Source: a virus
DNA: 41,477 bases
IMG/VR virus record: IMGVR_UViG_3300042882_000689
Location: 1-41,477 of that record
Reading direction: 5' to 3' (one strand)
The notes under the pieces are model-generated. The model searched no databases, had not been told where the DNA came from, and saw nothing but the letters and a program-made list of their open reading frames with translations. Shown in pieces: positions 1 through 41,477 of the stretch. The position numbers were made by a program, and so were the translations under genes. Position 1 is the first letter of the stretch; each line of letters begins with the position of its first letter.

Positions 1-100
1 GCGCACGCGGGCGCCGGCGGGGTAGCCGTGGTCGGTCACATAGACTGTGGCGACCGTTCCGGCGACTGAGATGCCGCTCGCCGTGGTGTACTTTTGCTCG
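1..100. repeat. Terminal direct repeat, left copy
   Basis: These 100 bases are identical to the last 100 bases of the window (41378-41477). Both copies lie inside one open minus-strand reading frame. This is what an assembler leaves when a circular or circularly permuted molecule is linearised. A physical direct terminal repeat in the middle of a virion gene would be unusual. Confidence 0.95.
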
Positions 101-678
101 TAGCCGGCCTGCGTGGCGTCGGCCTCCCGAAAGAGGTACATGCGGTCGAACGCCTGAACCATCGAAACGGTGTCCGAGGGCTGCACGCTTTCGCCGGAGG
201 GGTAGATGATTGAGGAGGGGAGGCGAGCGATGACCAGCTCCTCGCCGCCGCCGAGGTCAAGGTTGTCTGTGCCGTCAACGGCCAAGACTCCGCTGGCCCA
301 GGCGGCCGAGAACTGCAGACTGCCGTCTGTTAGGTAAACGTAGGCGCGGTCAGCGGCGGCCAGCAGGGTGACCTCCATGCTGTTGGCCTCGTCGGGCGAG
401 CGCATGACAGACGCGGCGAAGATGCCGCCGTCGTAGCTGTTGCGGACGACAGGGCCGGGATCGGTCAAGACGAAAGGCACAGTCAGCGGCACCTCGCCCG
501 GGGAGATATCGTCGGCCAGCCGCTTGAGCCCGCGCCGCGTCACGGCCACGCCGCGGTCCAGCCGCATGTTCTCGCTGAGCTGGAGCATGCCGGCGGGCAG
601 GGTCACAGGGTTCATCCGGCTGGAGTAGCCGATGAATCCCATGTCGCCGTCGCGCTGCACTGGACTTTCGAGGGACAT
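1..678 (-). CDS. Tail nozzle-like virion protein, N-terminal part (continues at 41377)
   Basis: My translation from the ATG at 678 stays open to base 1 and continues in frame across the circular joint to the stop at 40055, giving about 666 aa in all. The start overlaps the stop of the upstream gene as TAATG. The N-terminus (NMRLDRGVAVTRRGLKRLAD, residues ~37-56) has the pattern 'aligned N, glycine, then TR-G' seen in beta-propeller head-tail or tail tubular proteins of short-tailed phages. Function is inferred from this pattern and from the neighbouring virion genes. A receptor-binding or head-closure role is also possible. Confidence 0.7.
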   Translation of the reverse strand, partial: MSLESPVQRDGDMGFIGYSSRMNPVTLPAGMLQLSENMRLDRGVAVTRRGLKRLADDISPGEVPLTVPFVLTDPGPVVRNSYDGGIFAASVMRSPDEANSMEVTLLAAADRAYVYLTDGSLQFSAAWASGVLAVDGTDNLDLGGGEELVIARLPSSIIYPSGESVQPSDTVSMVQAFDRMYLFREADATQAGYEQKYTTASGISVAGTVATVYVTDHGYPAGARVR

Positions 679-1031
679 TAAGTGGCGATGAGACCGAGGG
701 TGCGCAGGCGGGCCAGTAGGTCGTTGAGCCGCGCTTGCGTGCTGGCGGCATCGGTTGCGTTGGCTACGGAGGCCGGCTGAACGACCGGCGTGGCGTTGTA
801 GAAGCCGAGCTTTTGCGCGGTCGCCGTGCCAACCTTTGTTCCCGTTGTGGTTCCGAGCACAAGGTTCACGCCGTCAAACACGGTCTTGTTGCCCGACAGG
901 TTGAGGGCAGCCGATACCAAGTTGCTGACCGAGATCTTCTTGGTCACGCCGCCCTCAGAAATGACTAGAAGGTCAGCTGCTGCTGGTGTTGCGGCGAGTT
1001 CGTTGGTGATCTGTGAAATTGTTTTGGCCAT
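678..1031 (-). CDS. Small tail-fibre-like protein
   Basis: 117 aa. The C-terminal half (GTKVGTATAQKLGFYNATPV, then a TQARLNDLLARLRTLGLI segment) matches a module I know from the ends of many phage fibre and tail proteins. The N-terminal half is an alpha/beta stretch typical of fibre shafts. It sits between the lysis amidase and the nozzle-like gene and is probably a small virion appendage. No strong ribosome site is visible. The stop TAA overlaps the ATG of the next gene. Confidence 0.6.
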   Translation of the reverse strand: MAKTISQITNELAATPAAADLLVISEGGVTKKISVSNLVSAALNLSGNKTVFDGVNLVLGTTTGTKVGTATAQKLGFYNATPVVQPASVANATDAASTQARLNDLLARLRTLGLIAT

Positions 1032-1035
1032 ATAA

Positions 1036-1623
1036 TTAGTTCAGTGCTTCTTCCAGTTTGCTGCGAAATCTTGCCGCGTCACCGGGGGAAATGTCCGTCT
1101 TCCTGCTCGGCGAAACCTGCTGGTGCGTAACAACCATGCTCATCGGAATGCCCCACTTGCGCAGGCGCGGGGCCAGCCACTCGATGGCGCTGGCCATGGC
1201 ATCGTCGCCCAGCGGGTAGTCGTAGGTGTTGCCCTCCCAGGCGAGGCCGAGGCTCCAAGAGTTAAGGTCGCCGCGCCCCATCCAATTACTCTTGCCCGCA
1301 TGCCAGGCGCGCTCGCTGTCGTTGCAGAACACGGTGCGGCGGCCGTCTCGGGCGATGAGGACGTGGTAGCTCACCTTAGACGCTGGGTTGCTGATCCACT
1401 CGCAGCCGCCCCGGTAGCTGCCGTCGCTGTGGTGCAGAACCACCGCTTCCGGGATGATCACCTTGTTGCCCTTGTTCGGGGTGCTGACCTTGCGCTCGTC
1501 GAAGGTCATCTTGGGCCGCTCGACGGTGAAGCTCGTTGTGGCAACGGAGGGCAAATTCGGCGAGGCCGGCGCTTGGGAAGCGTCGGACTTTTTGCCAAAT
1601 AGATTCAGTAGCCAGCTCCACAT
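1036..1623 (-). CDS. N-acetylmuramoyl-L-alanine amidase (endolysin)
   Basis: 195 aa with an Amidase_2 (T7 lysozyme-like) fold signature. VVLHHSDGSY (residues 61-70) supplies the first zinc histidine; SYHVLIARDG (85-94) and ERAWHAG (104-110) are the central motifs; VVTHQQVSPSRKTDISPG (164-181) carries the second histidine (H167), the lysine of the active site (K175) and D177 where T7 lysozyme has its third zinc ligand. It should cut the amide bond between muramic acid and L-alanine in peptidoglycan. There is a 60-residue N-terminal extension of unknown role and no clear signal peptide, so release through a holin is likely. It closes a lysis cassette with the three genes upstream. Confidence 0.92.
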   Translation of the reverse strand: MWSWLLNLFGKKSDASQAPASPNLPSVATTSFTVERPKMTFDERKVSTPNKGNKVIIPEAVVLHHSDGSYRGGCEWISNPASKVSYHVLIARDGRRTVFCNDSERAWHAGKSNWMGRGDLNSWSLGLAWEGNTYDYPLGDDAMASAIEWLAPRLRKWGIPMSMVVTHQQVSPSRKTDISPGDAARFRSKLEEALN

Positions 1624-1626
1624 TGC

Positions 1627-1770
1627 TTACTTAGCGAAGCCCTTGGTGCTTGGGGTCACGGTCACGGTTGCCTGCTGCTTCACAAAGTCATAGCCCAGCG
1701 TCACGCAGCCAGGCAGTAGCAGGTAGGCAGCGAAGACCAAGCCAGCGGCGATAAACTTAGCCGCGAGCAT
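1627..1770 (-). CDS. Short predicted lipoprotein in lysis cassette, possible o-spanin
   Basis: A 47-aa frame. A positively charged start (MLAAK) leads into a hydrophobic run ending in the lipobox-like LLPGC (residues 18-22), then a 25-residue polar tail. It overlaps the 3' end of the holin-like gene by 14 bases and lies 3 bases before the amidase start. Size, lipobox and position fit an Rz1-type outer-membrane spanin subunit, but no proline-rich tail is present and no inner-membrane partner is certain, so the role is inferred. Confidence 0.65.
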   Translation of the reverse strand: MLAAKFIAAGLVFAAYLLLPGCVTLGYDFVKQQATVTVTPSTKGFAK

Positions 1771-1930
1771 TGTTGTCTTTTGCCACGATCAAGCCCCAAG
1801 CGGCGGCCAGCGAAGCGGCGATGAGGCCGATGTCAGGCAGGCTGCCCGTGGAGAGAAATTCCTTGGCTCCTGTGGCAATTGCGATGATGGCGGTTAGCGC
1901 GCCGAGTGTAGTTGTTTTCCAGTTTTTCAT
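1757..1930 (-). CDS. Holin-like small membrane protein
   Basis: 57 aa. It starts MKNWKTTTLG, has a hydrophobic segment at residues ~8-20 and a second at ~33-50, and ends AKDNNARG. The beginning (NWKTT, then a membrane helix) and the end (GLIVAKDNN) resemble small phage membrane proteins annotated as holins. Two membrane spans joined by a short polar loop, next to the amidase, support a pore-forming role. A function in regulating another holin is equally possible. Confidence 0.7.
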   Translation of the reverse strand: MKNWKTTTLGALTAIIAIATGAKEFLSTGSLPDIGLIAASLAAAWGLIVAKDNNARG

Positions 1931-1931
1931 A

Positions 1932-2162
1932 TTATTTGTTCTCTTTCTGTTTTCTGCGAAGATCGTGGTAGACCGAAATTAAAGTGATCACGCCGACCGC
2001 GAGCCCGACGCAAAGGCCGGCCACCCGGAGGTAAAGTTCAAGGTGCGACACCATGCTGACCGCCGCGCTGCCGAGGGACGCAATGGTGCCAAGTGCCCCC
2101 CGCTCCACCGTGGTTAGATGCTGATGCCAGTAGCTCACGGCATTGCTTCTAATGTTGCCCAT
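1932..2162 (-). CDS. Membrane protein of the lysis cassette (second holin or i-spanin candidate)
   Basis: Up to 76 aa, with a hydrophobic span at residues ~45-65 followed by a charged tail HDLRRKQKENK. The ATG at 2162 overlaps the upstream gene by 28 bases; an in-frame GTG at 2138 would instead give a GTGA overlap of the kind common in this genome and a 68-aa product. One membrane span with a basic cytoplasmic end fits a holin, an antiholin or an inner spanin. The sequence does not decide between them. Confidence 0.65.
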   Translation of the reverse strand: MGNIRSNAVSYWHQHLTTVERGALGTIASLGSAAVSMVSHLELYLRVAGLCVGLAVGVITLISVYHDLRRKQKENK

Positions 2163-2521
2163 GCCGCGAGCAGGCCGTTGCGGAGTTCGGTGGGCAGGGC
2201 TTCGCTGCTGAAGACAACGCTGCGTGATCCGGCGGCGGCGTGGGCCGTGACGGCAGCGGAGAGCTTTGCGCGGGTGCTGGTGGCGACTTGTGACTCTACG
2301 CCTTCAGCGTCTGTCTGCGTCTCGTAGTCCGAGTGTGTGCCGTCTGGCTCAAGAAACACTTGGCCGACAGACTCGCCTTCGACGAGTTGCGACTGGAGCC
2401 ATGCCAGTAGGGTTTGCGCGGTTGTGGCGAGGTCGCCGTCAAGCGGGATGCTGGTTGTCGTGGCGTATGCGCCCGACTGCGAGTAGCGGGTTAGCTGGTT
2501 GTTGGAGAGTAGGAGTTTCAT
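2135..2521 (-). CDS. Hypothetical protein between fibre and lysis genes
   Basis: 128 aa, start MKLLLSNNQL, no recognised domain. The sequence alternates short strands with an alanine-rich helical C-terminus. It overlaps the fibre gene upstream (ATGA type) and the membrane protein downstream, so it is translated with them. By position it could be a fibre chaperone or a small virion protein. Confidence 0.55.
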   Translation of the reverse strand: MKLLLSNNQLTRYSQSGAYATTTSIPLDGDLATTAQTLLAWLQSQLVEGESVGQVFLEPDGTHSDYETQTDAEGVESQVATSTRAKLSAAVTAHAAAGSRSVVFSSEALPTELRNGLLAAWATLEAMP

Positions 2522-3756
2522 AGGTTTTCGCCGCCGATTATGAGTCCAAACTCACCAACGTCAGTGAAGACCGAATTGGTGAGGGTTGTATTAGTTCTAA
2601 TAAATGCAACCGCAGAAAACCCTGCGCCTGCACTATTAGAAGATGCCCATGTCCAACTGACGGCCACATTTGTCAGCACGGTCCAGTCAGTAGCCCCAAG
2701 CCCCGTTGGACGCTTGTATATAACCCGAAAGCCATTAGTGGTGTTAACTCCCGCAAATTGAACGGATGACGAACTCGCCGTAGGCAGTGAAGTCCAAGGT
2801 CCGCTGACCTCATTGGTTCCATTTTTGTAAAGGTATCGCAGTTGGTTCGTCCCATTGTTCCGCCACTGCACAGAATAACCGTTAGTTGAGAGTGGCTCAA
2901 AGCTGGGAACTCCATTGGCTGGGGAGCTACCGTAAAAAATGCCAAAAACAGTGTCGTTTGTAGCTCCGAGTTGAGGGCTTATAGCGTAAATGCCATAACC
3001 TTGATATGCCGTGTGGTGTCCTTGCGTTGTAAGAAAGATTCTGGCGTCAGAAAACGTAAGACCGCCGCCACTGCCGTTGGTGATTGCGGAAGTAATGCGA
3101 ATGGTCCCGCGTCCCGTTGCAATGCTGCCACCATTCGTAAGGTTCTGACTGGCTCTTGAAAATTCCGCTGGAACGATTTGCAGGCCCGAAAAACCAAAAT
3201 ACCGACCATCAGACAACCCCCGCGTCATCAAACTCGACCCACTGCTCGCCGTCTGCGAGGGCGCAGTGTTCGCCGTGCCGCCCAAGGCTATGTCCGTCAG
3301 ATCGCCGCGCCCCGCAACGGATACATTGGTCGCTCCGGTAGCGATGAGAGTCGCAACTTCGTTGTTCGCAAGCGTCAAACTTTTTCCACCCTGCACCGTG
3401 ATGCCGTTCGTGTTTTCTATCGCAAAGGAACTTCCGCTCTGATTGATCAAATAGTAAAGCGCACCAAGACGACCATTGGCGATGTTGCGAATTGCAAAGG
3501 CATTGGTAACGCGAAGCACATTTGCACTATCGGGAAGGGTGAGAAGGAATCCTGTCGGGCCGCTGGAGTTGGTTTGAACTGAAGTCAGCGCGCGGATGGA
3601 TACATTGGTGGCGAACGTAGCGGTGTTGGAAACTCCCAAGGTTCCATTGACCCTGACGTTGGTGGCAAAGGTGGCGCTGGAAGCCGTGACCGGATTGTCG
3701 ATCTGGCCGTGCGCCGTGACGCCGGCCAGCAATAGAATGGTGAGCAGGCGGCGCAT
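2518..3756 (-). CDS. Fibre-like protein with an N-terminal Sec signal
   Basis: 412 aa. It begins with a clear signal-peptide pattern: MRRLL, a hydrophobic core, then TAHGQ around residue 18. A beta-rich, asparagine/threonine-rich body follows, with repeated ATFATNV motifs (residues ~29-52) and the fibre-type box SSLMTRGLSDGRYF (~173-186), which is shared with the second fibre gene at 4726. A strong ribosome site (GAGGGG, 5 bases before ATG) and a TAATG overlap support the start. Base composition is poorer in G+C than neighbours. A signal peptide on a virion fibre is unexpected. It may instead be secreted by the lysing or lysogenic cell, or be a host gene captured into the fibre locus. Confidence 0.7.
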   Translation of the reverse strand: MRRLLTILLLAGVTAHGQIDNPVTASSATFATNVRVNGTLGVSNTATFATNVSIRALTSVQTNSSGPTGFLLTLPDSANVLRVTNAFAIRNIANGRLGALYYLINQSGSSFAIENTNGITVQGGKSLTLANNEVATLIATGATNVSVAGRGDLTDIALGGTANTAPSQTASSGSSLMTRGLSDGRYFGFSGLQIVPAEFSRASQNLTNGGSIATGRGTIRITSAITNGSGGGLTFSDARIFLTTQGHHTAYQGYGIYAISPQLGATNDTVFGIFYGSSPANGVPSFEPLSTNGYSVQWRNNGTNQLRYLYKNGTNEVSGPWTSLPTASSSSVQFAGVNTTNGFRVIYKRPTGLGATDWTVLTNVAVSWTWASSNSAGAGFSAVAFIRTNTTLTNSVFTDVGEFGLIIGGENL

Positions 3757-4073
3757 TAGATCCCCTCTTTGGCTACGAACTTTTTAGCACCGCCACTTGC
3801 TGCTGGGCAGATCACATTGATGACTCCGCTTGGGACAAAGGTGCCGTTAAAAAGCACACTGCCTTGGGGTGCGATGTAAATGCTGTTGTTGTCGGCCGTG
3901 GCAACGTCACCGACATTTAGCCACATCGTAGCGTCGCTGATGTTTTGGAATAAAAAGTAGCTGCGAGATGGGTTCTCCAAAGCAACGGTGATAAAAAGGC
4001 CGCTACTCAGAGTTTGCGAACGGTCAATAAGTGCGCCGGTTGATGGTTTGGTTCTTACGTTTGGATTTCCCAT
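3756..4073 (-). CDS. Conserved small virion protein
   Basis: 105 aa from the ATG at 4073, preferred over an upstream frame start at 4109 that would lie inside the adaptor gene. Its core (RSYFLFQNISDATMWLNVG, then IAPQGSVLF and FVAKEG at the end) follows a pattern I recognise from small phage structural proteins beside fibre and head-tail genes. Its exact role is unknown. The stop overlaps the next ATG (TAATG). Confidence 0.6.
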   Translation of the reverse strand: MGNPNVRTKPSTGALIDRSQTLSSGLFITVALENPSRSYFLFQNISDATMWLNVGDVATADNNSIYIAPQGSVLFNGTFVPSGVINVICPAASGGAKKFVAKEGI

Positions 4074-4081
4074 AGTGTTTT

Positions 4082-4729
4082 TCAGTATTGGCTGACGGAC
4101 GCAGTCCATCGGCGGGTTTGCTTTTGCTGGAAGGTGAATTTCTCGGTCTCCTTGACGAGTGACAGCTCGGCCCGGCCATACATGACCTGCGCTTTGTCAA
4201 GCTGGCCGTCTTCGGTCATCAAATCCCCGGAAAGGGAAAACTTGAGATAGTCGGCGAGGAGCTGTGGGACGGTCTGGTTGAGGGCCGTGGCGAGGACGGG
4301 TGAAACGACAAGGCCGTTGGGGTCGCGGGGCTCGGCCGCCGGGGTCAGCCGGAAGCGGACGTAGACGGTGTCAGGGCAGTCAGACGGCAGGCGGATCTTG
4401 TCAAGGTCCAAGCTGAAGGTGATTTCTCTCGGCGCGGCGTGGGTGTGGGGATTGTCTTGATAGACGGCAAACACATCCCCGATCTCCGTCTCGCCGGCCT
4501 GCGCCAAGTCCAAGTAGATGTCCTCGTCCGCCCCGGTCTGGGTGGTGCGTTCTTCCGTGCGGCACAAATCCGGCCAATCGTAGAACTCCCAGGCATCGCG
4601 GAGGTGCATGCCGAGGTTGTCCGCCATGATGGTCTTGGTGGTTGTCGGCAAATTGTCGATGCTGCTGCCGTCCAAGCCGGCGCGGCTGGCGGCGTTGGTG
4701 ATGATGCTGGAGACGGTTGCGGTCTTCAT
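4082..4729 (-). CDS. Head-tail adaptor-like protein
   Basis: 215 aa, mostly helical at the ends. The segment LRDAWEFYDWPDLCRTEERT (~43-62) is the signature I associate with connector or adaptor proteins of podoviruses, followed by a beta-rich middle and a helical C-terminus ending in QKQTRRWTASVSQY. It lies between portal and fibre genes, as expected for a protein bound below the portal ring. The ATG at 4729 overlaps the upstream fibre gene (ATGA). The call rests on motif and synteny, not on catalytic residues. Confidence 0.65.
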   Translation of the reverse strand: MKTATVSSIITNAASRAGLDGSSIDNLPTTTKTIMADNLGMHLRDAWEFYDWPDLCRTEERTTQTGADEDIYLDLAQAGETEIGDVFAVYQDNPHTHAAPREITFSLDLDKIRLPSDCPDTVYVRFRLTPAAEPRDPNGLVVSPVLATALNQTVPQLLADYLKFSLSGDLMTEDGQLDKAQVMYGRAELSLVKETEKFTFQQKQTRRWTASVSQY

Positions 4730-5847
4730 GGGACGTAGATGTGGACGCCGGAAAGCCAGATGGTGTTGGTAGAAGTGTCGATTGCATCTGAGCCTCGACG
4801 TTGAAATTCGACAAATTTAACCTGCAATGGATTGGTGGCGTTGATGCCGCTAACCGTTGCAAAGTCCAAGGTTTGCTCAACAATATAGTAACGGCCAGTG
4901 CCGCCATAGGTTGCGGTAAAAACATTCGTAATCTGAGTTCCGCTTACACCCCCAGAAGACGCCGTATTGTTGGTAGGGTTCCGAAGCCAAGGCAAACACA
5001 TGACAGCAATGTTGGCATTGGTTCCTCCGACGTTTGTTGCGCCACGGTCCGACCAGTAACTTACGATTTTGACCTGTCCGGTTACGCGCCAATCGATAGG
5101 CAAGTTGAATTTGCTATTTCCCTCTGTAACCGCAACCATTTGGTTGTCAAAAATTCCACCAGAGGAATTGCCGCTATTAAGCGTTTTAAGGGTTCCTGTC
5201 GTATTATCAAGCGCGAGCAATTCGTAGCCTGTATACCACTGAGAAAAACTATAGCGTGCATCAGACAAATCGCGCGTCATCAAGCTCGTCCCGCTGTCTG
5301 CCGTTTGCGCAGGGAAGACGGCTTTATTACTAAAGGTCAGCGTATTGGTTCGGCCCGTGATGACGGTTCCGTTTGTCCCGGTAACGATGCCGATGTTTTG
5401 CGCCAAGGCCGAAGAAGTGAACATCAGCGCAGCGAGCAAAATAGCAGACAGCGGGAAGGCGACCGAGCGGACAATGTTGTCGCTGCCGGTTACCTTGAAG
5501 GTCAGCGTCTGGTTGTCCGCAACTTGGATTTGCATGCTGCGCGTGCTGTCCGCATCGTCGTAGACGGTGAAGTTGGCGTCCGAAAAAACGTCGGGAAACG
5601 CCGATGCGTAGGTGTAGTCCGCGTTGCGGTCGGTGCCCCCGGTAGCCGTGCGGATGTAGATGCCGGCCGGCTTGCGGGCCAAGAAATAGACCCCTGACGC
5701 TTGCCGGACCAACCATGCGCTGTTGAGCGGAGCGGCGGCGCTGTCCAACGGCAAGTCGGCAAAGGTCGCCACTTCGCCGTCCATGTAGCTGGCCGGCGAG
5801 CGGGTGAAGTCGAAGCTCCCGTTGAATGGATTGTAGCGGAGGCCCAT
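4726..5847 (-). CDS. Fibre-like protein with an internal hydrophobic signal-like segment
   Basis: 373 aa. The start MGLRYNPFNGSFDFT is the usual anchor end of phage tail fibres. A beta-rich domain (~20-120) is followed by the segment SAILLAALMFTSSALAQ (~133-149), which looks like the core and cleavage site of a Sec signal peptide but lies deep inside the protein. The receptor-end part then carries SLMTRDLSDARY (~189-200), shared with the fibre at 2518. I see no in-frame ATG just before the hydrophobic stretch. It looks like an anchor domain joined to a formerly secreted fibre. Confidence 0.7.
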   Translation of the reverse strand: MGLRYNPFNGSFDFTRSPASYMDGEVATFADLPLDSAAAPLNSAWLVRQASGVYFLARKPAGIYIRTATGGTDRNADYTYASAFPDVFSDANFTVYDDADSTRSMQIQVADNQTLTFKVTGSDNIVRSVAFPLSAILLAALMFTSSALAQNIGIVTGTNGTVITGRTNTLTFSNKAVFPAQTADSGTSLMTRDLSDARYSFSQWYTGYELLALDNTTGTLKTLNSGNSSGGIFDNQMVAVTEGNSKFNLPIDWRVTGQVKIVSYWSDRGATNVGGTNANIAVMCLPWLRNPTNNTASSGGVSGTQITNVFTATYGGTGRYYIVEQTLDFATVSGINATNPLQVKFVEFQRRGSDAIDTSTNTIWLSGVHIYVP

Positions 5848-6068
5848 TAGTAGCGTGTGACGTTTAGGAGCAGCGCATCATTGGCGGTCGGCGGCTGCGT
5901 GGGGGTGTAGGTAAAGCTGACCGTGGCCACGGTGGTCCCGCTGGCCCCGCCCTCGCGGTAGGTCACGGACTGGAGGTTGTTCGTGCCGCCATAGTAGGCG
6001 AGCGCGACATGGTCATGCTGCGGGATGTTTAATCCGGCGACATTGCGAACGGAGACGTTTGGGTGCAT
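5847..6068 (-). CDS. Conserved small phage protein
   Basis: 73 aa. The core NVAGLNIPQHDHVALAYYGG, then NNLQSVTYREGG, is a pattern I know from small proteins beside portal and fibre genes in other phages. It lies 4 bases downstream of the portal gene and its stop overlaps the fibre gene start. A short beta-sheet protein of unknown role, perhaps a virion or assembly factor. Confidence 0.6.
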   Translation of the reverse strand: MHPNVSVRNVAGLNIPQHDHVALAYYGGTNNLQSVTYREGGASGTTVATVSFTYTPTQPPTANDALLLNVTRY

Positions 6069-6072
6069 GGCG

Positions 6073-8202
6073 TTAGGCGGCGGGTTGTTGCGGGGTGGCC
6101 ATTCCCATCTGGGCGTCTTGGTTCATCTTTTGCAGCGCGGGCTGGGAGCCGATGCGGCCGATCTGGGCGTTCTGCTGCTGCTGGAGCTGGAAGCTGAAGG
6201 CTTGCGCCCTTGCATCGATCATCTTTCTGAAGATCTCGTCCTGTTGGTAGCGCTGCTGCACGGCGGGGTTGGCCTGCACGATCTGCTGCAGGGTTTGCAG
6301 TCGGATCTGCGCGTTCTGTCCGCCTTCCTTGAGCTGCGGCTCGGTGCCGGCGCTGATCTTGGCGAACTGGACTTGCTCGTCCTCAATCTCGCTTTGGGTC
6401 GCGGCGCCGATGTCTTGGACCAAGAGGTCGGCAAGGTTTTGATCGACGCTGCCGAGCATGAACTTGATCAAATTCGCCCGGTCGATCACGCCAAAGGAAT
6501 CCAGCGGGATGAGGGTCTGGGCGATGAACTGCATTTTGGCCTCGGTCTGGTCGGCGTCCATGAGGCGACTGTCGAAGCTCGCAGAAATATCAAAGCGGCC
6601 GCGGATGTCGGCTGGTGAGTCGGTGATCTGGGTGCCGTTGCCGGTGACGCGGGCCAGCTCTTCGGGCGTCATGTACTGCTGGATGAGCGCGAGGGTCTGG
6701 GCGAGGCAGAGCTTCATATCAAGAAGCCAACCGTCGATCATCTCCTGCGTGTGCAGCATGTAGCGCTGCGGCGGGACGGATTGGCTGATGCGGCCGAAGT
6801 AGTTGTCGATGTCGTTGCGGATGCTGACCTCGGTTTCGATGCTGCCGTTGTCAGGGCGCGGCGGCTCCATCCATGAGATCTCGCCGGCGCGGCGCTCAGG
6901 GATTTGCACGCCGGGGCCGAGGATGAGTTCCATTTTGCCGCGGTTGGCGGGTACGCGAAGGGGAGGCAACGTGGTGAGACTTGCGCGGTCGCCCCTCATA
7001 TCCCTTTGGATTTTGATTTCGTCCTGGGCGGACTGGCAGATTTCCGGCACGCCGCGGGATTCAAGGAGCGGGCGGGTGCTGCGCTCGCGGGGCAGCTCAA
7101 TGAACGGATACAAGCCGTGCTCGTAGGGCAGGATGTCGTGGATGGCAACGTTGTCGGGGACGTGGTAGGAGAGGACGGTGCGGGTGACGCGGGTGGCCTT
7201 GGCTTTCTTGTCGTGCTCTTTCCTAAAGACGTGCCAGATCTCAATCATGTCGCGGCTCTGCTCGTAGAGGAACTGGTCGCTGCGGTGGAGGTTGAGGCTG
7301 ATGCGCTTCACGTCGCCCTTTTTGGTGGCAACCTCATCGACCCAGTCTTCGTCCCAGCCCTCGACAACGGCCCGCTCGCGCAACTCCGTTTCTGTGATTA
7401 ATTCACGCCGGGCAACGAACGCGGCACGTTGCAGAGAGTAGGACTGCGCGGGGAAGATGATGTCTTCCCACGGCTCCAGGGCGGTCCACTGCGGACGGCT
7501 CTCAAAAATGTAGGGCTGCTCCCATTCGACCACGCCCTTTTCGCGCAGTTCGCGGACCTTGGCGGCCTTGCCAAGTTCGGGAACAATCTCGCCAAGGAGT
7601 TGGGCGGCCAATTCTTCCTGCTCTGGGTCAAGGACGACCTCGATGAGCGCTTGCAGGTTGGCGGCTTGCTCGGGGTCTTGCTGGGCGGCGGACTCCAGCA
7701 TCATCATGGCGTCTTGCAAGCTGAAGGTCTTGATCTCGGTGCGTGTGGTCTGCACCCAATCGACTTGCATGACGGCGAGCCCGTAGGTCTCGCGGTAGTT
7801 GGCGGCGAGCTGGACCTCGCGCCGGAGGTCGTCCAAGCAGTGCTGGAAAAGGAGCCACTTGAGCACGGTCTCGGCGGCTTGGCGCTTGACGAGGTCCATG
7901 CTTTCGGTCGGCTGCACCTGGACTCTGGCTTTGAAAAAAGCCGAGGTGAGCATGGCGATATGATCGCGCACGATGGTGTCGCTGAGCCTCACGCGGGAAT
8001 CCAGTGAGCCCTCAAAAGGAAATGGGCGTTGGCCCAGCGCGGCCTGGTGCTTGCGGCCGTCGTCGCTCATGCCCGGCCAGATGCAGAAGCGGGTGTTCCA
8101 GTTGCGCAACTTCCGCGATATGTAGGTACTGCCGTCGCTGTCAGCCTGGTCGATGTCGCTGATGATTTCAGCAATCTTTTCGCGGTCGGGTGCTTTGATC
8201 AT
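6073..8202 (-). CDS. Portal protein
   Basis: 709 aa, close to the length of P22-type portals. The N-terminal third has the expected clip and stem-like features (RPFPFEGSLDSRVRLSDTIV at ~59-78, then a long helix including RQAAETVLKWLLFQH). The middle holds a typical portal stretch (ELPRERSTRPLLESRGVPEI, ~362-381), and the C-terminus is a glutamine-rich barrel-like helical tail. It forms the dodecameric DNA gate at one vertex of the capsid and receives the terminase. It lies downstream of capsid and scaffold, and its ATG overlaps the stop of the small gene upstream (TAATG). Confidence 0.9.
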   Translation of the reverse strand: MIKAPDREKIAEIISDIDQADSDGSTYISRKLRNWNTRFCIWPGMSDDGRKHQAALGQRPFPFEGSLDSRVRLSDTIVRDHIAMLTSAFFKARVQVQPTESMDLVKRQAAETVLKWLLFQHCLDDLRREVQLAANYRETYGLAVMQVDWVQTTRTEIKTFSLQDAMMMLESAAQQDPEQAANLQALIEVVLDPEQEELAAQLLGEIVPELGKAAKVRELREKGVVEWEQPYIFESRPQWTALEPWEDIIFPAQSYSLQRAAFVARRELITETELRERAVVEGWDEDWVDEVATKKGDVKRISLNLHRSDQFLYEQSRDMIEIWHVFRKEHDKKAKATRVTRTVLSYHVPDNVAIHDILPYEHGLYPFIELPRERSTRPLLESRGVPEICQSAQDEIKIQRDMRGDRASLTTLPPLRVPANRGKMELILGPGVQIPERRAGEISWMEPPRPDNGSIETEVSIRNDIDNYFGRISQSVPPQRYMLHTQEMIDGWLLDMKLCLAQTLALIQQYMTPEELARVTGNGTQITDSPADIRGRFDISASFDSRLMDADQTEAKMQFIAQTLIPLDSFGVIDRANLIKFMLGSVDQNLADLLVQDIGAATQSEIEDEQVQFAKISAGTEPQLKEGGQNAQIRLQTLQQIVQANPAVQQRYQQDEIFRKMIDARAQAFSFQLQQQQNAQIGRIGSQPALQKMNQDAQMGMATPQQPAA

Positions 8203-8537
8203 TAAGGGACAAGCACCGTTGTGCGGCGCGGGGTGTAGTTGACGGCGGTCTCGGGGTGACGCTTTTTGAAGTCGTCACGCCACTGCTTGTTGGCCCAGCA
8301 GCCGGGCTCAATGGCTTCCCATGCCCAGTAGACATCGGGATCGACCGACATGGTGTGCTGGCCAATGCCTTCGACGGCGCAGTGCTCAAGCATGTCGGTC
8401 GCCTCTTTGATGCGCCGCTGCTCAAGGCCGGCCATGACGGACTTGGCGTTCCATCCGGTCGTGAGTTCCTCTTTGACCAGGTGGGCTAGCTCGTCATCCA
8501 GATCGGCGACGATATGTTGCCAAAATTCGTCAGCCAT
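8202..8537 (-). CDS. Hypothetical protein between capsid and portal genes
   Basis: 111 aa from the ATG at 8537. An upstream extension to 8579 would run through the hairpin at 8547-8570 and is less likely. Acidic helical N-terminus (FWQHIVADLDDELAHLVKEE), then a mixed region ending WRDDFKKRHPETAVNYTP. No known domain. Its position suggests a role in head assembly or portal placement. Confidence 0.6.
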   Translation of the reverse strand: MADEFWQHIVADLDDELAHLVKEELTTGWNAKSVMAGLEQRRIKEATDMLEHCAVEGIGQHTMSVDPDVYWAWEAIEPGCWANKQWRDDFKKRHPETAVNYTPRRTTVLVP

Positions 8538-8546
8538 CCTGAAAGC

Positions 8547-8570
8547 TGCAGCCCGCCGGAGCGGGCCGCA
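8547..8570 (-). terminator. GC-rich hairpin after the capsid/decoration genes
   Basis: GCCCGC, loop of 4, GCGGGC forms a perfect 6-bp stem that can extend by three more pairs past one mismatch. It follows the decoration-like gene and precedes the next start. There is no clear T-run, so it may be a partial terminator or an RNA-stabilising hairpin that keeps capsid mRNA abundant. Confidence 0.55.
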
Positions 8571-8592
8571 GGTGTTCAAGACTTGGTCTAAC

Positions 8593-9057
8593 TTAGATCG
8601 CGGTCAGGTCAGTCAGACTGACGTAGACCTCAACCTTACCGGCGTCCAAGTCGCTGAGGGACTTGCCCGTTGCGCCGGCGAAGGTCGCGGTCAGCTTGCT
8701 GGCCGTGGTGTAAACGCGCGGCAGCGTGCAGGAGGCGTCAGTGAAGGTGAAACCGGCCGAGTAAGAAATCTCGGTGCCGTTCTTGTTCACTTCGGTCTCG
8801 TCGATGAACTCATCAACGTCGCCGGTTTCGCCCACCGAGAAGTCGGTGTCGTTGTAGGCGGCATCGCTGGCGTCTTCAAACGGCGTGACCAACTTGTAGG
8901 CAACCTTGTTGACCACCGTGCCGACCGGGAGGTCAAGCAGGTCGATGGTCTGGGCGGTCGCTGCAGTCGTCGTGGTGAGATCGACGTGATCGACCGTGAT
9001 GAGGTGCGTGAAGCCGGTAGCGGCTTTGGTGTTTGCGGGCAGTTCGTATGCAGTCAT
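8593..9057 (-). CDS. Decoration/head-stabilising protein candidate
   Basis: 154 aa, beta-rich, acidic, with no long helices. It follows the major capsid gene by 24 bases and has one of the best ribosome sites in the window (AAGGAG, 8 bases before ATG), as does the capsid gene, so it is probably made in large amounts. Abundance and position are what is expected of a capsid cement or decoration protein. Sequence motifs alone do not prove it. Confidence 0.6.
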   Translation of the reverse strand: MTAYELPANTKAATGFTHLITVDHVDLTTTTAATAQTIDLLDLPVGTVVNKVAYKLVTPFEDASDAAYNDTDFSVGETGDVDEFIDETEVNKNGTEISYSAGFTFTDASCTLPRVYTTASKLTATFAGATGKSLSDLDAGKVEVYVSLTDLTAI

Positions 9058-9081
9058 TTTATTTTCTCCTTATTGGTTGAA

Positions 9082-10089
9082 TTAGACGCCGGCAGTGAAC
9101 TTGCCCATGCCCTGAGGCGACAAGCAGGTGACCGAAGCGATTGCATCAATGAGCGCCCTGGGGCCGCCACCTTGATCCTCAAGCTCAACCATCCGCGGAC
9201 GGCGGGCGAAGCGGACTTCGCACTTGTCCATGTCCAAGACAAGGCCGGAGCCTTCTTGGGCAGTGGTGGTGCTGTCCTTGCGCAGGAACAAGCTATTGAC
9301 GAGGCGCAGCGATCCGAAATCTCCCTCGAAGAAATTAATCGCCGAGATGATACGCTTGCTGTCAGCAGACTGGTTGAACGTGCGGATGCTGAGGGCATTC
9401 GACGTGGCACCTGTGCTGAAACGGGTGAAGGAGGTGAACTGGCGCTTGAGCGAAGGTCCGCAAAGCAAGACCATTTCATCGACCTGACCGGACTGTGAGT
9501 AGATGCTCTGGAGGAGCGTCTGCACTTCAGCTTCGGTGACTGAGCCAACCGCCGAGGTGTTGATGCTGGCAGACGGTGTGCGGTAATCCGTAGGCACCGG
9601 CAAATCACTTTGCGCAGCGTTGGCGACCCAGGAAAACAATCCACGGGTACGATACGGGCTGACGCCGGCCTGAGTCTGGGACTCGCGGGCGGAACAGAAG
9701 CTCGACTCCATGTCGCGCTTGATTTCGACCATAGCCTTGGCGATGCCATCGGCGAGCAAACGCTTGCGGCCAATACCGGCAACGTCGCTGGCGTGCTGAC
9801 TCATGTCATCCACGAGGACGGTGCGGCGGTACTTCTGCGCACGGGCGCTCAAGAGGGCGCGGTTTTTGCTGGGGTCGTCGAACGTAGAAACGTCTGCGTT
9901 GCTCAACACGCCGTCGAAGGAAGGGTCGTTGTATTTGTCAGCTTGAAAGCTGTAGACGTTAGCGTTGGTGATGTCGCTGCCTTTGCGGGCAGTCGAGATG
10001 AACGGCGTGTTTTTCGCATCGACGACCGAAATGACATCGGACAGATCTTCGCGAAGACCGCTGAAATTAGGGAAAATTGTTCCCGCCAT
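9082..10089 (-). CDS. Major capsid protein (SU10/DUF5309-like HK97 fold)
   Basis: 335 aa. The start (LREDLSDVISVVDAKNTPFI, ~12-31, followed by a KGS..TN..VYSFQAD segment) and the middle motif RTVLVDDMSQHASDVAGIGR (~89-108) are the pattern of the SU10 major capsid family. The end holds LDMDKCEVRFARRPRMVEL. It builds the icosahedral shell. The strong AAGGAG site 8 bases before ATG fits high expression. Scaffold gene upstream and decoration-like gene downstream complete a head cassette. Confidence 0.88.
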   Translation of the reverse strand: MAGTIFPNFSGLREDLSDVISVVDAKNTPFISTARKGSDITNANVYSFQADKYNDPSFDGVLSNADVSTFDDPSKNRALLSARAQKYRRTVLVDDMSQHASDVAGIGRKRLLADGIAKAMVEIKRDMESSFCSARESQTQAGVSPYRTRGLFSWVANAAQSDLPVPTDYRTPSASINTSAVGSVTEAEVQTLLQSIYSQSGQVDEMVLLCGPSLKRQFTSFTRFSTGATSNALSIRTFNQSADSKRIISAINFFEGDFGSLRLVNSLFLRKDSTTTAQEGSGLVLDMDKCEVRFARRPRMVELEDQGGGPRALIDAIASVTCLSPQGMGKFTAGV

Positions 10090-10118
10090 AATAGTATCTC
10101 CTTAGGTTAGGTTGGTTG

Positions 10119-11144
10119 TTAACTGATTAGGCTCATGGCGAAGTTCTCGAGAGCATCTCGATCACCGCGCTCAAAGAGCCGGGCGGCGGCTTGTTTGCCG
10201 CCTTTGTCTTTGGTGGCAGATTTCTGCGAACTAACCGGACCTGCGGGAGTTGGGACGGATTTGGCTTCTGACTTTTTCGACGAGATTTTGTCAGCGGCTT
10301 TGGCCTTGGCGGCGTCGGCTTGCTGACGGGACATGAGCTGCTGTTCGCCGTAGAGGGCAAGGCCGACCCAGTATTCAGCTTGGGGCAGTTTCAGTAGCTC
10401 GGGCGCCTGCTTGATCGTGGCCTGGAAGGCTTGGTTCATGGGCGATCCCTTTTTGAAGATGTCAGGGAAGACGTTTTTGGCGGCTTCAACCGCCGGGGCG
10501 CGCTGGGCGAGCCATTGCTTGCGGGCGGGAGCGTGGACGGTGAGAACGTCGTCAGCCTTAAGGAGGTAGTTTTTGACCTCGTCGCTATCAACGTAGACCT
10601 CCGTGCCGTCTGGCCGCTTGACCGTGGCGCCGTCCGTATTGCGAAGAGCCCATCGGCGCACTTCCTGCGCAGATTTGATCTTGGCGTCCAAGGCGTCGTC
10701 GGTGTCCACATCGGCGAGCGGGTTCTCCGCGGTCGGCTGCAGGACGGGGCGCGCGGACTCGTTGACTTGGGCTTCCAGCTCGGCGAGCCGGGCTTTGGCC
10801 TGCTCGTAGTCGGTGGAAAGCGCGGCGGCCTTTTCTTCGGCCTCCTTGCGCTTGGCGGTCAGTTTATCGATCCGTTTCTGGACCTTTTCCTGACCTGGCG
10901 TCTCGTCTTCGTCGTCGGACTCTTCGTCGTCTTCCTTTTCCTCGGAGTCGGGGTCGGATTTCTCCTCGTCCTTCTCCTTGGCGTCATCTTCATTCGGATC
11001 TTCACTTTCGGAAGATTCCGTCTCGTCGTTGTCAATGAGCTTGTCGTTGGGCTCGGTCTTGACGGGCTCTAAGCCGGCCAAAGCCTCACTGATGCCAACG
11101 ATATCGTCTATTTCCGCAGCGGAAGCTGCATTTTCTGTCGCCAT
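10119..11144 (-). CDS. Scaffolding protein
   Basis: 341 aa from the ATG at 11144, chosen because GGGAGG lies 7 bases before it; an earlier in-frame start at 11207 lacks this. The protein is very acidic at residues ~30-90 (runs of E, D and S), then forms a helical coiled-coil-like stretch (~95-150), and ends in a lysine-rich region (~290-325), the usual DNA- or capsid-binding tail. These features and its position directly before the major capsid gene identify a core scaffold that guides prohead assembly and is then lost. Confidence 0.8.
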   Translation of the reverse strand: MATENAASAAEIDDIVGISEALAGLEPVKTEPNDKLIDNDETESSESEDPNEDDAKEKDEEKSDPDSEEKEDDEESDDEDETPGQEKVQKRIDKLTAKRKEAEEKAAALSTDYEQAKARLAELEAQVNESARPVLQPTAENPLADVDTDDALDAKIKSAQEVRRWALRNTDGATVKRPDGTEVYVDSDEVKNYLLKADDVLTVHAPARKQWLAQRAPAVEAAKNVFPDIFKKGSPMNQAFQATIKQAPELLKLPQAEYWVGLALYGEQQLMSRQQADAAKAKAADKISSKKSEAKSVPTPAGPVSSQKSATKDKGGKQAAARLFERGDRDALENFAMSLIS

Positions 11145-11209
11145 GGGGTAACCTCCCAAGAAGTAACCAGGCAGTGCGTCTGCCAGACCGACCGAATAAC
11201 AAACCACAG

Positions 11210-11225
11210 CCCCGACTCAGCGGGG
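11210..11225 (-). terminator. Small hairpin in the leader of the scaffold operon
   Basis: CCCCG, 6-base loop, CGGGG, followed on the minus strand by CTGTGGTTTGTT. It lies downstream of the predicted promoter and 66 bases upstream of the scaffold start. It may be an attenuator or an mRNA 5' stabiliser. The T content after it is weak for a full terminator. Confidence 0.4.
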
Positions 11226-11246
11226 CACTCCTCATTCGATAACCTA

Positions 11247-11275
11247 ATTATGCGGCATAGCTGTACATTTGTCCA
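11247..11275 (-). promoter_or_regulatory. Sigma70-like promoter for the structural operon
   Basis: On the minus strand, TGGACA (11275-11270), a 17-base spacer, then CATAAT (11252-11247). Each box matches the consensus at five of six positions and the spacing is ideal. Transcription would begin near 11240, about 95 bases before the scaffold ATG. This is the best promoter match I found in the window. Confidence 0.65.
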
Positions 11276-11389
11276 GCACTAATTTCGCTGGATAGAAAAA
11301 GCACTACTTGTACGGAACTATTGCGCGAATGCCGTAGAAACTATCCGGCCATTTATCCTGCCATTTTGGCCGGATGGACCACTGTTTGC

Positions 11390-11417
11390 GTCACAAAAAG
11401 TGGCGCCTTTTTGTGAC
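11390..11417. terminator. Long AT-rich inverted repeat, probable bidirectional terminator
   Basis: A perfect 11-bp inverted repeat: GTCACAAAAAG, 6-base loop TGGCGC, CTTTTTGTGAC. It has A5/T5 tracts within the stem in both directions. It lies upstream of the structural promoter and downstream of the terminase block, so it could end early transcription. A protein-binding operator is an alternative. Confidence 0.5.
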
Positions 11418-11523
11418 AAGATGTTTGGGCTGGGGGCTGGAGATCGACTGGGGGTTGATCTGGGCGTTATAAATCAAGCAGCGGATTTGTAACGCCAGAC
11501 AGGACGCCGGGGGCCGATGTCCT

Positions 11524-11538
11524 AACGATAGTATCGTT
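11524..11538. promoter_or_regulatory. 15-bp palindrome, operator-like
   Basis: AACGATA, central G, TATCGTT: a perfect 7-bp dyad with a one-base centre. It is too short and AT-rich for a terminator and resembles a site for a dimeric repressor or activator. Which protein would bind it is unknown. Confidence 0.45.
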
Positions 11539-11652
11539 TTGTGATACCAACTGGCAGAATGCAACAGGTGGCTGCGCACAATGTTGCAAAAAGAGACACA
11601 AAGTGTCCGCTTCGTGAGACTTTGCAGCGGCTAGTGTCGCCGCAACGCTACA

Positions 11653-11946
11653 TTAGAGCTTTGCCGCTTCGGCCCTGCGTTGCTCAAGGTCGTCCCACAG
11701 TTCCTGCAGGGCGTTGAGCTGGCCGGCGGCGTGGGACTGGTAGCCGGGGTCTTTTGCCGTGGCCATGTTGCTGACCAATAAAATGGCATCGGCAATCCGG
11801 TCCTGCAGGGCCAGCATCACGGCCAGCCAAGCGGCCGGCGCCTGCTCCCGCGGGAAGGCTAAGGCGGCGGACGTGTCGAAATCTTCGGGGTTTTTGTACA
11901 TGTCGATTGGGACATGTTTGCGGCGTGTACATATGTTGATCTGCAT
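11653..11946 (-). CDS. Hypothetical helical protein
   Basis: 97 aa. The start MQINICTRRKHVPIDM may be too early; an in-frame ATG at 11901 would begin at MYKNPEDF. The rest is helical (AWLAVMLALQDRIADAILLV, then QLNALQELWDDLEQRRAEAA). It is the last gene before the 508-bp control region. No known domain. Confidence 0.55.
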   Translation of the reverse strand: MQINICTRRKHVPIDMYKNPEDFDTSAALAFPREQAPAAWLAVMLALQDRIADAILLVSNMATAKDPGYQSHAAGQLNALQELWDDLEQRRAEAAKL

Positions 11947-11955
11947 AGTTTTTGG

Positions 11956-12159
11956 TTATCGTGCGATTCGTATGCTGCGGAGCAGCTTGTCGGCGTTGAC
12001 CACAAACGGCGCGCACTCAAGACAGCACGGCCCGAGTTGCGGGTCACGGAGCCATTTGGGCGTCAAGGGTTGCTCGCAGACCTGGCACAGCGGGACGCCC
12101 CGGGAAGTCGCCTTCCAAGCGTCCGGCGGTGGAGGCTGGTTGCGAGCGAGGGTGGTCAT
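11956..12159 (-). CDS. Small putative zinc-ribbon protein
   Basis: 67 aa from the ATG at 12159; a TTG start at 12168 is possible. CQVCEQPL and, about 20 residues later, CCLEC form a two-knuckle CxxC pattern that could bind zinc. Function unknown; its neighbours are the terminase block genes. Confidence 0.5.
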   Translation of the reverse strand: MTTLARNQPPPPDAWKATSRGVPLCQVCEQPLTPKWLRDPQLGPCCLECAPFVVNADKLLRSIRIAR

Positions 12160-12180
12160 GGCTTGCAATAATCTTGCCGC

Positions 12181-12435
12181 TCACCACTTTGCGGTCGCCG
12201 CCCAATAGGCTGCGCTGCTCTTGCCTTTAGCGATGTTCTTGGCGTGGCGCGCTTTGAATGCCTTGTTGCGCGCGCTGCCGTCAGGCGAGCCTTTGACGCC
12301 TTGCTGGCCGAAGCGGATTAACTTGCCGCCGACCGGCAGGGCATCGCCGCAGGCTTTGACGACATGGGACTTCGTTGGGTGACTTGGCGTGCGCTTGGGC
12401 TTATTGCATGCCATCTTGGCTTTGTCGGTTTTCAT
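12181..12435 (-). CDS. Basic conserved phage protein with KGKSSAAYW motif
   Basis: 84 aa, very basic. The C-terminus, KAFKARHAKNIAKGKSSAAY then WAATAKW, is a motif I recognise from small proteins encoded next to terminase genes in many marine-type phages. No function is established that I can name. It follows the large terminase gene by 2 bases, which suggests a role in packaging or the virion. Confidence 0.6.
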   Translation of the reverse strand: MKTDKAKMACNKPKRTPSHPTKSHVVKACGDALPVGGKLIRFGQQGVKGSPDGSARNKAFKARHAKNIAKGKSSAAYWAATAKW

Positions 12436-12437
12436 AA

Positions 12438-14015
12438 TTAGTAGCTGCCGCCTCCGCGGGACTTCATTGAGCCGCCGTCGATGAACATGGCGTCGCTGAG
12501 GCAGATGTAGCGCAGCACGTCGATGGGGTCTTTGGTCGGAGCCTTTTTGCCGTCTGCTCCGGTGTAGGTTTGCAGCGCATAAATTGTGTTTTTGCAGTTC
12601 TCGCTAATGTACAGGCGCGGCTGGTTGCGGGCGTCTACCGGAAGTTCTGGATTGTATGACAAGGCGTCGTTGATCATACCAACGCCCTCGTCAATGCTGT
12701 CGCCGGGGGTCGCCGTGAAGAACATGTCAAGGCTGGCCATCTCATCGATGAGTGTGGTGGGCGCTTCCTTACCAAGGGTCTTGGAATGCCCATACCGACT
12801 GTCCATCCAGCGTTCAAAGATGGTCTCGCCGGCCTCGACACGCAGGATCTCGTCTTTGTACCGCTCGAGGCCAAAGCCGAAGTCCTGCATGGCGGGACCA
12901 GGGCGGCCGTCCATGCGCTTACCATCTGGCAGCGCCCACTCGCCAGCGTAGCCAACGCCTTCGATGTATTCGGTCTGGCTGGGCCACTCGCGGTAGACAA
13001 TGGTGCGGCCGGCGTTGTCGAATACGGTCCAGAGCATGAACCAGTTCTTGCCGGATGCCGGATCGACCCAATGGTAGCGGGTGCCCGCCGGGACATCTGC
13101 GTGCCTTATGACGTGGACCTTGGGATTGAAAAGCGGGAAGCGGCCGGCGATGGCTTTGGTCGGCACACCGTACGCGCGCGTGAGGATTTTCTCCCGGGTC
13201 TCGCTTTGCAGCTCGCGTTTCATGCGGGACCATCCGGCCCACGGGTTGCTCTGCGTGTGGAAGTAGAGGACTGGGCGGCCCTTCGGATTGATCTGCTCAA
13301 TGGGCACCTGCTCGTAGCCAACAACCTTGCCCTCGGCGTCTTTCCGAGGGAGCAGCTCGGCGTCAACCTCCTGCACGTTTTTGGCGCCGTTGAGGTAATC
13401 AGCAACGGTGGGCGACCAGCCCTGCACCGGCGTAAAAGTCACGGCCAGCTTGCCGTTGCGGTCAACGAGGCGGAACCGGAGGGTTTCTAGGACATCAAGC
13501 GGCACCAACTCGTCGCACCAGCAGGCATCGATCTCGCCGCCTTCGATTGTGGAGGGATCTTGGGCGTAATTGCGGAAGATGCAGACCGCCTGATTGGGCG
13601 CAACGAATTTTGCCTCGGTGAAGCCGCCTTTGACCGAGTAAGTGATGTTTGTGACCTGTCCCTTTCTGGCATTCCTCCACTCAGGCGGCATATATTTCCA
13701 AATGCGGGGCTGCTGCAGCTCAATGGAGTTCGGCGCGGTGGTCTGAAAGCACCAGACAACCGCGCCGGGCTTGGAATACATCGTCTTGATGACCTCCTTG
13801 GCCGCCCACTCGGTTTTGCCGGACCTGTTTCCGCCCATGACAAGCAACTCGCGGTGTTTCTCCAGCAGTTCGGAGGCTCGGCGCCACACCGGAGGGATAA
13901 AGCCATGCCGGAAGGGGTCTGATGCCTCGCGGGCGATCAGCTCCTCGCGTTTCTTGAGGTATTGCCAGCCCTCATCCGCACCGAGTTCCTGCAGAATGTC
14001 GTAATCGACCTGCAT
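12438..14015 (-). CDS. terL: Terminase large subunit
   Basis: 525 aa from the ATG at 14015. The frame is open back to a GTG at 14090, but that start lies inside a large hairpin. Counting from the GTG, Walker A is GGNRSGKT (86-93) and Walker B with its catalytic glutamate is IDACWCDEL (187-195). The nuclease half follows with acidic motifs including YHWVDPASGK (~345) and a late DALS segment. The enzyme docks on the portal, pumps DNA with ATP and cuts the concatemer. No classical small subunit lies directly beside it; the HTH protein at 22611 is a distant candidate. Confidence 0.9.
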   Translation of the reverse strand: MQVDYDILQELGADEGWQYLKKREELIAREASDPFRHGFIPPVWRRASELLEKHRELLVMGGNRSGKTEWAAKEVIKTMYSKPGAVVWCFQTTAPNSIELQQPRIWKYMPPEWRNARKGQVTNITYSVKGGFTEAKFVAPNQAVCIFRNYAQDPSTIEGGEIDACWCDELVPLDVLETLRFRLVDRNGKLAVTFTPVQGWSPTVADYLNGAKNVQEVDAELLPRKDAEGKVVGYEQVPIEQINPKGRPVLYFHTQSNPWAGWSRMKRELQSETREKILTRAYGVPTKAIAGRFPLFNPKVHVIRHADVPAGTRYHWVDPASGKNWFMLWTVFDNAGRTIVYREWPSQTEYIEGVGYAGEWALPDGKRMDGRPGPAMQDFGFGLERYKDEILRVEAGETIFERWMDSRYGHSKTLGKEAPTTLIDEMASLDMFFTATPGDSIDEGVGMINDALSYNPELPVDARNQPRLYISENCKNTIYALQTYTGADGKKAPTKDPIDVLRYICLSDAMFIDGGSMKSRGGGSY

Positions 14016-14068
14016 AACCGGGTGCGGGGTAGGCGTGAAGCGTTGTGCGTGTGCGTTTTCCAAAATAA

Positions 14069-14142
14069 TTAGGACGCCGAGCCGGTGCACTGCGCCGTGC
14101 CGGCCCCCTACAGGCCGTTGTTAAGTCGGCTCGGCGTCCTAA
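14069..14142. promoter_or_regulatory. 16-bp perfect inverted repeat before terL
   Basis: Arms 14069-14084 (TTAGGACGCCGAGCCG) and 14127-14142 are exact reverse complements. The 42-base loop holds a second small stem, CGGCC/GGCCG at 14101-14117. The structure starts at the stop codon of the upstream gene and ends just before terL, with TTATTTT following on the minus strand. It could be a terminator or attenuator controlling terL, a processing site, or a packaging recognition element. Confidence 0.6.
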
Positions 14143-14330
14143 AGAATGTCCATCGTTGGGTTTTCTAAAACTGTGACCTGGTCCGAGCGGAAATGTCGGA
14201 TCTTGCCGCCGTCCTCGAGGACTACGGCAAAGATGTCATTGCTCAACGGCCCGCCGGACTCCACATAGAGGAGGCTGCCGTAGCCGACCGGCGTTTCCAC
14301 CGGGACGATGCGCTGGAATTCGTGGATCAC
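14139..14330 (-). CDS. Small beta-rich hypothetical protein
   Basis: 63 aa from a GTG at 14330 that overlaps the preceding TGA (GTGA), the coupling style used throughout this genome. A longer frame to 14411 exists but would overlap the neighbouring gene. The sequence reads as a small SH3-like barrel (GYGSLLYVESGGPL, FAVVLEDGG, FRSDQVTVLE). No function recognised. Confidence 0.55.
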   Translation of the reverse strand: MIHEFQRIVPVETPVGYGSLLYVESGGPLSNDIFAVVLEDGGKIRHFRSDQVTVLENPTMDIL

Positions 14331-14449
14331 TGAAAAAGTGACGGCGCGGGAGTTGGCTGCAAGCCCTCCCGCTGGTTCACACCACATGCTCTCGGCTGGC
14401 ACACCATCCAAGCCGTTGCAGAACCGTTGATGCCGTCAGGTAAATTCAT
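14327..14449 (-). CDS. Micro-protein of 40 aa
   Basis: Starts MNLPDGINGS at an ATG overlapping the TGA of the upstream gene, and its own TGA overlaps the GTG of the next gene. These two overlaps are the main support. The composition is proline- and glutamine-rich with no known motif. It may be only a coupling leader. Confidence 0.4.
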   Translation of the reverse strand: MNLPDGINGSATAWMVCQPRACGVNQREGLQPTPAPSLFQ

Positions 14450-14619
14450 CGGCGTGCCTTGCGCTCGGCAAAGGCCCGGGCGAGCTTTGAGACCTTGCAG
14501 GTGCTGCGCAGCTTGCAAGCCTCCTGCACCGCGGCCCGGGCCTGCTTGAGCAAAGCCTTCACCTCGGGCGGGTCAGTCGGCTCGATGCTTAGGTCGTACA
14601 TGTCGCGGGGTTTTGTCAT
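14446..14619 (-). CDS. Small basic helical protein
   Basis: 57 aa from the ATG at 14619; an upstream in-frame ATG at 14676 lies inside the previous gene. The body is one long helix with lysine/arginine and two cysteines (LLKQARAAVQEACKLRSTCK), ending AFAERKARR. Unknown role; possibly nucleic-acid binding from its charge. Confidence 0.5.
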   Translation of the reverse strand: MTKPRDMYDLSIEPTDPPEVKALLKQARAAVQEACKLRSTCKVSKLARAFAERKARR

Positions 14620-14623
14620 AGAG

Positions 14624-14779
14624 TCAGGGCTGGCCATTAACGCAGATGTAAAGGAAGCCAAAATTCGCGGCTGCATATCCGGCGAACGCGATTGATAATC
14701 CCAAGTTGCCCTCGCGGTAGAAGCCGGCGGCGGTCACCAGATAGCAGACGGTAGTGATTAGCAGGGGCGTGAACGTCAT
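14624..14779 (-). CDS. Small two-span membrane protein
   Basis: 51 aa from the ATG at 14779, which overlaps the preceding stop (ATGA) and has AAGGA about 10 bases upstream. Hydrophobic runs at residues ~4-18 (TPLLITTVCYLVTAAG) and ~27-45 (LGLSIAFAGYAAANFGFLYI) suggest a hairpin in the inner membrane. Role unknown; superinfection exclusion or an accessory lysis role would be guesses. Confidence 0.55.
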   Translation of the reverse strand: MTFTPLLITTVCYLVTAAGFYREGNLGLSIAFAGYAAANFGFLYICVNGQP

Positions 14780-15033
14780 TTGTCCCATCCTTCCCGCAGG
14801 TGGCCGAAGTCTCGGCATTCAGTAACCTCAATGCCGCCGGTGCCGCACACGCCGCACCGTCCGATGTGGTAGGTCGCCACTGACCTTCCCTCGGGGCGCT
14901 TGCCGTGCAGCCGGCCGCACTGGTTGCAGATCCAGTCGGGATACTGTTTGGGTTTCTTCATAAAAATGCCATCCCAGTTGCGGCGAAAAAGAACGCCATT
15001 CACCGCGCGCGGGGTGTCGCCCTTGCCGGCCAT
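14776..15033 (-). CDS. Fused small phage protein: KGDTPR module plus zinc-finger module
   Basis: 85 aa from the ATG at 15033, one base after the previous stop. Residues 1-24 (GKGDTPRAVN then RRNWDGIF) match a tiny stand-alone phage protein; residues 25-85 begin MKKPKQYPDWICNQCG and contain four cysteines in two CxxC knuckles plus ECRDFGHL, matching another small phage protein. In other phages these two are usually separate neighbours, so this is probably a fusion. An internal start at 14961 could still make the second part alone. Confidence 0.6.
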   Translation of the reverse strand: MAGKGDTPRAVNGVLFRRNWDGIFMKKPKQYPDWICNQCGRLHGKRPEGRSVATYHIGRCGVCGTGGIEVTECRDFGHLREGWDK

Positions 15034-15034
15034 G

Positions 15035-15190
15035 CTACCGGCGGGTCTTGGCGGTCTTTGCTGATTGCCGGAAAGCCTTCGCGGTAGGCGCGCCGGCAGA
15101 ACCGGGTTTGCGCATGCGTTCACCGCTTCCGGCGGCGATGCGGGCTTTTTTTGCGTGTATGTTGGCGTATAGTCCTGCGGGTTTTTTCAT
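15035..15190 (-). CDS. Conserved basic phage protein (GLYANIHAK family)
   Basis: 51 aa, starting MKKPAGLYANIHAKKARIAA, then GSGERMRKPGSAGAPTAKAF. This pattern is strongly conserved in small proteins of many environmental phages, where it sits near packaging or structural genes. No biochemical role is known to me. Its high lysine/arginine content suggests nucleic-acid or capsid contact. It ends one base before the next start. Confidence 0.7.
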   Translation of the reverse strand: MKKPAGLYANIHAKKARIAAGSGERMRKPGSAGAPTAKAFRQSAKTAKTRR

Positions 15191-15193
15191 AAT

Positions 15194-15313
15194 TTATTCT
15201 TCTTCGTTGTTTCCGTAGCGGATGGCCCAGGCGAACATGCCGCCGTAGGCTGCCAAGGCGCCGAGCACTATGCCTGCGGCGAGGCCGATGAGGATGTAGC
15301 CGGCCGCGGTCAT
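15194..15313 (-). CDS. Single-span membrane micro-protein
   Basis: 39 aa with one hydrophobic segment (residues ~6-31) and an acidic end NNEEE. The ATG overlaps the stop of the metallopeptidase-like gene (ATGA), and its stop lies 3 bases before the next ATG. Function unknown. Confidence 0.5.
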   Translation of the reverse strand: MTAAGYILIGLAAGIVLGALAAYGGMFAWAIRYGNNEEE

Positions 15314-15558
15314 TCGTGAACGCGCCTCCATTTATCTTTCCACATTGACCTCGCCATCGTGGCGGACTTCTCGGCAATTGCTTCTTCGCTCATGTCAGGG
15401 CAGACATGGTGCAGCAGCTCATGCAGAACCGTGTCTAGCTCGTCCGCGCCGGACTGGCGGGGGTCAATGTAGACCTTGCCGTCGCCCATGGTCATCCCGT
15501 CCGCTTTTTCGCGGCCGAGCTTCTTGCGGACAATAGCGATGGTTCTGCGTGGAGGCAT
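15310..15558 (-). CDS. Small HExxH putative metalloprotein
   Basis: 82 aa. LDTVLHELLHHVCPDMSEEA (~41-60) contains HELLH, the zinc-binding catalytic motif of gluzincin-type metallopeptidases, with a following conserved glutamate (EEAIAEK) that could be the third ligand. This short one-domain form is common in phages, and its substrate is unknown. The start TAAATG is adjacent to the upstream stop. Confidence 0.65.
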   Translation of the reverse strand: MPPRRTIAIVRKKLGREKADGMTMGDGKVYIDPRQSGADELDTVLHELLHHVCPDMSEEAIAEKSATMARSMWKDKWRRVHE

Positions 15559-15849
15559 TTAGGTGGCGGCAACTTCGTCGCATTCGGCCCCGCATGCTGC
15601 GTAGCCCGCAATGTCGAGCCAGTTGTCGGCCTTGGCGGCATGCGACTGCCGGCCTAGCTTCACGCAGATCATCAAGGCGGCGATGTCGCTTGCTGTGACA
15701 ACGACCGGGTAGCCGTTGCTCCGCGTGAGGTAGGCTGAGATCATTGCGGCCTGCGTGCTGAAGTCGTCGCTCGGTGCACCGTAGCTGTCATTACGCTCGC
15801 CGCACACGGCGGTGGCCGCGGCGGTGAGGATGGTTTGTGCGGTGCGCAT
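15559..15849 (-). CDS. DUF6378-type phage protein
   Basis: 96 aa from the ATG at 15849, which overlaps the nuclease stop (TAATG); an earlier ATG at 15915 is inside that gene. NDSYGAPSDDFSTQAAMISA and DNWLDIAGYAACGAE are the two conserved ends of the DUF6378 family, a helical phage protein often found near replication genes. Function unknown; the D/E-rich helices recall nucleotide-binding or pyrophosphatase-like folds, but I do not claim that. Confidence 0.7.
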   Translation of the reverse strand: MRTAQTILTAAATAVCGERNDSYGAPSDDFSTQAAMISAYLTRSNGYPVVVTASDIAALMICVKLGRQSHAAKADNWLDIAGYAACGAECDEVAAT

Positions 15850-16607
15850 TAGGCGGCTTTCTTGAGGCGCAGGTTTGCGTAGTGCAGGAACAGGCGAGCC
15901 TTGAAGTTTTCCCACAGCGGCTCCGCGGAAAAGATCCAGGAAACCTCAAAGTCGTCTGGCGACTCCTTGCCGATGCGCACGATGCCGCGGCGCTGGACCT
16001 TCATGGTCGGCCGGTTCTCGTTCCAGAGCTGCTCGTAGCCGGCCAATTGGATCTTGTGCGCTGGCACGATGGCTTTGGATGTCTTCCAGTCGAGGAGCAC
16101 GACCTTGCCGTCACGGTCGCGCGCGGGAGCATCGATGGTTCCTCCAAAGAGGTATTCTTCGCTGACCAGCTGGACCTCGGGCTCAATGACCTCAAAGCCC
16201 TCCTCATCCCACCAAGTGCGGAAGTTGTTGTAGGCAATGGTCGCCTTCTCAACGTCCGCCGGGGAGAACTCCGAGAGGTCGGGCTCATGATTGTGCAGAA
16301 AACATTCGATCATGAAGTGCGCGACCGTCCCAATGTCGGCCGCCTTGTCGCGGACCTTCCGGTAGTCCTGCCCTTCAGTGCCGAGCTTCCATGCCCAGTG
16401 GATAAGACCACTGGTGTCCTCGCCGATCTTGGCGATGGTTGAGGCGCCGGGCACGTCGGTGCCGTCTTTGAGCGGGTACTTCTGGTGAGCCCGGGTCTTT
16501 TCGAGGCGTACGATCTTGCGTCCGTCCTCGGTGAAGCGGTCGGGCTCAGCGGGTTTGACCGCCTTGGCCCTGCGCGTGGTTGCCTTGCGTGGTGTTTTTG
16601 CAGGCAT
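15849..16607 (-). CDS. PD-(D/E)XK exonuclease (RecB/Cas4-like)
   Basis: 252 aa. The basic N-terminus (~1-20) is probably disordered. A helical domain with ADIGTVAHFMIECFL (~90-104) is followed by the catalytic core: FGGTIDAPARDRDG (~154-167), VVLLDWKTSKAI (~169-180) and KIQLAGYEQLW (~185-195), equivalent to the D, DxK and QxxxY motifs of RecB-family nucleases. It probably resects DNA ends for recombination, together with the single-strand binding protein encoded just upstream. Confidence 0.82.
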   Translation of the reverse strand: MPAKTPRKATTRRAKAVKPAEPDRFTEDGRKIVRLEKTRAHQKYPLKDGTDVPGASTIAKIGEDTSGLIHWAWKLGTEGQDYRKVRDKAADIGTVAHFMIECFLHNHEPDLSEFSPADVEKATIAYNNFRTWWDEEGFEVIEPEVQLVSEEYLFGGTIDAPARDRDGKVVLLDWKTSKAIVPAHKIQLAGYEQLWNENRPTMKVQRRGIVRIGKESPDDFEVSWIFSAEPLWENFKARLFLHYANLRLKKAA

Positions 16608-16612
16608 GCGGG

Positions 16613-17185
16613 TTACCAGCTGATCTCTTGGTCGTCGGTGCCGGTCTTGGCCGCGGGGGCTGCGGACTCGCTCACGTCAAAGCCGTAGGCTTGCGCGCTG
16701 CCGCCGTCGCCCCAGGTAACGAGGTCAAGGACTTGCACGGCTTTCGGCTGCAGCGTGATGCCGGCGCCAAGGGATGCGGTGTACCAGCAATAAGGAACGA
16801 CAGCGACTTTGAGCTTGGACCCGCCGCCGATGTTGTCGGTGATGGGCTGGCCGTCAGATCCGAAGAGCTTCGGCTGGCGGCTGAAGGTCTCGCCTTCCTT
16901 GTTCTTGCCCATGGCTTTGACTTTGAGCTTGAGCTGGGTAAGGCCGTCGTTGTCTTCCCAAGGTGCGGCGTGCAGCTTGAGCTTGTCCTTCTTCAACTCG
17001 CGCTTCTTGTCGTCAAGGAACTCGGCGAAGATGGCTTCGACTTGCTTGATGAACGGCTCGGCGTCCTCAGAGGACATCTCGAGGTTGACTTTGTAGACGC
17101 CAATCTCGTCGAACTTGGTGTCGGCGCGATTGAGGCTGGGATAGCGAGCGATGCCCGCGGGTGTGGTGATGGTTTTTGTTGCCAT
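16613..17185 (-). CDS. Single-stranded DNA-binding protein, T7 gp2.5-like
   Basis: 190 aa. The pattern GGSKLKVAVVPYCWYTASLG, then GITLQPKAVQVLDLV, is typical of gp2.5-like phage SSBs (OB fold). The acidic C-terminus ending DDQEISW, with a terminal aromatic, is the usual protein-interaction tail of SSBs. It would coat unwound DNA and contact helicase and nuclease. It is encoded between a resolvase-like nuclease and the RecB-like exonuclease, a standard recombination-replication grouping. Confidence 0.8.
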   Translation of the reverse strand: MATKTITTPAGIARYPSLNRADTKFDEIGVYKVNLEMSSEDAEPFIKQVEAIFAEFLDDKKRELKKDKLKLHAAPWEDNDGLTQLKLKVKAMGKNKEGETFSRQPKLFGSDGQPITDNIGGGSKLKVAVVPYCWYTASLGAGITLQPKAVQVLDLVTWGDGGSAQAYGFDVSESAAPAAKTGTDDQEISW

Positions 17186-17189
17186 GATG

Positions 17190-17555
17190 TTATTTGGTTT
17201 GTGGTTGTGTTTGGTTTTGTGTTGGTACTAGAAAATCCGATCCGCGGAGGATGGTGAGGAAATCGTTAGCGCGCAGGGTGACCAGCCAGTCCTCGCCGGT
17301 GCGCTTGTGGGCAACGACCGGGAAGAGCTTGTCCTTCGCATCGCGGACAGCCTGGGCAATCCAGTCTTTGACCTTGGTCACTTGGCAAAATTTGACCTCC
17401 CAATGGATGTTGGGCAGGCATGGGCAGACGACATCGGGCGAGTCGCCGAGGCCGCTAAACTGCTGGCCGCGGCGGATACCGGAGTCACCGAATGCGGAGC
17501 GCAACTCATCGCGCCACATGCGTTCTCCGCGGGCGCCTTTGGCTCGGCTATTCAT
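17190..17555 (-). CDS. Holliday-junction resolvase-like nuclease
   Basis: 121 aa from the ATG at 17555 (ATGAATAG overlap with the upstream stop); a start at 17603 would lie inside the upstream gene. KGARGERMWRDELRSAFG (~5-22), SPDVVCPCL and IHWEVKFCQ give the E...D...ExK layout of archaeal Hjc-like and related phage PD-(D/E)XK resolvases. It would resolve branched DNA before packaging. The tail PTQNQTQPQTK is low complexity. Confidence 0.65.
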   Translation of the reverse strand: MNSRAKGARGERMWRDELRSAFGDSGIRRGQQFSGLGDSPDVVCPCLPNIHWEVKFCQVTKVKDWIAQAVRDAKDKLFPVVAHKRTGEDWLVTLRANDFLTILRGSDFLVPTQNQTQPQTK

Positions 17556-17763
17556 TGATGGCCTCCGGTGCGGCGCCGAGCGGCGAACAAAGGTCGGATG
17601 CAAGCATTAGCTTCTTAAGGATCTCTTCGGCGGTTGTTGGGCCGTGCCCAAGAGTGTTGTTGACCCAACTAATAAAGTTGGCGCGGTGATCCTCGTTCCA
17701 AAAATAACCCTCAAGCAGGTTGAGCTGCTTGGGTGTCAGTCCTATGGCGCGCTTGTTACTCAT
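17548..17763 (-). CDS. Small hypothetical protein
   Basis: 71 aa starting MSNKRAIGLTPKQLNLLEGY. Helical, no known domain. Its ATG overlaps the end of the helicase gene by 8 bases and its stop overlaps the resolvase start, so it is translated as part of the replication operon. It might be a helicase or resolvase accessory factor. Confidence 0.6.
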   Translation of the reverse strand: MSNKRAIGLTPKQLNLLEGYFWNEDHRANFISWVNNTLGHGPTTAEEILKKLMLASDLCSPLGAAPEAINE

Positions 17764-19165
17764 TGAGCGCCTCCATAATAAGTTTTAGCGAATCGTCGCT
17801 TTTAGCTTCAGTTCCCCATTTCACAGGACTTTCGTCCGTCAGCCGGCTGCCGAGCGCAGCGTTCTCAAAGCGGGTGAGGCGCGGGCGCCAAATAAGGTTC
17901 ACCTTGCCGGTCGCGCCGGCCCTATGTTTGGCAATAATTAACTCAGCGTCTTGAGGGTCGGGCTCAGTTTCTTGATCGGCCGCATAGTACGCGGGCCTGT
18001 GCAGTAGACAGACCAAGTCGGCATCCTGCTCAATTGAGCCACTCTCGCGGAGGTCGGACATCTTTGGGCGGTTGTCGACGGCTCGCTCAGCGTTCCTATT
18101 GACTTGGGCCGCGGCGATGACTGGGACGGACAACTCCATGCTCATGGCTTTGAGTCCGCGGCTGACAAAGCCGACTTCGTTCTCGCGTGACTGGGCGCCG
18201 ACGTGTGAGACCAGCTGCAAGTAGTCAACGAAGATCGCCTTAACGCCCCACCTGCGGACGGCCAATCGGGCACGGCCGCGGATATCCAACATGGTGAGGC
18301 CGCCGCGGTCATCAACGTAGAGCGGCTCGCTGGCAAACTGGTCGGCGGCTTGCGTGATCCGCAGCTTTGAGGCGTGGTCAAGGAAGCCGTTGCGGATGAC
18401 TTCGATGTTGGTCTCGGCGCGTCCGAGGACAACGCGGCATCCCAGCTCGTTGGCGGGCATCTCGAGGCTGAAGTAGAGGGCAGGGACGCCGCGGCGCACC
18501 ATGTTCTCGCAGATGTTCAGCATGAGCGCAGACTTACCCATGGCGGGACGGCCGGCGATGATCGTGAGTTGCCCAGGGCGCAGGCCGCCGGTCATGTAGT
18601 CGAGGGCTTTGAAGCCGGTCTCCACGCCGAGCTTGGCCCCGGGCACCATCAGCTTCTCCAGCTCCTCCAGTAGGCCGGGCACGATGGCAGATGCTGGGCG
18701 CATGCTGTCGGTGCTTTGGCCAAGGGAGAGCGACAAGACGGACTCGCCGGCGTCTTGCAGCACGCTGTCGGCGGGCTGTGACATGTCCGAGGCTGCGGAC
18801 TGAAGACGGCCAGCGGCGTTCAAGATGGCGCGGCGGGCGTGAAGGTCGCGGAGAGTCTGGACATGGTACTCGACCGCCGCAGGGCCACCGGCGGTGTGGG
18901 CGACCATGTCAGTAACGGCTCCGGCGCCGCCGACAAACTCAAGGCGGTCATGGCTGGCGAGGACTTGGGTGACGGCAACGATGTTCGGTACGCCGCCGGC
19001 TCCGCGGATGTCGCGGATGACGCCGAAAACTTGCGCGTGGGCGGGCGTGAAAAAAAGGTCAGCGTTGAGGCCGGCGATCTCGTCGATCATCCCGGGCTCC
19101 GACATGAGGGCACCGAGCACGGCGGCTTCGACCTCGGGGGCGTTGGGAACAATTTGCTTTTTCAT
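17756..19165 (-). CDS. dnaB: Replicative DNA helicase, DnaB family
   Basis: 469 aa, full length. The N-terminal helical domain begins VPNAPEVEAAVLGALMSEPG. The RecA-like domain has Walker A GRPAMGKS (205-212), Walker B IFVDYLQLVS (311-320), motif H3 SVPVIAAAQVNR and the arginine-finger region LIIAKHRAGATGKV. It forms the hexamer that unwinds DNA at the fork. GGAGG lies 9 bases before the ATG, and the start overlaps the preceding micro-gene (TAATG). With the initiator at 20453 it makes a lambda O/P-like set in which the phage carries its own helicase rather than a loader. Confidence 0.93.
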   Translation of the reverse strand: MKKQIVPNAPEVEAAVLGALMSEPGMIDEIAGLNADLFFTPAHAQVFGVIRDIRGAGGVPNIVAVTQVLASHDRLEFVGGAGAVTDMVAHTAGGPAAVEYHVQTLRDLHARRAILNAAGRLQSAASDMSQPADSVLQDAGESVLSLSLGQSTDSMRPASAIVPGLLEELEKLMVPGAKLGVETGFKALDYMTGGLRPGQLTIIAGRPAMGKSALMLNICENMVRRGVPALYFSLEMPANELGCRVVLGRAETNIEVIRNGFLDHASKLRITQAADQFASEPLYVDDRGGLTMLDIRGRARLAVRRWGVKAIFVDYLQLVSHVGAQSRENEVGFVSRGLKAMSMELSVPVIAAAQVNRNAERAVDNRPKMSDLRESGSIEQDADLVCLLHRPAYYAADQETEPDPQDAELIIAKHRAGATGKVNLIWRPRLTRFENAALGSRLTDESPVKWGTEAKSDDSLKLIMEALNE

Positions 19166-19257
19166 TAGGCCGGACCTCCGTCGTTATTCTCGAGGATCGC
19201 TATGACGATCATTGCCAGCAGCAGGAACAGAAGGTAGCTGAGCAGCAAGGCGTTCAT
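19165..19257 (-). CDS. 30-aa membrane micro-protein before the helicase gene
   Basis: Reads MNALLLSYLLFLLLAMIVIA then ILENNDGGPA: a single strongly hydrophobic span with a short acidic tail. A textbook ribosome site (GGAGG, 7 bases before ATG) and a TAATG overlap with dnaB support real translation. Function unknown. It may tether or couple translation of the helicase. Confidence 0.65.
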   Translation of the reverse strand: MNALLLSYLLFLLLAMIVIAILENNDGGPA

Positions 19258-19399
19258 CGCGCTTCCTCCGTAAATCGGCACGACGTTTCAGCCAGCGGTC
19301 GCACGCTGCGTCCACCATGGGGATGCTTTCTTCGGTGAAGGGGTCTAGCCATATGTGTGGCGCGGTTTCGGGTTGTGGTAGGTCGGCAAAATTTTCCAT
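19184..19399 (-). CDS. Small hypothetical protein with AACDRWL motif
   Basis: 71 aa from MENFADLPQP at 19399. PMVDAACDRWLKRRADLRRK is protein-like and resembles EVHAACDRFLASRG in the gene at 19564, so the two may be related. Its last 74 bases overlap the 30-aa membrane gene in another frame. No ribosome site is obvious, so confidence is moderate. Confidence 0.45.
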   Translation of the reverse strand: MENFADLPQPETAPHIWLDPFTEESIPMVDAACDRWLKRRADLRRKRDERLAAQLPSVPAAGNDRHSDPRE

Positions 19400-19437
19400 G
19401 GCACTAAGGGGACTGCGTGTGGTGTGCCGCGGTGTGT

Positions 19438-19468
19438 CCATGACTGTCCCAGAGTGTCCAAGTCATGG
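19438..19468. promoter_or_regulatory. 8-bp inverted repeat CCATGACT/AGTCATGG
   Basis: Perfect arms at 19438-19445 and 19461-19468 with a 15-base spacer holding two GTCC words. It sits between two small genes in the replication operon and spans a stop codon. It could be an operator or an mRNA structure. Confidence 0.35.
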
Positions 19469-19567
19469 CAAGAGTTTTTCTATGGGCAGATCAAGATTTT
19501 CGGGGTCAGTCATGAGCAGCGCTTCGTGCTTGGCTGAGGCCGGCCCAAAGTTGATCTGGCCGATCAC
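19463..19567 (-). CDS. 34-aa micro-protein
   Basis: GTG start at 19567, with AGGAGG 5 bases upstream and a GTGA overlap with the previous gene. The product reads MIGQINFGPASAKHEALLMT, then DPENLDLPIEKLLP. The strong ribosome site is the main evidence. No known motif. Confidence 0.55.
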   Translation of the reverse strand: MIGQINFGPASAKHEALLMTDPENLDLPIEKLLP

Positions 19568-19752
19568 GCGGACCTCCTTCGCTTGGTCGTTGTGCCGTAC
19601 AGCCACGCGGACTTTCGGAAGTTAGGGTCGGTGATGATGCCGCGGGACGCCAAGAAGCGGTCGCAGGCGGCGTGGACCTCGAGGTGCCGGATGTACGGGC
19701 AGCCGGGGGTGCCGTCCTCAATGGTCTGCGTCTTGCCGTTCTTGGTCATCAT
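19564..19752 (-). CDS. Small hypothetical protein
   Basis: 62 aa, MMTKNGKTQT start with GGAGG about 10 bases upstream. GCPYIRHLEVHAACDRFLAS, then ITDPNFRKSAWLYG, suggests a small folded protein; the AACDR segment recurs in the gene at 19184. Overlaps both neighbours by 4 bases. Function unknown. Confidence 0.55.
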   Translation of the reverse strand: MMTKNGKTQTIEDGTPGCPYIRHLEVHAACDRFLASRGIITDPNFRKSAWLYGTTTKRRRSA

Positions 19753-19922
19753 GGCTCTAGCTCCTCCTTTAGGCTGATTTTTTCCCAGACGACCTGGAGG
19801 GCCATGAGGTTGGCGATGGTTTGGGTGAAAAGGTCATCGATGACCTCGGCGTCGATGGTCGCGCGGCCGTTCTCGCGAGTGACTGCGGGGGGCTTTTTCT
19901 TGGCGGGTGTTTTGGTTTTCAT
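19749..19922 (-). CDS. Small hypothetical protein
   Basis: 57 aa from the ATG at 19922 (an ATG at 19934 adds MFTY). A lysine-rich start (KTKTPAKKKPP) is followed by a helix (VIDDLFTQTIANLMALQVVW). The stop overlaps the next ATG. No ribosome site is visible and no domain is known. Confidence 0.5.
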   Translation of the reverse strand: MKTKTPAKKKPPAVTRENGRATIDAEVIDDLFTQTIANLMALQVVWEKISLKEELEP

Positions 19923-19964
19923 ATAGGTGAACATTTGTACAAATGGGGTGGGACATTGGCTGTC

Positions 19965-20456
19965 TTAGGGGGTAAATGATTTTTGATGGGCGGTTAGGGA
20001 TTCTGCGACTTGGTTGAGGGTTTCCCAGTTGCTCGGTTGCCGGTGGCGCGCGGGGTTGTAGCGGACGTTTTGGCGGCCGCATATCTCGTCAAAGGTCCAA
20101 AACACTAGGGCATCCCGGTCTGGTAGGTAGGCAACCAAAACGTCAAAGTCGCCTCGGCCGTAGGGGCGAGCGGTTAGCCCGCGGCCGCGCTTAGTGCTGA
20201 TTGTGTAGTCGCCGCGCTCGTCTAGCGTTGCGGTTTTTACCTGGGTCATTACTCGGGCGTTGTCGCGAATGAGGACGTAATCGGACGAATGGTCGTTGCC
20301 AAAGGCCTTGAACACTTCGTAGCCGCGGCGGATGCAGCCGGCGATAAGGATGGCTTCGGCTAGGTCGCCCTTGCGGGAGTCTGACAACTCAATGACCGCA
20401 TACTGCGTCACCGGGGCGATGTCGCTGTCGGGGATCGCAAGGATTGCCTGGGTCAT
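19965..20456 (-). CDS. PD-(D/E)XK endonuclease-like protein
   Basis: 163 aa. SRKGDLAEAILIAGCIRRGY (~28-47), SSDYVLIRDNAR (~57-68) and TQVKTATLDE (~71-80) give the E, D and QxK layout of a PD-(D/E)XK nuclease, closest in style to the family associated with group I introns (PDDEXK_5). It may act as a structure-specific nuclease in replication or as a former mobile endonuclease. It overlaps the initiator gene by 4 bases (ATGA), so it is made with it. Confidence 0.65.
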   Translation of the reverse strand: MTQAILAIPDSDIAPVTQYAVIELSDSRKGDLAEAILIAGCIRRGYEVFKAFGNDHSSDYVLIRDNARVMTQVKTATLDERGDYTISTKRGRGLTARPYGRGDFDVLVAYLPDRDALVFWTFDEICGRQNVRYNPARHRQPSNWETLNQVAESLTAHQKSFTP

Positions 20457-21280
20457 GCGACTCCCTTCATCCGTTCTTCCTGCAGGGCTTCGAGCGCCAT
20501 CATGCGCTTCTCAGCCTCGGAGGGCTGCACCGGGCCGGTGCGGGGGATGTGGAGGACTTTGGCGGTCTCCTTGGGGGCGTCTACAAACACGCCACGCCAG
20601 CCGTGCTTCACGCTCTTTCGGAGGGCTTCGACGGCGGCGGCTTCGTTGACGGCGGCCAGATCGGCCACGATGCGCTGGGCGGCTGTTGGCGTCAGCGGGG
20701 CTTTGATCTCGCGGCGGTGCTGGGCGAATTCTGCCCAGGCATTGGCGAGGCCGGTGCTGTGGGGTAGGGAGATGGTGGCGGGATCGAACTTGGGCGGCTT
20801 CGGACGCGGAATAGCTACAGGGGAAGAAGAAGGGAGCGAAGGCTGCGAAGCGGCCGGAGCTGGCGCGTCAGCGTCGTTACTCTTTCTTAATGTTGTCTTA
20901 TAGTTGGGGTGACGCAGCGTCACCTGTACAGAGGACGCTGTGTCACCCATATAGGGGACGCTGTGTCCTCCATGACGCTGTGTCACCGGTGACGCTGCGT
21001 CACCCATGCCGGTAAACCGATAGTCGGCAGCCATGCGCATGCCGTTCTCAATGCGTGCCGTATTGACCCTACTGATGTAGCCGCCGGCGATTAGCCGATT
21101 GAGGATGTCGGTGATGCGCCGTGTGCTGATGCCGGTCATTTCGTGGAGCTTGTTTCGGCTGGCAAAGACGCCGCGGTCCTTGGCTAGGTCTGCTAGGGCG
21201 ACCAAGACAAACTTGTCGCGGGTCGGCAGCTTCTGCGCGTAGGCGTATTCGCGCTCTGGTTTTTGACGCCGCGGTTCCAT
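20453..21280 (-). CDS. Replication initiator, lambda-O-like layout
   Basis: 275 aa. The N-terminal winged helix-turn-helix (~18-75) holds LPTRDKFVLVALADLAKDRG and the recognition part STRRITDILNRLIAGGYISR. Residues ~92-125 are encoded by five 17-bp iterons. A proline/alanine-rich linker (~135-165) leads to a helical C-terminal domain (ANAWAEFAQHRREIKAPLTP onward) suited to recruit the helicase. Origin repeats between the two domains of the initiator gene are the classical lambdoid arrangement. It lies in the same operon as DnaB. Confidence 0.8.
   Translation of the reverse strand: MEPRRQKPEREYAYAQKLPTRDKFVLVALADLAKDRGVFASRNKLHEMTGISTRRITDILNRLIAGGYISRVNTARIENGMRMAADYRFTGMGDAASPVTQRHGGHSVPYMGDTASSVQVTLRHPNYKTTLRKSNDADAPAPAASQPSLPSSSPVAIPRPKPPKFDPATISLPHSTGLANAWAEFAQHRREIKAPLTPTAAQRIVADLAAVNEAAAVEALRKSVKHGWRGVFVDAPKETAKVLHIPRTGPVQPSEAEKRMMALEALQEERMKGVA
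20876..21004. repeat. Putative replication origin: five 17-bp iterons plus AT-rich flank
   Basis: Iterons at 20908-20924, 20931-20947, 20954-20970, 20971-20987 and 20988-21004. The two outer ones are perfect dyads around one base (GGTGACGC, A or T, GCGTCACC); the middle ones are variants with core GACGCTGTGTC. Start-to-start distances are 23, 23, 17 and 17 bp. An AT-rich stretch (about 20876-20905) follows on the initiator's 3' side, where lambda has its DNA unwinding element. Confidence 0.8.
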
Positions 21281-21630
21281 CAGCTGCGCCTCCCAAACTT
21301 GTTCCGGTGGGCACCCTTGGGGCCGTCGAACTCGAGGGTGCCGTCCGGCCGGACCCTAGCGAAGCGGACCTTGATCCGGTCGTTGGTGCGCCAGTCTTCC
21401 TTCGTTTGCACATAGGTGACGGCGGGGCCATCGAACCCAGGGGGCAAGATGAAGAGCATCTTTGGGTGAGGGCAGGACTTCACCGAGACGGCTGCGGTGA
21501 CCTCCTCGCCGATGGCGAAAGGGGCGCCGGTGGGCTTGAGGGCGGTCTCTTGGGTGGCTGCAGGCTTGGGCTCAGGGGTGGCTTGAGGTTGCGGGGTGGG
21601 CTTGAACTGGGCGATGAGGTTGTTTAGCAT
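21280..21630 (-). CDS. Hypothetical beta-rich protein
   Basis: 116 aa from the ATG at 21630, which overlaps the HNH stop (ATGCTAA); a longer upstream frame is rejected. The N-terminus is proline-rich (PTPQPQATPEPKPAA). The C-terminal part has short strands (MLFILPPGFDGPAVTYVQT, RIKVRFARVRPDGTLEFDGP). Possibly a DNA- or RNA-binding OB or SH3-like fold. The stop overlaps the initiator start (TGATG). Confidence 0.55.
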   Translation of the reverse strand: MLNNLIAQFKPTPQPQATPEPKPAATQETALKPTGAPFAIGEEVTAAVSVKSCPHPKMLFILPPGFDGPAVTYVQTKEDWRTNDRIKVRFARVRPDGTLEFDGPKGAHRNKFGRRS

Positions 21631-22574
21631 GATGTATAGGTGGTTGAGCTGGTGATCGTGAGGGGAAGGTGGAGTTGGGGTTCCGTGAGTTTGGCGCCCT
21701 TGCTCATGTTCTTCCTCGGCGAGATCGGGCGCAGGTTTTGCCAATTGCAGGCGACCTTGAGCTGCGCTGGATCGGCAAGATCTAAGGCGGCGAGGGGAAC
21801 AATGTGGTCGATATGAAAGCTGCCTGGGTTGTCCCATGACATCTTGCCCTTGAACTGCCGCTCTAAGTGCTGCCGCAAGAAGTCAAACGAGCAGCCAACG
21901 AGTTCTTCGGTGCGGCCGGTCTTGGAGGCGCCGCCCTTTTGGATGGCTTGGTAAACGCGGGCGCGAACCTTGTAGCTTAGTGCAAACTGTGGGTCTTCGG
22001 CGTAGCGGCGCTTGATGTATTCGTTGCCCCGCTTGCGCACTAGCCTCTGGTATTCTGGCGTTGCCCGCAGCGCTGCTTGCGCTCGTTTTGCATCCTCTTG
22101 ATGTCTGCGGCGCTCTTCCTTAGCCGCAATGACTTCTGGGCGCTGGTTGTATTTGATGCGCCGAATGCGGGCCAATTCTCGGGCCTTTGCGCGGTTTTCG
22201 GGCTTCTCTCTTCTGCGCGCGATTAGCGCCTTGCCCCGAGCAGACTGCTCCCATATTTTGACGTGTGCGTTTCTCTTTTTTCTATCTACTGCGGTCTCAT
22301 ATCTTCGGTTTGAAATTCGCATCTGCTCCTTTTTGCGGGCATACTGCTCTGGTGTTAGCCACCATTCCCTTTGATGCTTTTTGCCGTCGCTATAGCACCA
22401 AAAAAGCCTACCGTCAGAAGGATTTACATCGCCCTTGCGGAATCGTTTTTGTTGAAAATTGTCTGGGGCCGAATCGGTGGGGGGTATTGAAGAAATTGAG
22501 AACGTCTGATCCCCTCCCCCCGTCTCCGACAGAGGAACATGCGCAGTGATGTTTAATTCTGAGTCATTATACAT
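21624..22574 (-). CDS. HNH endonuclease with basic coiled N-terminus
   Basis: 316 aa. A long lysine/arginine-rich helical region (~75-200) precedes the HNH core: GSFHIDHIVPLAALDL (~253-268), then CNWQNLRPISPRKNMSKGAK (~280-299). It is likely a free-standing homing-type nuclease making a double-strand break at an intronless allele. Codon use and lower G+C than neighbours point to recent arrival. It has its own possible promoter (22592-22618), unlike the surrounding coupled genes. Confidence 0.8.
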   Translation of the reverse strand: MYNDSELNITAHVPLSETGGGDQTFSISSIPPTDSAPDNFQQKRFRKGDVNPSDGRLFWCYSDGKKHQREWWLTPEQYARKKEQMRISNRRYETAVDRKKRNAHVKIWEQSARGKALIARRREKPENRAKARELARIRRIKYNQRPEVIAAKEERRRHQEDAKRAQAALRATPEYQRLVRKRGNEYIKRRYAEDPQFALSYKVRARVYQAIQKGGASKTGRTEELVGCSFDFLRQHLERQFKGKMSWDNPGSFHIDHIVPLAALDLADPAQLKVACNWQNLRPISPRKNMSKGAKLTEPQLHLPLTITSSTTYTSC

Positions 22575-22591
22575 GATGGATCTTGTCTTTA

Positions 22592-22618
22592 GTTATAGTG
22601 TAAGTCGTTGCTAATCAA
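22592..22618 (-). promoter_or_regulatory. Possible promoter for the HNH gene
   Basis: On the minus strand TTGATT (22618-22613), 15 bases, then TATAAC (22597-22592), about 18 bases before the ATG at 22574. The -10 box is good but spacing is short, so this is tentative. It coincides with one of the few gaps in the early operon. Confidence 0.35.
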
Positions 22619-23210
22619 GGGTGACAAGCTCACGATTCGGCTCTATCGGTGCCGGCGGGAGGCTCGGCGGTTCTATTTGTGGCAGCCGTTCCTGGGCATT
22701 GACCGGTTCAAACGCCACATCCACGCTGTCCTCGCGCCTCTTCAAGCCGGCCACGAAGTCCAGCCAGGCATCAGCCGCAGGCGCCATCACATGCTCAACC
22801 CGCTGGGTCGCTCCACCGGACAAGAGTTCCGCCTTCTCGGAGGCCACAGCCGACATGATGACCAAGCCGTGGTCCTTCATATCCGGCACGCGGTCAAGCA
22901 GTTCAGCCGTGCCGACCGCTGCTAAAGTCTTCCAATTATTGGCAGCCGTGACGCGCGCCTTGTCGAGCATCTCCGGCCGGTTGCGGATGAGCGCGATCAC
23001 TGTGTGGTAGCTTGTGTTATAGGCTCGAGCGATGCGCGTGGCGGGCATGCCAGCGACATGCGCCTCCATGATGGCCAACGCCTTGCCGGGAGGAACATCT
23101 TCGCCCGTGTGGCCTTGGACGCTGACCAGTTCCTTGCCTGCGTCATCCTTGATGATCTTGACGCGGTGTCCGCCGGCCTTGGGCTTTGATCTTGTTTTAG
23201 GTCTTGCCAT
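22611..23210 (-). CDS. HTH DNA-binding protein, candidate small terminase
   Basis: 199 aa. A basic start (RPKTRSKPK) is followed by an HTH region (ALAIMEAHVAGMPATRIARA, then YNTSYHTVIALIRNRPEMLD), a helical middle and a proline-rich end. HTH plus helical oligomer region plus tail is the usual build of small terminases, and none lies beside terL. It could equally be an early regulator. Its position between two HNH endonucleases is notable, since such nucleases often sit next to the gene whose homologue they cut. Confidence 0.55.
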   Translation of the reverse strand: MARPKTRSKPKAGGHRVKIIKDDAGKELVSVQGHTGEDVPPGKALAIMEAHVAGMPATRIARAYNTSYHTVIALIRNRPEMLDKARVTAANNWKTLAAVGTAELLDRVPDMKDHGLVIMSAVASEKAELLSGGATQRVEHVMAPAADAWLDFVAGLKRREDSVDVAFEPVNAQERLPQIEPPSLPPAPIEPNRELVTLD

Positions 23211-23211
23211 A

Positions 23212-23757
23212 TTATTCGTGCCTAACGAACTCGCCGTGGAGCTGCTCGCGGAGTTGCTTGGCGTAGGCCGCGGCGTCTTCTAAGCGGCGAAAGTATTTCC
23301 TGTGCTTGGCGCCGTTGATGCTGACTGAGGCCGTGTAGCCACTTCCATTACGCCGCACGCCTTTGACTCCGGTCTTGTTGTCCCGCCGGATGCCCGCGTT
23401 GTGAGCATTAGCGATAGCGGAACACTCCCGAAGATTGACAATTCTGTTGTCCGTTTTGACGCAATTGATGTGGTCGCAACACGGCGTTGGCCAGCGGCCG
23501 TAATACAGAGCAAAGGCAACACGGTGCGCCGCAAGGTTCGTCTTATTAAACTGCAGCTGGCTGTAGCCGCGGCCGTTTGTGCTGCCGGTAATTTGTCCGA
23601 CCCGCGCTCGTTGCCCTAATGACTTCTTCCACCGCAAAACCCCAGTCTCCGGGTCGTAATCCAAATACTCCCGCAACTCCTCAATGGTCGGCCTCGCCTT
23701 GGCCGCTGCAGGCAGCTGTTGGCCGCTAAGCTCTGGAACGTGCGCGCAGTCCTTCAT
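23212..23757 (-). CDS. HNH homing endonuclease with AP2 domain
   Basis: 181 aa. The N-terminal segment (YDPETGVLRWKKSLGQRARV) and HNH core CDHINCVKTDNRIVNLRECS (~92-111), then SAIANAHNAG, identify an HNH_3 nuclease. The C-terminal TGVKGVRRNGSGYTASVSIN (~128-147), then RRLEDAAAYAKQLREQLHGE, is an AP2/ERF-like DNA-binding domain, the standard pairing in mobile phage endonucleases. The start overlaps the upstream stop (ATGA). Confidence 0.85.
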   Translation of the reverse strand: MKDCAHVPELSGQQLPAAAKARPTIEELREYLDYDPETGVLRWKKSLGQRARVGQITGSTNGRGYSQLQFNKTNLAAHRVAFALYYGRWPTPCCDHINCVKTDNRIVNLRECSAIANAHNAGIRRDNKTGVKGVRRNGSGYTASVSINGAKHRKYFRRLEDAAAYAKQLREQLHGEFVRHE

Positions 23758-24020
23758 CGCAAAATCCTCCCCTTGTGCCGACGCAGCAGCGGCCGCACCG
23801 CTTCAATGCCCTGGTCCGTCTCAAAGATATTCAAGTGCGGCCCCTTGATCGCCCGGGCAATCTTGGTCATGCCCATGTCTAGGAGCACGCCAGACAGCCA
23901 AGGGTCGCGGCTCTGGACATGCCAGTAGTCGCCTACCTGCCACGCACAAAGGGTAGTGGACGTGCCGGGGATTAAACCCGGAGCGGGCTTACGAGGTTTG
24001 CGCTGCTGCACGGTGGCCAC
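23754..24020 (-). CDS. Hypothetical protein
   Basis: 88 aa, GTG start at 24020. A basic N-terminus (QQRKPRKPAPG) precedes a compact region (WQVGDYWHVQSRDPWLSGVL, then IFETDQGIEAVRPLLRRHKG). No known domain; it may bind nucleic acid. Lies in the early operon between an HTH gene and a homing endonuclease. Confidence 0.55.
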   Translation of the reverse strand: MATVQQRKPRKPAPGLIPGTSTTLCAWQVGDYWHVQSRDPWLSGVLLDMGMTKIARAIKGPHLNIFETDQGIEAVRPLLRRHKGRILR

Positions 24021-24031
24021 GTCCGAATGAG

Positions 24032-24235
24032 TTAGAGCGAGTAGCAGGCGAATCGCTTGCCGTTCCTGCGCAGCGTCCGGCTACGCACCTTGATGCCTTC
24101 CTGCCGCATCTCCTCGATGCGAGCAGCCAGCCGCATGCACCCAAAGCGGGTGAGGGCTGAGATTGCGGTCAGTCCGCGGCCGGTGCGCAGGTAGCGCAGG
24201 ATGCGGTTGGTCTGGTTCTTGGTGTTTGTGCTCAT
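24032..24235 (-). CDS. Small helix-turn-helix protein
   Basis: 67 aa. NRILRYLRTGRGLTAISALT, then RFGCMRLAARIEEMRQEGIK, matches the short phage HTH domain (HTH_39 type) that typically reads ILxxLxxGxxLTxxxAxxxFGxxRL and ends in a wing. It probably binds DNA as a regulator of early genes. The start overlaps the stop of a 37-aa gene (ATGA). Confidence 0.75.
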   Translation of the reverse strand: MSTNTKNQTNRILRYLRTGRGLTAISALTRFGCMRLAARIEEMRQEGIKVRSRTLRRNGKRFACYSL

Positions 24236-24345
24236 GGTTTAGTCTTGGTTGAAATGCGCCGGCAGATCGTCAGCAGTGCATCCACAGGGATGCATGGCCG
24301 GGTGCCGTGGTAGTTGCGGGCGGGGAGTTGGCTTGGGACGGTCAT
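24232..24345 (-). CDS. 37-aa micro-protein
   Basis: Starts MTVPSQLPARNYHGTRPCIP and ends in a short basic helix. GGAGG lies 7 bases before the ATG, and both ends overlap neighbouring genes by 4 bases, which strongly suggests translation. Two cysteines, no known motif. Confidence 0.6.
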   Translation of the reverse strand: MTVPSQLPARNYHGTRPCIPVDALLTICRRISTKTKP

Positions 24346-25883
24346 GTGGTCGCCTCCATCAGCTCGCTAACGAGAACTCGGAAGGCTCGCTCTGCGGTGG
24401 CCGGGACAACTCCATTGCCGAGGAGTCGCAGCTCATCGGTGCGATTGTCTGTGGAGACGTGCAGGACGGCATCGTCCAGCCGATGGGTAAGCCCATCAGC
24501 GTCTCGACCCAGCGGGGGTTGAGCTTGCCGGTCGCCCTCGCTTCCACCTCCACATTCAGTTGCTTGTATTGAACTATGGTTGGATCTCGATGACCGCTCT
24601 TGTGGTCTTTCGCTTGCGGCGTTGCCCATTGCTCCCGCTTCGCTTGATCCGCCAGCGGAATGCCGCCCTTGTTGTTCGGCCGGCTGCTCTCCGTTGCTCC
24701 AGTGCGAGGAGTGCTCCACAGGTCGCCCTTCTTGTGTTTCGCATGGACAAACTCCGCTAGGGTTGCTTGGCCCACTTCCATCCGCTTGATGTTGCTGTCC
24801 GCATTCGGACTGCTCTTCCAGTCGCAGGTGCGTGGCGTTGGAAAGTCCTGAGCCTTCACCTGCTCCTGCATCACCGCAATCGGCAATGGTCGATGCAAGT
24901 TGATGCCCTCTGCTTCCTTCCGGTGATATCTCGCCGTCCATGTCTCCAGCGATTCGTTCACTGAGCCGTCCAGACTTCTTGCTGTCGGCCACAACCCTTG
25001 GCGGCTCCCAAGCGAACTGCTGCTCGCCAGGGCGGCTTGGCCATGGACAGCCTCCCGCAACTGCGTGCCTTTTGGTCTGCTCAATCGCTTCTCTGTCAAG
25101 CAAGCGCCCATCGAATCCGTTGTCTGCACTGTCGGCCAATTCGCCGCATCTCTCCCATGCACCACGCTCACCGCCTGCCCAAGCGTCTGCTCCGACATGT
25201 TGGGCCGCGACGGTGGATGCGTGCCCGTTATAGTATCCTTCCAGTCCCGCGCATTGGCTGTCGGCCAATTCTTCTGCTCGTCCACTACCGCATCGCTCAA
25301 GTAGCGTTGCCCCTTGCCAGTTTTGTCGTAGTAGGCTCCACGCTCGTTGCTCCCCATGTGCATCGTAGGCCAAGATGAAGACCCGCTTCCGCTGGTGAGG
25401 CGCGCCGCATTCACTCGCTGACGCCACGCACCACGTCGTTCTGTAACCCATTCCTGCCAAGTCTTCGATAACGTCGGACAGCCCCAACGAGATATGTCCC
25501 TCGACGTTTTCAAAGAAACAGACACCTGGTCGCATGAGAGCAATTCCGGCTGATATGTAGGGCCAGAGGTGTCGTGGGTCTTCGGCGCCGAGTCGCTTGC
25601 CGGCTGCGCTAAACGGCTGGCACGGGTAGCCGCCAGAGAGGATGTCCACGCGGCCGTGAAACTCGGACCATGGGAAGGTTTTAAGATCCGTCCAGATAGG
25701 AGCTGGGTCCAAGAGTCCCGCTTCCATTTTAGAGACCAAGTTCGCGCAGGCGAAGGCTTCGATCTCACTAAAAGCGATTGTGCGCAGGCTTGGGATTGCT
25801 CGGCTAAGTCCGAGATCAATGCCTCCGTATCCGGCACAAAGGCTGACGTGTGTAACTGGCGAGGCAGAATCCACATGGCTCAT
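24342..25883 (-). CDS. C5 cytosine DNA methyltransferase
   Basis: 513 aa. Motif I SLCAGYGGIDLGL (14-26), motif IV GGYPCQPFS with nucleophile C88, motif VI ENVEGH (125-130), motif VIII QRKRVFIL (164-171) and the closing motif RLLGNGVVPATAERAF (~483-498) are all present. It transfers a methyl group from S-adenosylmethionine to carbon 5 of cytosine, probably protecting phage DNA from host restriction. The variable target-recognition region (~180-470) is long, glycine/serine-rich and carries repeated LADS, VADS or LSNA words. That region is also read in a second frame. AGGAGG lies 4 bases before the ATG. Confidence 0.9.
   Translation of the reverse strand: MSHVDSASPVTHVSLCAGYGGIDLGLSRAIPSLRTIAFSEIEAFACANLVSKMEAGLLDPAPIWTDLKTFPWSEFHGRVDILSGGYPCQPFSAAGKRLGAEDPRHLWPYISAGIALMRPGVCFFENVEGHISLGLSDVIEDLAGMGYRTTWCVASASECGAPHQRKRVFILAYDAHGEQRAWSLLRQNWQGATLLERCGSGRAEELADSQCAGLEGYYNGHASTVAAQHVGADAWAGGERGAWERCGELADSADNGFDGRLLDREAIEQTKRHAVAGGCPWPSRPGEQQFAWEPPRVVADSKKSGRLSERIAGDMDGEISPEGSRGHQLASTIADCGDAGAGEGSGLSNATHLRLEEQSECGQQHQADGSGPSNPSGVCPCETQEGRPVEHSSHWSNGEQPAEQQGRHSAGGSSEAGAMGNAASERPQERSSRSNHSSIQATECGGGSEGDRQAQPPLGRDADGLTHRLDDAVLHVSTDNRTDELRLLGNGVVPATAERAFRVLVSELMEATT
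24359..25876 (-). CDS. Overlapping +1-frame gene nested in the methyltransferase gene
   Basis: A 505-codon open frame wholly inside the methyltransferase gene. Its ATG at 25876 lies 7 bases after the methyltransferase ATG and 11 bases after the same AGGAGG. Its second half has repeated W-[PSA]-T words (NWPTANARDWKD, NWPTVQTTD, LWPTARSLDG, LWSTPRTG, QWATPQAKD) and ends with LNPRWVETLMGLPIGWT. I know both features from phage and bacterial proteins linked to C5 methyltransferases, so this frame looks selected. The first half is largely the shadow of the catalytic domain. Function is unknown; target recognition or an antirestriction partner are guesses. Confidence 0.6.
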   Translation of the reverse strand: MWILPRQLHTSAFVPDTEALISDLAEQSQACAQSLLVRSKPSPARTWSLKWKRDSWTQLLSGRILKPSHGPSFTAAWTSSLAATRASRLAQPASDSAPKTHDTSGPTYQPELLSCDQVSVSLKTSRDISRWGCPTLSKTWQEWVTERRGAWRQRVNAARLTSGSGSSSWPTMHMGSNERGAYYDKTGKGQRYLSDAVVDEQKNWPTANARDWKDTITGTHPPSRPNMSEQTLGQAVSVVHGRDAANWPTVQTTDSMGACLTEKRLSRPKGTQLREAVHGQAALASSSSLGSRQGLWPTARSLDGSVNESLETWTARYHRKEAEGINLHRPLPIAVMQEQVKAQDFPTPRTCDWKSSPNADSNIKRMEVGQATLAEFVHAKHKKGDLWSTPRTGATESSRPNNKGGIPLADQAKREQWATPQAKDHKSGHRDPTIVQYKQLNVEVEARATGKLNPRWVETLMGLPIGWTMPSCTSPQTIAPMSCDSSAMELSRPPQSEPSEFSLAS

Positions 25884-26020
25884 GCGTCCTCCTCAACCAG
25901 CCCCTCAAGCACCGGATCAAAAGGAATGCCCAGCCGGTCGCACGCATCCTCAGCGGCGTTCCAAATATCAGCTTCACGCTGCTCGTCATCACAGCGGTCG
26001 TCGTAATTGGGCTCGCTCAC
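25880..26020 (-). CDS. 46-aa acidic micro-protein
   Basis: GTG start at 26020 overlapping the preceding stop (GTGA); the stop overlaps the methyltransferase ATG. Reads MSEPNYDDRCDDEQREADIW and ends EGLVEEDA; about a third of residues are acidic. Small acidic phage proteins can be DNA mimics or antirestriction factors, but nothing here proves that. The methyltransferase ribosome site lies inside its last codons, so the two are coupled. Confidence 0.55.
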   Translation of the reverse strand: MSEPNYDDRCDDEQREADIWNAAEDACDRLGIPFDPVLEGLVEEDA

Positions 26021-26322
26021 TTGGCACCGCCCTTCCACTGGAAGACGGCCGTGTGCGCCTCTGCCAGCGCATCAAACTTATCCTGCGAGTCGTCGCCAAG
26101 GTGCGCCGTGTACAGGAGCTTCTTAACCAACTCCCTCGCTGCGTTGCGCTCCTTGGCCAGTCGGAGGAGCGGCGAGTTAAGGCCGGGTGCCTGCTCGGCC
26201 AACTGCACTGCGATGTCTGCAGTAGCCTCCGCAAGCCACTTGGCATCGCCCAGGCATTCGGTGTCGCCGCACTCGCAGAGAGCTTCGGGTGCGTAGGGTT
26301 GGTCGATGCGCAGGTCGATCAT
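26017..26322 (-). CDS. Hypothetical helical protein with CECGDTEC motif
   Basis: 101 aa. A small cysteine cluster (CECGDTECLG, ~16-25) precedes a long helical part (AKERNAARELVKKLLYTAHL). The cysteines may bind metal. Coupled at both ends by ATGA/GTGA overlaps. No function recognised. Confidence 0.55.
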   Translation of the reverse strand: MIDLRIDQPYAPEALCECGDTECLGDAKWLAEATADIAVQLAEQAPGLNSPLLRLAKERNAARELVKKLLYTAHLGDDSQDKFDALAEAHTAVFQWKGGAK

Positions 26323-26444
26323 CGCCGTCCTCCGATTCGGTTGATGGCGTTGAAGGCAACGAAGCCGACGACGAGCAGGACAACGAGCGACACGAAGGTC
26401 GCGTCGGTGAGGTAGCTAAGAACTTCCAGTGGTGTGGGTGTCAT
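26319..26444 (-). CDS. 41-aa single-span membrane protein
   Basis: Reads MTPTPLEVLSYLTDATFVSL then a valine-rich hydrophobic span and the basic end INRIGGRR. Both ends overlap neighbours (ATGA), showing it is part of the early operon. An early phage membrane micro-protein; superinfection exclusion is one possibility, not shown. Confidence 0.55.
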   Translation of the reverse strand: MTPTPLEVLSYLTDATFVSLVVLLVVGFVAFNAINRIGGRR

Positions 26445-26680
26445 AGTTGTGGTGTGTTGGTTTGTTTTTCAGCCTGTCCACATGTGTCCACATGGCAGAC
26501 ATTGAAAGTGCGATCAGCAATGAAAGCATCAAGTGCCCGGACGCTGATCCGCGTGCCGCGCTGCGGGCCGACCTTGAACGCTGGCAACTCGCCGCTGGCG
26601 ATGAAGCCGCGGAGCCTTGAATTGCGAACGCGCAGGGCTTGCGCGGCTTCGCTGACAGTCAATGCAAGGTGGGCGTGCAT
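26441..26680 (-). CDS. Excisionase-like HTH_17 protein
   Basis: 79 aa from the ATG at 26680. LTVSEAAQALRVRNSRLRGF, then IASGELPAFKVGPQRGTRIS, is the winged helix (MerR/excisionase type) pattern: HTH, wing, then RALDAFIAD. It is the first gene of the leftward early operon and faces the rightward regulator gene, so it may act as excisionase, as a Cro-like switch protein, or both. Its 3' part holds a tandem TGTCCACATG repeat (26475-26494). No ribosome site precedes the start. Confidence 0.7.
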   Translation of the reverse strand: MHAHLALTVSEAAQALRVRNSRLRGFIASGELPAFKVGPQRGTRISVRALDAFIADRTFNVCHVDTCGQAEKQTNTPQL

Positions 26681-26787
26681 GCGTGGAGATTCGCAGACAG
26701 TTGTGGACAGCGCAAGACATATTTTCGCAAGCCGTGAAGCCAAGACCCTATTTGACAAATGTCCCAAAGTGTCCCTAAGTAAATTCT
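26681..26787. promoter_or_regulatory. Divergent switch region
   Basis: 107 bp between two divergent regulators. It contains TGTGGACA (26702-26709), the palindrome ATTTGACAAAT (26750-26760) with a perfect -35 TTGACA (26752-26757) for the rightward gene, and ATGTCCCAA (26759-26767), the exact inverse of TTGGGACAT at 27101-27109. A weak -10 (TAAGTA, 26776-26781) would start RNA at about the ATG of the rightward gene, giving a leaderless message like lambda cI. The leftward promoter is not clear. Confidence 0.5.
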
Positions 26788-27039
26788 ATGAAAACCAACA
26801 AACGACTGGTCGGCGCCCGGAGATCGGTGCACGCCAACCTAAGTAGCGGCAACCATGCGCGGCTCCTACGCCACGCCGAGGCCGCTAATCTCAGCGCATC
26901 CAAGTATGCCGGCGTTGCCGTGGACTTCCTCTTGGACCTCGAGGAAGCATTCGGCGGCCCGCTGACAGAACAGTTCCGGCGCATGCTGATTAACTCGTCC
27001 AACAAGGCCCAGGTCGCCCTCAAGAAGTTGCTGGCGTAA
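26788..27039 (+). CDS. Ribbon-helix-helix-like regulator candidate
   Basis: 83 aa, one of only four rightward genes. After a basic start (MKTNKRLVGARRS), VHANLSSGNHARLLRHAEAA, then NLSASKYAGVAVDFLL, has the strand-helix-turn-helix spacing of Arc/CopG-type repressors. No ribosome site lies before the ATG, which fits a leaderless message. As the only regulator on this strand it is the best candidate for the lysogenic repressor, though no classical CI-type protein is present. Confidence 0.55.
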   Translation: MKTNKRLVGARRSVHANLSSGNHARLLRHAEAANLSASKYAGVAVDFLLDLEEAFGGPLTEQFRRMLINSSNKAQVALKKLLA

Positions 27040-27062
27040 GTCGCTGGGGATTAGCCTTTAGA

Positions 27063-27091
27063 AACTATCTTCAATTTGGCTGAAAATAGTT
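27063..27091. promoter_or_regulatory. Imperfect dyad between rightward genes
   Basis: AACTATCTTCA and TGAAAATAGTT pair at 10 of 11 positions around a 7-base loop and abut another TGTGGACA word (27091-27098). It could be a terminator without a T-run, or an operator controlling the gene at 27160. Apart from this dyad and the repeated words, the 120-bp gap shows only a weak TTGACG box. Confidence 0.35.
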
Positions 27092-27159
27092 GTGGACAGA
27101 TTGGGACATGGTTGATAGGTTGACGACAGATCCGCAAGGGTCCGTAAGAAACACACCAC

Positions 27160-27492
27160 ATGAATACACACACCACACTACAAGTTGCGCTGCCAGCCTA
27201 CGCTGACATCGCCAACGAAACCGTAGCCCTTCGCCGCACGGCGGACGGCTACGAGACGCCGGATGGACGCTACCAGTTCATCCGCACATCGTACGCCAGC
27301 AGCGGTCGCAATGGCTGCTGGAAAGACGCTTGGCACGTTCGCCGCATCAATCCGGCCAGCGCGCTCGGCTACGTCAAAGTCTGCACCTTCGAGGACCGCC
27401 TCAAGGACTGCCGGTTTGAAGTGTTCTATGACCTCGTCGGCGACCTGCCGGACGAGCAGCAGGACATCGTTGATCAACTTGTTGCCGCCTAA
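27160..27492 (+). CDS. Hypothetical protein of the rightward operon
   Basis: 110 aa, starting MNTHTTLQVALPAYADIANE. A compact alpha/beta protein with many aromatic and charged residues (TPDGRYQFIRTSYASSGRNG) and an acidic helical end (GDLPDEQQDIVDQLVAA). No known domain. Expression from the prophage is likely because it is read with the regulator strand. Confidence 0.55.
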   Translation: MNTHTTLQVALPAYADIANETVALRRTADGYETPDGRYQFIRTSYASSGRNGCWKDAWHVRRINPASALGYVKVCTFEDRLKDCRFEVFYDLVGDLPDEQQDIVDQLVAA

Positions 27493-27493
27493 C

Positions 27494-27721
27494 ATGACCA
27501 CACGCATCATCCGCAAATCGGCAACGATCCGCGAGCTGCCGACCGGCTGGCTCGCAAAGGAGCGCGGCGCCACCTACAAGACAGCGCATGCCGCATTGCA
27601 GGCGACTCGCCGCGAGGATCGTGCTATCACCCGAGGCATGCCGTCATCAGCGGTAGTCCGCATCATCAACTGGGAGCCAACCACAGCCGTTGGCCGCTCC
27701 GTAGTTTTGGCCCTGCAATGA
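27494..27721 (+). CDS. Small basic hypothetical protein
   Basis: 75 aa; ATG one base after the previous stop, stop overlapping the lipoprotein start (ATGA). MTTRIIRKSATIRELPTGWL is followed by an alanine/arginine-rich helix (YKTAHAALQATRREDRAITR). Basic, possibly DNA binding. No domain recognised. Confidence 0.55.
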   Translation: MTTRIIRKSATIRELPTGWLAKERGATYKTAHAALQATRREDRAITRGMPSSAVVRIINWEPTTAVGRSVVLALQ

Positions 27722-28089
27722 GAACGCTCACGCTCCTCGCCAGCCTATTCCTCGCCGCCTGCGCGACAACGCCGGAGCCCAAGCCCTTTGTGCCCACCGC
27801 ACCCAAAGCTCGAGCCATGGCCGTCCACAGCATTCCCACCGGCATGATGGTCATGGTGAACGAAGAGTGGGTCGGCATAACGCCGTGCGTCATCATGCTC
27901 CCGGCGGACAGCAACGGCGGATTCACTGGTCCGCTGACCATCATCGACGCCGTGCCGATCACCGGCGGCATGCAGTCCACCAAGATGTGGTGGCAGAGGC
28001 AGCGGATTCCCTCAAGGGTGGTCTTCACGCTGCCCTGGGCGCCGCCGCAGCCGGCGAAGAAGGCGGATCTTGTGGTGCCCGCGGTGTAG
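27718..28089 (+). CDS. Predicted lipoprotein, possible lysogenic conversion factor
   Basis: 123 aa. MRTLTLLASLFLAACATTPE is a classic lipoprotein signal with lipobox LAAC (C15). The mature part holds a PEGA-like stretch (VHSIPTGMMVMVNEEWVGIT, then PCVIML) known from surface lipoproteins. It is read from the prophage-side operon, far from the lysis genes, so it likely modifies the lysogen's envelope, for instance blocking superinfecting phages. This last role is inferred. Confidence 0.75.
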   Translation: MRTLTLLASLFLAACATTPEPKPFVPTAPKARAMAVHSIPTGMMVMVNEEWVGITPCVIMLPADSNGGFTGPLTIIDAVPITGGMQSTKMWWQRQRIPSRVVFTLPWAPPQPAKKADLVVPAV

Positions 28090-28116
28090 GTATTGCCGGA
28101 GAATAATCCATTTTGG

Positions 28117-28159
28117 CTACAGAGAGGAATTGCGGCAGTTTCGCGGGGTCTCTCTGTAG
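28117..28159. terminator. Stem-loop between convergent operons
   Basis: CTACAGAGAG (28117-28126) and CTCTCTGTAG (28150-28159) are perfect complements around a 23-base loop. An outer pair TGCCGGA (28094-28100)/TCCGGCA (28174-28180) nests around it. It lies exactly between the converging lipoprotein and integrase genes. There is no T-run, so termination may need a factor. Confidence 0.5.
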
Positions 28160-28169
28160 AATTGTACCC

Positions 28170-29264
28170 TTAATCCGGCAGCTCAACCCGCTGATCCATG
28201 GTCGCGTAGTGCCGCTCGGTCGTGCTGCTCGTTGTGTGCCCAAGGAACCGCGACACGGTTGAGATCCGGCCAGTGGCGTTGAGCAGGTCGCTGCCCGCCT
28301 GCTTGCGTAGGCAGTAGAGCAAGTCCTTGCGCCCGGGCAGGAACTCCCGAAGCCAGTTGTTCATGATGCGCATGCACCAGTTGTGGCGTGTGTACGTTGT
28401 CCCTCCGGGCACCATGTAGTCATCAGCCTCCAGCAGCTCCGCGGCGACCGCATCGGGGAGCACAATCTGCCGCTGCCGCCGGCTGCCGGTCTTGAGCGTG
28501 AAGCCCTCGTCCGGCCGCTGCACAAGTAGCAGCTCATGCTTGCCGCCCCGCTTTTCGATCCAGCCCTTCCGGCAGGCCGCAATCTCAGTCGGCGTCATGC
28601 CGCAGCGTCGGGCCAGCAGGAACGCCCTGCGAATCCCGCCGCCAGCCAGCTTGCTCTTCTCCTCTAAGGTTGCCAGCACGTCCGCGGTGAGGGGAACGAA
28701 GGCGTCAAGGTTCGCCCGGATGCCGGTCTTGGCGGTCGCATCGCGGAACTCAGCGAGGTCCGGCAAGTCAAAGCCCTCCCAGTCATTCGCTCGGCAGAAG
28801 ACTGCGCGCCCCATGGCGAGGTTGGTCTTCTGCGAGGCCGGCGCCAGCTGCGTCTTGCGCAGGAAGTCGGAGACCAGCTTGCGGTTGAGGCGGGTGAGGG
28901 GAAGCGCGCGGAGTTTCTCCCGGTCGGTGACACCCAGGCTGTCCCGCAGGACAACGAGCAGCGCGTTGACGTTGTCCTTGCGGGAATCTACCTTGCTTGT
29001 CTGCAAGTAATGATCGCACGCCGCACCAATCGATTCGGAGGAAGTCTTCCGGGCATGATCCTTGAGCGCAGCCAGTCCAGCCGTGGCGGTCTGCTCAAGG
29101 ATGGCCTTGGCCTTGGCGCGCGCCATAGCGATGTCCTCGGTGGCCAGACTGAGACGCTGCCGGGTCAGCGAGGAGGGATGCCGGAACTGCAGCTGCCAGA
29201 ACGGAGACTTGCCGACCTTGTAGAGTGTTCCGGTCAGTCCGCGGTGCTTGATGGTGGTGTCCAT
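28170..29264 (-). CDS. int: Tyrosine integrase
   Basis: 364 aa from the ATG at 29264, chosen for its AAGGA site 7 bases upstream; an earlier start at 29315 lies in the repeat region. The N-terminal part has arm- and core-binding character (KHRGLTGTLYKVGKSPFWQL; SIGAACDHYLQ). The catalytic part shows ARRCGMTPTEIAAC with the first arginine, YCLRKQAGSDL with the second (histidine of the HxxR box replaced by tyrosine), LGHTTSS and the nucleophile in RHYATMD. It would recombine attP at 29.4 kb with a host tRNA-Thr gene. Confidence 0.92.
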   Translation of the reverse strand: MDTTIKHRGLTGTLYKVGKSPFWQLQFRHPSSLTRQRLSLATEDIAMARAKAKAILEQTATAGLAALKDHARKTSSESIGAACDHYLQTSKVDSRKDNVNALLVVLRDSLGVTDREKLRALPLTRLNRKLVSDFLRKTQLAPASQKTNLAMGRAVFCRANDWEGFDLPDLAEFRDATAKTGIRANLDAFVPLTADVLATLEEKSKLAGGGIRRAFLLARRCGMTPTEIAACRKGWIEKRGGKHELLLVQRPDEGFTLKTGSRRQRQIVLPDAVAAELLEADDYMVPGGTTYTRHNWCMRIMNNWLREFLPGRKDLLYCLRKQAGSDLLNATGRISTVSRFLGHTTSSTTERHYATMDQRVELPD

Positions 29265-29291
29265 GGCCGCATCCTTACGGCCCGCGGAATG

Positions 29292-29354
29292 GTCTGTCAA
29301 TACGAGTCTGACCAAAGTCTGTCAGAGTCTGACCACAGTCTGTCCGATAGTCTG
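29292..29354 (+). repeat. Six phased GTCTG repeats, putative integrase arm sites
   Basis: GTCTG starts at 29292, 29306, 29317, 29327, 29338 and 29350, spacings 14, 11, 10, 11 and 12 bp, nearly one helical turn each. The longer unit is AGTCTGACCA or AGTCTGTC. They lie 28-90 bp upstream of int and 72 bp from the tRNA-like core, where integrase arm-type or Xis sites are expected. They may also autoregulate int. Confidence 0.65.
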
Positions 29355-29425
29355 GCAGAAACAATCGATCTTACGGACCTTCTCGGTCGCTTACGGAACA
29401 GTCTCTACAGTAGAATTTGGGGAAC

Positions 29426-29464
29426 GCCGGCATAGCTCAGCTGGTAGAGCACCTGATTTGTAAT
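29426..29464 (+). other. attP core candidate: 5' half of tRNA-Thr(UGU)
   Basis: These 39 bases read as a tRNA from base 1 through the anticodon loop: acceptor strand GCCGGCA, D arm GCTCAGCTGGTAGAGC, anticodon stem CCTGA and loop TTTGTAA with anticodon TGT. After the first base of the 3' stem strand, pairing fails (TAAGC instead of TCAGG), so this is not a working tRNA. Such a fragment beside int marks the stretch shared with the host attachment site; crossover in the anticodon loop is likely. Confidence 0.82.
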
Positions 29465-29499
29465 AAGCTGCTGTAGCCAGTATCCATGCGGGTCTTTGG

Positions 29500-29523
29500 G
29501 CGGTGTGGCTGGCGGTGTGGCAG
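29500..29523 (+). repeat. 12-bp tandem repeat beside attP
   Basis: GCGGTGTGGCTG then GCGGTGTGGCAG, two units differing at one base. They lie 36 bp from the tRNA-like fragment, on the side opposite the GTCTG repeats, and 2 bp from the stop of the giant virion gene. This placement suits the second arm of an attP. Confidence 0.5.
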
Positions 29524-29525
29524 GG

Positions 29526-32500
29526 TTACTGCTCCAACTGGTCTTCCGCAACCACCGCCGCGGCCCCGCCAACGAACAGCGCTTGCCCAGCCTTCTTGAT
29601 GCTCTCGCGCATCTGCGGGGTGATGTTGACGCGCCAGATGGGAACCGACTTGATTTCCTCCAAAGAGGCAATGCCCTTGATACCTCGAAATCCAAGAACA
29701 GACTTGAGGTCGTTTTTTGCGGTCGATGCAGGAATTTCTGTCCAAGCATCCGCAAAGTTGACTCTGTCTTTTGACATTCGGCGTTCTAATTGGGCAAGCA
29801 AAGCGTTTACTTTTGCGGCTTGTTCCATTGATCTGCTGCTGGCCGCAACTCCACCCTGCCTGCGAATATAGCGAACTGCTTCAAGGGCTTGAGGCGTATC
29901 AATAGTTGCTCTGGTTGCGGCTTGCGCCTTCTCAACCTGCGCACCCCACTGCTTCACATACTTGCTGATCTCTTTGGGCAGAATCTGGTCGTAGAAGCCT
30001 TTCATGCCTTCGCCGCCGACCTTGAGTCCGGCACCACGAAGCTCTCCTTGTGGGCCGCCCATGATTTTTTCTGCAATTTCTTTACCAACAACAGCGTCAA
30101 GGGTTTTGCCATCAAAATCATTGCCACCACCGCTCATGCTACTTGTCTTTCCGTCTGGCGAAACCTCAAACATGATTTCACCGGAATTTCGCGTCTCAAG
30201 TGTAACAATTCGAGATCCTCCTCCCTCTTGTTTCCATTCAATAGAATTAACCTGCTTGCTCAAATCATACCGCGCCGCCTGCGTCTCTCCGGTCGTCCAG
30301 CCGATCCACTCCTTGCCGTTGGAAACGGCATCAGCAAGGGCGCGCTTGAACATTTGGAGGGGCCAATCTTTGCGGAAGGGAGCGTCGGGGATGCCCGTGT
30401 CTTTGATGCGGTCAAAGTCTGCCTCTGGTATTGTGTTTCCCAGGTCGTCTGCTTGACGAACTAATGCAGCAAGCTCTGGATGTGTGTGCGCCCTTTCTCC
30501 GGCTTCTTCACGGCGACCAACCTCATCCATCAGTGCGTTCCATTGGTCAACTTTTGCTTTTCTTGCAGCCAAATTTCCTTCGCCTTGATACCCCTTCTCG
30601 CGCCCTTGCTGATGCCGGTCGCTCTGAACCTCCTCCAGAAACAGCCCAGGCCTGCCCGCAGTATCGGTGCGCTCGTTAAGGCGCATATGGGCAACGTAGT
30701 TGGGGGCGTCAAAGTGGGGCGAGGTATACTCTGGCGTGATTTGCGCTTCTTTAATCGGAATTGTTTTTAGCTCTGCTGCAAGCTCTGCGTATTCAGCCTC
30801 AAGTCGCGCCATCTCTCTTTTTGCAGCAGGATCAACGCCATTGAGAGGCTCAAGTTGCTTGGCCATTTCCTTAATGGCATCAAGGCGCTGATCAATAAAT
30901 TGCCGCCGCTGGCCTTTTTTGCTTATAGGCTTCACTGGCATCGCCAGCACCACCTCTCGATAGTTCTCGCCGCTGGGGAGCTGGTAGGAGCCATAACGCG
31001 CCGAACCTTTTGACCCGTAAAACGATTGCTCAATAGTTTCCGCAAGGCGAACCGCTTCTGCTGGCAATCCGAATTGACGCATTTCGGCAGCGCTCATCAA
31101 GTCACTGGGATCGTTGAGATCCATAAATGCCATGACCAGTCCGTCTTCTGAAACTTCAGAGCTGTAGCCAAGGCGGCCTAACTGCTCTTCGTTCGCAAGG
31201 TTTCTCTTTGTGCCACTTTCCTTTAGCGTCACCTCCTCCAACCTCACCGACCCATCCTCCTGCAGATACCGCAGCAGCGCCTCTTTGGGCACCTTCCCGC
31301 CGTTCTCCTTGGCTATGCGCTCCACGGCTTGCTCAATGCCGGTCCACTTTAACTCCTCAGCCTTGATGCCGTTCTGCGGGTTCTTGAGGATGGCGCGCAC
31401 TTGGTCCGCTGTGGCGGCCTTGCCTTGGATCTTGGAGTCCAGCACTTGGGCGGACTTCATGTAGAACGGTGGGGCGTCTGCGGGGCCAGCATCCGGCATT
31501 GCTTGTCCTCTTGTGACTTTACCAATCCGGTCCAGCTTCGGCAAAACGGTCTGCAACGGCTGCGCCTGCACGGCTCCAGCAGAGTTGCGGATGCGTGGGT
31601 CGCTGGTGAGCTGGCCGACATCATAGTATTTCTTGAGGAAGCCGATGCTGCGGCCGGTCACCTTGAAGGGATAGCTGTAGTGAAAGTCTGAGCGCATTGG
31701 CGCCTGCTCCAGTGGAACCTCAAGCAATGCAACCACCGTGCCGAATGGCACATCCGCATAGCGCGGGTCAGCCGTCTGCTTGCCGATGTCGTCGAAGGCA
31801 ATGCCAATGTCCTTGGCTTCCTTATAAGGAATCGGCAAAGCCTTGCGCGCGATTTGCACCGAGTAAGGCGCGGCGTCGGCAAAGTTGAGCGACTTGTTGC
31901 GCACCGCTTTGGCAAAGTCGTTGAGATTCTTGATCGCCGCAAACTTCCTGCGCGTGCTGTCGGTCACCGACTTTGCGGTCGATTGCATGATGGATTGCGA
32001 GATGGCTTTGATGTGCGCATCTGCCTGCCTTTTGCTGATCGACTTGCCAGCGATAGCCGCCTCTAAGGCTTCAACATACGCGAGCTGGCCGGTCTGGTTT
32101 TTGAGGTGGTTAAACTCACTCATCGCCGTGATGCCAACCAGCACACTGCCTTCGCCGGGTTCAGCCGCTTCACGCAGGCGTTTCATGAATCGGTTGCCTG
32201 TCGCCTCGTCGGAGAATGCCCAGCCGCCGCCGTTGTAGATCTCCATGAAGCCAGCGCCGCCTTGGCCTTTGACACTCAGATCGCGCTCACTTCCTCGAGG
32301 GCCGACCCTCATGCTGCCGATGCCCATGCGGTCGGCAGGCAGAGCAAGAATAGTGCGGTCGGCATAGTCAGCTAAGTTGACGCCGGCGTCCGGCATGAAC
32401 TGCGCCATTGCGCGCTGCGGCAGCCTAAATGTTGGGGCATCTTCTGGCGCCTGCACAAAGCCGTCTTGAGTGATGGCAGCATCCGGCATCGCCTGCCCAC

Positions 32501-35500
32501 GCCTCTGCAGCTCCCGCTGCAACTGCGCATCTTCCGACCGTACGCCGCGGCGCTCCAGCTCTGCGCTGATCGCCTCGTTGCGCCGGAGCAGCTCGCGGGT
32601 CTGCGCCGCGCTGCCACGCACCGGACGGCCCTCACGCATGCCCAGGGTGGACAGCCCGAGGTAGCCTTGGTTCTCCTCGTATTGGCGCAGGAGTTGGTCG
32701 GTGGGAACGGACTCAAGGGAGTCTGGCATGGCTTGCCCACGCGGGGCGGCTTTCGGCGGCGCGCCAACATTTTCCAGTGCCGCATTGAGTTTCTTGCGCT
32801 GTGAGGCGGTCGGATTCTCAGCGCGGTAAAACGCCTTGGCCAAATCGTCGCCAGCCAGCTGTGAATTTTTGCGGGCGAAGTCCACAAAGCTCTGCACAAC
32901 ATCCTGCATGTCGTAGTCAATCCTGCCGGTGTCACGCGCGTTCGCCCATGACTCCACGTCATCAAGCAGGCTTTCGGTATATGCGTCCCACCGCTCGCTC
33001 ATCCCATCACCCCTACCAGAAGCCGGAGCATCCGGCATCCCCTGAGCCCCCCGCGGGATCTGCTGGGGCATGCGGTTGTTGTTGATCTTGTCGTAGTCGA
33101 AGAAGTAGCCGGTGCGTCCGCTTGGCTGGGCATCGTTGAGCCGGTCGATGCGCCAAGTGCGGATGCTGCCCCGGGGATTCAGCTCGGCGTAGAGCGGGTT
33201 AGCGGCGCGCTGCACGGCCGTGCCGGTGCCGATGAGTCCGTTGAGGGTGTCACGCTTCTGCTGTCCGATGGTCATTTCGCCGGGGCGCCCGTTGCGATGG
33301 TTGGCTAGGTAGGTCTTTAGGTCGGCCTCCACCTGCTTCATGTCGTTGTTAAAGATGCCCAACTCGCCCTTGTTGATCGCCCTCATGGCGGACGCGCGGA
33401 AGGCGTTGATGTCTATGCCAGCGGCCAACAGGTGATTGGCCTTGCTAACAAGCCACCCAAACGGCGCGCTGCTTTCTGTCTGGATCGCCCTGACGTTGCC
33501 CATGTTCAGAATGCGGTATCTGCCGCTGGCTCCGCTGCCGACACGATTGTAGTCAATAAGCCATGTTCCGCCTTCTTCGCGGCTGGCCTCCATCTTGCGA
33601 ATGAGGCCGATGTCTTTTGTGACCGGATCTGGCCGCAGCCACTGAGGGAAATGCGTAAAAAGATCGAATTGCGGAGGAAGCACAGGACCGCCAATAACAA
33701 CACGCCCATTGACCTTGCGCCGGCCAAACTCAGTTGAGTTTACCGGCACAAACTTGTTGGCATTGTAAAGCGTCCGAATCTGTGCCGCGCGATTTCCTTC
33801 AGCATTGTTGATGATCGGCTGCGGCTTGTAGGCGTAGGTGCCGTCCGGCTTTTGGAACAGAAAGTCATTTTCCAGCACGCCGCGGCCCTCGTCCCGCAGC
33901 TTGACGTGCGTACTGCGCGCCATGTCTTCCGGGCGGCTGCTCCGCGCCAGCTCTACGCCGCGGGGTGTTGCGCTGCCGGCCTCCTCAAGGCCGACCAGGT
34001 ACTGATCGTAGGCGCGCACATATTCCTTCACCCGCTTCTGCATGATGCGGTCTTGGAAGAGCGGGTTGTCGCGGAAAAGGACAGACGGATTGTCCAGCAT
34101 CTTGCCGGTGCCGCCGTCCAGCCGCACACCCATCACCTCCAGCACGCGCCCGCCGGCAGCCAGCATTGACTCGGCCAAACGCGGAAACGCCCCGTCACGG
34201 CGGATGGCGCGAAAGTCAATGGCCGGAGCCTCCGAGGCAAACGTCTCGGCGATCACCTCGTCGCGCGCCCAGTCCAGGGCGTCCTCGCCGCGCTCAATGC
34301 TCTGCTGCGACAGCTCCTCGTAGCGTTCGTTGATCAGCCTCTCCCGCTCGCTCGGCTCCAGCTTGCGCGCCTTGGAAATGTCTGCCGCGGACTTGTTGCC
34401 ACTCTCAAGGTCGCGGAACTCCTGCTCGGTGAGCACCTGGGGCAGCTCGCCGGTTGTGCCGTTGTTGATGTCTGAGTCAACCAAGCGTGCCACATACTCG
34501 CGGCCGCGGGCCTGCACGCCGTCTGCCCCATACTGCTGGTTGACCAAGTTGCGCAGATCGTTGCGCGGCTGACCGTCCAAAATGTTGCTGGTCAGGATGG
34601 CGTGGCCAATCTCATGCGGCACGATGGCCCCGACACCGCCGGCTGACTTGCGTGCGTCGAGATTGATGAAGACCCTGGCGCGTCCGTTGGCGTCCTTCTC
34701 GAGGAACAGTCCCGCGGCCAACTCACCGCCGGTTGCCGAGACATCCTTGTTCATCCGGTATTCGTCCGCCTTGAGAGGAACAAAGTCCACCTTGCCTGCC
34801 AGCACGCCCTGCATGGCCGCCATGCGGTCCAGAGAGGCATGCGGCAGCGCCGACAGCGCGTCCACATTGCCGCCCACGGCATAGACATCGGCCATCATCC
34901 GCGCCACATCTGCGTCCGGTGCCGTGCTCCGGCGACCGATGGCACCGCCGACCAGTCCTCCGGCACCGCCGAGGGCCATGATGCCGCCGAAGACTTCACC
35001 GGCGCGCTCGGCATCCGGCTGCAGGGCCGCAAAGGGGGCTCCGGTGATCCCGGCCGCCACTGCCCCGCTGGTCACATCGTCAGCTAGGCGCGCCGCTGTG
35101 GTCACGCCAGCACGGTCGGCAAAGCGAGCCACACGGCGCAGTGCCTCGGGGTTGCCAGCGTCCTGCGCCACCCGCTTGAGTGTGCTATCGGTGCCGTCAA
35201 CGTAGCCTGTAAAGTATTTGCGGTAGCGCTCAGGGATTGCCGTCATGCGCGCCAAGTCAGCCGCCGCTTCTGCCCGCGCCGTGCCGATGCCGCCTACACC
35301 CGCCTCGCGGATGATGGTCGCCGCACCGCCGGCCGCCGCTCCGGTCCTGCGGATAATCGCACCGCCGTAGCGCAGCCCCGGCAGCACGCTGCCTAGAGCC
35401 GTTACCGCAGCGGTCACATTGCCCCCGCCGCCGGCTGCGTCCGCATAGACCGCCGCACCGGCCGCACCGGCGCCCAGTGCCGCCTGCTGCTTGGCCGTCA

Positions 35501-36593
35501 GTCCGGTAATGTCCTGCACGCGGCTGCTGATGCCAAACTCCATCCGCTCGGCGAGGTCTGCCGTGGCGTCCGCCGCACGCTGCACGCCCCGGAGTGGAGC
35601 GCCGGCTAGGGTCGCCGTCCTCCGCAGCACACGCAGCTTGCTCAGCGCGCCCGCGCCCAAGGGCACCAAGTTGACCGGATCGAGGGCCATTGAGCCGATC
35701 ATCGACAGCGTCTCCGCGGGCTGCTCGTTGGTGATCTGGTAAGCCTCCTTGCTGGTCGCTGGCGCGGCCATCTTGCTGGCACCCACTTGAAAATCTGTCA
35801 CTCCTGCGAACTCCTGCTCCAGCGCCTTCTCCCGCTGGTAGCGATCATACGCCTTGTTGAAGTCCTCCTCATTTTCCACCGGCGTCGGCTCCATGGCGTC
35901 CGCCTCGCTGGCCGCCGCGGCAATGATGTTGGCGTCCTGCAACTCATCGCCGGTCAGCTTCCCCTCCTGCTCAAGGCGCTTGGCCAATGCCTGGTGCTTT
36001 AGTCCGCGCCGCTTCGCCCAAGTCGTGGCGTCATCGACCTTGTTGCCCACCCAGTCAAAGAGCTGCACCATGTTGATGCCGGCCTTGCGGATAGTTTCTG
36101 CGCCGGTCTGCACGTTGCGCTGCACTTGGTTGACCGGATCGGTGACCATGCCGACCATGCCGTCGCGGATCTCGCGTCCCGCCTCGGGGATCATGGCAAG
36201 CATGCCCGCGGCACCCTGTCCCACGCCTTCAATAAAACGGCCGACCTCGTTGTTCTCCTCCGTCCGCCGCGTCCAGTACTGCCGGAACTCCTCCTGCGGC
36301 ATGATGTAGTCCACGCGGCGGTAGTTTTCCTCCTCGAGCTGGTTCAGCTCGTAGTCCGTCATCGGCTCCGGCTCCGCGGGAGCTTCGGGCGGTAGGGCAA
36401 TGCCACGCTCGCGGGCAAACGGCGTGGAGGCCAGCGTTGGCAGCGCATCAAGCTCCCGGTCGGTAAAGCCCTGAGCCGGGGCAGGGGATGCGGCAAGGCG
36501 GTCTACCAGCCCGGTGGTGATCTCCGGCTGTCCCTGCTGCGCTTCCAATGCGGCCAGCTCTTCGTCAGTCAGTCCTATCGAACCTGGTACCAT
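29526..36593 (-). CDS. Giant polyvalent virion protein with HEXXH motif
   Basis: 2,355 aa. AAGGAG lies 10 bases before the ATG. The N-terminal third is helical with glycine/alanine-rich hydrophobic stretches (~365-430, 500-560) fit to enter membranes. VPHEIGHAILTSN (~655-667) is a zinc metallopeptidase motif. Residues ~1000-1650 carry modules separated by linkers of the type RGQAMPDA. The C-terminal part (LFLEEVQSDRHQQGREKGYQ ~1990; EWIGWTTGETQAARYDLSKQ ~2100; then KGFYDQILP) is a 'large polyvalent protein' domain found in many phages. It is probably ejected into the cell with the DNA. Patches of low G+C (about 30060-30280 and 30430-31260) suggest mosaic assembly. Confidence 0.8.
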   Translation of the reverse strand: MVPGSIGLTDEELAALEAQQGQPEITTGLVDRLAASPAPAQGFTDRELDALPTLASTPFARERGIALPPEAPAEPEPMTDYELNQLEEENYRRVDYIMPQEEFRQYWTRRTEENNEVGRFIEGVGQGAAGMLAMIPEAGREIRDGMVGMVTDPVNQVQRNVQTGAETIRKAGINMVQLFDWVGNKVDDATTWAKRRGLKHQALAKRLEQEGKLTGDELQDANIIAAAASEADAMEPTPVENEEDFNKAYDRYQREKALEQEFAGVTDFQVGASKMAAPATSKEAYQITNEQPAETLSMIGSMALDPVNLVPLGAGALSKLRVLRRTATLAGAPLRGVQRAADATADLAERMEFGISSRVQDITGLTAKQQAALGAGAAGAAVYADAAGGGGNVTAAVTALGSVLPGLRYGGAIIRRTGAAAGGAATIIREAGVGGIGTARAEAAADLARMTAIPERYRKYFTGYVDGTDSTLKRVAQDAGNPEALRRVARFADRAGVTTAARLADDVTSGAVAAGITGAPFAALQPDAERAGEVFGGIMALGGAGGLVGGAIGRRSTAPDADVARMMADVYAVGGNVDALSALPHASLDRMAAMQGVLAGKVDFVPLKADEYRMNKDVSATGGELAAGLFLEKDANGRARVFINLDARKSAGGVGAIVPHEIGHAILTSNILDGQPRNDLRNLVNQQYGADGVQARGREYVARLVDSDINNGTTGELPQVLTEQEFRDLESGNKSAADISKARKLEPSERERLINERYEELSQQSIERGEDALDWARDEVIAETFASEAPAIDFRAIRRDGAFPRLAESMLAAGGRVLEVMGVRLDGGTGKMLDNPSVLFRDNPLFQDRIMQKRVKEYVRAYDQYLVGLEEAGSATPRGVELARSSRPEDMARSTHVKLRDEGRGVLENDFLFQKPDGTYAYKPQPIINNAEGNRAAQIRTLYNANKFVPVNSTEFGRRKVNGRVVIGGPVLPPQFDLFTHFPQWLRPDPVTKDIGLIRKMEASREEGGTWLIDYNRVGSGASGRYRILNMGNVRAIQTESSAPFGWLVSKANHLLAAGIDINAFRASAMRAINKGELGIFNNDMKQVEADLKTYLANHRNGRPGEMTIGQQKRDTLNGLIGTGTAVQRAANPLYAELNPRGSIRTWRIDRLNDAQPSGRTGYFFDYDKINNNRMPQQIPRGAQGMPDAPASGRGDGMSERWDAYTESLLDDVESWANARDTGRIDYDMQDVVQSFVDFARKNSQLAGDDLAKAFYRAENPTASQRKKLNAALENVGAPPKAAPRGQAMPDSLESVPTDQLLRQYEENQGYLGLSTLGMREGRPVRGSAAQTRELLRRNEAISAELERRGVRSEDAQLQRELQRRGQAMPDAAITQDGFVQAPEDAPTFRLPQRAMAQFMPDAGVNLADYADRTILALPADRMGIGSMRVGPRGSERDLSVKGQGGAGFMEIYNGGGWAFSDEATGNRFMKRLREAAEPGEGSVLVGITAMSEFNHLKNQTGQLAYVEALEAAIAGKSISKRQADAHIKAISQSIMQSTAKSVTDSTRRKFAAIKNLNDFAKAVRNKSLNFADAAPYSVQIARKALPIPYKEAKDIGIAFDDIGKQTADPRYADVPFGTVVALLEVPLEQAPMRSDFHYSYPFKVTGRSIGFLKKYYDVGQLTSDPRIRNSAGAVQAQPLQTVLPKLDRIGKVTRGQAMPDAGPADAPPFYMKSAQVLDSKIQGKAATADQVRAILKNPQNGIKAEELKWTGIEQAVERIAKENGGKVPKEALLRYLQEDGSVRLEEVTLKESGTKRNLANEEQLGRLGYSSEVSEDGLVMAFMDLNDPSDLMSAAEMRQFGLPAEAVRLAETIEQSFYGSKGSARYGSYQLPSGENYREVVLAMPVKPISKKGQRRQFIDQRLDAIKEMAKQLEPLNGVDPAAKREMARLEAEYAELAAELKTIPIKEAQITPEYTSPHFDAPNYVAHMRLNERTDTAGRPGLFLEEVQSDRHQQGREKGYQGEGNLAARKAKVDQWNALMDEVGRREEAGERAHTHPELAALVRQADDLGNTIPEADFDRIKDTGIPDAPFRKDWPLQMFKRALADAVSNGKEWIGWTTGETQAARYDLSKQVNSIEWKQEGGGSRIVTLETRNSGEIMFEVSPDGKTSSMSGGGNDFDGKTLDAVVGKEIAEKIMGGPQGELRGAGLKVGGEGMKGFYDQILPKEISKYVKQWGAQVEKAQAATRATIDTPQALEAVRYIRRQGGVAASSRSMEQAAKVNALLAQLERRMSKDRVNFADAWTEIPASTAKNDLKSVLGFRGIKGIASLEEIKSVPIWRVNITPQMRESIKKAGQALFVGGAAAVVAEDQLEQ

Positions 36594-37492
36594 CTTGCGT
36601 CAGCTCCTTTTTCGTAGGTTGTTCCTGCTACTGTTTTGCGCTGACGCGGGGCCGCGCTTTGGGCGGCCGGCGTTGATGGGGAATCTTGGGGCTTGATCTT
36701 GGTACTGGCGCGCTCCTTGGCAGAACGCACGATGTTTTGAAACTCGCTGACGCCCTGCAAAAAGGACTCCTCGCTCTGCCGCGGGTTCATCCTAGCCATG
36801 GCTTCAGTCGCCTTGCGGCCTTCCACCTCGGTGATCTGCCCGCCGCCCTTGAGTGTTTCAAAAGCCTGCAAGAACTGTTGCCCTCCGATCTGGTCAAGCA
36901 GCACTTGGAAATCTGCGGGCGCCGTGCCGGGAACCTTTGGCAGGATGCTGCTTTTGCCCGTGGCGTATTGCCGCCCCGGGTGTGTTTTGGTCTTTTCCAG
37001 CAAGTCATCCATGTAGGACGCCGTGTCGAGGGTCTTCTGCATCGCGCGCGCTCGGTTTTCCTCGATGATGTCTGCCTCCGTCCTCAGCTTGCGCGTCTGC
37101 TCTTGCCGCACTGGGTCAGCTTCCATCATGGCCATCTTCTGTTGCTGCTGCATACGCGACTCCTGCTGTTTGAGCACAAACTGCGCCGCGCCCTCTTGGG
37201 TAAACTGCACGCCCCGCTTCATCGCCTTGAGCAACTCCTGCGTTTCCAATGGCAACGCATCGAAGTCCTCGCGGGTCTGCACCTTAAGCGCGTTGATGTC
37301 AAAAGCCATGCCGGTCTGCGGCAATGGCTCGGCAGCGACATCGCTGTAGACATCGGCTGGCGTTCCGTAATCCATCCCGCTCATGCCATTCATTTCGTCC
37401 ATGGCATCAAGCGGCACAGCCTCCTCACCGGGCTCCAAGGCTGGGAGGTTCGGCTCAACCGGCGGGGGTAGTTGGTTGTTGCGTGGGGGCAT
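36575..37492 (-). CDS. Internal virion protein
   Basis: 305 aa. A proline-rich acidic start (~1-60) is followed by a glutamine/methionine-rich helix (QQESRMQQQQKMAMMEADPV, ~109-128). The C-terminal module IGGQQFLQAFETLKGGGQIT, then EVEGRKATEAMARMNPRQSE, is one I recognise from virion proteins next to giant phage proteins. It probably travels inside the capsid or connects to the ejection apparatus. It overlaps the giant gene by 19 bases. Confidence 0.65.
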   Translation of the reverse strand: MPPRNNQLPPPVEPNLPALEPGEEAVPLDAMDEMNGMSGMDYGTPADVYSDVAAEPLPQTGMAFDINALKVQTREDFDALPLETQELLKAMKRGVQFTQEGAAQFVLKQQESRMQQQQKMAMMEADPVRQEQTRKLRTEADIIEENRARAMQKTLDTASYMDDLLEKTKTHPGRQYATGKSSILPKVPGTAPADFQVLLDQIGGQQFLQAFETLKGGGQITEVEGRKATEAMARMNPRQSEESFLQGVSEFQNIVRSAKERASTKIKPQDSPSTPAAQSAAPRQRKTVAGTTYEKGADARWYQVR

Positions 37493-37493
37493 G

Positions 37494-37961
37494 TCAGGGA
37501 ATGGCGTCGGCGTTGATATTGGAAGGAAGCGTGGTCATCCGGCCCTGGCCGGCCGCGACCTGTGCCCGCGCCGCCGCTTGATTCCGCAGATCCGGCATCC
37601 GAGCCGCCTGCGCCTGACCGGCCTGCTGCACGCCGAGCCTGTCCTGACCTAGCTGCAAGTTGATCAACGACGGAAGAATCGGCATGAACGCCTCACTGGC
37701 GTGGAACCAGTCATTGTCATTCTTGAGTGCTTCGGTTCCTACAACCTGCGCCAGCTTGTCGGTCGTCATGTTCAGTGCCGGCGCCAGCACTTTGAATGTA
37801 TTTTTGAAGGCGCGGCCCTTGGCCATTTGCTCTTCAGATTTCATGTAGGCTCCGGCGATGTCTCCGATGGCGCCCATCATGTTTTGCGTATTTTGCTGCG
37901 CTTGAACCTGCTGGTTTTGCTGGTTCTGCTGCTCAAGCTGATAGAATTGTGCTGGTGTCAT
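37494..37961 (-). CDS. Small glutamine-rich internal virion protein candidate
   Basis: 155 aa. N-terminus QQNQQNQQVQAQQNTQNMMG is low complexity and helical; the rest (FKNTFKVLAPALNMTTDKLA) is helical with a conserved appearance but no named domain. Located between two internal-protein genes, with one base to the next start. The role is inferred from position. Confidence 0.55.
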   Translation of the reverse strand: MTPAQFYQLEQQNQQNQQVQAQQNTQNMMGAIGDIAGAYMKSEEQMAKGRAFKNTFKVLAPALNMTTDKLAQVVGTEALKNDNDWFHASEAFMPILPSLINLQLGQDRLGVQQAGQAQAARMPDLRNQAAARAQVAAGQGRMTTLPSNINADAIP

Positions 37962-37979
37962 AGTGTTGTTTTCTTCTGA

Positions 37980-38846
37980 TTACTTAAAGAGGCTTCCGCC
38001 AAGACCGCCGGCCGCGCCGCCGAATGATCCGCCGATTGCCAAGCCCATCGGCACGCTAAGTCCTCCGGTCGGTGCGGCAAGAACGCCGCCGATGCCCGCT
38101 CCAAGGGCGGCCCCAACGCCCCCCATGGCTGCCCCCATGCCGCCCCCTGAGCTAAATTGCCCACCCGAGTACATCGGATTAAGCCCCTGGGCACCGCCCA
38201 CCATGGCCATAGAATTCTGCGTCAGGTTGGCAAACGGCGAACCAATGCCCATCGCCATGAGTGCTGGGTTGGTGGACATGCTAAAGTTGTAAGCGTCCTG
38301 CCCGAGCCCCATCTTCCGCATGCGCTCCTGCTCAGCCAGCTGGGCAGACTGCCCAAGGATGCCGAGGTCTTGAGCCCTGCGCTGCTGGACGAAACGATCA
38401 CGGTTAAGCAACTCGGCGCCGATGCCGGCGTTGCCTGTCGCCATGCCCCGGGCGGCCATGGCTGACCTTGCCTGCTGCGTGGCGTCCCGGGTGTCCTGCG
38501 CGGAAAGCATGCCAGCACGCTCGCCGACTGCTCCTTGCAGCTGCTCTTGGAACCGCGTGTACTCCGGTGCGGATGACTGCGCGGCGTCAAGCTGACCAAG
38601 GAGGCTGCTGCGCCGGCGCATTTCATCGGGCAAAGCCGCCTCGTAGCTGGCGCGAAGACCTTTGTCGCCAAGGAGCTTGAGGCCGAAGTTGATGTTGCGC
38701 CGGCTCTCCTGCCGTGCTGCGTTGCCGGCGGCGACTGACATAGCTGGCAGCTGCTCGCGCTGGATGGCGAGCTGTTGCCGTAGCAGACTTGCAGATTGCT
38801 CTAGGTCGAGCGTTGGTGCTGTTGGTGCTGATCCTCCCATTCCCAT
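37980..38846 (-). CDS. Internal virion/ejection protein with glycine-rich membrane-like end
   Basis: 288 aa with an excellent ribosome site (AGGAGG, 8 bases before ATG), so abundant. Long helices (~15-170) precede a methionine/asparagine-rich section, and the last ~60 residues are glycine/alanine-rich and hydrophobic (AALGAGIGGVLAAPTGGL). Such tails occur in podovirus ejection proteins that cross the envelope. No catalytic motif. Confidence 0.65.
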   Translation of the reverse strand: MGMGGSAPTAPTLDLEQSASLLRQQLAIQREQLPAMSVAAGNAARQESRRNINFGLKLLGDKGLRASYEAALPDEMRRRSSLLGQLDAAQSSAPEYTRFQEQLQGAVGERAGMLSAQDTRDATQQARSAMAARGMATGNAGIGAELLNRDRFVQQRRAQDLGILGQSAQLAEQERMRKMGLGQDAYNFSMSTNPALMAMGIGSPFANLTQNSMAMVGGAQGLNPMYSGGQFSSGGGMGAAMGGVGAALGAGIGGVLAAPTGGLSVPMGLAIGGSFGGAAGGLGGSLFK

Positions 38847-38858
38847 AATGTTGTCCTC

Positions 38859-39197
38859 CTAATTGTTAAATCGTTTGCTCAGTTTGTCCCAGCGGTGTGC
38901 CCGCCAGCGGCCGTCGTTGTTGCGCTGCCAGACCAAATACTTGTGGGCGCGCGGAGCAACGCGCATGCCTGCCCGAATGACATCGTGGCCGGCAGCCAGC
39001 TTGCAGACCCACGCATTGGGGTCTCCGGCAGTGATGCGCCCTTCGCCTTCATTCCAATGTGCCTCCCAGGCCAGCAGGAACAGGTTGCTGCATGAGTAGA
39101 CCAATCCGTTGGCCACGCAGTCCGCGATGGCCTCGATGAGTCGCTCGTCCGGGCAGTGATCCTGTTGCCATTGTGCTGCTTTTTCCCATGGGGTCAT
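38859..39197 (-). CDS. Hypothetical virion-region protein
   Basis: 112 aa from the ATG at 39197 (ATGA overlap); an ATG at 39227 is also possible. Reads TPWEKAAQWQQDHCPDERLI, then a cysteine-containing middle and a basic end (WRAHRWDKLSKRFNN). Compact alpha/beta, no known domain. It may help host or virion assembly. Confidence 0.55.
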   Translation of the reverse strand: MTPWEKAAQWQQDHCPDERLIEAIADCVANGLVYSCSNLFLLAWEAHWNEGEGRITAGDPNAWVCKLAAGHDVIRAGMRVAPRAHKYLVWQRNNDGRWRAHRWDKLSKRFNN

Positions 39198-40048
39198 CGG
39201 ATAAACATCGCCGTAATCAAAGGACAAGACGTGAGCTGCGACCCAGCACCAGTGGCGGCGCGTATCACGCAGGCGTCTGCTGTCTTCACATCGGTGGACC
39301 TAGCCGTGACGATGTTGTCTTGGGCGACCGCGCTTCGGGCCGAAAGGCCGGCAACAGCATAGTCTGCGTCTGGAAGTGCTACTGAAAAATTAACGGCAAA
39401 TTCCGCGCTCGTTTCAGAGTCGTTGACCGGGGACACGCAGGCAACATTGCCAGAGGCGCGCACAGTCCTTCTGCGAAGTGTTCCTTGGCCGGTTGTGTCT
39501 GAAGACTTAGCATCGCCAACGGCATTAAACTTTGTAGTTTCCGGCCCCACCGCAGTCAGCGTGTAAGCCCTGCTTGTTGGGCGCTGCGCTCCACCGGTTG
39601 TAAACTCAAGGTAGACCACATGCCCCACTCTAAGGCCGTGTGCTGAGGCTGTGGTTACAACAACAAGAGTGCCGCTGCTTGAGGTCGTGTAGTCAAAGTT
39701 CAAGTTGTTTGCTGACGCGCCGTTGATGTTCACCCACGCCCGAGCACCATAGATCGGTGCCGAGCCCGTCTGCGCTCCGTCGAGCTTGGCCGCGGTGACC
39801 GCAGCACCAGCGATGCTGGCCGTGGTCACGCTGGTGTTTGGCAGCGTGACGGCCTTACCGGTTAGGTCTAGCGTGCTGGCCAGCTTGCTGGCGGTGATCC
39901 CGGCGCTGGCTGAAAGGTCGGCGTCCACGATGTTGCTGATTGCCACAACCGGGGTCTGCGCGGCGTTAAGCGTGAGGGGCGTGACGGTGTCGCCGGTGAC
40001 AAATCCGTCCGGTGCGTTGTGTCCTTTGGTTACGGTGATAGTTGCCAT
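39194..40048 (-). CDS. Tail fibre/appendage-like protein
   Basis: 284 aa. Beta-rich with repeats of short polar strands: GITASKLASTLDLTGKAVTL, then TTASIAGAAVTAAKLDGAQ, the usual shaft motif of small phage tail proteins. The middle (TSSSGTLVVVTTASAHGLRV) and C-terminal part (FAVNFSVALPDADYAVAGLS) look like receptor-end jelly-roll strands. Follows the nozzle-like gene by 6 bases. Exact attachment point unknown. Confidence 0.65.
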   Translation of the reverse strand: MATITVTKGHNAPDGFVTGDTVTPLTLNAAQTPVVAISNIVDADLSASAGITASKLASTLDLTGKAVTLPNTSVTTASIAGAAVTAAKLDGAQTGSAPIYGARAWVNINGASANNLNFDYTTSSSGTLVVVTTASAHGLRVGHVVYLEFTTGGAQRPTSRAYTLTAVGPETTKFNAVGDAKSSDTTGQGTLRRRTVRASGNVACVSPVNDSETSAEFAVNFSVALPDADYAVAGLSARSAVAQDNIVTARSTDVKTADACVIRAATGAGSQLTSCPLITAMFIR

Positions 40049-40054
40049 AATGTT

Positions 40055-41477
40055 TTAAGCTGCGTGACGTGTTTCGGTTTGCGGGAGGCTGGGGATGGCG
40101 GCCTCAATCGAGATGTTGCGGATCTCGGGCCGGTTAGCGTTGGTTAAAATCTCCAGCTCGCAGTAATGCGCCTTGCGCCGGATGGGCAACTTCAAGCTGA
40201 AGTCGTTGCCGGAGCCTGTGGTGTTTTCCAGGCCGGGCACCAAGAGTTCGGTCTTGTCGGGGTTGCGCAGGTTGGCCGTCACGGTGATCGATCCGGTATT
40301 GGGCAGCACGGCGTCAGCCAAGGCGCGGGTGAAGCGCTTGCTGCTCATGGTTCCCATGCCGTAGCGGCGCGTCAGGATCTTGCCGGGCACTGCGATGGTG
40401 AGGTTGACCTCGGCGTCCGCGGACTCGTCGCCCGCCTCAACCTCGTCCATGAGCATCAGCTTGCCGGCTTGGCTGCTGATCATCACGCGGCGGCGGTCGT
40501 CGATGTCGGCAACGAGGAAGTCGTTGACGCCGACTCCGTAGATGTCGCGGGTCTCCCAAGCCTCGTTGAGCTGGTTGTAGACAAAGACGCCGTTGTTGCT
40601 GTCAACCGCCGTGGCCAGCGGAACGGCGAGGAAGTAACGGTTGTCGAAATACAGTGCCGTGGCGTACTCAAGCAGGTCAGCCCGCAGTCCCTGCAGCTGG
40701 TCGGCGATGGGATCGCTTAGTGGCTTGGTCTCGCCGCGGAGCTTGAGGTCCAGCTTGGTGTCGAGGCGGTAGACACCGGAGTCGCTGAGGAAATAGATGA
40801 ACTGGCCGGCCGTGCAGATCGTCCGGCGGGCCGCGCAGCCGATCTCGTCGGTCAGCAGGTCAAGGCGGGTGACTGCGGTGTTGATCGCCACATCGCTGCC
40901 GTCCACCGCTGAGGTCTGGCTGATGGTAGCAATCCAGATGCTTTTGCGGCAGAAGACCAAGACCGCGTTGTCCACCCAGGGATGCACGGCCACGATCTTG
41001 TCGTTGCCGCCCACGCCCACGCGGAAGGACTGCCAGAATAAGTCAAAAACATCTGGGTCAAGCACATCGCTGAGCATGACGTTCTGCTTGCCGTCAGGGA
41101 TGACTAGGCGGTTGCCGATGTAGCTGCCCCAAGGCGCCGAGCGGAGGCGGCGGAAGGTCACGCCAACGTCCGGGACGCCAGCCGTTGAACGGACAAATCC
41201 AGTGGCAGGGTCGCCGGTCCAGTAAAGCGGCGCCTTGACCCGGCGCACTTTGATGTTGGCCGAGGCGTCCGAGGGCGTGCCGGTCGGGACGGCGATGGTG
41301 AAATCGTTGGCGTTGAGGCTGGCGGCCTCGACTTGGAACTCATGCCCATCAAAGGCCGCGCTGCTGCTTCCCTCGATGCGCACGCGGGCGCCGGCGGGGT
41401 AGCCGTGGTCGGTCACATAGACTGTGGCGACCGTTCCGGCGACTGAGATGCCGCTCGCCGTGGTGTACTTTTGCTCG
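40055..41477 (-). CDS. Tail nozzle-like virion protein, C-terminal part (continues from base 678)
   Basis: Together with 1-678 this forms one ~666-aa gene; the portion 41378-41477 is the duplicated joint. Its body has repeated short blades with FDLFWQSFRVGVGGNDKIVA, FIYFLSDSGVYRLDTKLDLK and FVYNQLNEAWETRDIYGVGV, the hallmark of a beta-propeller. Similar proteins close the tail of short-tailed phages (T7 gp12-like or P22 stabilisation proteins). The end (LRNPDKTELLVPGLE, REL-type strands, then SLPQTETRHAA) is beta-rich. Family assignment is by pattern only. Confidence 0.7.
   Translation of the reverse strand, partial: EQKYTTASGISVAGTVATVYVTDHGYPAGARVRIEGSSSAAFDGHEFQVEAASLNANDFTIAVPTGTPSDASANIKVRRVKAPLYWTGDPATGFVRSTAGVPDVGVTFRRLRSAPWGSYIGNRLVIPDGKQNVMLSDVLDPDVFDLFWQSFRVGVGGNDKIVAVHPWVDNAVLVFCRKSIWIATISQTSAVDGSDVAINTAVTRLDLLTDEIGCAARRTICTAGQFIYFLSDSGVYRLDTKLDLKLRGETKPLSDPIADQLQGLRADLLEYATALYFDNRYFLAVPLATAVDSNNGVFVYNQLNEAWETRDIYGVGVNDFLVADIDDRRRVMISSQAGKLMLMDEVEAGDESADAEVNLTIAVPGKILTRRYGMGTMSSKRFTRALADAVLPNTGSITVTANLRNPDKTELLVPGLENTTGSGNDFSLKLPIRRKAHYCELEILTNANRPEIRNISIEAAIPSLPQTETRHAA
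41378..41477. repeat. Terminal direct repeat, right copy
   Basis: Identical to bases 1-100. Removing one copy gives a circle of 41,377 bp and restores the reading frame of the nozzle-like gene. It overlaps no other gene. Confidence 0.95.

Follow-up and report, generated by a model that had tools for sequence, protein, structure and literature searches.

Introduction

What is the 5′ half of a tRNA gene doing beside the integrase gene of an uncultured phage, and what does it tell us about where, and in which host, the phage integrates? The window, that is, the whole stretch of 41,477 nucleotides analysed here, carries at positions 29426-29464 a sequence, GCCGGCATAGCTCAGCTGGTAGAGCACCTGATTTGTAAT, which the initial annotation had read as base 1 to the anticodon loop of a tRNA-Thr. 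It had taken this half tRNA to mark the phage attachment site (attP), to place the host site (attB) in a tRNA-Thr(UGU) gene and to offer a direct probe for the host. We conclude, with a probability of roughly 0.9, that the sequence is the attP core and that the phage integrase recombines it with a tRNA-Thr(UGU) gene of the Chthoniobacterales, the crossover falling within tRNA nucleotides (nt) 1-38 and most likely in the anticodon loop.

Results

The half tRNA and its neighbourhood

Neither ARAGORN nor Rfam sees a complete tRNA in the window, so that only a tRNA half is present. Its 39 letters correspond to nt 1-39 of tRNA-Thr(UGU). A genome search of the kind that the initial annotation had proposed, made in a collection of 84,980 species, returned exact matches in 20 genomes, where the identity extends over a 43-mer (the 39-mer plus CAGG), and at the Chthoniobacterales loci with the 39-mer ARAGORN confirmed complete tRNA genes. 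Exact identity over 39 bases counted from tRNA base 1 is beyond chance. The piece shared by the phage family stops at nt 38, where the 7-nt anticodon loop ends, and some members lack the T at nt 39; the extent first assigned to the fragment is borne out, with the family boundary refined to nt 38. A 100-bp direct repeat at the two ends of the contig shows the phage map to be circular (41 kb), and the half tRNA is therefore an internal attP and not a contig-end artefact. It adjoins the gene of a tyrosine-recombinase-like integrase (int), lying 161 bp upstream of it, between the divergent int start on the minus strand and the 3′ end of a 2355-aa gene (Table 1).

Table 1. Features of the attP region and its neighbours in the window.
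Feature	Position	Strand	Remark
Small HTH_17 protein	26441..26767	-	Pfam PF12728, E 1.8e-9
Tyrosine-recombinase-like integrase, 364 aa from conserved ATG	28170..29264	-	ORF open to TTG at 29315
Six GTCTGNC boxes, putative left arm-type array	29292..29356	+	spacing 10-14 bp
Palindrome TCTACAGTAGA	29404..29414	.	unique in the window
TAGAAT, -10-like hexamer	29411..29416	+	9 nt before tRNA base 1; putative promoter
attP core, tRNA-Thr(UGU) nt 1-39	29426..29464	+	nt 1-38 common to the phage family
5′ anticodon stem CCTGA, nt 27-31	29452..29456	+	putative core-type integrase half site
Anticodon loop TTTGTAA, nt 32-38	29457..29463	+	putative 7-bp crossover/overlap region
Two GTGTGGC boxes 12 bp apart, putative right arm-type boxes	29503..29521	+	
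2355-aa gene	29526..36593	-	3′ end forms the right border of attP

The boxes on the left start at 29292, 29306, 29317, 29327, 29338 and 29350. With the stricter pattern STSTG[GA]C, five occurrences fall within the 296-bp attP region, as against 25 on that strand genome-wide. This clustering of GTSTGNC boxes on both flanks of the core suggests that they serve as integrase arm-type sites. The palindrome is possibly a site for Int, Xis or a repressor; TACAGAG-like motifs recur beside att in many relatives, with 5′ or 3′ halves. The domain type of the small HTH_17 protein makes it a candidate excisionase or regulator. The 2355-aa protein has no Pfam match and diverges fast between related phages. 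Elsewhere in the window, two minus-strand ORFs of 513 aa (24342-25883) and 505 aa (24359-25876) overlap almost completely in different frames, and the 513-aa ORF is a cytosine-5 DNA methylase.

The integrase

The integrase matches the PHROG family phrog_1 (integrase) at E 7.4e-19, and its match to Pfam Phage_integrase is below the cut-off. A fold model made with 26 sequences (mean pLDDT 76.5; a model made with 10 was too poor) finds its best matches in the P2/HP1 integrase catalytic domains (Z 15.8 and 14.8). In 26 aligned integrases R337 (box II, LR), H360 (box III, GH) and the nucleophile Y370 are invariant. With residues numbered in the ORF from the TTG at 29315 and the Arg I column assigned by alignment, the position of the catalytic arginine of box I is occupied by T241 (GMTP) in the window integrase and in clades A-D; threonine also stands there in two Verrucomicrobiota prophage integrases (G348 and G429), and arginine in more distant relatives. 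The protein thus has the homology, the catalytic-domain fold, boxes II and III and the tyrosine of the tyrosine recombinases but not the box I arginine, and because of this replacement by threonine we call it a tyrosine-recombinase homologue with a substituted residue. It is the conserved attP that suggests the integrase is active. A tblastn search with the window integrase found no match in 50,697 phage records, six 8-residue integrase patterns found no relative in the genome contigs searched with them, and a profile search of PDB sequences returned chance matches only.

Conservation of the half tRNA among viral relatives

Searches of viral contigs yielded relatives of the integrase in a close group, a group at ~47% identity and a group at ~24% identity. 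Thirty-six viral loci, the window and 35 others, have a readable upstream region, with integrases 22-99% identical to that of the window. In all 36, a tRNA 5′ half lies at a distance of 140-166 bp from int, its base 1 turned towards int and its right end at nt 38. Among 17 representatives the mean pairwise identity of the half tRNA is 0.81-0.84 versus 0.36 and 0.43 for the flanks, and the anticodon loop is the most conserved part (0.91). The isoacceptor varies: besides several alleles of Thr-UGU, the loci carry halves of Thr-CGU (L083, L084 and L105-L108) or Lys-CUU (L097 and L099). Variants of the D stem stay paired (GCTC/GAGC, GCAC/GTGC, GTTC/GAAC). This would follow if the half has to yield a working tRNA; copying of host genes could also explain it, since the host alleles themselves pair. 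In two close relatives, L071 and L078, the integrase is in fragments or internally deleted, and the half tRNA and the adjacent attP sequence are kept. Two further loci (L067 and L077) were set aside: there the 5′ half belongs to a complete, CCA-bearing tRNA, and an integrase of this family is absent.

Farther out, among integrases 23-30% identical to that of the window, L060 and L064 have 3′ halves in the classical orientation, and in G006 and G408b int lies beside the displaced 5′ half. The orientation of the tRNA core thus varies within the wider integrase family, and the distant relatives are an imperfect guide because several of them use 3′ halves or the opposite int side. A simple reason for both orientations might be the palindromic anticodon stem-loop, whose half-sites would look alike from both sides.

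Integrated relatives

From a 5′-half attP one expects a lysogen in which int faces the 5′ end of a complete tRNA and a displaced 5′ half lies at the distance of one element. Such a layout is present in two integrated relatives in Verrucomicrobiota genomes, the complete tRNA and the displaced half lying ~45 kb apart in both. In G408 (contig C63), the 5′ end of a complete tRNA-Arg(TCT) at 15325-15401 points towards an int that extends from 15615; the displaced 5′ half, at 60022-60060, is exact over 39 nt and reaches to the end of the anticodon loop. In G155 (contig C58), a complete tRNA-Lys(CTT) at 43682-43754 is accompanied by int at 43789-45090, and a displaced 5′ half, exact over 38 nt, ends at 89137. 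Both integrases are ~27% identical to that of the window, and no homologues of the structural genes of the window phage were found on either island. These two layouts, together with the family-wide conservation, support the earlier proposal that the half tRNA marks attP. Next to the displaced half of G155 are the remains of another integrase, with 73% identity over 64 residues; this suggests that the site has been used more than once. As to the contents of the islands, that of G408 (15.4-60 kb; L134-L137) carries very large repeat-type and secreted-looking proteins, and that of G155 (43.7-89.1 kb; L146-L151 and L175-L180) an HsdM-like gene.

In G408, TTGCCA stands 33 nt upstream of the displaced half, at nearly the same spacing as before this tRNA in the relatives G405 and G314, and the sequence upstream of the rebuilt tRNA differs from that upstream of the displaced half. 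This pattern agrees with a loss of the original promoter by the rebuilt gene. For an empty site of G408, relatives with the same tRNA showed no synteny across the site, which leaves it unconfirmed. Two more genomes, G491 (on a contig with terL and portal) and G128, show int facing the 5′ end of a complete tRNA, on contigs that stop short of the far junction. A complete tRNA-Arg with a degenerate half 3.8 kb away in G246 was not counted, since both have the same upstream sequence and no integrase was seen between them. The genomes searched held no lysogen of the window phage or of a close relative (integrase above ~33% identity), and no reads joining the two tRNA halves were found.

Host assignment

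The 20 genomes with the exact 43-mer comprise Chthoniobacterales, about a dozen Alphaproteobacteria and three Acidobacteria. Exact host alleles thus exist, as the proposed tRNA-Thr(UGU) attB would have it, although the 39-mer alone is not unique to one host group and so falls short of the direct host probe first envisaged. We favour the Chthoniobacterales (Verrucomicrobiota) as the likely host order because of the C6/T6 allele match, the match of other tRNA alleles and the homologues of phage genes. One or the other of the two phage alleles, C6 and T6, occurs in 11 of 213 Chthoniobacterales genomes, and in 2 of the 387 genomes of a phylum-wide sample, both Chthoniobacterales. The Thr-CGU half of the clade D phages is found exactly in four Chthoniobacterales genomes, that of L083 and L084 in G207, G218 and G219; the G207 bin holds both a phage contig with the Thr-CGU half beside its integrase and, on another contig, the intact identical tRNA. 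The Lys-CUU half of L097 and L099 has no exact host among the 213 Chthoniobacterales genomes. Homologues of terL and of the integrase occur in Verrucomicrobiota, and TerL homologues with 51% identity in two Chthoniobacterales genomes. The terL loci of G112 and G104 were set aside, their phage genes having no complete tRNA alongside.

Discussion

We propose that the phage integrase would recombine attP with the host tRNA-Thr(UGU) gene by strand exchange in the 7-nt anticodon loop, the palindromic stem providing the two core half-sites. The phage 5′ half would then be joined to the host 3′ half to give a complete tRNA beside int, and the original 5′ half, together with the host promoter, would be moved to the opposite end of the prophage, where the junction is predicted to read host promoter, 5′ half and then AAGCTGCTGTAG. 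When the window attP and the host 3′ half are joined in silico, ARAGORN reads a complete tRNA-Thr(tgt).

This scenario has a consequence that the initial annotation missed, namely, the loss of the promoter of the rebuilt tRNA. A crossover in the 5′ half severs the rebuilt gene from the host promoter, so that phage DNA must drive its transcription, and, int being divergent, the promoter would have to lie on the plus strand within 29265-29425. A phage promoter ahead of the half tRNA is, then, what the logic of the model demands; the -10-like TAGAAT is perhaps part of it, and L087 and L088 have TATAAT in its place. A scan around attP detected no sigma-70 consensus pair. As there is one match per host genome, the rebuilt gene is probably the sole intact copy of that tRNA in the lysogen.

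How far do the observations constrain this model? We place the crossover in the anticodon loop because of the constant boundary at nt 38 and the palindromic stem. Strand exchange might instead take place elsewhere in nt 1-38, for example in the D arm, in which case the homology that reaches as far as the loop would serve only to preserve the tRNA sequence; every crossover in nt 1-38 yields identical products, and for that reason the products cannot locate it. Against such an exchange, which we consider improbable but the most serious of the alternatives, the shared piece always spans the whole loop and ends at its last base, the loop is conserved most of all (0.91), and a 7-bp anticodon loop with a palindromic stem is described as matching the canonical att core, a 7-bp overlap between palindromic core sites (PMC8371274). 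Of the original proposal that a crossover in the anticodon loop keeps the tRNA whole, what stands is the rebuilding of the whole tRNA by a crossover at or before the loop; the loop itself is the most likely place within nt 1-38. The host could also be a Hyphomonas-like alphaproteobacterium or an acidobacterium with the same 39-mer, given the exact 43-mer in these groups. We think this unlikely, as the T6 allele and the Thr-CGU alleles of the sister phages match Chthoniobacterales, and homologues of terL and of the integrase occur in Verrucomicrobiota, the look-up of integrase homologues in Alphaproteobacteria and Acidobacteria having covered individual genomes.

The role of the half tRNA itself may be questioned as well. 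Fragments of tRNA genes are common scars of integration, and the retention of the half in L071 and L078 in spite of their internally deleted integrases might suggest a left-over from earlier integration, or from imprecise excision, that has no part in integration today. We regard this reading as very improbable, since in 36 of 36 viral loci the half has kept its place, its right boundary and the pairing of its D stem, and has done so while the flanks diverged to 36-43% identity and the isoacceptor switched; the integrated relatives, too, use the 5′ half. Still further from the evidence, to the point of being negligible, is a tRNA-dependent lysogeny in which the host tRNA is destroyed and a phage tRNA gene substitutes for it, as known in some mycobacteriophages integrating at tRNA genes (PMC10865867). 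We dropped it because the phage encodes no tRNA, the window being without a complete one, and the long shared half rebuilds the host gene.

Beyond integration through the 5′ half at a tRNA-Thr(UGU) gene, we tentatively entertain, at somewhat less than even odds, a wider picture in which verrucomicrobial temperate phages and islands are committed to 5′-half integration while switching isoacceptors, the lysogen's only intact copy of an essential tRNA is expressed from a prophage promoter, the wider family uses the core both ways by virtue of the palindromic stem, and the clade works with threonine in place of Arg I. The finding assigns a host order, and a precise site in the chromosome, to an uncultured phage clade. 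It is, for bacteria, a clean case of a rare integration geometry in which the promoter of the rebuilt tRNA has to come from the element instead of from the host, and the switching of tRNA genes provides a natural series on how integrases change target.

Lastly, we consider the system in the context of those already known. The likeness to P2/HP1 integrases is confined to the predicted fold; sequence identity is 15-22%, and threonine replaces Arg I here. With the usual mycobacteriophage tRNA attP our phage shares a 30-45-bp common core that rebuilds the tRNA at the attachment junction, but that attP carries the 3′ half (PMC10865867), and the rebuilt tRNA therefore keeps its upstream host DNA. 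Integration through the 5′ half is a rare but known geometry, of which the window phage is a well-supported further case, with unusually good evidence at the level of the family. A review describes the situation as seldom met in bacteria (PMC8371274). The archaeal element pTN3 has 41 bp in common with the 5′ part of a tRNA-Leu, and its rebuilt tRNA is separated from the promoter (PMC5495485). As here, the attB of the pTN3-like integrases of Thermococcales (IntpTN3) is the 5′ half, and the full tRNA is rebuilt with loss of the original promoter (PMC5495485, PMC8371274); pTN3 differs in being an archaeal plasmid whose attP lies within the integrase gene, which is disrupted on integration, whereas the attP of the window lies 161 bp outside int and is flanked by repeated boxes.

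Also close to the present case are the genomic islands collected in Islander, where a 5′ tDNA fragment was found in 159 of 3,919 islands and anticodon-centred att sites form one recognised class (PMC4383910). In these 5′-fragment islands, as in our model, integrase-mediated insertion leaves an element bounded by a complete tRNA on one side and by a displaced 5′ fragment on the other. The window has what such an element should have on its own side, namely, identity over nt 1-39, int 161 bp away and a tRNA that is rebuilt in silico; the two-ended host layout, a complete tRNA with a displaced fragment in the same orientation, is seen in G408 and G155, a lysogen of the window phage not having been found. 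What sets the present case apart from the Islander examples is that the fragment here is a phage attP, and that 5′ halves are retained throughout an integrase clade across changes of isoacceptor.
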